From Pleurocapsaceae cyanobacterium CSU_1_1 (GTDB taxonomy: Bacteria; Cyanobacteriota; Cyanobacteriia; Cyanobacteriales; Xenococcaceae): 36,848 bases of DNA. The stretch spans positions 1 through 36,848 of the forward strand of contig JAAUOU010000042.1 in NCBI GenBank assembly GCA_012034765.1. The letters run 5' to 3'. Of the stretch, positions 1 through 36,848 are shown piece after piece. Under the pieces are notes generated by a model. The model worked only from the letters and a program-made list of their open reading frames with translations. It ran no database searches and was not told the DNA's origin. The position numbers and the translations under genes were made by a program. Each line of letters begins with the position of its first letter. Positions within the stretch are counted from its first letter, which is position 1.

Positions 1-236
1 TTCTCCATCATGGGCAAAATGAGGATATAGCATCGTCAATCGATTTAAGTTAGGATTTGCTAAACCTTCATAGTCTCCGTAACTTAAAGTTTCTCCCCCA
101 TCAATTGCAACCATAAAATGATGAAACTCTTCTGTGGTTAAACTGCTGGCTCGGACAGGAGCAATATTCAGTTGAGATATAGCAACAACAGTAGGCAGAC
201 TTACGGATAGAGTAACTATTTTTTTGCTAATAACAT
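1..236 (-). CDS. exported protein, resembles Zur-repressed all3515-type proteins (partial, frameshifted)
   Basis: The gene reads leftward off the window edge. An ATG at 236 opens a hydrophobic signal-peptide-like N-terminus, but the frame closes at a run of seven T (219-225 on the plus strand). If that run held eight bases, the frame would continue as MLLAKKIVTLSVSLPTVVA, then a mature part containing FHHFMVAIDGGETLSYG and GLANPNLNRLTMLYPHF. The IDGGET and GLANPN..RLT..YPHF motifs recall, from memory, the cyanobacterial all3515 family of Zur-controlled exported proteins. A Zur-like palindrome lies 16 bases upstream of the ATG. Seen: the motifs, the palindrome and the broken frame. Inferred: the family and the zinc link. 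The missing base could be a sequencing error. The C-terminus is outside the window. Confidence 0.5.
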
Positions 237-251
237 AACTCTTAGTTAAAA

Positions 252-266
252 TGATAATGATTATCG
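252..266. promoter_or_regulatory. Zur/Fur-type operator
   Basis: TGATAATGATTATCG is a 7-1-7 palindrome with one mismatch to TGATAATnATTATCA, the form known for cyanobacterial Zur boxes. It lies between two divergent genes, 16 bases from the left start codon and 68 bases from the right one, and could control both. Fur sites can look similar, so zinc rather than iron is inferred mainly from the left gene's resemblance to all3515. Confidence 0.65.
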
Positions 267-334
267 TTCTAGCACGATATATGTTTAAAAAGACAATAAA
301 TTAAATTTTGTTAATTACTATTTAGCTTTATTTT

Positions 335-1548
335 GTGAAATTACCCAATTATATAGACATAGCGATTATTGGTGCAGGAGTTCAGGCTCTGACTTTAACT
401 ACCCACCTGTTACAAAAAAGCGCGAAGCACTATCATAAATTCTTAGTTTTCGATCCCAGTCAGACTTGGCTGAGTCAATGGCAGCAACAATTTGCAGCAC
501 AACAAATTCCCTATTTGCGATCGCCGCCGTCCATCATCCCGATCCCAATCCCCATCAACTGAGAACCTTTGCTGAACATAGACATAACGAGTTATTTCCG
601 CCCTATGATAGACCAGGAACAAAGTTATTTAATGATTTCTGCGATGAGGTAATTCAACGCTGGAAGTTAGCAGATAAGGTTTATCCAGCTAAAGTAGTTC
701 AGGTTTTACCGATTAAATGTGCTTCTCGTTCTCGATTTCAATTAGTTTTAGATACAGGAGAAACGATCGTTGCTCGTAGGGTGGTATTAGCTACGGGAAG
801 TGGTAAAGTGCAGTTTCCTAATTGGGTAGAAACCATTACCTCAAATTACCCCGCAGATAGATTGTGTCATTCGCAACAGGTAAACTTAAACCGACTCAAT
901 TTAACGGGAGAGCATATTTTAATCGTTGGTGGTGGCTTAACTAGCGGACATTTAGCTAAAGGTGCGATCGCTTTGGGTGCGACTGTGACTCTAATGACGA
1001 GAAAACAGTTACAAGAAAAGATTTTTGATGCCGATCCTGGTTGGTTAGGACCAAAATATCTCAAAGACTTTCATGCCCAAACCGATTGGTCTGAGCGTTA
1101 CCAGCAAATACAGCAAGCCCGTAATGGTGGTTCATTGACTCCAGATATGATGCTGCAATTAAATCGAGCATCTTATGAAGGTAAATTAAGGATCGATGAA
1201 TGCTGTCAAGTTAGGGACGCACATTGGCAAGATAATCTCTGGAAGGTTGGTTGTCACGATGGAAGCAAACATCAGTTTAACCGTATCTGGTTAGCTACTG
1301 GCACGAGATTTAATGTTACCGAACATCCCTTATTACAAGACGTACTAAAGACTTATCCCACAGAAATAGTTAACGGTTTACCCATACTAGACGAACATTT
1401 ACGTCTGCCTAAATCTAACTTGTTTATTATGGGTGGTTTGGCTGCTTTGCAAATTGGCCCTGTAGCGAGAAATATCGGTGGTGGGAAAATGGCTTGTCAA
1501 CGTATCGTACCAGCAATTGTTAAACCTAGTTTGGCGATCGCCAAATAA
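335..1548 (+). CDS. FAD/NAD(P)-binding oxidoreductase, SidA/IucD-like (frameshifted)
   Basis: Two overlapping frames together make a protein of about 404 residues. The first frame (GTG at 335) carries the N-terminal dinucleotide-binding loop IIGAGVQALTLTTHL and ends at LRSP. The second continues AVHHPDPNPHQLRTFAE, a second nucleotide loop IVGGGLTSGHLAKGA, an ATG(T/S) motif (LATGTRF) and a C-terminal GPVARNIGGGKMA segment. The layout matches flavin-dependent proteins related to lysine/ornithine N-hydroxylases, usually annotated only as FAD/NAD(P)-binding; the substrate is unknown. The frame change falls at 524-526, directly after the HIP1 octamer at 517-524, and one extra base there restores the frame. 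The gene diverges from the Zur-type gene and shares the operator at 252-266. Its last 35 codons are duplicated as a fragment at 3051-3155. Confidence 0.7.
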
Positions 1549-1554
1549 AAGTTT

Positions 1555-2235
1555 TTAATTTGAAATTATTGCCTGAGTTTGTCTTAAAAATGCTTCAATC
1601 AAAGGATTTCCTAGTTGAAGCAATAAATTCTTAATTTCTGTTTCTGCCGTTTCTGGTGTACCTCCTTGAAAAGGAGGTTGCGGATCGTATTCCAGCATCA
1701 ACTGAGCCATTTTTGCCATCTCTTCTCCCCAAAGCAAACTGAGTAAAGTCAAGCCCAAATCAATTCCAGAAGTAACCCCCGCCCCTGTAATAAAATTGCG
1801 ATCAATAACGACTCTTTCAGGAATAACCTCAACTCCTAACATCGCTAATTGTTCTTTAAATGCCCAATGACAAGTAGCTTTACAGCCTTGTAGCAAATTA
1901 GCTGCTGCCAAAATTAACGAACCAGTACAAACGCTTGTAGTGTATTTGGCATGACTACTTTGCTGCTGGAGGAAATTGAGAATATCTCGATCCTTCATCA
2001 CTTCCACTTGTCCGATTCCTCCGCCAGGAACACAAATTACATCAAGTGACGGACAATTATCTAAGGTTGTAGTTGGTACTATTGTTAAACCTTCGTTGCT
2101 GGTGATCGGATTTAGAGTTTTGGCAATTAAATGTGTTTTAGCATTGGGAGGAAATGATAGTACTTGATAAGCACACATAACATCTAATTGCACTACATGA
2201 GGATAAACTAAAAAACCAATATTCACTGAAGTCAT
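1555..2235 (-). CDS. DJ-1/PfpI family protein, isonitrile hydratase-like
   Basis: This is a 226-residue single-domain glutamine-amidotransferase-fold protein of normal length for the family. Residues 67-74 (ICVPGGGI) form the glycine-rich strand turn. Cys103 in SVCTGS is the nucleophile-elbow cysteine. Asp18 in QLDVM occupies the position of an acidic catalytic residue in isonitrile hydratase InhA. The C-terminal YDPQPPF-GG-P segment is also typical of InhA-like members. The true substrate is not certain, because many such proteins are annotated as InhA or ThiJ without evidence. It converges on the FAD gene with a 6-base gap and diverges from the GAF-LuxR regulator (102 bases between the starts), so that regulator may control it. 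Confidence 0.8.
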   Translation of the reverse strand: MTSVNIGFLVYPHVVQLDVMCAYQVLSFPPNAKTHLIAKTLNPITSNEGLTIVPTTTLDNCPSLDVICVPGGGIGQVEVMKDRDILNFLQQQSSHAKYTTSVCTGSLILAAANLLQGCKATCHWAFKEQLAMLGVEVIPERVVIDRNFITGAGVTSGIDLGLTLLSLLWGEEMAKMAQLMLEYDPQPPFQGGTPETAETEIKNLLLQLGNPLIEAFLRQTQAIISN

Positions 2236-2337
2236 ATTTTTGTATTGCTAAGAATGGTGGAATCTGAAACGATATTAAAGAGCAATTAGCTGCTGCGATA
2301 GTACCCAAGTGGGTAGTTTATTTATTAATAAGCATTA

Positions 2338-3038
2338 ATGACTTTACATTCTCTCTTTCATAAACTGGCAACTGCTTCATCAGAAGCAGAATTGAGATTT
2401 AGCTTAATGGATAATCTCAATCAGTACTTTGACGTACAACGCTGGGGAATTTATTTAGTAGATGAGGAAAATAACTTAATTATCAGTGATACTTTTGGAG
2501 TTAGTGATAGTTTCATCGAAACTTACCAACAAATTGGTCAAGCTATAGATCCTGTTCTTAAATATGTTCGAGAATATCATGCTCCAGCCCATGAAGAATT
2601 AGTTTTACCCCCAGGAACATGGGAAAAAGCCAACTCTATCAAAGATGTTGTGTTGAAGGCAGACACAAACATATTATGACTGGTCCAATCGTCGGTAAGG
2701 GAAATTTAATTGGGACGATTAATTTTGCTCGTGTGGGCAATACTACTGCTTTTAATAACCAAGATTTGAGTAATTTGAGTGCTGTCTGTCTTCATGTGTC
2801 TGCTTGTTTAGCTAACCTGCGTTCTCGTCCCTTTTTTGAACCAAATTTACTAATAATGCTGTTAACTCAGCGAGAAATTCAAATTGCTAAGTTAGTCGCT
2901 TGTGGATTGACTAATGCAGAGATTGGCAAGGAATTATGGATTAGTCCTAATACAGTCAAGCAAGCTTTAAAAAGAATGTTTCAGAAACTAGGGGTTTCTT
3001 CAAGAACTGAACTGGTAGCAAAATTGTCAATCTTTTAA
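2338..3038 (+). CDS. GAF-LuxR family transcriptional regulator (frameshifted)
   Basis: The N-terminal part (from ATG 2338) is a GAF-like sensor region with FDVQRWGIYLVDEEN. The C-terminal part, in a different frame, gives HIMTGPIVGKGNLIGTINFARV and then a LuxR-type helix-turn-helix with LTQREIQIAKLVACG and SPNTVKQALKRMFQKLGV. The frames can be joined at the A-run at 2624-2628: six A instead of five would read WEKSQLYQRCC and continue straight into the second half. The joined product is about 233 residues, a usual size for cyanobacterial GAF-LuxR regulators. There is no receiver domain. It diverges from the DJ-1 gene. The inducing signal is unknown. The break may be a sequencing deletion. Confidence 0.75.
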
Positions 3039-3050
3039 TTTCAAGATTTA

Positions 3051-3155
3051 TTTGCTGCTTTACAAATTGAGCCTGTAGCTAGAAATATCGGCGGCGGTAA
3101 AATGGCTGAGAGGCTTATTGTTCCAGCAATTGTTCAACCAAGTTTGGTGGTTTGA
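3051..3155 (+). pseudogene. C-terminal fragment duplicated from the FAD-binding oxidoreductase
   Basis: Read from 3051, one frame gives FAALQIEPVARNIGGGKMA followed by ERLIVPAIVQPSLVV and a stop. It aligns without gaps to the last 35 or so residues of the gene ending at 1548 (AALQIGPVARNIGGGKMA...IVPAIVKPSLAIAK). No start codon or N-terminal domain precedes it, because the LuxR gene ends at 3038. It is therefore the tail of a lost paralogue, or the scar of a duplication followed by insertion of the DJ-1/LuxR pair. Codon-level differences show it is not a recent exact copy. Confidence 0.85.
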
Positions 3156-3381
3156 ATCAGGGCATGAACTAAAAACAATATATCAATAGGTTAAGGCAAC
3201 GGCAAAGTTAATTGGATATCTGAATAAGATGACATTATCGGTTTACTTCTCTTCACTCTTGACTATGACTATGACTACTGACAGATTTAATTTAACGAGA
3301 GTTTTTCTAATTTTTGCCAGCGATCGCATTTATTTTGACTTTTCAGACATCCTCTAAACTATTCTACTGTACTTTACTTTA

Positions 3382-3680
3382 TTAAAACAACAAGTGTAAT
3401 GCTCGGCGAACATATTTTGTCCAAGATTCGGTTTCAGGCGGAAAAATAAGAGCATAAAGCATAATTCCACTCATAGAATCAAATATCAGACCAGGATCGA
3501 CATCAACCTGAATTTCATTTCTCATTTTTGCTCGTTCAATTACCTTAGCAAATGCTTCTCGTCGTGGCTGTAGATATTTTGTCCAATAAATTTGAGCGAA
3601 TTGAGAATTACTACTTATTGGCACATGATGTTGCTCATGTTGTACTAGGTTGCGACACCAATATGTATGACGAAATTATA
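3382..3680 (-). pseudogene. TetR-family regulator, C-terminal domain only
   Basis: The readable frame starts after a stop at about 3681 and gives HTYWCRNLVQHEQHHVP, then QIYWTKYLQPRREAFAKVI, ERAKMRNEIQVDVDPGLIF and MSGIMLYALIF. This is the ligand-binding C-terminal domain of TetR regulators (the arrangement with DVDPGLIFD and a following MSG helix). The DNA-binding helix-turn-helix of about 60 residues that should precede it is absent in all frames of the next 100 bases upstream. A GTG at 3624 could start an 80-residue product, but it would lack DNA binding. Most likely a truncated remnant. Confidence 0.7.
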
Positions 3681-4110
3681 GCATCATCGGTTTTTTTAAA
3701 GGTGCGATCGCTTGGCTGATACTAATGATTGAAAGCTTCATAAATAAAATTATAAGTCTAGCTAATCAATAATGTAAAAAATAAATATTTTACAAATTAG
3801 TAGATTACACGTAATTATAAAAGAAGAACCAACAAAGTAATTTGCTAACTTTATTTGATTTGTAGGCGCTACATCTTCAAAACAGAAAATTAAGTTTTGA
3901 TGTCTTGAAGGTTTATTCAAACGGCGAGTTTTGGAAAATAAATGCGAGCTATGAAAACACTATCATTAGCGATTGCAGTTCTTTTTTGCTAATCTTGATA
4001 TAGATAAAAAACTATGATTTTGAAAAATACATAACTTTTTGACTATGCTAAGATGGCATTAATTAGAAAATACATTTAAGTAATCTAATATCAAGAGGAC
4101 TATTTAAGTT
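3681..4110. other. AT-rich intergenic region upstream of flv4
   Basis: A 430-base spacer with no supported gene. It must hold the flv4 promoter. In Synechocystis the matching region also gives an antisense RNA (As1_flv4), which cannot be judged here. A purine-rich AGAGGA at 4094-4099 is the likely ribosome binding site of flv4. A 13-codon frame at 3951 was considered and rejected. Confidence 0.5.
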
Positions 4111-5838
4111 ATGGTTGCAATCATTAATACAAACCAAACCACTAATACCACTAGACTAACGTTACAAACTACTGAGCTAGCAGCAGAAACTACTGCCATT
4201 CGCTGTCTTGATTGGGATCGCGATCGCTTTGATATTGAATTTGGTTTACAAAACGGCACAACCTACAATTCTTTTATCATTCAGGGTGAAAAACTCGCTT
4301 TAGTAGATACTGCTCATGCTAAGTTTCGTCAGCTTTATCTAGAATTATTAACAGGTCTAATCGATCCAGCCAGCCTGGATTATTTAATCATTAGCCATAC
4401 CGAACCCGATCATAGTGGCTTAGTTAAAGATATTTTGGCATTAGCACCCCAAGCTACGGTAGTTGGGGCAAAGGTGGCGATTAAGTTCTTAACTGACATG
4501 GTGCATCAACCTTTTGAACACATAATTGTTAAAAATGGCGATCGCCTGGATTTAGGCAATGGACATGAACTAGAATTTGTGTCTGCGCCCAATTTACATT
4601 GGCCTGATACGATTTTTACCTACGATTACAAAACTCAAATTCTTTATACTTGCGATGCCTTTGGGCTGCACTATTGCGATGAGCCGACTTTTGATGAAGA
4701 TCTAGAATTAATTGAGGCAGACTTTGAATATTACTATGACTGTCTGATGAAACCCAATGCTCGTTCGGTATTAGCAGCGATCAAGCGCATGGACAAACTA
4801 GCATTTGAAACGATCGCCACAGGACATGGCCCTTTACTAAAATATCATCGTGCCGAATTAGTCGATCGCTATCAGCAATGGAGTCAAGCACAAACCAAAA
4901 CTGAAACTTTGGTAGGACTGTTTTACTCTGAAGACTATGGCTACAGTGAAGAATTAGCAAGAGCGATCGCTCAGGGAATCATTAAAACAGGAGTAGCCGT
5001 CGAATTAATTGACTGGAATAATACCGAACCCCAAGAAGTAAGAGAATTAGTCACCCAAGCAGCAGGATTAGTTATAGGGATGCCACCTCAATCGGATCGA
5101 GAAGCTCATACTATTCTCAGTACGATCCTGGCAGCCGCCCATAGTAAACAATCCATTGGTTTATTTGAAGCTGGTGGCGGAGAAGATGAGCCAATCTATC
5201 CTTTGCGGACTAAATTTCAGGAAACTGGTCTAATCGAAGCTTTTGAGCCAATTATCATCAAAAAATCCCCCAATCAAGCTACGAAACAACTTTGCGATGA
5301 AGCAGGGATAGATTTAGGACAGTGGTTAACCCGCGATCGCACCGCCAAACAAATCAAAGCCATAGATAACAGCTTGGAAAAAGCCTTGGGCAGAATTAGC
5401 AATGGTTTATATATTATCACTGCCACTAAAGGTGAGATCAAGAGTGCCATGGTGGCATCGTGGGTAACCCAAGCTAGTTTAACACCCTTGGGAATTGCGA
5501 TCGCTGTAGCCAAAGATCGAGCAATAGAGTCTTTTATGCAGATTGGCGATCGCTTTGTGTTAAATGTTTTAGCAGAAGGAAACTACCAGAATCTCATTAG
5601 ACATTTTCTTAAGCGCTTCCCCCCTGGTGCAGATAGATTTGAGGAAATCAAAACTGTACCAGCAACCAATGGATCACCAATTCTTGCTGAATCTCTAGCT
5701 TACCTTGAATGCGAAGTTAGCAACCGCTTGGAATGTAGCGATCACTGGATTGTTTATAGCACTGTGCAGACTGGCAGAGTAGCCAAGCTAGATGTTTTGA
5801 CTGCCGTTCACCATCGTAAGGTGGGAAATCATTATTAA
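4111..5838 (+). CDS. flv4: flavodiiron protein Flv4
   Basis: This 575-residue A-type flavodiiron protein has the cyanobacterial three-domain order: metallo-beta-lactamase-like diiron domain (about 30-265), flavodoxin-like FMN domain (about 267-410, from GLFYSEDYGYSEELA) and C-terminal flavin reductase-like domain (about 425-575). The diiron ligand set is complete: His96, Glu98, Asp100 and His101 in SHTEPDHSG, then His165, Asp184 and His241 (ATGHGP). A complete set marks Flv3/Flv4 rather than Flv1/Flv2. Position as the first gene before a PsiE-like membrane protein and a ligand-poor partner identifies the flv4-2 operon (sll0217-0219 in Synechocystis). Flv2/Flv4 act as a heterodimeric electron sink protecting photosystem II, strongest at low CO2 and high light. 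Confidence 0.92.
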   Translation: MVAIINTNQTTNTTRLTLQTTELAAETTAIRCLDWDRDRFDIEFGLQNGTTYNSFIIQGEKLALVDTAHAKFRQLYLELLTGLIDPASLDYLIISHTEPDHSGLVKDILALAPQATVVGAKVAIKFLTDMVHQPFEHIIVKNGDRLDLGNGHELEFVSAPNLHWPDTIFTYDYKTQILYTCDAFGLHYCDEPTFDEDLELIEADFEYYYDCLMKPNARSVLAAIKRMDKLAFETIATGHGPLLKYHRAELVDRYQQWSQAQTKTETLVGLFYSEDYGYSEELARAIAQGIIKTGVAVELIDWNNTEPQEVRELVTQAAGLVIGMPPQSDREAHTILSTILAAAHSKQSIGLFEAGGGEDEPIYPLRTKFQETGLIEAFEPIIIKKSPNQATKQLCDEAGIDLGQWLTRDRTAKQIKAIDNSLEKALGRISNGLYIITATKGEIKSAMVASWVTQASLTPLGIAIAVAKDRAIESFMQIGDRFVLNVLAEGNYQNLIRHFLKRFPPGADRFEEIKTVPATNGSPILAESLAYLECEVSNRLECSDHWIVYSTVQTGRVAKLDVLTAVHHRKVGNHY

Positions 5839-5953
5839 GTAGCAAGTAGCAAGTAGCAAGTAGCAAAAACTAACGACTAACGACTAACGACTAATGACTA
5901 ATAACTAATAACTAATAACTAATAACTAATGACTAATGACTAATAACTAATAA
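5839..5953. repeat. heptanucleotide tandem repeats within the flv operon
   Basis: Immediately after the flv4 stop come four copies of GTAGCAA (5839-5866), then about twelve copies of a second heptamer varying as CTAACGA, CTAATGA and CTAATAA (about 5869-5953). Such short tandem heptamers are a known class of cyanobacterial intergenic repeats. Here they fill the space between two genes expected to be co-transcribed. There are no unique spacers, so this is not a CRISPR array. Confidence 0.9.
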
Positions 5954-5962
5954 CAAAATATC

Positions 5963-6513
5963 ATGCATCAACCTCTAGATAATCCTTCGACTCCTTGGTA
6001 CAAATGGCTAAATCATGGTGGAGTGATCAAAATTTTGGAATTTATCCAAGACTTTATTGTTATTTCCCTTTGTATTGGTCTATTTGGCTTCATGACGCTT
6101 CAGTTGCGAGAGATGTTTGTGTCGCTGCTACCACCTCTAAATTTTACGGAAGTCACGGCTGATATCTTGTTTTTATTGATTTTAGTGGAATTATTCCGCT
6201 TACTGATCATTATCTGCAAGAACGCCGAGTTTCTATTGGTGTTGCGGTGGAAGTTTCCATTGTTTCCGTTTTACGAGAAATCATTGTCAAGGGAATTTTA
6301 GATATTCCCTGGAGTCAGGTATTAGCCACAGGGGCTTTTTTATTAGTCTTATCAGTCTTATTAGTAGTACGAGTTTGGCTACCCCCTACCTTTGAAGGAG
6401 TAGATCCTGAGCAAAAAATATCCCAACGATACAAACAAAAAATAGAGGGAAATAGCCGTTCGTTCAACAATCATTCACTCGATGACCAAAAAATTACAAA
6501 CCACAACCGATAA
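5963..6513 (+). CDS. PsiE-like membrane protein, Sll0218 homologue (frameshifted)
   Basis: The middle gene of the flv4-2 operon. From ATG 5963 the first frame holds two hydrophobic helices (IVISLCIGLFGFMTLQL and DILFLLILVELFRLLII). The second frame continues YLQERRVSIGVAVEVSIVS, then REIIVKGILDIPWSQVLA and a final membrane helix of leucines and valines ending at VWLPP. PsiE-type proteins (phosphate-starvation-inducible E) show this layout, with conserved ERR and REI(I/L)VKG motifs. The frames meet at 6209-6211: ATT to ATTT would give LLIIYLQERR. The joined length is about 183 residues. In Synechocystis this small thylakoid protein is linked to photosystem II stability. If the break is real, the operon has lost its middle member while keeping both Flv partners. 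Confidence 0.8.
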
Positions 6514-6529
6514 ATCATCCGCGTTCATC

Positions 6530-6605
6530 TGGTGCGACGCGCAGCTTATGCGAAGCGGTACACCCAACTAAGCGGCGCAAGCCCTTTAGGGAATCCTTTA
6601 GGGGA
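6530..6605. repeat. interspersed GC-rich repeat
   Basis: A GC-rich stretch in AT-rich surroundings containing GCGACGCGCAGCTTATGCGA, then AAGCGG, GGCGCAAGCCC, and a repeated CTTTAGGG (CCTTTAGGGAATCCTTTAGGGG). This vocabulary (TGCGAAGCGG plus CCCTTTAGGG) is common in interspersed repeats of cyanobacteria. It sits just upstream of flv2 and keeps an open frame into it, but it is not protein-like. Confidence 0.6.
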
Positions 6606-6630
6606 CAAACAATCACAAACATCAAAAACC

Positions 6631-8367
6631 ATGAAACAAACAACTATTCAACCAACAGCCAAAAAAAGAGACGTTCAAATAGCAAATATTGGCACAAATA
6701 CCCAAGTATTGCGATCGCGCACTTGGGATCGATTAAAGTTTGAAGTGGAATATTCTCGTCAAAAAGGTACGACTTCTAATTCCTATTTGATTCAAGCAGA
6801 TAAAACGGCATTGATCGATCCGCCAGGACAGTCTTTTACGCAAATTTATTTAGAAACCTTAGCACAGCATTTTGACCTACAAACATTAGACTACATCATC
6901 TTACAGCATGTAAATCCCAATCGTTTAGCAACGGTACAATTACTAGTAGGACAAGCACCCCAAGCACAAATAATCTGTACTAAACCAGCAGTTAATGCCC
7001 TCAAGGGGGCTTTGATTTTTCCCCAATGGCGATCGCAAATTAAAGTAGTCAGAGATAATGATACTTTAGACTTAGGACAAGGACATCAGTTAAAGTTTCT
7101 CAGTGCTACTACTCCTCGTTGGGTAGATGGCTTATGTACCTACGATCCTCAAAACAAAATTCTTTATACCGATAAGTTTTTTGGGGCGCATGTTTGCGAT
7201 GAATCCATCTTTGATGATCACTGGAAACAATTAGATTTAGACCGCCGTTTCTATTTTGACTGTCTCCACGCAACCCAAACTAAACAGTTAGAAGCTGCTT
7301 TGGCTAAATTTGCCCCTTTGCCCAGCAAAATCTATGCTCCTGCTCACGGTTCGTTAATTAAATATAGCCTGAGTCGTTTTAGCTATGATTATCATCAGTG
7401 GTGTCAACAACAAACCAGCAAAAAACTTCAAGTAGTTTTAATGTACGCTTCTGCTTATGGCAACACCGCCACCATTGCCAGCGCGATCGCTCATGGCTTA
7501 GTACAGTCGGGAGTAGCAGTAGAATCGATTAACTGTGAACTGGCATCAATCGCAGAAATTACCACCGCAATTCAAGAATGTGATGGTTTTATCATTGGTT
7601 CGCCGACATTAGGTGGTCATGCCCCTACTCAAATTCAAACCGCCTTAGGCATCGTCTTAGCTACCGCAGCGAAAACCAAATTAGCAGGTGTGTTTGGTTC
7701 TTATGGTTGGAGTGGAGAAGCGATCGATATGTTAGCCAATAAACTAAAAGATGCCCACTACAATTTGGGCTTTGAACCAATCCGTGTGCGCTTTTCTCCT
7801 ACCACTGCGATGTTAAAAGAATGTATTAAAGCAGGTCAAGAATTCACTCAAAAACTAAAAAAATCTAAGAAACTCCGTAGTCCTCGACAAGCAGTAACCG
7901 AAACTCAGATTGATCGCACCGAACAAGCAGTCGGTAGAATTGTTGGTTCGCTTTGCGTTTTGACTACCAATCAAGATAATCATCATAGCGGTGTGTTGAC
8001 TTCTTGGGTATCTCAAGCAACCTTTAATCCTCCTGGAGTGATGATTGCGGTGGGTAAAGAACAAAATGTGGATTTAATTAGTAACCCAGGGAATAAGTTT
8101 GTGCTAAATATCCTCAATGAAGGTAGAACTGTCAGGAGGAATTTCTCGGCTCAAAGTACTAATTCTTTTGATAATGTAACTACCAAACCTGCTAGTAATG
8201 GTTGCTTAATTATTGAAGATGCCTTGGCTCATGTTGAATGTACAGTCCAGAGTTATTTAAAATCTGGCGATCGCACTTTAATTTATGCAGTAGTTGAGCA
8301 AGGCGAAGTATCGGCAACAGATGGAATTACCGCGATTCAGCATCGTAAGTCAGGAAGTCATTATTAA
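6631..8367 (+). CDS. flv2: flavodiiron protein Flv2
   Basis: 578 residues with the same three domains as Flv4: beta-lactamase-like, flavodoxin-like (VLMYASAYGNTATIASAI) and flavin reductase-like (GSLCVLTTNQDN...). The diiron site is degenerate: where Flv4 has H-x-E-x-D-H, this protein has His93-V-Asn95-P-Asn97-Arg98. Arg163 replaces the next His, and Lys182 lies where the bridging Asp is expected. These neutral or basic substitutions are the known signature of Flv1/Flv2, which pair with a ligand-complete partner. The ATG at 6631 was chosen because the upstream open frame is a non-protein repeat and MKQTTIQPTAKKRDVQIANI fits the family N-terminus. Third gene of the flv4-2 operon. Confidence 0.9.
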   Translation: MKQTTIQPTAKKRDVQIANIGTNTQVLRSRTWDRLKFEVEYSRQKGTTSNSYLIQADKTALIDPPGQSFTQIYLETLAQHFDLQTLDYIILQHVNPNRLATVQLLVGQAPQAQIICTKPAVNALKGALIFPQWRSQIKVVRDNDTLDLGQGHQLKFLSATTPRWVDGLCTYDPQNKILYTDKFFGAHVCDESIFDDHWKQLDLDRRFYFDCLHATQTKQLEAALAKFAPLPSKIYAPAHGSLIKYSLSRFSYDYHQWCQQQTSKKLQVVLMYASAYGNTATIASAIAHGLVQSGVAVESINCELASIAEITTAIQECDGFIIGSPTLGGHAPTQIQTALGIVLATAAKTKLAGVFGSYGWSGEAIDMLANKLKDAHYNLGFEPIRVRFSPTTAMLKECIKAGQEFTQKLKKSKKLRSPRQAVTETQIDRTEQAVGRIVGSLCVLTTNQDNHHSGVLTSWVSQATFNPPGVMIAVGKEQNVDLISNPGNKFVLNILNEGRTVRRNFSAQSTNSFDNVTTKPASNGCLIIEDALAHVECTVQSYLKSGDRTLIYAVVEQGEVSATDGITAIQHRKSGSHY

Positions 8368-8423
8368 CCTATGTCTGATCTGGATTAGATAGCGTAAGTT
8401 ATTAACCAGGAGTAAACATCATC

Positions 8424-8930
8424 CTAGGAATTATAGCTTTGAATTATTTCAGGTGTTAGCTTACGCAAGATCGGAATAGCGCGATCGCCAAATCCACCCA
8501 CATTGTCCACCAGTAATAAATACTTATTGGCATCCAGATATGCTCGATAGGAAAAAGTATCTCCTGCTGTACTAGTAGCCCAACCAGCACCACCACCGAC
8601 AAAAACGCTGCCCATTGCACCACCAATTGCGCCCAAGAACCCCCCTACGATATGATTACCAGGATCTCCTGCCCAATCAAGGTTATGGAGTCCTGTAATT
8701 GAATTAAAGATATATCCGCCCACAAAACCGAAGGGAATCAGCCAGTACGCCATAAAAATTGCTTTTTTGCGCGCCTGCTCTTTATCATCATATAAACCAA
8801 CTTCATCAGCGCTTTTATATCCCCGTCCAGCGATCGTCATTTTACTTAGGGGAATACCAGCTTTTTCTAACGCTGTGTAGGCTTCTTCCGCCTGAATGCG
8901 ATCGGGTAATACAGCAACTAGATAATTCAT
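8424..8930 (-). CDS. conserved glycine-rich membrane protein
   Basis: 168 residues. Residues 1-45 (MNYLVAVLPDRIQAEEAYTA then KAGIPLSKMTIAGR) look like the small alpha/beta domain found in general-stress 17M-type proteins. The middle contains a hydrophobic segment (IFMAYWLIPFGFVGGYIF) and a glycine-alanine-rich segment (GGFLGAIGGAMGSVFVGGG) of the kind that inserts in membranes. The C-terminus returns to a soluble strand (YLLLVDNVG). The function is not known. It is convergent with flv2 and probably monocistronic. Confidence 0.7.
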   Translation of the reverse strand: MNYLVAVLPDRIQAEEAYTALEKAGIPLSKMTIAGRGYKSADEVGLYDDKEQARKKAIFMAYWLIPFGFVGGYIFNSITGLHNLDWAGDPGNHIVGGFLGAIGGAMGSVFVGGGAGWATSTAGDTFSYRAYLDANKYLLLVDNVGGFGDRAIPILRKLTPEIIQSYNS

Positions 8931-9259
8931 TTGTTAACTCGCAATTCAACCAAAACATCGTTTAAGATCCTATCGTAGAGAAACATTGGATTGTCTTTAC
9001 TTAATAAGAAGTAAAACAAGTTTCCTTATAGCAAACAAAGTTCGTTTAATTTGTATTTTACAATACATTTTTTGTTTTAAAAGGCAAATCAAAGCATAAA
9101 AAATAGCTTTGTTGTTTAGATTACAGATTTATTTAAGCTTTTATTTAATTATATTTATATAATTAAGAAGACATTAGCTTTGATCGAGCTTAAAATTTTA
9201 TTCTAGTAAACTTTAGATTATTTAACCAATAGAACATAGGGAGTAAAATCAAGAAACTG
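8931..9259. other. very AT-rich intergenic region
   Basis: 329 bases between a leftward and a rightward gene, largely A/T, with no open frame of protein character. It must carry both divergent promoters. No operator stood out. Confidence 0.5.
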
Positions 9260-9463
9260 ATGGCATATCATTGCGAACAACTAGAAAATGGACGGTGGGG
9301 GATTTTTATTAATAGTACGCTGATTGCCACTATCGGCTGTCATGATACTTGTCAAAAAATCATTTATTTTTTAGATAATCGCTTATCAAATCCTAAAATA
9401 CCAGTTGTAATGGAATATCACGGAGTAAACCAGTATTTTCATGATATGAAGCTCAGACCTTAA
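9260..9463 (+). CDS. small hypothetical protein (67 aa)
   Basis: 67 residues from an ATG preceded by a weak AGGGAG at 9238-9243. The sequence starts MAYHCEQLENGRWGIFINS, which reads like a short beta-rich fold with conserved-looking aromatic residues, two internal Cys and a helix (QKIIYFLDNRL). There is no signal peptide or membrane segment, and I do not recognise the family. Its last 4 bases overlap the 3' end of the convergent nucleotidyltransferase gene. Confidence 0.5.
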   Translation: MAYHCEQLENGRWGIFINSTLIATIGCHDTCQKIIYFLDNRLSNPKIPVVMEYHGVNQYFHDMKLRP

Positions 9464-10367
9464 GGAGCTAGATTATTCCGCTGATTGTTGTAATAGTCGA
9501 TTACGGCTTGGCGATAGAAAAGGGGCATTCCTGTATCGTAATATTGTCCCTGGACAAGATAAGCGATCGCATCATGTTGCTGTCTTAATTTATCTAAGCA
9601 GGTTGTAAGTTGAAACTCGCCTTGGAAACGTTCATGATTATCTATCTCTGAAGCTAAAAGTTCAAAAATTACTGGTTCGAGGATATACATGCCAAACACC
9701 CCCAAGAATTCATCATCAGCCATTCCAGGTACTTGTAAGTGTTCTCTGGCATATTCTAGGGTAGGTTTTTCGTAGATTTGAGCAATTTCTAAGATAGCTT
9801 GTTCAGTTTTCCATTTCCCGCTAACGCACCCCGCCTTATGAATGATTTTATCCTGCATGATGGTGATCCCAATCACGCTAGTGCTATGTTGTTGATAAAT
9901 ATCTACCATCTGTGCAGCACAGCTAGAGTCAATCGCCGAAGTATAAACATGATCCCCAAGCAAAAGTAGAAAAGGCTGATTGTCTACCCAATCGAGGGTG
10001 CAGTAAACCGCATGACCAAAGCCTTGTTGTTCAGTCTGAGTCAGGATTGTGATGCGATCGCCTAAAGCTGCTAAATATTCACTGTATTGCTTATTTTCGG
10101 CTGACAGCTTTGACCATAATTCAGGCTGAGGAGGAGACTTGAAGAGATTATGAAATAAATCGCGATCGCCTGGTTGCACGACAATTCCCACTTCTTCGAT
10201 CCCTGCGCTAATGGCTTCTTCCACAATTGCCAGAATAATCGGCTTGGCGCGTCCATCTCGATCAATGATTGGTAACAACTCTTTTTTAGGGCTTTAGTAG
10301 CAGGATACATCCGCGTTCCAAAACCCGCAGCAGGTATTATCGCCTTACGTACTTTTCGCTCTGACAT
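9460..10367 (-). CDS. GalU-type UTP-glucose-1-phosphate nucleotidyltransferase (frameshifted)
   Basis: The N-terminus (ATG at 10367) gives RKAIIPAAGFGTRMYPATKA, the G-x-G-T-R-x-x-P-x-x-K nucleotide-binding signature. The frame breaks at a T-run at 10282-10287. Seven bases instead of six would read ALKKELLPIIDRDGRAKPI, the expected continuation. The second frame carries the rest of the Rossmann-like fold: QQGFGHAVYC, LLLLGDHVYTS (metal-binding Asp) and the C-terminal FQLTTCLD...YYDTG. The joined length is about 302 residues, normal for bacterial GalU-like enzymes. Likely product is a nucleotide sugar such as UDP-glucose for glycolipids or polysaccharides; sugar specificity cannot be read. It stands alone on this strand. 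Confidence 0.8.
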
Positions 10368-10408
10368 AAATAACGTCTCGTGTGAATTAGCTTCGTTGAA
10401 ATTTACTA

Positions 10409-10608
10409 GTTTTTAGCTATTAGCTCTTAGCTCTTAGCTTTTGAGAAAAAGCTGGCAGTTTAATTGAATCAAGATATCAATTTCTCAAAATAATCATAAT
10501 ATCTGATTAAACATCTAAAACTAAGCATTTTTAAAATATTTAATTCACACAAGGCGTAAATAACAAATAACAACTAACAACTAACAACTAACAACTAACA
10601 ACTAATAG
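10409..10608. repeat. intergenic heptamer-type tandem repeats
   Basis: Two low-order repeats flank an AT-rich spacer: TTAGCTA/TTAGCTC units at about 10409-10441 and at least five CTAACAA units at about 10564-10608. They resemble the heptamers after flv4 (CTAAYRA). No gene lies in this 271-base gap. Confidence 0.8.
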
Positions 10609-10639
10609 TAGATAATTGATTCGCTCAGATATTAGATAT

Positions 10640-11761
10640 TTAATACATTTCATACTTCAATAAGGTACAAGGAATTGCGCCGTTATAGAGTTTAATTCGC
10701 TGAGAAGTCCTCAAACCCACCTGTTTAGAAAGCTTCATGCTACCAGTGAGAATATAGGCTGTCCAACCTTTGAATCGCTGTTTAAAGATATCTCCCAACA
10801 GCTTATATAATTCACCCAATTCGGCTTCTGTACCAAGTCTGACACCATAAGGCGGATTGCAGATTAAAACCCCGCGATCGGCTGGTGCTTGTACATCCTC
10901 AAGCTCTCGTCTAGCAAACTGCACATAGTCTTCTAAGCCCGAACTTTCCGCATTAACAAAGGCTTGTCTAATGACTTGGAGATCGCGATCGCTCCCAATA
11001 ATCGGTATTTCTAGATCGTGTTTTTGCTGTGCTTCAGCTTCTTTTAACAAACTTTGCCATAAATTGCGATCGTAGTCTAACCAAGTTTGAAAGCCAAAAT
11101 CACGATAAAGTCCAGGGGCAACATTCAATGCTTTTAAAGTGGCTTCAATGGGTAAAGTGCCACTACCACACATGGGATCGAGAAAGGCTAAATCTGGTGT
11201 CCATTCTGCCATATCTAACAAAGCTGCTGCTAGAGTCTCTTTCATCGGTGCAGCACCAATAGCAGGGCGGTATCCACGACGATGGAGGCTAGAGCCTGAA
11301 CTGTCTAGGCTAATGATGCAGTGCTTTTCGTCAATATGAGCATTAATTTGCAGATCGGGTTTTTCCGTATCTACGCTAGAGCGTTTTCCCCCTCTCACTT
11401 TTTGCCAGTCGGTAATCGAATTTTTGATCTGTAGCGCTGTGAAATGAGTATGATTGAGGAGCTTATTCTTGCCTGTACAAGTAACAGCTAAAGTCATATC
11501 AGGATCAAGATACTCTGACCAGTCAATCTTCTGGATACTGCGATATAGCTCATCACCATTGAAACTTTTGACTCTGGCGATCGGTTTTAAGATCCGAAAA
11601 GTAGTCCTCGTCCAAAGATTTGCCTTATAGAGTAATTTTTGATCGCCGCGAAAATGCACCCCTGTAAATTCTGGGCGTACGTCTTCTGCCCCAATTCGTC
11701 TTAGTTCATCCGCAGCTACTTCTTCCAAGCCACGAGACACCGTAGCAAAATAATTGTTCAT
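10640..11761 (-). CDS. THUMP-domain class I SAM RNA methyltransferase (RlmL-N/YpsC type)
   Basis: 373 residues. The N-terminus (YFATVSRGLEEVAADELRRI) and the following 100 or so residues match the ferredoxin-like plus THUMP RNA-binding region. Then come SLHRRGYR, the SAM-binding motif LDPMCGSGTLPIEA, IIGSDRD, and the catalytic NPPYG of N2-guanine methyltransferases. Length and order fit single-domain RlmL-like enzymes that modify 23S rRNA at a guanine near position 2445 in E. coli numbering; the exact base modified here is inferred. A housekeeping gene with no clear operon partner. Confidence 0.88.
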   Translation of the reverse strand: MNNYFATVSRGLEEVAADELRRIGAEDVRPEFTGVHFRGDQKLLYKANLWTRTTFRILKPIARVKSFNGDELYRSIQKIDWSEYLDPDMTLAVTCTGKNKLLNHTHFTALQIKNSITDWQKVRGGKRSSVDTEKPDLQINAHIDEKHCIISLDSSGSSLHRRGYRPAIGAAPMKETLAAALLDMAEWTPDLAFLDPMCGSGTLPIEATLKALNVAPGLYRDFGFQTWLDYDRNLWQSLLKEAEAQQKHDLEIPIIGSDRDLQVIRQAFVNAESSGLEDYVQFARRELEDVQAPADRGVLICNPPYGVRLGTEAELGELYKLLGDIFKQRFKGWTAYILTGSMKLSKQVGLRTSQRIKLYNGAIPCTLLKYEMY

Positions 11762-11771
11762 GTATTTTTTT

Positions 11772-11803
11772 TATAAGCTATAAGCTATAAGCTATGAGCT
11801 ATA
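11772..11803. repeat. TATAAGC tandem repeat
   Basis: About four imperfect copies of TATAAGC/TATGAGC directly upstream of the RNA methyltransferase start. Same class of intergenic heptamer as elsewhere in the window. Confidence 0.7.
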
Positions 11804-11878
11804 AATTTTAAAACCTCTGAGTCAAAGCGATCATTGTAGCTATCATACCTGGATCTTTATCACGTTGATCAACATCGT

Positions 11879-12165
11879 TTAAAAGCGATCGCGTCCCTGT
11901 TCTTTTGCTTGATATAAAGCTTTATCTGCTGCCTGAATTAACTGTTCGCTATTAATGCCATCGTCAGGGAAACAGCTTACGCCGATAGAAACAGTAATTG
12001 ATTCGAGTTTTTGCTCACCATATCTGGATGAAATATCCTACTCAATGAACGTTTCATCGACTTTAATTCTGAGTTAGAATAGCCCAAAATTTTTCTGCTT
12101 AAAAAATTAGAATAAATATTACACTTTTTTTCTAAGTCGTATATGTAGATAAGTAGGTAAGTCAA
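11879..12165 (-). pseudogene. PAS-GGDEF protein remnant with internal deletion
   Basis: On the minus strand the first part (ATG 12165) reads IYDLEKKCNIYSN, KILGYSNSELKSM and RIFHPDM, the pattern of a PAS sensor domain (N, LGYS.EL, HPD). In another frame the DNA then gives RYGEQKLESITVSIGVSCF, PDDG, LIQAADKALYQAKEQGRDRF and a stop at 11879-11881. This is the exact C-terminal end of a GGDEF diguanylate cyclase domain (SIGVS, ADKALYxAKxxGRD). The GGDEF active-site loop and the PAS-GGDEF linker, well over 100 residues, are missing. The two ends of one sensor-cyclase gene thus appear to have been brought together by a deletion. It cannot make c-di-GMP. Confidence 0.75.
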
Positions 12166-12336
12166 TTTAATTAGAAGATGGTCTAGTAGGGAAGTAAGGA
12201 TTTAGGGATTTAGGGAGAGATAACTAAATTACCCCTAAAATCTATCTTGTTTTTGGTTTTATATGTAATTCCCCCTAGCTACCTAAGTAAATGTCGAAAA
12301 AAGCTACAAGTTGATAAATTTAAGTTAGGTCACAGG

Positions 12337-12543
12337 TTAGTCATCTTCGCCTTCTTCACCTTCCTCGCCTTCCTCGCCTCCCTCGCCTCCTTCATCTTGA
12401 GTAGGAGCGGGTTGCTCAATTGATGTATCGTCTCCATCTTCGCTTTCAGTATCTCCCGCATCACATCCTACTAAAGAGGACATCATGCCTAAAGAAAGAA
12501 ACAGAGCAATTACTTTTTTAGTTGTTGCTTGATAATTATTCAT
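12337..12543 (-). CDS. small acidic lipoprotein (68 aa)
   Basis: The N-terminus has a positively charged start (TTKKVIALFLSLGMMSSLVGC) with a clear lipobox LVGC, so Cys27 would be lipidated. The mature part is only about 42 residues, almost all Asp, Glu, Gly, Pro and Gln, ending in repeated GGEEGEEGEEGE. Such a tail is disordered and strongly negative. It might bind cations or coat a membrane surface, but that is a guess. Low-complexity repeats of GAG/GAA codons suggest slippage-driven length change. Unknown family. Confidence 0.65.
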   Translation of the reverse strand: MNNYQATTKKVIALFLSLGMMSSLVGCDAGDTESEDGDDTSIEQPAPTQDEGGEGGEEGEEGEEGEDD

Positions 12544-12661
12544 GGTGATTTTTGCTTGCTTTAGAGTAAATTAAGAGCGTATTTTTATCTTTGGAAAAAA
12601 CAGTTATACCAAAAGATAACTCTAAAATAGCAAAAAACCTCGATTATATATAGATATATTT

Positions 12662-13129
12662 ATGAATCAAGAGTTCCCTTCGCCCTCCCCCGCGGTTCAA
12701 GATCTCATTCAATCCTTGAATCTACAAATGCATCCAGAAGGGGGTTTTTATCGAGAGACATGGCGCTCAAATCTGATCTTGCCACAATCTACTCTACCTC
12801 ATGGCTATACAGGCGATCGCACGGCTGGCACCGCCATTTTGTTTTTGCTACCTACTGGTCATAGTTCACGCTGGCACCGAGTTAAATCCGCTGAACTTTG
12901 GTTTCATCAAGCTGGAGATCCTTTAGCGTTAACTATCGCAGCATCAATTGAGCCAGAATCGCCATCAATCTATTTAGGTCGCGATCGCTGTTTTCAGGCA
13001 GTAGTCCCCCCGCACTGGTGGCAGAAGGCACAACCGATAGGAGGCGATGCAGGATATGCTTTAGTCGCCTGTGTGGTTGTTCCAGGCTTTGATTTTGCAG
13101 ATTTTGAGCTAATTAGTGAAGGGGAATAA
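12662..13129 (+). CDS. DUF985-family cupin protein
   Basis: 155 residues. DUF985 hallmarks are visible: HPEGGFYRETWRS near the N-terminus, ILFLLPTGHSSRWHRVKSAE (cupin strand with His residues), ELWFHQAGDPL, and VPPHWWQKAQP near the end. The fold is a cupin beta barrel and the family is annotated only as cupin_5; enzyme activity is not established. Followed by a hairpin at 13153-13172. Confidence 0.85.
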   Translation: MNQEFPSPSPAVQDLIQSLNLQMHPEGGFYRETWRSNLILPQSTLPHGYTGDRTAGTAILFLLPTGHSSRWHRVKSAELWFHQAGDPLALTIAASIEPESPSIYLGRDRCFQAVVPPHWWQKAQPIGGDAGYALVACVVVPGFDFADFELISEGE

Positions 13130-13140
13130 TTGTGCGAGTA

Positions 13141-13172
13141 AAAAAATAAAAAGGGGAATCAGCCCATTCCCC
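13141..13172 (-). terminator. hairpin with T-tract on the minus strand
   Basis: GGGGAAT (13153-13159) pairs with ATTCCCC (13166-13172) around a 6-base loop. On the plus side it is preceded by a run of A, so it reads as a classic hairpin plus T-tract for leftward transcription. No leftward gene lies to its right. On the plus strand it lies just after the DUF985 stop and may still help end that transcript. Confidence 0.55.
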
Positions 13173-13292
13173 CAACACAAGTCGTTAATCGCAATTGTCA
13201 ACCTAGTTAGTAATATAGTACTGATTGATGTAATAGTCAACAAATGACCAAATATTTAAAGTTTTTCATAATAAATAATGTTATGGTAAATA

Positions 13293-13310
13293 AAAGACCA
13301 ATCGGTCTTT
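13293..13310. promoter_or_regulatory. TetR operator, copy 1
   Basis: AAAGACCAATCGGTCTTT: 7-base arms AAAGACC/GGTCTTT around a 4-base centre. It ends 14 bases before the TetR start codon, where binding would block transcription, so the regulator is probably autorepressed. The GACC-N4-GGTC core is like operators known for NemR-type TetR repressors. Confidence 0.85.
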
Positions 13311-13324
13311 ATATTTAAACTTAG

Positions 13325-13915
13325 ATGTCCAAAGCACAGCAAACTAAAGCGCGTATAGTTCAACAAGCAGCAGAAGTGTTTAACCAGAAAGGATATGCAG
13401 GCTCTTCTGTTGCCGATATTATGCAGGCTACTGGATTAAAGAAAGGAGGGATTTACAACCATTTCAAAAGTAAGGATGAACTGGCTGTAGCTGCGTTTGA
13501 CTATGCAGTCAGTCTAATGAGTCAAAAAGTGTGGAGTGCCGTGAAAACTAAACGTAATGCGATTGAAAGACTACAGGCATTAGTATCCAGCTATTTAGCC
13601 TACATTGAAACGCCACCAATTGTCGGTGGATGCCCGATTTTGAATACAGCAATTGAAGCTGATGATACTGATTCACCATTACGCGATCGCGCGATCGCAG
13701 CTATTAATAATTGGCGTAATTTAATTGTGCGGATTATCAATAAGGGGATTAAAAAGGGAGAAATACCCGCAACCATAGAACCCGATACCGTCGCCACGAT
13801 TATTATCTGTAATATTGAAGGAGCAATTATGATGAGTCAGCTAGAAAAAAATCCTGTTCATTTAGAAAGAGCGATCGCTCATCTGCAAAAGTATATTCAG
13901 AATAGTCTGGCGTAG
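13325..13915 (+). CDS. TetR/AcrR family repressor with GGC motif
   Basis: 196 residues. The N-terminal helix-turn-helix is complete (VFNQKGYAGSSVADIMQATG then KKGGIYNHFKSKDEL). The C-terminal domain carries IVGGCPILNTAIEADD with Cys103. A Cys in this GGC-P-L-N position is used by some NemR-like regulators to sense electrophiles or oxidants, but the family as a whole also contains non-redox members. An identical-type operator lies before this gene and before the next gene, showing a local regulon. Downstream genes (thioesterase, membrane protein, patatin, glutathione transferases) run in the same direction. Confidence 0.85.
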   Translation: MSKAQQTKARIVQQAAEVFNQKGYAGSSVADIMQATGLKKGGIYNHFKSKDELAVAAFDYAVSLMSQKVWSAVKTKRNAIERLQALVSSYLAYIETPPIVGGCPILNTAIEADDTDSPLRDRAIAAINNWRNLIVRIINKGIKKGEIPATIEPDTVATIIICNIEGAIMMSQLEKNPVHLERAIAHLQKYIQNSLA

Positions 13916-13934
13916 AAACAATGATGATGAATTA

Positions 13935-14008
13935 GTAGGGGCGAATGCCCTAAAGAATTAGCTGAGTCTAACGACTTGCTACGCAATCGCGTCGCCGTTC
14001 GCCCCTAC
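13935..14008. repeat. palindromic interspersed element (GTAGGGGCGAA family), copy 1
   Basis: Starts with GTAGGGGCGAA (13935-13945) and ends with its perfect inverted copy TTCGCCCCTAC (13998-14008), enclosing 52 bases. Related elements lie at 15010-15055, 17049-17102 and 24361-24416. Confidence 0.8.
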
Positions 14009-14034
14009 ATAAAATTAAATTTTTTTGTCTTAAA

Positions 14035-14052
14035 AAAGACCAATCGGTCTGT
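14035..14052. promoter_or_regulatory. TetR operator, copy 2
   Basis: AAAGACCAATCGGTCTGT differs from copy 1 only at the second-last base. It lies 21 bases before the ATG of the thioesterase gene, so the repressor probably controls the following genes as well as itself. Confidence 0.85.
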
Positions 14053-14073
14053 AAACATAACTATTAATTGCCA

Positions 14074-14484
14074 ATGAAAGTAAAACCATTACAAATAAGC
14101 CTAGAATTACCAATAAAAACTTATGACATTGATTTTGCGGGAATTGTCAGCAATATTGTCTATATTCGCTGGTTAGAAGACTTACGACTAAAAATGTTCG
14201 AGTCTAATCTCCTGATCGAAAAGTTAATGTCAAAGGGATATTGTCCAACTGTTAACTCCACCCAAATTAAATACCAGAAAGCTTTACGGTTAGGCGATCG
14301 CCCTGTAGGTAAGATGTGGATGTCTCAATTGGGACGTTTACGCTGTACTGTACAAGCCGAAATTTATCTGGGACAAGAAATAGCTGCGATCGCTACTCAA
14401 GTGGGATTTTTTATGAGTTTAGAAACTATGCGCCCAATGGCTATGCCCGAAGAAATTAAAGATATTTACGCCGAATATAATTGA
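14074..14484 (+). CDS. acyl-CoA thioesterase, hotdog fold
   Basis: 136 residues from ATG 14074; a TTG two codons upstream is a less likely start. The motif YDIDFAGIVSNIVYIRWLED matches the catalytic helix region of 4-hydroxybenzoyl-CoA thioesterase-like hotdog proteins (D-x-x-G-x-V-x-N-x-x-Y-x-x-W-x-E). The substrate is unknown. First structural gene after TetR and directly behind operator copy 2. A hairpin follows the stop. Confidence 0.82.
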   Translation: MKVKPLQISLELPIKTYDIDFAGIVSNIVYIRWLEDLRLKMFESNLLIEKLMSKGYCPTVNSTQIKYQKALRLGDRPVGKMWMSQLGRLRCTVQAEIYLGQEIAAIATQVGFFMSLETMRPMAMPEEIKDIYAEYN

Positions 14485-14508
14485 TTGCAAGTGCTGCTTG
14501 CAATTTTT
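14484..14508 (+). terminator. hairpin plus T-run after the thioesterase gene
   Basis: ATTGCAAG (14484-14491) pairs with CTTGCAAT (14497-14504) and is followed by TTTT. A second, shorter hairpin with the same arms (GCAAG...CTTGC, 14538-14552) follows 30 bases later, just before the next gene. Together they may attenuate read-through into the rest of the cluster. Confidence 0.6.
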
Positions 14509-14580
14509 AGAGATAGTTGTTATTTTGAGGATAGAAAGCAAGTATTGCTTGCAAAATATTGATTATTTAAAGAGGAAAAC

Positions 14581-15009
14581 ATGAATTTATCTCTACAACT
14601 GTTATTTCATGGTGCAATTGTCTTGCTAATCGGTTCGTTATCTGGTATTCCCTATGGTTCAGCTATTACCAATAAAAAAGATGAAGAAGTAATACGGGCA
14701 TGGCGCGTAGCTCATTCAGGACTATCAATGGGTGGCACGACAATGATTGCTTTTGCTGCTGCGATTAATCAATTAGATATAAATGCGATCGTCTTATCAA
14801 TTTTAGTTTGGTCTTCTGTTATTTCTGGCTATGGATTTTGTCTTGCTTTACCTTATGGTGCTTGGGTTGGACATCGTGGGCTTTCTATTGGAAAAACCAT
14901 TGAAAATAAAATTGTTTACCTGGGAAACATGGTAGGTGCTACTGGATCGTTAGTTAGCACTTTGGCACTGATCTTTGGCTGTTTACAGTCGATGAATGTT
15001 GTTAGTTAA
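14581..15009 (+). CDS. four-helix membrane protein resembling styrene oxide isomerase
   Basis: 142 residues with four hydrophobic helices (LLFHGAIVLLIGSL; MGGTTMIAFAAAI; IVLSILVWSSVISGYGFCL; MVGATGSLVSTLALIFG). Motifs between helices are IPYGSAITNKKDE, AWRVAHSGLSMGG and GHRGLSIG. Recalled styrene oxide isomerase (StyC) has the same number of helices, a W-x-R-x-H-S-G motif whose His ligates heme b, and a later N-R-G-L-x-x-G motif. The match is from memory and short, so the assignment is tentative. The neighbouring glutathione transferases and TetR regulator fit an epoxide-handling role. A purine-rich AGAGGAAA precedes the ATG. Confidence 0.5.
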   Translation: MNLSLQLLFHGAIVLLIGSLSGIPYGSAITNKKDEEVIRAWRVAHSGLSMGGTTMIAFAAAINQLDINAIVLSILVWSSVISGYGFCLALPYGAWVGHRGLSIGKTIENKIVYLGNMVGATGSLVSTLALIFGCLQSMNVVS

Positions 15010-15055
15010 GTAGGGGCGAACGGCCGTTCGCCCTTACAATGCGAATCGCCCCTAC
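15010..15055. repeat. palindromic interspersed element (GTAGGGGCGAA family), copy 2
   Basis: GTAGGGGCGAA at 15010-15020 and ATCGCCCCTAC at 15045-15055, with a nested palindrome GGCGAACGGCCGTTCGCC. It fills the gap between the isomerase-like gene and the patatin gene. Confidence 0.8.
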
Positions 15056-15106
15056 GGGGTTTATGTGTCCCAATCTTTGAAGTTAATTAATAATCAGGAT
15101 GTATAT

Positions 15107-15964
15107 ATGTTGAACATTAACAATCCAGTAGCGATCGCCTGTGCATCAGGTGGTTTTAAGACAATATTTATTCATGGTGTATTGAGTGCTTTGGAAGAGG
15201 CGAATATCAAGGCAGATGCCTATGCTTCCGCTTCAGGTTCGGTAATTCCTAGTGCTTGGGCAGCTATTAGTAAAGCGAGAGAGTCGGGGATGAAATATTG
15301 GTTGGAAGGTTTAAAGATTTATCACCAGACTAAAAGTATGAGACAGGTATGCCAGGGCGGAATCTCTTACTTTAATACTGGAGGTGGTCAACAACTTTTT
15401 GAACCAAATCAGCCAGATTTCTATATTGCTACCAGTGCGGTAACTAGTAAAGAGGCTGCTGAACAAACTCAAGGCAAACAAGCCAGAAGATTAGGTAAAA
15501 AACTTTTAGTATCGTCTGCACACAAAGATCGCAGTTGGGTAGACGAACATTTAAAACTTGCTCTTTTTAGTCGTGGCAGAAATGATCATTTAGTTCTTAA
15601 TCAAAACAATTTTCACGAGGTTGCTTATGCTTCTAGTAGAATGCTGCATAACTATGATATGCCAGCATGGATTAATAACCAGCCTTATATAGATGCTTCT
15701 TATACCTGCGTTTGTCCTGCATTGGAAATGGTGGAACAAGGATATCAAACAGTAATTGCGATCGCCACTGAAGCGGGTAACTTTTATCGAGATTTATTCC
15801 AGTCGCAAGTTATTCCTACACAGTACCAACAAGTTCCAATACGCATAATTCAGCCAGATATAAATCCCAAGGATATGGGTGTAGATGTTTTCCAAGCTAC
15901 GCCCGAAGGATTAGCTGCTGTTTATCAACATGGTTTAGATAAAGGCAGAGAGTTTTTAGCGTAA
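15107..15964 (+). CDS. patatin-like phospholipase
   Basis: 285 residues from ATG 15107, which has AGGA about 8 bases upstream; an in-frame GTG at 15065 would add 14 residues that do not look conserved. The patatin features are an oxyanion-hole strand (CASGGFKTIFIHGVL), the nucleophile elbow SASGS (Gly-x-Ser-x-Gly-like, with ASASGSVIPS), and the dyad Asp in YIDASYT replacing the usual D-G-G/A. Such enzymes cleave acyl esters of lipids; the substrate is unknown. Part of the TetR-controlled cluster and followed by a strong ribosome binding site for the next gene. Confidence 0.78.
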   Translation: MLNINNPVAIACASGGFKTIFIHGVLSALEEANIKADAYASASGSVIPSAWAAISKARESGMKYWLEGLKIYHQTKSMRQVCQGGISYFNTGGGQQLFEPNQPDFYIATSAVTSKEAAEQTQGKQARRLGKKLLVSSAHKDRSWVDEHLKLALFSRGRNDHLVLNQNNFHEVAYASSRMLHNYDMPAWINNQPYIDASYTCVCPALEMVEQGYQTVIAIATEAGNFYRDLFQSQVIPTQYQQVPIRIIQPDINPKDMGVDVFQATPEGLAAVYQHGLDKGREFLA

Positions 15965-15992
15965 CTAAATAATTAGGATGGAGGATTTAACT

Positions 15993-16284
15993 ATGAAAAT
16001 AAACTCACTATATGTTTCTGTAAAAGATCGCGATCGCATTTATAAGTTACTGGCTTTATAGCAAACAAGTATATTGGTTAAGTTATTTCCTATTAGGTCT
16101 TTATGCTGGTACGGGTTTATCTAGTCCAGCCCATTATTTTTATGGTGAACTGTCTCGGTTTTCTCTGAAAATGCACGTTCTAATTTGGACTGATGTAATT
16201 GCTGGTTTATCGGTAGTCGCATTTATAACTTGGTCACTATTGATTGCTCAAGAATGGCGTAAAACTGAGGATATACAAAAATGA
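15993..16284 (+). CDS. small membrane protein (frameshifted)
   Basis: A strong Shine-Dalgarno GGAGGA (15980-15985) lies 7 bases before ATG 15993, which marks a real start. The first frame gives MKINSLYVSVKDRDRIYKLL and stops at a TAG at 16059-16061. Another frame then continues YSKQVYWLSYFLLGLYAGTG, PAHYFYGELSRFSLKMHV and a second membrane helix, ending with a TGA that overlaps the next start codon. The two parts probably made one protein of about 96 residues with two membrane helices. Restoring the frame needs two extra bases or removal of one, so it differs from the other breaks. The family is not recognised; a DUF2834-like layout is possible. Confidence 0.55.
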
Positions 16285-17045
16285 ATACAGCAAACAAAAA
16301 TACACCTTTACTAATAACAATTGCTACCAGTCACTACTGCGAAAAAGTTCGCTGGGCATTAGACAGCTTAGGGGTAGATTATGTCGAAGAAAACCACGCA
16401 CCTCCGTTTCATAGACAATATACATCCCGTTATGGAGGCACAAGCGTACCTGTTTTAGTAGTCAATGACAAGGCATTCACTGATTCTCAAGATATTTTGC
16501 ATTACCTAGATACTATTGCTTTTGATCGACAGCTTTATCCCCAAGATCCAGAATTACGCCGTCAAGCAGAAACCTTAGAAAAATTATTTGATGACAAATT
16601 AGGAGTAGCAACGCGCAATTGGGCTTATTACTATGCTATCCAACAACCTTGGACAATTCTAGCTGCTTGGAGTAAGGGAATAAGCTGGATGGAGAAAATT
16701 AAATGTGCGATCGCTTTTCCTGTAGCAACTAAGATAATCAAACAAAAATACAACTTAACTCCCGACGGTAAAGAAGTGGCTGTACAAGATATTAGAGAAG
16801 TTTTCACTGTAGTTAACCAAAGACTAAATTCAGGTCAACAATATTTGGTGGGAAATAATTTATCCTCGGCAGACATTACCTTTGCTGCTTTAGCTTCTTT
16901 TGTAATCCGTCCTGAATATCATCCTGTTTATAACTCTCAACTATCAAAACTACCAGCAGAAATGGTTGTGGTAATTAATGAGTTACGGGAAACACCAGCG
17001 GGTGAATTAGTTATGCGTATGTATCGAGAACATAGACCAAAGTAG
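16281..17045 (+). CDS. glutathione S-transferase-like protein
   Basis: 254 residues. The thioredoxin-like N-domain shows ITIATSHYCEKVRWALDSLG, GGTSVPVLVV (the cis-Pro loop) and FTDSQDILHYLD (the Glu/Gln-Asp/Ser-Ser glutathione contact). The helical C-domain includes YLVGNNLSSADITFAALASF, the usual N-capping D-x-T motif. The start overlaps the stop of the preceding membrane gene, indicating translational coupling. SHYCEKVRW has Ser/Cys at the position where catalytic Ser/Cys occurs in several GST classes. Substrate unknown. Confidence 0.82.
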   Translation: MNTANKNTPLLITIATSHYCEKVRWALDSLGVDYVEENHAPPFHRQYTSRYGGTSVPVLVVNDKAFTDSQDILHYLDTIAFDRQLYPQDPELRRQAETLEKLFDDKLGVATRNWAYYYAIQQPWTILAAWSKGISWMEKIKCAIAFPVATKIIKQKYNLTPDGKEVAVQDIREVFTVVNQRLNSGQQYLVGNNLSSADITFAALASFVIRPEYHPVYNSQLSKLPAEMVVVINELRETPAGELVMRMYREHRPK

Positions 17046-17048
17046 AAA

Positions 17049-17102
17049 GTAGGGGCGATTCGCCCTAAAGGACTAGCTTCGCATATCGCGATTCGCCCCT
17101 AC
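17049..17102. repeat. palindromic interspersed element (GTAGGGGCGAA family), copy 3
   Basis: GTAGGGGCGATTCGCCC at the left end and ATTCGCCCCTAC (17091-17102) at the right end. It fills the space between the two GST genes. Confidence 0.8.
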
Positions 17103-17129
17103 AGTAATCAGAAATCATTAATTAAAATC

Positions 17130-17800
17130 ATGTTGCAATTTTATTACAATCCCCTATCTCCCTTATCCCGTCGTGTTTGGATTGCTTTGTTAGAAAAAGA
17201 AATTCCGTTTACACCGATAATTGTCAATCTCAAAGAAGGAGAACAGTTTAAGCGAGACTTTTTGGCGATTAATCCCTTTCATCATGTCCCAGTAATTGTT
17301 GATGATGGTTTGCGAGTTTTAGAATCTCTGGCAATTTTAGATTATTTAGAATGCAAGTGTCCTCGAAATCAATTGCTGCCAAAAGATCCATACCAGCTAG
17401 CTAAAGTTAAAATGGCGCAAATGGTAGCCAATAATGAATTATCTGCTTTAGTGATTCCGTTAATCAGCGAAACAGCAGAATCACCGAAATTAAAACGAGC
17501 AAAACGCAAAATTACTAGAATATTGAATTTTTTAGCTGAATTATTAGCTGATGATGCTTATTTTGGTGGAGAAAGTCTATCTTTAGGCGATATCGTATTA
17601 GGAAATGCTGTGATTCTAGTTGGTAAATTAGGCTACGATCTTAATCAAATTGAGCAAATTGAGAAGTGGCGCGATCGCTGATGCAAAGACAAGTATGGCA
17701 GCAAACTCAACCTAATGATGAACAAGTAGCCATATTTAAACAAACAGTACAAAAATTAATTGAATCCCAAGGCCAAACGCAGATTATTAGTAAGATATAA
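17130..17800 (+). CDS. second glutathione S-transferase-like protein (frameshifted near the end)
   Basis: The first frame (ATG 17130) gives a thioredoxin-like N-domain (YYNPLSPLSRRVWIALLEKE; HHVPVIVDDG; VLESLAILDYLE) and most of the helical domain (GGESLSLGDIVLGNAV), then stops at WRDR. The stop is created directly after the HIP1 octamer at 17671-17678. One extra C would read RDRLMQRQVWQQTQP and continue about 38 more residues to TAA at 17798, which completes a normal C-terminus of about 223 residues in total. It shares the cluster with the first GST. The truncated form would lack only the last helices. Confidence 0.78.
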
Positions 17801-17879
17801 CGATCGTAACTATAGTTGGTAGTTAGTTAGGATAATAATTTAACTAGCGATCGCCATAATGCCAAAAAACTCTGCTAAC

Positions 17880-17922
17880 AAACCAAACCTAATGGTAGTA
17901 AACTTTAAGAAAAGTTTGGTTT
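17880..17922 (+). terminator. possible terminator of the GST cluster
   Basis: AAACCAAAC (17880-17888) pairs with GTTTGGTTT (17914-17922), with an inner AAACTTT/AAAGTTT pairing and T-rich 3' side. It overlaps the 3' end of the convergent vapC gene, so it may serve both strands. Confidence 0.4.
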
Positions 17923-18303
17923 TATGACTTTACAGTCTGTGAGATTATTAGTCTTTTTGATAAACTTCTCATCAAAAGTGAATAGTTTAGAACAATGTTG
18001 ACCTTGTGCTAAATGAAAAGCATCTGCAAAATCTAAACCATTCTCATGCCATTGAAGTATTTGAGCAATTAAATTAGCATTAGCAAGATGAATATTAGGT
18101 AAACCAAATAATTTTCTTAAAGCCAGACAAATTTCTGTTGGGTTGAATTTATAGGCAAATCGCAAAACCCATTCGGTTTCGAGAATTACTGTATTGCTTA
18201 TAAATACATCTTGTGACTGTAAAATTGCCAAACTTTGTTGATATTGCCATTGATCATCTTGAGTCAATAGTCGAACAATAATATTAGTGTCAATTGTTAC
18301 CAT
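17905..18303 (-). CDS. vapC: PIN-domain toxin, VapC family
   Basis: 132 residues. The PIN-domain acidic residues are present: Asp5 in TIDTNIIVRLL, a Glu in ILETEWVLR, and the C-terminal DFADAFHLAQ and FTFDEKF motifs. PIN toxins are Mg-dependent ribonucleases that cut tRNA or rRNA. The gene overlaps its antitoxin by 14 bases, the usual antitoxin-first arrangement. Confidence 0.88.
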   Translation of the reverse strand: MVTIDTNIIVRLLTQDDQWQYQQSLAILQSQDVFISNTVILETEWVLRFAYKFNPTEICLALRKLFGLPNIHLANANLIAQILQWHENGLDFADAFHLAQGQHCSKLFTFDEKFIKKTNNLTDCKVIKPNFS

Positions 18304-18553
18304 TGACCAATTCCTCTAATCCCTGACGAATGGCATCTTCCATATCTTCAAGACTTTTAGGAGTTCCTTGATATTTTAAGCATCCTGCTACTTGATCTAA
18401 TGTTGTTTCTGCAAAAGGTTTTTTGGGTTTTAAAAGAATTCCATCTCCCATATCGATCGCGATTAATTCTTGTCCTTCTTCCCAGTGATGCATTTCTCGT
18501 AAAGCTTTGGGGATAATGACTTGACCTTTACTTGACATTTTTGTGATTTTCAT
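18290..18553 (-). CDS. AbrB/SpoVT-type antitoxin (VapB-like)
   Basis: 87 residues. The N-terminus MKITKMSSKGQVIIPKALRE is a textbook swapped-hairpin AbrB domain, and ILLKPKKPF closes it. The acidic C-terminal helix (KSLEDMEDAIRQGLEELV) would wrap the toxin. The pair probably autoregulates its own promoter. The gene lies immediately upstream of the toxin. Confidence 0.88.
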   Translation of the reverse strand: MKITKMSSKGQVIIPKALREMHHWEEGQELIAIDMGDGILLKPKKPFAETTLDQVAGCLKYQGTPKSLEDMEDAIRQGLEELVNGNN

Positions 18554-18682
18554 CAGATTAATGACACGGGGAAAGTAAGAAATATGTAAGAAATTATATC
18601 TTTAAATCTGCGCTCGTGGCTATACAAAACTGTGATCTTAGAAATCGGCAAAAAAAAGCGATCGCTTTAAGTTATTGTATAT

Positions 18683-19441
18683 TTAATTACGTCCTGCGGT
18701 TACTCCTCCATCTACAGGCAAAACTACCCCAGTAATCCAACCAGAGCGATCGCCATCAGCTAGAAACAAAACTGCTTCAGTAATATCTTGGGCTTGTCCA
18801 TTGCGACCAAGAGGATGAAAACTATTAAATGAGGCTAATTGTTCGCTTGTTAATAGAGAATCAAATAAGGGAGTTTCCACCACAGCAGGAGCGATCGCAT
18901 TTACTCTAATTTTGTCTGGTGCAAATTCAATGGCTAAATTTTTAGTGAGCGCATGAACAGCACCTTTGGCAGTTGAAGAACCGCTACAGGGAGTAGCTGC
19001 TATGGCGTGTAATGCCCACATCGAACCAGTATTAATAATTGCACCTCCACCTCTTTTCTGCATTTCGGCGATCGCAATTTGTGAAAGTAAGAAGTATCCT
19101 CGTAGTAAATTGAGATAGCTTTCTAAATCTTCTTCTGTGTGAGCTAGAAATGGTTTAGGTTCAAAAACACCTGCATTATTAAATAAAATATCTACACCAC
19201 CGAAACGTTCAACAGCAGAGGAAACTAGCTTTTGTTGGGTTTGTGGTTGACCAATATCTCCTGCAATCCAAGCAATATGTTTTCCTGTCGGATCGACTTG
19301 TGCTGCGGTGCTTGCCAGTACCTCTGAACGACGACCATTTAGGACTACTTTTGCCCCTGCTACAACAAAAGCGTGGGCTGTATTTGCACCGATACCACTA
19401 CCACCACCAGTAATCAACACGACTTTATCTTGTAAACTCAT
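18683..19441 (-). CDS. short-chain dehydrogenase/reductase
   Basis: 252 residues from ATG 19441. The family N-terminus MSLQDKVVLITGGGSGIG supports this start rather than the in-frame ATG 14 codons upstream. Classical SDR motifs are TGGGSGIG (cofactor loop), NNAG, the Ser of INTGSMWA and a catalytic region in which Ser-Thr-Ala-Lys (GSSTAKGAV) replaces the usual Y-x-x-x-K. The catalytic Tyr is therefore absent, which is unusual for an active SDR. AIAPAVVETPL and SGWITGVVLPVDGG close the fold. Redox partner and substrate unknown. Confidence 0.82.
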   Translation of the reverse strand: MSLQDKVVLITGGGSGIGANTAHAFVVAGAKVVLNGRRSEVLASTAAQVDPTGKHIAWIAGDIGQPQTQQKLVSSAVERFGGVDILFNNAGVFEPKPFLAHTEEDLESYLNLLRGYFLLSQIAIAEMQKRGGGAIINTGSMWALHAIAATPCSGSSTAKGAVHALTKNLAIEFAPDKIRVNAIAPAVVETPLFDSLLTSEQLASFNSFHPLGRNGQAQDITEAVLFLADGDRSGWITGVVLPVDGGVTAGRN

Positions 19442-20003
19442 AATTTGCTTTAATTCCCTGTGATTAATCTTGAACGCAATCATAATCAGCGATTAATTAT
19501 GCTTACAAGCAGACACAAATTTGTGAGGTAGGGTACTTTTGTGAAAGAATTGCCGTCGCGTCAGGACAAAATCAATCTGCAAAGAAATGTAAATGTAGCT
19601 GCTTTCGTTCTCGTTTTGTACGTTCATAACATAGCGATCGCCTATTAATTAATTAGGATAATTATTTAACAGGCGATCGTAAATATTACCTGACTAAAAT
19701 CAATTAGCTGAAGAACCATCTCTTTTAGATTAACCTGATTAGGAGTTTCGCATTGACAGAAAATTTAAACTATGCAGCCAAAATAATTGAGAAAGATAAT
19801 TGCTCTTTAATAGTGAAATCGCCTCTAAGTATAACGTCAGCCACTCAACTATAGGTGAGATAAACAGATGCAAAATATGGACTTCAGGAGCGTGAAGTTA
19901 TCATGAAGATTGAAATGTTGAGTCAAGATTGGGTCAGAATAGTTAAATACCCCATTTTTGACCCGATACTCTAAGAGCTAAAAGCCCTAGTGTATGTACT
20001 GTA
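19442..20003. other. intergenic region upstream of the SDR gene
   Basis: About 560 bases with only very short frames (for example GTG 19540 and TTG 19754, about 33-35 codons). None has family features or a convincing ribosome binding site. The region must hold the SDR promoter. It may be decayed sequence. Confidence 0.5.
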
Positions 20004-20074
20004 AGCGGATGAGGGGAATCGAACCCCTAGCTTTAGCTTGGAAGGCTAAGGTATTACCACTATACGACATCCGC
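20004..20074 (-). tRNA. tRNA-Gly (TCC anticodon)
   Basis: Minus-strand cloverleaf with acceptor GCGGATG/CATCCGC, D-arm GTA...TAC, anticodon loop CTTCCAA and T-arm AGGGGTTCGATTCCCCT. The discriminator base is U and CCA is not encoded. Confidence 0.95.
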
Positions 20075-20345
20075 AGGTAATACATATCAGATCGAGTAAC
20101 TACTCTAGCATACTAAGTTAACTTTATTCAAACAGTTTCAGAAAAAGAGCCAATTTATTTGTACCGTATCTTTATATTGATATATTGCTCATAATTTTCG
20201 CTGCTTATTAAGAGCAATTGCATCGAGCCATCAGCGATCGCCTTTAAACTAAAGCATCTCCTGACGGATTATTTTAGCGAAGCATATTACAATTACTTGC
20301 AATAGACTAGACTCAAAAATTTGGTGTGTCTGAGGAGATCATTTT

Positions 20346-21362
20346 ATGGCAGTTCAACTTCAACAAGCAGTTACAGTCGGCAAATACCTGGTTAAACAGC
20401 GTTTAATGGGGCATAAGCGGTTTCCTTTGGTTTTAATGCTAGAACCTTTGTTTCGCTGTAATTTAGCTTGTTCTGGCTGTGGTAAAATTCAGCATCCAAC
20501 GAAAATTTTGCAACAAAACTTAACCCCAGAGCAATGTTTTGCGGCGGTGGAAGAATGTGGTGCGCCAGTAGTCTCTATTCCTGGAGGAGAACCTCTGCTA
20601 CATCCTCAAATCGAGCAGATTGTCGAGGGGTTGGTACAGCGCAAAAAGTTTGTCTATCTCTGCACCAATGGGATCTTGCTGGAGAAAAGTCTCAGTAAGT
20701 TTAAACCATCTCCCTATCTAACTTTTAGCGTTCATCTTGATGGACTCAAGAAACAGCATGACAAATGTGTCGATCGCCCAGGAGTTTTTGATAAGGCGAT
20801 CGCCGCGATCAAAGCATCTAAACAGCAAGGATTTAGAGTTACGACCAACACCACGGTATTTGAAGGAGCAAATCCGCAAAAAATGCAAGAATTCTTTGAT
20901 TTCTTGGATACTCTTAACCTTGATGGCATGATGGTTTCCCCTGGCTATGGATACGAAAAAGCTCCCGATCAAGAAAACTTTTTACAGCGAGAACAAACTA
21001 AAGCTTTATTTAGAGAAATTTTATCTCCTTGGAAATCTGGTCAAAAGAAATGGAATTTTAATCATAATCCCTTATTTCTTGAATTCCTGATGGGAGATCA
21101 AGATTTTGACTGTACTCCTTGGGGAAGTCCTAGCTATAGCGTTTTAGGCTGGCAAAAACCCTGCTATCTTTTGGATGAAGGACATTATTCAAGCTATCAA
21201 GAACTGCTCAATCAGACCGAGTGGAGCAACTACGGCAAAAATAGCGGTAATCCTCAATGTCAAGACTGTATGGTACATTGTGGCTACGAACCCACCGCAG
21301 CTAACGCGGCAATGCAGCCCGAAAATATGGGTAAGGCGATCGGTGCATTATTTGGTGGGTAA
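20346..21362 (+). CDS. hpnH: adenosyl-hopene transferase HpnH (radical SAM)
   Basis: 338 residues. The radical SAM cluster is Cys38-x3-Cys42-x2-Cys45 in [13 protein letters not shown]. The GGEP motif follows ([11 protein letters not shown]) and the C-terminal DUF3463 region carries additional Cys ([12 protein letters not shown]). HpnH attaches the 5'-deoxyadenosyl group to hopene, the first step to C35 hopanoids. GAGGAG (20332-20337) precedes the ATG. hpnB lies 14 kb away in the same window. Confidence 0.92.
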
Positions 21363-21409
21363 GTTTATGCAATGAGCAATAATTAGTGAGCAACTAGTTC
21401 TTGCTATTG

Positions 21410-21814
21410 TTAGGCGAGGTCGAGGTAATCGGTAATCACGGCATCTGCTTCGATTTCTACTAGAATTTCTGGGGTAATTAGGCGACGCACTTCTACCATG
21501 CTAGTAGCGGGACGTATACTAGCAAAAAACTCATTATGGGCTTTGCCGACTAGCTGCCAGTGATCAATATTAGTTACATAAATCCTGGTACGTATTACAT
21601 TTTCTAGACTTGCCCCAGTAAGATTTAAAGCAGTTTCAATATTTTTGATAATTTGCTTGGTCTGAATATAAGGATTTTCAAGACCGACAATTTTTCTCTG
21701 TTCATTGATAGCGGTAGTTCCTGAAATATGAATATAATTGCCAATTTTGACTGCTCTGGAATAACCTACTAAATCTTCCCAGGGAGTGTTGCTACTGATG
21801 TTGATTCGTTCCAC
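21410..21814 (-). CDS. RidA/YjgF family protein
   Basis: 134 residues from a GTG at 21814 (GTG-Glu-Arg-Ile, matching the family start); the longer in-frame ATG at 21889 adds 25 basic residues not typical of the family. Hallmarks are GNYIHISGTTA, VIRTRIYVTNID and the C-terminal EVRRL..PEILVEIEADA with the Arg used in enamine/imine deaminase members. It would protect PLP enzymes from reactive enamines. Convergent with hpnH. Confidence 0.85.
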   Translation of the reverse strand: MERINISSNTPWEDLVGYSRAVKIGNYIHISGTTAINEQRKIVGLENPYIQTKQIIKNIETALNLTGASLENVIRTRIYVTNIDHWQLVGKAHNEFFASIRPATSMVEVRRLITPEILVEIEADAVITDYLDLA

Positions 21815-21903
21815 GTTTCTATAAATGTTTAGTTTAATATATTTAGATAAACGAGCGACCCTGCGGATTAAAAATCCGCTAAGGAACACGCTAGGAGGCT
21901 TCT

Positions 21904-22164
21904 ATGATTAATAATTCCCAAAAACAACGAATTTCCATTACTGTTGATGCCCGTTTGCTTGAAGAAGTAGACCAAATGACTAAAAACCGTTCTGCTGCGG
22001 TGGAGCAAGGCTTACGTTTGTGGCGCAAACAACAAATTGAAGAACAATTGAGAAACTTCTATCAAAACCGTTCTCAGGCGACTAGTGAATTTGAATTTGA
22101 ACAAGAGTGGGCGCAATTTTCTCAATCACAAATGGAAGAGATTCTAGAAGAGGAAGGATTATAA
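21904..22164 (+). CDS. MazE/ribbon-helix-helix-type antitoxin (orphan)
   Basis: 86 residues: N-terminal beta strand RISITVDARLLEEVDQM and a helix with NRSAAVEQGLRLWRK, a ribbon-helix-helix layout, then an acidic C-terminal tail (FEQEWAQFSQSQMEEILEEE) of the kind that neutralises a toxin. AGGAGG (21893-21898) is a strong ribosome binding site. The toxin gene that should follow survives only as a 14-codon stub. Confidence 0.82.
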   Translation: MINNSQKQRISITVDARLLEEVDQMTKNRSAAVEQGLRLWRKQQIEEQLRNFYQNRSQATSEFEFEQEWAQFSQSQMEEILEEEGL

Positions 22165-22167
22165 AGC

Positions 22168-22212
22168 GTGACAAGCTCTTATCCTCGTCAGGGTGAAGTG
22201 TATCTAAAATAA
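22168..22212 (+). pseudogene. N-terminal stub of a MazF/PemK toxin
   Basis: GTG 22168 begins 3 bases after the antitoxin stop and reads VTSSYPRQGEVYLK before a stop. SYPRxGEVYL is the expected first strand of MazF-type RNases. Nothing further downstream in any frame looks like the rest of MazF, so the toxin has been lost by deletion or rearrangement rather than a single point change. Confidence 0.7.
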
Positions 22213-22538
22213 TAAAGTCAGCCCTAAAAAAGCCTGAAGGAGCTTATGAGTGAAATCATGTCTAGAGCTGACAATATATAACATATAGTTTGCCTGTGGC
22301 TTTCATGTGACAAACTAATGAATTTTTGATGACGGCATTAAACCGCTTCTCGGTCAGCTTTAAGCCTTAAAGTATAAGCTTTAAGACAATTAAAAGTTGG
22401 GGAAAAGCACATATTTAGCTGTAGATTAGCAATAACAATGATACTGATGGGGAAGTTTAGGGGAAGTATAAAAATAGGCTGATTGTAAGTCGCTCCAAAT
22501 TCTATCTCACATCACTTATCTCATAATAAATCACCATA
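22213..22538. other. intergenic region between the toxin stub and sppA
   Basis: 326 bases without a supported gene. GTCAGCCCTAAA (22217-22228) and TCTAGAGCTGAC (22261-22272) form an imperfect inverted repeat around 32 bases and could be a hairpin or a small element. The rest must hold the sppA promoter. Confidence 0.45.
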
Positions 22539-24353
22539 ATGCGTCAATTTTTAAAACAGACTTTTGCTAGCACCATCGGTAGTATGATTGGCTTATGCCT
22601 TTTTTTGGGCTTAAGTGTCGGCGGTTTAGTTTTGATTTTACTAATTACCGTCTCAGACAGTAAAAAAAGTCAAGGTGTTCAGGATAAATCAGTTTTAGTT
22701 TTTGATTTGTCTACTCAAGTTAAAGACTCCAAGTCTCCTGCAAATCTGGCACAGGCATTTTCGGCTGAAAAACAAGAAAGCATTCCCCTGCGCAGAGTTC
22801 TAGAGTCCATTAATGAAGCAACTAAAGACGATCGCATTGTGGCAATGCTGCTTGACGGAAGAAAAGTTTCTACTCCTAACGGTTATGCCACGATTGAAGA
22901 GGTTAGAACTGCTTTGGAAAAGTTTAAAGCAGCGGGCAAAAAAATTATTGCTTATGACGTAACTTTGAGTGAGCAAGAGTATTATCTTGCTTCTTTAGCA
23001 GATGAAGTGATTGTTAATCCGATGGGAACGATGGAACTTAATGGTTTGAGTTCCAAGCAAATGTTTTTTAAAGGTGCATTAGAAAAATATGGCGTAGGAG
23101 TTCAGGTAATTCGGGTGGGAGATTATAAATCAGCCGTAGAACCCTATATTCGCTCAGATATTAGTCCTGCCAACAAGGAACAAACAAAAGTTTTGCTCTC
23201 AGATCTTTGGGATAAATTTCTCAATCATGTAGCTGATAGTCGAAAATTAGACCTAATGAAACTGCAACAGCTAGTGGATGCTAAGGGATATCTCGAACCC
23301 CAGGAAGCAAAACAGGCTGGTTTAATCGATCAGGTGGGCTATTACGATCAGGTAGTGAGCAAATTACGAACATTAACCCAAGAAACTAAAGACACCGAAG
23401 AGACGGAAAGCTTTAGACAAGTCGATTTAGGAGCTTATGCCACTCAGATGATTCCCTCGACTGAAGTTGCTGTTAATGCTGGGTCAAAAATTGCTGTAAT
23501 CTATGCTGAGGGAGCAATTGTTGATGGTAGTGGGAGTATTGAAACCGTTGGGAGCGATCGCTTTGCTGAAGATTTTCAAGAATTACGCGCAGATGAGAGC
23601 GTTAAAGCAGTGGTGCTGCGGATTAATAGTCCTGGTGGCAGCGCCACCGCCTCAGATGTCATTTTAAGGGAGATCTTACTGACTAAAAAGAAAAAACCAG
23701 TAATTGTCTCGATGGGTAACATAGCAGCCTCTGGAGGCTATTGGATTGCTGCTGGTGCAGATGAGATTTTTGCGGAAGAAAATACGATTACGGGTTCGAT
23801 TGGGGTTTTTGGTTTACTGTCAAATATCCAAGAAATTGCCAATGTCAATGGCGTTACCTGGGATGTGGTAAAAACAGGAAAGTTTGCCGATATTGACTCT
23901 AATGTTCGTCCGAAAACTGAAGCAGAATTGGCTATATATCAACAGTCAGTAGATAAAACCTATGGACTATTTGTGAGTAAAGTAGCTGATTATCGTCATC
24001 TGCCCATAGACAAGGTGAAAGAGATTGCTAGAGGTCGTGTGTGGTCGGGTAAAGAAGCAATCAAAATTGGCTTAGTAGATCGCCTGGGAGGATTAGAAAG
24101 TGCGATCGCCTATGCAGCCAAAAAAGCCAACCTCGGCAACAGTTGGCAGCTTGAGGAATATCCTCAGCAAAATCCTTTTGAAACTCAGATTCTTCAACAA
24201 TTGTTTACGGCTAAAACCTGGGAATCTCAAGCAGCAAAAGAACCGATTACCGCTGAATTACTCAAGATTAAGCAGGAATTATCGATTTTAAGCGCCTTTA
24301 ACGACCCTAGTGGCGTATATGCTCGTTTACCGTTTAATTTCGAGATTGATTAA
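22539..24353 (+). CDS. sppA: signal peptide peptidase SppA, long form
   Basis: 604 residues with one N-terminal membrane anchor (GLCLFLGLSVGGLVLILLI) and two tandem ClpP-like halves, the 67-kDa type. The catalytic Lys197 lies in RVGDYKSAVEP (first half) and Ser398 in AASGGYWIA (second half), the known Lys/Ser dyad split across repeats. INSPGGSATASD and GSIGVFG complete the fold. It degrades cleaved signal peptides; in cyanobacteria it is also linked to thylakoid antenna breakdown during acclimation. Confidence 0.92.
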   Translation: MRQFLKQTFASTIGSMIGLCLFLGLSVGGLVLILLITVSDSKKSQGVQDKSVLVFDLSTQVKDSKSPANLAQAFSAEKQESIPLRRVLESINEATKDDRIVAMLLDGRKVSTPNGYATIEEVRTALEKFKAAGKKIIAYDVTLSEQEYYLASLADEVIVNPMGTMELNGLSSKQMFFKGALEKYGVGVQVIRVGDYKSAVEPYIRSDISPANKEQTKVLLSDLWDKFLNHVADSRKLDLMKLQQLVDAKGYLEPQEAKQAGLIDQVGYYDQVVSKLRTLTQETKDTEETESFRQVDLGAYATQMIPSTEVAVNAGSKIAVIYAEGAIVDGSGSIETVGSDRFAEDFQELRADESVKAVVLRINSPGGSATASDVILREILLTKKKKPVIVSMGNIAASGGYWIAAGADEIFAEENTITGSIGVFGLLSNIQEIANVNGVTWDVVKTGKFADIDSNVRPKTEAELAIYQQSVDKTYGLFVSKVADYRHLPIDKVKEIARGRVWSGKEAIKIGLVDRLGGLESAIAYAAKKANLGNSWQLEEYPQQNPFETQILQQLFTAKTWESQAAKEPITAELLKIKQELSILSAFNDPSGVYARLPFNFEID

Positions 24354-24360
24354 TTGTTGT

Positions 24361-24416
24361 GTAGGGGCGAACGGCTGTTTGCCCTTGTTTGTTATTCGTG
24401 ATTAATTCGTTCCTAC
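24361..24416. repeat. degenerate GTAGGGGCGAA element, copy 4
   Basis: GTAGGGGCGAACGGCTGTTT then GCCC at the left (24361-24384) and a worn right arm TTCGTTCCTAC (24406-24416). Located between sppA and murT. Confidence 0.6.
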
Positions 24417-24502
24417 TTGTCATTCCTGATTAGTTATTGTTAACTATTGATGTTATCCCCCTTGACGGGACTGCTTATTAACAACTGATCGCTGGTAACT
24501 GA

Positions 24503-25888
24503 ATGAAAATGCAACTATTAGATCGGATTCGCTTGGGTTTTGCTGTTGGAATAGCCAAGACGGTAACAGGGGTAGTCCGATCGCTGGGCTTGGGTGCTGC
24601 CTCTGTCTTGCCAGGAGAAATCTCTCGTCGTCTGCATTCTCGTCTATTACCTCTTTTATTTGAGCAGGTTAGCCAGGGGGTAATTTTGGTGGTGGGGACA
24701 AATGGTAAAACCACCACTTCTTTATTACTCCAACAAATTTTAAGCGATCGCGGTTACACCGTCGTGCATAATTCTAGCGGAGCAAATTTAATTAACGGTT
24801 TGATTACCGCATTGCTGAGTAGTGCGGACATGACGGGCAAGATATCCGCTGACTATGCCATCCTCGAAGTAGATGAAAATATTCTGCCTTTACTATTAAA
24901 AGACTGTCAGCCGAAATATATCCTGGCGCTAAATCTCTTTCGCGATCAGTTAGACAGATATGGTGAAGTTGATACTATTGCTCAACGATGGGGTAAAGCG
25001 ATCGCTCCTCTATCAGAAGATACCACCATCGTTTTAAATGCTGATGATCCTACTCTCAGTAGTTTGGGACAGCAGCTAAAACAAAAAGTTCTTTATTTTG
25101 GACTCAATGAACCAGAATTATATTTGCCCGAAATTCCCCATGCGGTTGATTCAATTTATTGCCCTCGTTGTGGACATCTTTTAGATTATCAGGGAGTTTA
25201 TCTGTCCCACTTAGGAGACTATCAATGTCCTAGCTGTGGTTTTGCCAAAAGTAAAGTAGCCCTTGAAAGTAAAGAACATCCACAAATCCTAATTGGTGTG
25301 TACAACAAGTATAATACCCTGGCAGCCAGTGTCTTAACTCAGAAAATTGGCATTAAAACCGAGGATATATATAGCACGGTGCAAAACTTTAAAGCAGCCT
25401 TTGGTCGTGCGGAAGAGTTGGAAATCGAGCAAAAGCACGTGCGGATCATGCTTGCCAAAAATCCTGTCGGTATGAATGAGACAATCCGTGCCGTTAATGA
25501 TATTAAGAAGAAAGGTAAATCTAATGTCACCCTCTTAGTTTTAAACGATCGCATTCCCGATGGTACAGATGTTTCTTGGATCTGGGATGTTGATACCGAG
25601 GAATTAGTTAAGCTAGGGGGGACTTTGATCGTCAGTGGCGATCGCGTTTACGACATGGCATTACGGCTTGCATATAGTTCTGAATTCGTTGACCCAGCAA
25701 AAACAAATTTTGAAGTCGAGGGACGCAAGTCCAATCGACTTGTTGAATTAATAGTCAATGAAGACCTACCCGAAGCCATTAGCACTGCCTTAAAATACAC
25801 CAAACCCACCGAAACACTGCACATTATCCCCACTTATTCAGCCATGTTGGAAGTTAGAGAAGTATTAGTTGGACGCAAGATTCTCTAA
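24503..25888 (+). CDS. murT: MurT-type lipid II isoglutaminyl synthase subunit
   Basis: 461 residues. A Mur-ligase ATP loop (VVGTNGKTTTSLLLQ) follows an N-terminal helical region. A Cys4 zinc ribbon (YCPRCGH and YQCPSCGF) is inserted in the central domain, which distinguishes MurT from MurC-F. The C-terminal DUF1727 region ends TLHIIPTYSAMLEVREVL. MurT works with the glutaminase GatD to amidate the D-Glu of peptidoglycan stem peptides. GatD is not adjacent in the window: the next gene is phoH on the other strand. Confidence 0.88.
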   Translation: MKMQLLDRIRLGFAVGIAKTVTGVVRSLGLGAASVLPGEISRRLHSRLLPLLFEQVSQGVILVVGTNGKTTTSLLLQQILSDRGYTVVHNSSGANLINGLITALLSSADMTGKISADYAILEVDENILPLLLKDCQPKYILALNLFRDQLDRYGEVDTIAQRWGKAIAPLSEDTTIVLNADDPTLSSLGQQLKQKVLYFGLNEPELYLPEIPHAVDSIYCPRCGHLLDYQGVYLSHLGDYQCPSCGFAKSKVALESKEHPQILIGVYNKYNTLAASVLTQKIGIKTEDIYSTVQNFKAAFGRAEELEIEQKHVRIMLAKNPVGMNETIRAVNDIKKKGKSNVTLLVLNDRIPDGTDVSWIWDVDTEELVKLGGTLIVSGDRVYDMALRLAYSSEFVDPAKTNFEVEGRKSNRLVELIVNEDLPEAISTALKYTKPTETLHIIPTYSAMLEVREVLVGRKIL

Positions 25889-25932
25889 TGATCGAGCAAC
25901 TAGAATAAACGCCTCTCTTCATATTAATAACA

Positions 25933-26889
25933 TTAACCTTCATAACGCTCGTAAGCTGCTACTATCTTCTGCACTAGAGGATGACGTACCACATCAGCCT
26001 GAGACAATTCACAAAAAGCAATCCCTTCAACATTACGTAGAATCCTGCGAGACACCACTAATCCTGAATCTTGGCTAGCAGGTAAGTCAGTCTGAGTAAT
26101 ATCTCCTGTGACTACCATTTTTGACCCAAAGCCTAAACGAGTTAGCACCATTTTTAGCTGTGCAGGAGTGGTGTTTTGTGCCTCATCAACAATCACAAAA
26201 GCATTTGATAAGGTACGTCCTCGCATATATGCTAGAGGAGCAACCTCAATTTTACCTCGCTCCATTAAATCGGGAATTTTTTCGGCATCAATAAATTCAT
26301 AAAGGGCATCGTATAAGGGACGCAAAAAAGGATTAACTTTCTCCTGTAAGTCTCCTGGCAAAAATCCTAGCTTTTCCCCTGCCTCAACTGCGGGGCGAGT
26401 TAAAATAATTCTTTCACATTCATCGCTAAGTAGAGCCTTGACTGCCAATACAGCAGCCAGAAAGGTTTTTCCTGTTCCCGCTGGTCCAATACCAAAAGTA
26501 ATATCATATTTTTGAATCGCTTTGACATATTGCTTTTGTTTGAAGGTTTTGGCGCGAATTATTTCACCTTTTTTGGTACGGGCTAAAATATTGCTTTGTA
26601 GATCTCTATATTCTTCCGTCCTACCAGTATCGATCGCCTGAAACGCTGTTAAGAGATCTGGTTCAGATAGAGGCTTGCCTAACGACCACAACGGTTCTAG
26701 GGTTATAATCGCTTTCGCACAACGTTCCACTGCTTTAGCCTGTCCTTGTAAGAGCAAATCTTGTCCCCGCAAGACCAGATTAACTCCCGTCTGTCGCGAT
26801 AGAAATTGGAGATTTTGCTCTTTGATTCCTGCAAGGGCGATCGCACTTTGACTATCTGGCAGTTGAATTGTTTGAGACGTTTGGGTCAT
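25933..26889 (-). CDS. phoH: PhoH family ATPase
   Basis: 318 residues. N-terminal KH-like region (LSRQTGVNLVLRGQDLLL), then the P-loop GIGPAGTGKTFLAAVLA, TRPAVEAGEKLGFLPGD, the Walker B VDEAQNTTPAQLKM and sensor TGDITQTDLP. The order and length match PhoH-like proteins related to helicases and implicated in RNA metabolism. The phosphate link of the name is historical; no Pho box was seen here. Convergent with murT. Confidence 0.9.
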   Translation of the reverse strand: MTQTSQTIQLPDSQSAIALAGIKEQNLQFLSRQTGVNLVLRGQDLLLQGQAKAVERCAKAIITLEPLWSLGKPLSEPDLLTAFQAIDTGRTEEYRDLQSNILARTKKGEIIRAKTFKQKQYVKAIQKYDITFGIGPAGTGKTFLAAVLAVKALLSDECERIILTRPAVEAGEKLGFLPGDLQEKVNPFLRPLYDALYEFIDAEKIPDLMERGKIEVAPLAYMRGRTLSNAFVIVDEAQNTTPAQLKMVLTRLGFGSKMVVTGDITQTDLPASQDSGLVVSRRILRNVEGIAFCELSQADVVRHPLVQKIVAAYERYEG

Positions 26890-27134
26890 ATAATATATTA
26901 GCTTGGGACTTTAACTCTTATCTTACAAGTTCTTTTGGGCAATATTATCCCCAGCTTTAAAACCAAGTATTTCATACGTATTGTTTTTGTCATCTGAACT
27001 TTTGCTGAGGTTTTTAGCGATCGCCAACTAAGATAAAATATTTAAATTTTTATGCTGAAGCGACACTAACCTGTTACCGATGACAGGTAATTGGCTAATG
27101 CACACGAGTATATGTACTTATCTATTTTTAAAAA

Positions 27135-27206
27135 CTCCCCAGGTAGGATTTGAACCTACGACCAATCGATTAACAGTCGACCGCTCTGCCACTGAGCTAC
27201 TGAGGA
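27135..27206 (-). tRNA. tRNA-Asn (GTT anticodon)
   Basis: Minus-strand cloverleaf: acceptor TCCTCAG/CTGGGGA with one G-U pair, D-arm AGCTCAGTGGCAGAGC, anticodon loop CTGTTAA, T-arm CGTAGGTTCAAATCCTACC, discriminator G. CCA not encoded. Confidence 0.95.
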
Positions 27207-27285
27207 TTGCTCTATTAGCACTAAATAATAATAGCGAATGCCCCTGCACTTGGCAAGTATTTCTTTAAAACTAACGCTGTTGAGA

Positions 27286-27752
27286 TCAAATCATGTTGAA
27301 AAATGCGTCATTTAACTCGTAACCAAACAACTGCGCCATGGACTTCAGACGCGATCGCTCAGGAATTTCCTGTTCTTTTAACCAGTCTGACAAGACAAAG
27401 ATTTTATTCATGACAAAAATCTCCAACGCTTCTGGATTAAATATAATACCCTCATTGCGATTGAACTGATGTGGAACCAGCATGGCAGCATAGCGAGCTA
27501 GTTCTCCCGCTTTCCAATCTAGCAGAAACGGCAGCCAAGGATAGGTGGTATCCAAACGAACATACCACAGTCTGATTTCAGGAATCTCTGATAGCTCGCG
27601 CGGATCGTTTTCTGAGCGTTCAAAAGAGATCGCTAACTGTAGTTGCTGTTCATAGTCGGCAATTTTTGCTAACCAGGGCGTAATTTGGTTTTTTACTGAT
27701 GATAAATTTAAACAGGCGATCGCTGATGATCCAAGGCTATTTTTACAGTCAC
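27286..27752 (-). CDS. CRR6-family NDH-1 assembly factor (frameshifted near the N-terminus)
   Basis: Most of the protein reads cleanly in one frame: ITPWLAKIADYEQQLQLAIS, SENDPRELSEIPEIRLWYVR, DTTYPWLPFLLDWKAGELAR, YAAMLVPHQFNRNEGI, FNPEALEIFVMNKIFVL and LKSMAQLFGYELNDAFF. This is the CRR6 family, which matures the NdhI iron-sulfur subunit of the NDH-1 complex. No ATG, GTG or TTG opens this frame upstream. A GTG at 27752 opens the neighbouring frame (VTVKIALDHQ) and joins it if one base is added next to the HIP1 octamer at 27716-27723. The joined length is about 155 residues, normal for the family. Confidence 0.82.
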
Positions 27753-27778
27753 AATTAATATTACAAAAATAGAGGAGT

Positions 27779-27890
27779 TTAAGTTTGATTAAGCTAAACT
27801 TAACGAAGTAAACTCAAGACTCATTGTCTTATAAAGCAGGTTACTGTTTACTTTACTAGTTTTTAGATAGACATTTAGCTTAAATTTAAG
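27779..27890. promoter_or_regulatory. TTAAG-type palindromes upstream of the Fur-family gene
   Basis: An inverted repeat TTAAGTTT (27779-27786) / AAACTTAA (27796-27803) and a 12-base perfect palindrome CTTAAATTTAAG (27879-27890) lie in the divergent spacer between crr6 and the Fur-like gene, with another TTAAGTT half-site near 27923. Repeated palindromes before a PerR/Fur gene suggest autoregulation. AT-rich palindromes arise easily by chance. Confidence 0.45.
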
Positions 27891-27938
27891 TTAAAGTGGT
27901 AATGACTATGTATAGTTTTAAATTAAGTTAGCCTCCCC

Positions 27939-28388
27939 ATGAAAACGACTGAGGCAAGTCCCAAACCAATTAGCTCCTTAGAAGATGCTCTAGCTCGTTG
28001 CCAAGAATTAGGAATGCGAGTTAGCCGTCAGCGTCGCTATGTTTTAGAACTGTTGTGGAAGAACGAAAACCATCTTTCCGCCAGAGAGATCTATGACTTG
28101 CTTAACAAAGAGGGCAAAGAAATTGGTCATACATCGGTGTATCAGAACCTAGAGGCGTTGTCAGCAGGGGGCGTAATCGAGTGTTTAGAGCGCTCAGACG
28201 GCAGGCTCTATGGCAATATTAGCGATTCTCATAGCCACATTAATTGTTTGGATACCAAGCAAATTATCGATTTGCAAATTGAGTTACCCGAATCAATTAT
28301 TAAGCAAATCGAGGAACAGACGGGAGTTTCGATTGTTGATTATCGGATTGACTTTTTTGGCTATAAAAACTCGCCCCCAGCTAAGTAA
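27939..28388 (+). CDS. Fur-family regulator, PerR-like
   Basis: 149 residues. The winged helix is complete (GMRVSRQRRYVLELLW; LSAREIYDLL; IGHTSVYQNLEALSAGGVIE). The metal region reads SHSHINCLDTKQIIDL with His residues and one Cys, lacking the two C-x-x-C structural zinc motifs of canonical Fur. That combination matches cyanobacterial PerR-type peroxide sensors such as Slr1738. Palindromes at 27779-27890 are candidate operators. It diverges from crr6. Confidence 0.82.
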   Translation: MKTTEASPKPISSLEDALARCQELGMRVSRQRRYVLELLWKNENHLSAREIYDLLNKEGKEIGHTSVYQNLEALSAGGVIECLERSDGRLYGNISDSHSHINCLDTKQIIDLQIELPESIIKQIEEQTGVSIVDYRIDFFGYKNSPPAK

Positions 28389-28707
28389 AATTCAATCGCT
28401 TTAATAATTGCCGACCATCAAAGCTGAAAAGCTGATAGCTTACGACTGATAGCTGTATAGAATAATTTTTGTAAGCATAGATATAGAGCAACTTGTGTTC
28501 TTTATGATCAAGATGCGAGAATATTACTTCTCAGTAGGTACGCAAATTGGTCATAAATTCGCGTTTGATCGTCGTGCTTAATTCTTTGGTATGTTTTAAT
28601 ACATTATTTTGATACCATATGCGATCGCAAACGTTAAAATAAAAAAGAACCTTTAAACCCCAAACAGCACAACTCAAACAATCCCCCTGGTATTTATTTA
28701 TAAGAAT
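28389..28707. other. intergenic region upstream of sir
   Basis: 319 bases with no gene. It contains a small hairpin GAGAA...TTCTC near 28516-28530, an NtcA-type palindrome (listed separately), a HIP1 octamer and an A-rich stretch before the sir start. Confidence 0.55.
28589..28602. promoter_or_regulatory. candidate NtcA site
   Basis: GTATGTTTTAATAC fits GTA-N8-TAC exactly and is itself partly palindromic. It lies 105 bases before sir. TACCAT ten bases after it is too close to act as the -10 of a standard class II NtcA promoter, so activation is not certain. Confidence 0.4.
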
Positions 28708-30642
28708 ATGGTTCAGACTCCAATTGAAAAAAAAGTATCCAAAGTAGAAAAATTAAAAGAGCGTAGTAATTTTTTACGTGAACCTCTTTTGACTGAACTG
28801 CAACAGGATACAACCCACTTTAGCGAAGATGGGACTCAAATTCTCAAGTTTCACGGCTCCTACCAGCAAGACAACCGCGATCATCGAGTTAAGGGTCAAG
28901 AAAAAGACTATCAGATGATGCTGCGGACTCGCAGTCCAGGAGGATTTGTTCCACCACAATTATTTTTGGCTTTAGATCGTCTTGCCGAAGAATATGGCAA
29001 TCATACCTTGCGGATCACAACTCGTCAGGGGTTTCAGATTCACGGAATTTTGAAACAAAACATGAAAAAGGTGATCCAGACGATTTTGCATAACATGGGT
29101 TCAACCCTAAGTGCCTGTGGAGATGTTAACCGCAACGTCATGTCTCCTCCTGCACCGTTTCAGAACAAGCCTGAATACCAGTATGCATTTAAATATGCCA
29201 ATAATATTGCCGATCTGTTAAATCCTCAAAGCGGTGCTTATTACGAGATCTGGCTAGATGGAGAAAAAGCTATTACTGTCGAGGAAGCTCCTGAAGTTAA
29301 GGCTGCTAGGCAAAGTAAAGGCAGAGGAATGATTGTTGAAAATAGCCTTGAGCCGATTTATGGGGAGCAGTTTTTACCTCGTAAGTTTAAAATCTGCGTT
29401 ACTGTACCTGGAGATAACTCAGTTGATGTTTATACCCACGATATTAGTTTGGTAGTAATGACTAATAAGAAGGGTGAACTTCAGGGATTCAATGTTCTTG
29501 CTGGGGGTGGTTTAGGGCGTACTCACAATAAAGAAGAAACCTTTGCGCGGATCTCGGATGAAATTGGCTATGTAGATCGAGCTGATATTTATGATTTAGT
29601 TAAAGCAATTGTCGCTACTCAAAGAGATTATGGCGATCGCGCTAACCGTCGTCATTCGCGAATGAAATATTTGCTTCACGATTGGGGAGTTGAGAGATTC
29701 AAAGCTAAAGTTGAGTCTTATTTCGGCAAAGAACTCAAGCCCTATAAAAAGCTGCCAGCTTGGCAATATCAAGACTTTTTAGGCTGGCACGAACAGGGAG
29801 ATGGCAACTGGTTCTTCGGGATCGGGGTGGAAAACGGCAGAGTTAAAGATGAAGGTGCTTTTCAATTAAAAACTGCCTTAAGAGAAATCGTGCAGCAGTT
29901 AAATCTGCCCATGCGCCTTTCTCCTAACCACAATATTATCCTCTACGAAATTTCTCCAGAACATAAAGCAACTGTTGAAAACATTCTCAACAATCGGGGC
30001 ATAATTACCGATCCCCAGGCGATCGAACCACTAACTCGCTATTCTATGGCTTGTCCTGCTCTGCCTACCTGCGGACTAGCAGTTACGGAATCTGAGCGAG
30101 CTTTACCAGGAATCACCGATCAAATTAGGACATTATTGAATAAACTAGGAATGGCAGATGAACACTTCGTGATGCGGATGACTGGGTGTCCTAACGGTTG
30201 CGCTCGTCCCTACATGGCAGAGCTAGGTTTTGTCGGCAGCGCACCAGGGAAATACCAAATCTGGCTGGGAGGAACACCTAACCAAACTCAGCTAGCCCAA
30301 CCTTATGAGCAGCAAATGCCCGTAGATGAGCTAGAAACCTTCTTTGAGCCTATATTTGTCTTCTTTAAGCAGAGTCGCCAATCTAAGGAAAGCTTTGGTT
30401 CATTCTGTAGTCGCGTCGGATTCACTGCCATTCGTAATTTTGCTGAAAACTACACTTTAGGAAGCCATATGGATACAGATAATACTATTAAACCCAAATT
30501 TCGCAAAAATCAGCGTCGTGTTAGCGTTCCCGATCATCTTTTCCCTCGCTTAAAAGAGATTGCCGAAAAAGAAGGCAGACCAATGAATCAAATTATTGCC
30601 GATGCTTTAAGCGACTACTTTACTAAAAGTAAAGAAGCATAA
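28708..30642 (+). CDS. sir: ferredoxin-dependent sulfite reductase with C-terminal RHH-like tail
   Basis: 644 residues. Duplicated siroheme-binding halves are visible ([44 protein letters not shown]). The cluster ligands are Cys449-x5-Cys455 in CPALPTC and Cys494-x3-Cys498 in [19 protein letters not shown]. The siroheme-anion residues (R-x-x-x and K-rich loop around [10 protein letters not shown]) are in place. The enzyme reduces sulfite to sulfide with ferredoxin. Residues about 603-640 ([20 protein letters not shown] and [14 protein letters not shown]) look like a ribbon-helix-helix DNA-binding motif fused to the end. A rho-independent terminator follows at 30817-30839. Confidence 0.92.
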
Positions 30643-30687
30643 TTAGCATAATTAAGATTTTTGTCTGAATCTGACTTACTAGGCTGC

Positions 30688-30811
30688 CAATACTTCTCGT
30701 TTAACAACTAATAGAAAAACTAGAACAGTAGGGAATTGGGGCATTAGGGGATTGGGGCTTAATCATTTCCCTAAATCCCTAAATCCCTAAATCCCTAAAC
30801 GAGAAGTATTG
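30688..30811. mobile_element. 124-bp MITE-like insertion with perfect TIRs and 10-bp target duplication
   Basis: The left end CAATACTTCTCGTTTA (30688-30703) and right end TAAACGAGAAGTATTG (30796-30811) are perfect 16-base inverted repeats. ACTAGGCTGC is directly duplicated on both sides (30678-30687 and 30812-30821), as expected of a target-site duplication. The inside has no gene: a G-rich stretch and repeated CCCTAAAT octamers. Removing the element and one copy of the duplication would restore a continuous sir terminator region. Confidence 0.8.
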
Positions 30812-30816
30812 ACTAG

Positions 30817-30839
30817 GCTGCTACTTAGCAGCTTTTTTT
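30817..30839 (+). terminator. rho-independent terminator of sir
   Basis: GCTGC (30817-30821) pairs with GCAGC (30828-30832) around a 6-base loop and is followed by seven T. The left arm lies inside the right copy of the 10-bp target duplication of the neighbouring element. Confidence 0.85.
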
Positions 30840-30881
30840 GCATGAAGATTAATGAGCAAACTAGCAATTAATTATCGGTAA

Positions 30882-32315
30882 TTACATAGGTAGAGAAATT
30901 GTAAATTTGGTATTTCCAGGCAGGGTCATTTTGCCAGAAAGTAGCTGAACAGCAATGCTACCATCATGTTGCTCAATAATTTGTTTAGCGATCGCCAATC
31001 CTAAACCTGCTTTCCCTTCTGCGGATTTAGTAGTGAAAAATGGATCGCAGAGTTTGTCTAAGAGATCTTGGCTAATACTCGCTCCTGTATCAATCAGATC
31101 GACCATTAGATGATTTTGCTTTTGGTAGAGATTAATCGTGAGTATGCCGTGAGTACCAATGGCTTCGATCGCATTTTGGAGTAAATGGAAGTAAGCTTTT
31201 TGTAGTGCTTCAGGGTAACAGTTAATGGTTGAAACTGGACTATACCGTTTGATAATTTGCACTCCAGGAGGGACGTAAGCAATTGAGCTGAGGGCTTTTT
31301 CGAGGATATTTTCTAAGTTAGCAAGACGTTTGGGAGTTTTACTATAGCTATGATAAGCATAGTCTTCAAAAGCCGAAATTAACTTACTAATCTTAAGCGT
31401 GGAGTCGTTAATGTTGTTGACGTTTTTATCTAGATTAATAATTAGGCTGGCATTATCCAAGATTTCCCAATAGTTTTCGCTAGCAAAAAGTGGTAAAAAG
31501 TCTTCTATTTCCTCATTAAACCCCATTTCAATCAGAACATCAGCAATTTTAGCTGTTTCTTTGATTTTAAATTTGGCTAACTTAGCAACAATCAGATTTT
31601 TTAACTCTTGTCTGGCAAGATCTGACAATAGAGGATTAATTTGATTATCTTGAGCCTGTTTTAACAGGGTGGTAAAATATTTCTGCTGCTGAGGAGACAT
31701 TTGAGCCAGAAAAAAAGGAATATTTTGGAGAGTAGCCTTGCCAAACTGCCTAATTTCATCAAGAGTATGGTTAATTTCAGCGACAGGGGTATTAATTTGT
31801 TGACTAATGCCTGAAGTGATTTTAGCTAAAGCTAGATTTTGTTGAGATTCAAACTCTTGTTTCTGACTTTCTTTGAGTTGAATAATAGTTTTTCTAAGCT
31901 GCTCATTTTTGGCTTTTAACTGTTTTTGCAGGCTTTTTACAACTAGCTGATTTTTAATCCGCATCAGCACTTCATGAATCTGAAAAGGCTTGCTAATATA
32001 ATCCGCACCACCGATCGCAAAAGCCTTAACCTTATCTACAGCCTCATTCCCCGCACTGATAAAAATGATGGGAATGTCTTTGGTTTTAGGATTAGTTTTT
32101 AGCTGTTTACACACCTCATAGCCATTGAGATCGGGCATCATCACATCTAAAAGAATCAAATCGGGCGGATTAATCTCGGCAGCGGAAAGAGCTAGCTTAC
32201 CATTGGGTACAGGTCTAACTTTGTAATCATATTTAGTCAGAAGATCTACGAGTAAATGTAGATTTTGGGGAGTGTCATCCACAATCAGAATGTTGTTCAA
32301 CTCCCGAGCTGCCAT
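30882..32315 (-). CDS. response regulator-histidine kinase protein lacking the phosphoacceptor His
   Basis: 477 residues. Receiver domain 1-120 with phosphoacceptor Asp57 (LILLDVMMP) and Lys109. A coiled coil follows (about 125-165). The region where DHp domains read G-x-x-H-E-I-x-x-P is GISQQINTP (169-177), so Gln172 replaces the His. The ATPase domain is intact (LLQNAIEAI; DTGASIS; GLGLAIAKQIIEQHDG). A long helical insert (about 190-310) between the two is common in cyanobacterial relatives. The protein may bind ATP but should not autophosphorylate at the usual site. It lies 31 bases downstream of the Amt-kinase gene on the same strand, probably one operon. Confidence 0.82.
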   Translation of the reverse strand: MAARELNNILIVDDTPQNLHLLVDLLTKYDYKVRPVPNGKLALSAAEINPPDLILLDVMMPDLNGYEVCKQLKTNPKTKDIPIIFISAGNEAVDKVKAFAIGGADYISKPFQIHEVLMRIKNQLVVKSLQKQLKAKNEQLRKTIIQLKESQKQEFESQQNLALAKITSGISQQINTPVAEINHTLDEIRQFGKATLQNIPFFLAQMSPQQQKYFTTLLKQAQDNQINPLLSDLARQELKNLIVAKLAKFKIKETAKIADVLIEMGFNEEIEDFLPLFASENYWEILDNASLIINLDKNVNNINDSTLKISKLISAFEDYAYHSYSKTPKRLANLENILEKALSSIAYVPPGVQIIKRYSPVSTINCYPEALQKAYFHLLQNAIEAIGTHGILTINLYQKQNHLMVDLIDTGASISQDLLDKLCDPFFTTKSAEGKAGLGLAIAKQIIEQHDGSIAVQLLSGKMTLPGNTKFTISLPM

Positions 32316-32346
32316 TAATTTTTCACTATTTAATCCTGAAATAATC

Positions 32347-35235
32347 CTAATTAAAAGGTAGTAAGTTCAAAATATGCTCGTATTCAAAATTACTAATATG
32401 TTGCTCAATTGTCTGAGCTAGCAGTTTGTTTTCTTGTCCAATCTGTTGAGTAATCTGCTTAATTTTATCTAAATCAATTTCCATAATTGATTGCTGAAGT
32501 TCTAGTAGTAATTCATGAGATATTTCCTCAAAAGCATGGTCATTTAAAGCCAGTAGTAATAGTGATTCGGCGGTATTATCTTCTGTATCTTCAGCATAGG
32601 TATAGCACACCCCCAAATGCTTCGTCATCATCAACAATAATTCATCGGTTTTGAATGGTTTGCGCAGGAAATCATCACAACCCATTGCCATAATTTGAAC
32701 TCGTTCTGTTTCTAAAGCGCTAGCAGTTAAAGCAATAATTTTAGGGATTTGGCGATTATCTTTTAGATAACCTGGGCGATCGCTTTTAATGATTTTAATG
32801 GTTTCTTCCCCGCTCAGATTAGGCATTTTAAGATCCATCAAGATCAAGTCTGGCTGCCAAGATTGCCAAAGAGCGATCGCTTCTACTCCATCGACTGCGG
32901 TGCAAAGGGCGAAACCCAATGGTTGCAATAGCTGGAGCAATAATTCGCGATTTAGTTCGCGATCGTCTACAATCAGAATTCGCGGTTGGGGTTGATTCGG
33001 TGCTAGGGCAATGATTGACTGAGGGGTGGTAATCTTATTAGGCAAAATTTCACTAGGAGGAATTTGTTCTGAGGGAACGGCTTGTGTCTGAATTTCAAAG
33101 CGGAAAATACTTCCTCGATCGACAACCGACTGAACCTGAAGATCTCCTCCCATAAGCTGCACGAATTTACGACTGATGGTTAGTCCTAATCCTGTACCCT
33201 CCTGAGATTTTCTGCCCGATTTAGTTTGTGTAAAAGGTTCAAACAAATGTTTTAGTTCTTCAGGTGCAATCCCTTCTCCTGTGTCTTCTACCTCAAAAGT
33301 TAGCAGGATTAATTGATCTGGTTTATCTGCTTCCATATTTAAAGTAGGAAAAATCCTTACTTCAACTTTTCCCTGACTAGTAAACTTAAGAGCATTATTG
33401 AGTAAATTAATCAAAACCTGACGTAGTTTACGCTCATCTGCCAGAATGTATCGTGGTGTAAGAGGAGCAATGGTAAAACTAAGGTTCAGATTAGCGCTAG
33501 CAGCTTGAAGAATAAACATTTGCTCAAGATCATCAAGCAAAGCCGAAAGATCGAACTGGCTGATAGATAAATCTAATTGTTCTGCCTCCATCTTGGAAAG
33601 ATCTAAGACATTATTAATTAAGGAGAGTAAGTGTTCTCCACTGCGATTGATGATCCCGATCTGTCTTTGTTCTGCCTTTGGTAAATTTTGACTGCGCGCC
33701 ATCAGTTGAGCAAAACCAAGAATCGCGTTGAGAGGAGTTCTCAGTTCATGACTCATGGTGGCAATAAAAGTACTTTTGGCTTGGTTCGCTATCTCAGCTT
33801 TTTCCTTGGCGGTAGATAATTCAGCAGTACGTTGCTTAATTTTCTGTTCCAACTCGATGTTAAACTGCTGTAGCTGCTGATGAGAAGCTTCTAGAGAATC
33901 AATCACCTGATTATAATGTCGGGCGACGTAACCAATTTCGGTGAAAGGTTCTTCAGGAACTCGTAAACTAAGATCGCGATCGCTTGCTTGACGCTCCATT
34001 ACCCGCAACATTTCATACACCGCACTTTTGGCGTAGTGTTCCGATACATTTAAACCACGATCTTCATCCTCTAAGGAGACTCTTAACGGCATCAAACGGT
34101 TAATTAACTGGAGTAAAATCCAAGTCCCCCCAAATGCCCATAAACCACAGACGATTATGCCCCATAGCTGGATTAATAACTGAGCAACTCGACTCGATTC
34201 ACTATTAAGAACATCGGGATTACCCACCAGTGCTACTGCCAAAGTTCCCCAGATCCCACCCCCCAAATGAACGGGGATGGCATCCACCGCATCATCAATA
34301 CGCCAATAGATTAGCCCCTGGCTGACTAGTAGCATAACTGCACCACCTACTGCTCCAATGGCGATCGCCACTACGGGATGAACAGCATTACAAACAGCGG
34401 TAATCGAAACTAATCCCGCTAACGAACCATTAATTAAAACTTCTGCCTTATTTGTTTTTAACTTTTGCCAACCAATCAAGCTGGCACAGATCATTCCTGC
34501 TGCACCCGACAGTAACGTATTGAGAACGGTTAAAGATATACTGGCGATCGTTGGCGTTACACTACCAGCATTAAAACCGAACCATCCCAGCCAAATCAGC
34601 ATCACCCCCAGCACAGAAAAAGGTAAGTTAGAAGCATAGATTCCGCGGAATTTACTAGAACTACTAGAGCGATCGAATCTTCCTGTCCTCGATCCCACAA
34701 CCAAAATAACTGCTAAAGAAACCCATCCCCCGACGCTATGTACCACCGTCGCTCCAGCAACATCGATAAATCCTAGTCGTTCTAAATAGCCAAAATCACT
34801 ACTAAAACCATGACTGTTCCAAGCCCAATGAGCCAAGAAAGGATAGATTAATCCTGAAATAATCGCGGTGACAATTACATAAGCTCTAAACTTCAACCTC
34901 TCGGCACTAGCACCAGAAACAATGGTAGTGGCAGTACTACAAAACATCATCTGGAAGAGAAAGAACACCATTTCTTCAGAAGAAAAATATTCAGGACTAA
35001 AGAAAAAACGATCTGCGCCAAAAATCCCCAACCTCGAACTTCCAAAGGCGATACCATACCCTACAGCCCAAAAAATCAGGATCGAAATACCTAGATCAAC
35101 AAGATTTTTGATCGCCACGTTGATACTATTTTTGCTACGGGTTAACCCCGACTCCAGACACATAAATCCTGGCTGCATGACGAAAACCAGAAAAGTATTA
35201 AATATCAACCAGAGAGAGTTGGAGTTGATCGGCAT
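32347..35235 (-). CDS. Amt ammonium channel-histidine kinase-receiver fusion
   Basis: 962 residues. Residues 1-400 are an Amt/Rh channel: [18 protein letters not shown], the pore histidines His166 ([10 protein letters not shown]) and His323 ([11 protein letters not shown]), FGFNAGS and the CTR-like [22 protein letters not shown]/coiled-coil linker follows (about 405-480), then HisKA with His496 in [19 protein letters not shown], an ATPase domain ([25 protein letters not shown]), a receiver with Asp801 ([11 protein letters not shown]) and a helical C-terminus with one His-rich stretch. Fusion of Amt to a kinase makes an ammonium sensor, as described for anammox Amt5. The downstream RR-HK is the likely partner. 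Confidence 0.92.
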
Positions 35236-35524
35236 TGCTGATTTAAAAACTAAGATTAAGATTAAATAGTTAATTTAAAATATATAATCTTTTATATCTG
35301 AAATTAGTTAGATTTAGTTATTCTGAGCAAAAAAAGATAAGTTTGATCGGCTCGAAGGACTTTTCGCCCCTATTATGTGTGTAGGAAATATATATAGCCG
35401 TGCAAAGTTAAATTAGGACAAGTCTAGTTAACTGTTCGTAGGTAGTAGGTAGTAGGTAATAAGTGTCCTAACTGAAATACGTATTGCTATATGTAGGAAA
35501 CGCAATTTAATTTGAGATGAGAAA
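35236..35524. other. intergenic region between the Amt-kinase and hpnB
   Basis: 289 bases between divergent genes. It holds three GTAGGTA tandem units (35438-35461), a half GGGGCGAA-type arm (TTCGCCCCTA near 35358) and AT-rich promoter DNA. No GTA-N8-TAC site was found in it. Confidence 0.6.
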
Positions 35525-36676
35525 GTGGTTGTCATAATTGTTGCAGCTTTACCTTTAGGTATTTGGTTATTTCTACTACTGTTTTGGGGGAATTTTTGGC
35601 GAGCCGATTGTCGTCTTGATAACTCTCAAGTATTAAGTCATTACCCCCGTGTTTGTGCTGTTGTACCTGCTAGGAATGAGGCGGAAGCGATCGCCACTAG
35701 TTTGACTTCGCTGTTAAATCAAGATTATGCTGGTGAGTTTTCAATTGTCTTAGTAGATGATAATAGCAGCGATCGCACTAGCGAAATTGCCCTAGAAACT
35801 GCCGCGAGCCTAGGTAAAAGCGATCGCTTAAAGATAATTACAGGGAAGCCTCTAGCATTGGGTTGGAAAGGGAAACTCTGGGCAATGCACCAGGGAATCG
35901 AATCTGTGCATCAAGCTATTTATCCCGATTATTGGCTATTTACCGATGCAGATATCCAGCACGACAGCAATAATTTAACTCAGTTAGTAACCAAGGCAGA
36001 AATAGAAGATCTAGATTTAGTTTCTTTAATGGTATTGCTGCGCTGTCAAAGTTTCTGGGAGAAAATATTAATTCCCGCCTTTGTCTTCTTTTTTCAAAAG
36101 CTTTATCCTTTTGCTTGGGTGAATAATCCTCATAAATCCATGGCTGCTGCTGCGGGAGGCTGTATTTTGATCAGTAATCAGGCTTTGACTAGCATTGGTG
36201 GTATTGCCAGGATTAAGGATGCTCTTATCGATGACTGTACTCTGGCTCAAGCAGTAAAATCTTCAGGCAAAAATATCTGGTTGGGCTTGAGTGAAACTAC
36301 TATCAGCTTGCGGGGTTACGATAACCTCAAGGTAATTTGGGATACCATTGCGCGTACTGCCTATACTCAGCTAAATTATTCTCCTCTACTCTTAATCGGC
36401 ACAGTCATTGGCATGATAATAGTTTACTTAATTGCTCCTATTGGCACGATTTGGGGACTAATTACCAGAAATTGGCTGGTATTTAGCACTTGTGCTGTAA
36501 CTTGGTTGCTGATGATCTGGGCTTATTTACCCACCATCAAACTCTATAAAATAGCTTGGACTTGGGCGGGGTTGTTGCCAGCGATCGCTTTTTTATATCT
36601 TCTCATGACCATTGATTCTGCGGTTAAATACTATCAAGGTCAAGGGGGTGCTTGGAAAGGAAGAACTTATGATTGA
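35525..36676 (+). CDS. hpnB: hopanoid-associated glycosyltransferase HpnB (GT2)
   Basis: 383 residues from a GTG. An N-terminal membrane helix is followed by a GT-A domain: CAVVPARNEAEAIATSLTSL, FSIVLVDDNSSDRTSE, LALGWKGKLWAMHQGIE and LFTDADI (the DxD-type metal site), then AAAAGGCILIS and DALIDDCTLAQAVK. Three C-terminal membrane helices complete the protein. This is the layout of hopene-associated glycosyltransferases. hpnH sits 14 kb away in the same window, supporting a hopanoid role. Confidence 0.85.
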   Translation: MVVIIVAALPLGIWLFLLLFWGNFWRADCRLDNSQVLSHYPRVCAVVPARNEAEAIATSLTSLLNQDYAGEFSIVLVDDNSSDRTSEIALETAASLGKSDRLKIITGKPLALGWKGKLWAMHQGIESVHQAIYPDYWLFTDADIQHDSNNLTQLVTKAEIEDLDLVSLMVLLRCQSFWEKILIPAFVFFFQKLYPFAWVNNPHKSMAAAAGGCILISNQALTSIGGIARIKDALIDDCTLAQAVKSSGKNIWLGLSETTISLRGYDNLKVIWDTIARTAYTQLNYSPLLLIGTVIGMIIVYLIAPIGTIWGLITRNWLVFSTCAVTWLLMIWAYLPTIKLYKIAWTWAGLLPAIAFLYLLMTIDSAVKYYQGQGGAWKGRTYD

Positions 36677-36715
36677 TAGGGGAGTTAGGAGTTCGTGATG
36701 TTTTCCATCTAAGAG

Positions 36716-36848
36716 TTGAACCTCCCAATCTGCGGAGCAGAGGGATTCCCATATAGACTCTTATCTAGACTAAAGTAGTCCCCGACAGAACGCCGTTACT
36801 GGGCTGTTTGTTTAACGTTGACGGGCGCACCGACCGCAAACGGAGCTA
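36716..36848 (-). mobile_element. possible end of an IS200/IS605-like element
   Basis: On the minus strand, a frame entering from the window edge ends VNVKQTAQ at a TAA (36798-36800) and then reads on as RRSVGDYFSLDKSLYGN to a second stop. Near the left is an imperfect hairpin TCCC-AA-TCTGC-GGA-GCAGA-GGGA (36723-36745) with a 2-base bulge, the kind seen at IS200/IS605 ends. GC content jumps relative to hpnB. The rest lies outside the window, so this call is tentative. Confidence 0.35.

Follow-up and report, generated by a model that had tools for sequence, protein, structure and literature searches.

The closest described systems lie partly in the enzymology of cyanobacteria and partly in the regulation of other bacteria. 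Illuminated cyanobacteria form reactive carbonyls and oxidants, and work on their GSTs has proceeded one enzyme at a time. The chi-class GST Sll0067 of Synechocystis feeds methylglyoxal into glutathione chemistry (PMC7407080), and the words TetR, operon and regulator are absent from the main text of that paper. A word search for a TetR regulator likewise gave no result in the searched text of the cyanobacterial GST papers PMC9599700, PMC7286025, PMC7407080, PMC11673678 and PMC10295655. On the regulatory side, Escherichia coli NemR has been proposed to respond to electrophiles through Cys21 and Cys116 and to HOCl through Cys106, and the glyoxalase gene gloA gains expression via read-through from nemRA (PMC3739934). 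AltR of the Pantoea ananatis alt cluster is a NemR-related TetR with autorepression by an inverted repeat, further boxes and one essential cysteine (PMC13178969).

The window (the whole analysed stretch of 36,848 nucleotides from the Pleurocapsaceae cyanobacterium CSU_1_1) contains a tetR locus that resembles the AltR system in the NemR-related TetR type, the putative autorepression, the additional boxes and the candidate sensor cysteine, but differs from it in operator sequence, in the thiosulfinate inducer of AltR and in the gene set. With the Sll0067/glyoxalase route it would share a cyanobacterial GST in glutathione chemistry. The operon was not found in the open-access literature among the matches listed, as far as titles and the beginnings of abstracts go. 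The features of the locus are:

13295..13308, no strand assigned: operator copy 1, AGACCNNNNGGTCT, its first base 30 nt upstream of the ATG of tetR
13325..13915, + strand: TetR-family regulator (TetR_C_13; Pfam domains) with Cys103 in GGCP; 12 of the 13 genus genomes have an ortholog
14037..14050, no strand assigned: operator copy 2, preceding the first structural gene
14074..14484, + strand: 4HBT_2 hotdog thioesterase, core gene (E 2e-16); 24 of 35 loci, one partial
14581..15009, + strand: membrane protein distantly related to styrene oxide isomerase (SOI); it keeps H45 and R99 but not four residues of the network
15107..15964, + strand: divergent patatin-like protein, with Ser43 and Asp196 unchanged across 7 aligned sequences
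15994..16038, + strand: remnant of a VOC/glyoxalase-superfamily gene, first 15 codons; 15989-16037 shares 92% identity with the intact copy in L036
16036..16284, + strand: small membrane protein gene of which the 3' part is present and the 5' part missing; the stop codon overlaps with the start of the following gene
16281..17045, + strand: GST-type protein 1 (GST_N_3; Pfam); 12 of 35 loci, remnants counted
17130..17681, + strand: GST-type protein 2 (Pfam), core gene; a frameshift next to a GCGATCGC site shortens it; present in 24 of 35 loci if remnants are included

Conservation of the locus and its operators

A set of 35 orthologous loci, from 12 of 13 genus genomes and 23 other cyanobacteria, shows conservation of the operator, of the cysteine and of the linkage between the genes. 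Absences in these genome searches are soft, since the first-look candidates are capped, in one search at 8 scored per genome. A thioesterase and/or GST gene lies downstream of tetR in all 35 loci when remnants are counted. The GST or its remnant is present in 29 of them and missing from 6 of the 23 loci outside the genus, and 11 of the 35 loci have no thioesterase. The core consists of the TetR together with the hotdog thioesterase and/or GST. Accessory genes (patatin-like, membrane and SOI-like) vary and are often decayed. The preliminary description had named six downstream genes as one set; the families are indeed present in the window, but they form a small core with variable accessories rather than a fixed set of six.

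The sequence AGACCAATCGGTCT is found at 13295-13308 and at 14037-14050, at distances of 30 nt to tetR and 37 nt to the next gene. An 18-base operator had been described at these two places, and both copies stand, but the stretch they share is 17 nt long (13292-13308 and 14034-14050). When both intergenic regions were resampled 5,000 times with a first-order Markov model, no shared word exceeded 16 nt, and this length was reached once. Allowing two mismatches, there are six matches in the window (three places on both strands) against a shuffle mean of 0.43. With at most one mismatch, 31 of 35 loci have the operator upstream of tetR and 31 of 35 have it downstream, compared with 27 of 3,500 shuffled regions, and in 28 of 35 loci the upstream copy is located at position -21 to -34. 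By the same measure four loci are without the upstream and four without the downstream copy, and L082 is without both. The operator thus co-occurs with the gene families in the 35 loci examined and is not confined to unrelated genes; because this co-occurrence is conserved, the outcome that the preliminary description had named as speaking against it was not observed.

The 13 genus genomes contain 29 exact operators, 19 of them at the tetR locus. The reversed control pattern has 88 occurrences in the same genomes, so the motif is rare and without genome-wide enrichment. A wider regulon was considered and rejected, as the 10 exact operators away from the tetR locus all have a differing centre. 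A sigma-70 scan gave 2 sites versus 2.7 in shuffles.

The regulator, its cysteine and the proposed response

The window TetR combines TetR_N (2e-14) and TetR_C_13 (2e-34) and has only two cysteines, Cys103 and Cys162. Cys103, in the GGCP motif to which the preliminary description had already pointed, is kept in 35/35 loci and aligns with NemR Cys106. The earlier comparison with NemR also holds at the DNA level, where AGACCGACTGGTCT lies 29 nt before the nemR start and has half-sites, spacing and location in common with the window operator. In contrast, a single site is present in the E. coli stretch, while the window has a second one before the structural genes, NemR is only 18% identical to the window TetR (E 1e-12), and neither Cys21 nor Cys116 has a counterpart.

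We assume that the locus is probably an autorepressed, cysteine-gated operon for the response to electrophiles or oxidants, built in analogy to nemR-nemA-gloA and using glutathione-type enzymes. As the conserved operators suggest, a TetR dimer would bind both copies of AGACCNNNNGGTCT, one ahead of tetR itself and one ahead of the structural genes, and would keep tetR as well as these genes shut. By analogy with NemR Cys106 and AltR Cys100, modification of Cys103 by an electrophile or oxidant may release the repressor, and the glutathione-type enzymes would then be made. The core GST would conjugate the reactive compound to glutathione and the thioesterase would hydrolyse an acyl or glutathione thioester arising downstream, while the accessory proteins (VOC, second GST, patatin-like, small membrane and SOI-like) might extend the response to lipid or membrane damage. 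In favour of such an operon are the operators on both sides of tetR, the invariant Cys103 with its equivalents in the structures 3qbm, 3eup and 2hyj, the match to the nemR operator, the thioesterase or GST at every locus, the share of exact operators at the locus, the linkage of the patatin-like gene and the VOC gene. Against it count the low identity to NemR and its missing cysteines, the rank of NemR among solved structures (4yze, E 8e-9, 31st of 109 matches), the loci without operators, GST or thioesterase, the unlinked thioesterase relatives and two apparently broken genes in the window.

NemR is so distant, and ligand-type regulators outrank it among the solved structures while ScbR and AcuR lead the NCBIfam list, that sensing of a non-covalent ligand by the TetR is possible, if clearly less likely. 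The ligand could be an acyl-CoA, an acrylate-like acid or another small hydrophobic compound, with an operon that handles acyl thioesters and a Cys103 that is only structural in the GGCP loop. The regulators ahead of NemR among the solved structures include CprB, AvaR1 and bacillar FadR, and the best NCBIfam scores, all below the cut-off, belong to ScbR (104 of 150 bits), AcuR (68 of 247), MtrR (66 of 280) and bacillar FadR (64 of 200). The presence of the equivalent cysteine in 3qbm, 3eup and 2hyj can also be quoted for such a ligand, but CprB and AvaR1 are without it, and the nemR-like half-sites and the alignment with the NemR cysteine speak against this reading. The thioesterase in 24 of 35 loci and the patatin-like gene at some loci would fit acyl thioesters as substrates; the GST or GST remnant in 29 of 35 loci would not.

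Downstream genes

The cysteine-gated operon differs from nemR-nemA-gloA in its core of GST and thioesterase, and a NemA-type reductase was not recognised among the genes identified at the cyanobacterial loci. The set of E. coli includes gloA, presumably a member of the VOC superfamily, and an enzyme of this superfamily is left as a remnant in the window, partial in L011 and intact in L036. The thioesterase scores 61 bits with the Pfam model 4HBT_2 (cut-off 25.5), and of 20 close relatives 15 adjoin a TetR ortholog and 5 do not. The best solved matches of GST 2 from L036 are delta and zeta types, unlike the chi-class Sll0067; 8aib, which we take to be a chi-class GST, follows lower (E 1.6e-12). 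The recurrent GST-thioesterase pair suggests a thioester step without an assigned role.

The small membrane protein of the preliminary description is a membrane gene of which only the 3' part is present, with a start borrowed from the VOC-like gene: the apparent start of the reading frame (15994 onwards) consists of VOC/glyoxalase-like codons, and the junction lies at GATCGC within a GCGATCGC site. In six relatives the full-length protein has 136-149 aa, and a comparison with the SOI-like profile revealed no relation (1% probability). GST 2 is frameshifted at about 17679 relative to two relatives. These two apparent breaks may be real or may be assembly errors.

The patatin-like protein has no match to Pfam patatin at E 0.01 (E 0.14 with the limit raised). 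The Ser-Asp dyad S43/D196, assigned from a reading of the motifs, is invariant in 7/7 sequences, but the GxSxG elbow is not kept, both glycines being replaced (S41-A-S43-G-S45). The best Foldseek matches of the model (pLDDT 63.7) include CapE, PlpD, iPLA2-beta and CapV, none at E <= 0.001, and the profile search against solved structures found only a ribosomal protein (E 0.036). The gene was found in at least 4 of 384 other genomes, each time at most 1.6 kb downstream of a TetR ortholog, as two intact copies and two fragments. A more far-reaching version of the cysteine-gated operon, which we regard as unlikely, would be a self-contained glutathione-thioester route for reactive carbonyls or oxidised lipids under this one repressor. 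Here the patatin would release acyl chains that have been damaged, and the SOI-like protein, as a haem protein of the membrane, would process them there together with the small membrane protein, in a reaction different from styrene oxide isomerisation. Glutathione adducts would be formed and rearranged by GST and VOC proteins, and a glyoxalase-II-like hydrolysis would fall to the hotdog thioesterase.

The SOI-like protein and the epoxide question

The preliminary description had proposed epoxide clearance, in which the SOI-like protein would isomerise epoxides and the GSTs would conjugate the remainder. The axial haem ligand His58 of SOI and its Arg112 (PMC11374702; PMC12502698) are both kept at equal spacing in the SOI-like protein, a membrane protein of similar length (H45 = H58 and R99 = R112 in a gap-free alignment with 8pnu). 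Its homology to StyC is remote, with 21.5-23.6 bits in the NCBIfam model (E 4e-5 at 23.6 bits), far under the cut-off of 150. SOI was not found among solved structures with one or four SOI-like query sequences; 8pnu was matched once a Mycolicibacterium relative had been added to the profile (E 0.067, the sole match at E <= 10). The predicted structure has a pLDDT of 41. However, the active-site network residues N64, D95, N99 and Y103 of SOI are replaced by G51, S82, F86 and L90, and the mutants N99A and Y103A of SOI are inactive (PMC11374702). Furthermore, the gene occurs in 4 of 13 genus genomes and 0 of 23 loci outside the genus (4/35 loci), the StyC model finds no match over its cut-off in 386 cyanobacterial genomes, and a search of 386 genomes with the SOI-like protein itself yielded, apart from the window's own copy, a single weak match that contains two stops (G171, E 9.8e-4). 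The assignment as epoxide isomerase was rejected on these residues and this distribution, and epoxide clearance seems very unlikely.

A neighbourhood formed by chance or hitch-hiking, in which stress genes of a general kind adjoin a TetR but are not controlled together, could draw on the variable and decaying accessories. It is hardly credible in view of operators flanking tetR far above shuffles, a thioesterase or GST at 35/35 loci and 15/20 close thioesterase relatives adjoining a TetR. With the cysteine-gated operon as the preferred reading, the conserved repressor, the defined operator and the candidate sensor cysteine provide a handle on electrophile sensing in some cyanobacteria, and the operator-repressor pair would be usable for a reporter. 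A viral scan found no locus, and a contig search with two narrow peptides detected one, in Pleurocapsa sp. CCALA 161.

Operator sites and linked genes

The locus under study has the following order of elements:
13293-17800, + strand: operator, tetR, operator, thioesterase, styrene oxide isomerase (SOI)-like membrane protein, patatin-like protein, composite remnant, GST1, GST2

The operator AGACCAATCGGTCT is found at 13295-13308 and at 14037-14050. The preliminary description had reported an 18-base operator occurring twice; both copies are present, but the identical stretch is 17 nt and thus one nucleotide shorter than claimed. AGACCNATCGGTCT has zero further exact copies elsewhere in the genome and the looser pattern AGACCNNNNGGTCT has one additional copy. 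Allowing up to one mismatch to AGACCNNNNGGTCT, 31 of the 35 loci with a TetR ortholog (12 from the genus and 23 from other cyanobacteria) have an operator in the 250 nt that precede tetR, in 28 of them between -21 and -34. An operator around the end of tetR or beyond it is likewise present in 31 of the 35 loci. A shuffled control yielded a site in only 27 of 3,500 sequences (50 mononucleotide shuffles of 70 regions), and the exact operator is present upstream in 17 loci and downstream in 19. As 19 of the 29 exact occurrences in 13 genus genomes are located at the tetR locus, control by this regulator looks local. A one-mismatch operator at 1079-1092 (AGACCAATCGGTTT, - strand) within an oxidoreductase-like ORF is probably a chance occurrence.

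At E <= 1e-30 the TetR was matched in 25 of 386 phylum genomes; two belong to the genus and 23 (50-61% identity) do not. All 23 outside loci were retrieved for gene content. In every one, tetR is followed by a thioesterase gene, a GST gene or both, L093 having only part of a thioesterase. Counting remnants, the thioesterase is present in 24 of the 35 loci, GST1 or GST2 in 29 and either of them in all 35; GST is missing from six outside loci and the thioesterase from 11 of the 35, including L032, which is truncated by a contig end. The expected co-occurrence of these families with the operator is therefore borne out. Close thioesterase relatives (E <= 1e-30, 386 genomes) numbered 20, of which 15 lie within 0.6 kb of a TetR ortholog and five elsewhere. 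Neither a TetR ortholog nor an exact operator was seen in the 6-7 kb surrounding these five, one of which is followed by a GST1 fragment. The patatin-like gene was detected in 4 of 384 other genomes (two intact, two fragmentary), always at most 1.6 kb downstream of a TetR ortholog.

The regulator and its cysteine

The proposed likeness of the repressor cysteine to NemR is supported: Cys103 falls opposite NemR Cys106 in the alignment, and all 35 TetR orthologs retain Cys103. An equivalent residue is present in 3qbm, 3eup and 2hyj and absent from CprB and AvaR1. Overall identity to NemR is 18% (pair E 1e-12), and NemR ranks 31st of 109 among the solved relatives. In E. coli, AGACCGACTGGTCT begins 29 nt ahead of the nemR ATG, an exact match at the same distance as at the window tetR; the chance expectation for this comparison is a mean of 1.35 matches per 6 kb with up to two mismatches. 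Cys106 of NemR is described as the HOCl-sensing residue, with Cys21 and Cys116 proposed for electrophiles (PMC3739934, PMC8748444), and the single conserved Cys100 of AltR as essential for the thiosulfinate response (PMC13178969). Judged from sequence, the TetR is like NemR and AltR in anatomy, a likeness that is not a statement of descent.

The two operators, the cysteine and the linkage to thioesterase and GST are all conserved. The TetR probably acts as a repressor that thiol modification would release; a non-covalent ligand is a possible alternative. Detoxification would be glutathione-based. A GST supplying methylglyoxal to the glyoxalase route is described for Synechocystis (PMC7407080), and in E. 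coli gloA is situated behind nemRA.

Variable genes of the locus

Within the genus, 12 of 13 genomes carry a TetR ortholog (76-100% identity); the thirteenth (81% complete) gave a distant TetR match only. Gene content, taken from the neighbourhoods of all 12, differs around one regulator: the SOI-like gene occurs in 4 of 13 genomes, and the patatin, small membrane protein or GST1 gene is missing from some other loci. A glyoxalase-superfamily (VOC) gene is intact in L036 and partial in L011, and L031 and L035 contain an additional thioesterase-like gene; the L031 copy matches YiiD_C, and the L035 copy is 72% identical to that of L031.

The SOI-like protein matches NF045734 far under the cut-off, and a five-sequence profile has 8pnu, a styrene oxide isomerase, as its sole match (E 0.067). 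In this gap-free alignment (chain numbering is the paper numbering plus 14), H45 corresponds to the SOI haem ligand H58 and R99 to R112, whereas N64, D95, N99 and Y103 are replaced by G51, S82, F86 and L90. The N99A and Y103A mutants of SOI are described as inactive and N64A and D95A as impaired (PMC11374702); in the Rhodococcus enzyme H57 is given as the haem ligand and R111 as possibly propionate-binding (PMC12502698). Since H45 and R99 are kept and the four other residues replaced, the protein may bind haem, but the name epoxide isomerase is unwarranted. The residue comparison rests on a weak-scoring alignment, and the nearby Tyr84 or Tyr92 could substitute in a role. A Mycolicibacterium plasmid protein shares 35% identity with the SOI-like protein across 119 residues; there (L094, 4158-7448) it is accompanied by a DUF4345 protein, a flavin amine oxidase, a hypothetical protein and a TetR of different type.

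In seven aligned patatin-like sequences Ser43 and Asp196 are invariant, but the nucleophile elbow has other residues in place of its two glycines; Pfam Patatin is sub-threshold in four of the seven. The best structural matches of the model (pLDDT 63.7) include CapE, PlpD, iPLA2-beta and CapV, with none at E <= 0.001.

The small membrane protein family (L011 7965-8372) has relatives in L012, L013, L035, L036 and L081, and the L011 and L081 members have zero Pfam or NCBIfam matches. All six aligned sequences share His22, His87 and His101 (L011 numbering), which could form a metal or haem site.

Apparently broken genes and neighbouring elements

Window positions 15989-16037 match the beginning of the L036 VOC gene at 92% identity, and from a common GATCGC onwards this remnant runs on into the 3' portion of the small membrane protein gene. 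The GST2 frameshift adjoins another GCGATCGC (HIP1) site. Both the join and the frameshift may be real or may be assembly errors. Short common words mark gene fusions or deletions at 15994-16284 in the window, where the join falls within a GCGATCGC site, and at the GST1-VOC junction of L011.

Dispersed palindromic repeats (GTAGGGGCGA...TCGCCCCTAC and related) are intergenic at 13936-14012, 15010-15055 and 17049-17102; the strict form has 17 copies in the genome and the reversed control 0. On the - strand at 17905-18553, the translations of two short ORFs resemble a toxin-antitoxin pair of PIN and AbrB type, and the first ORF has 91% identity in L011.
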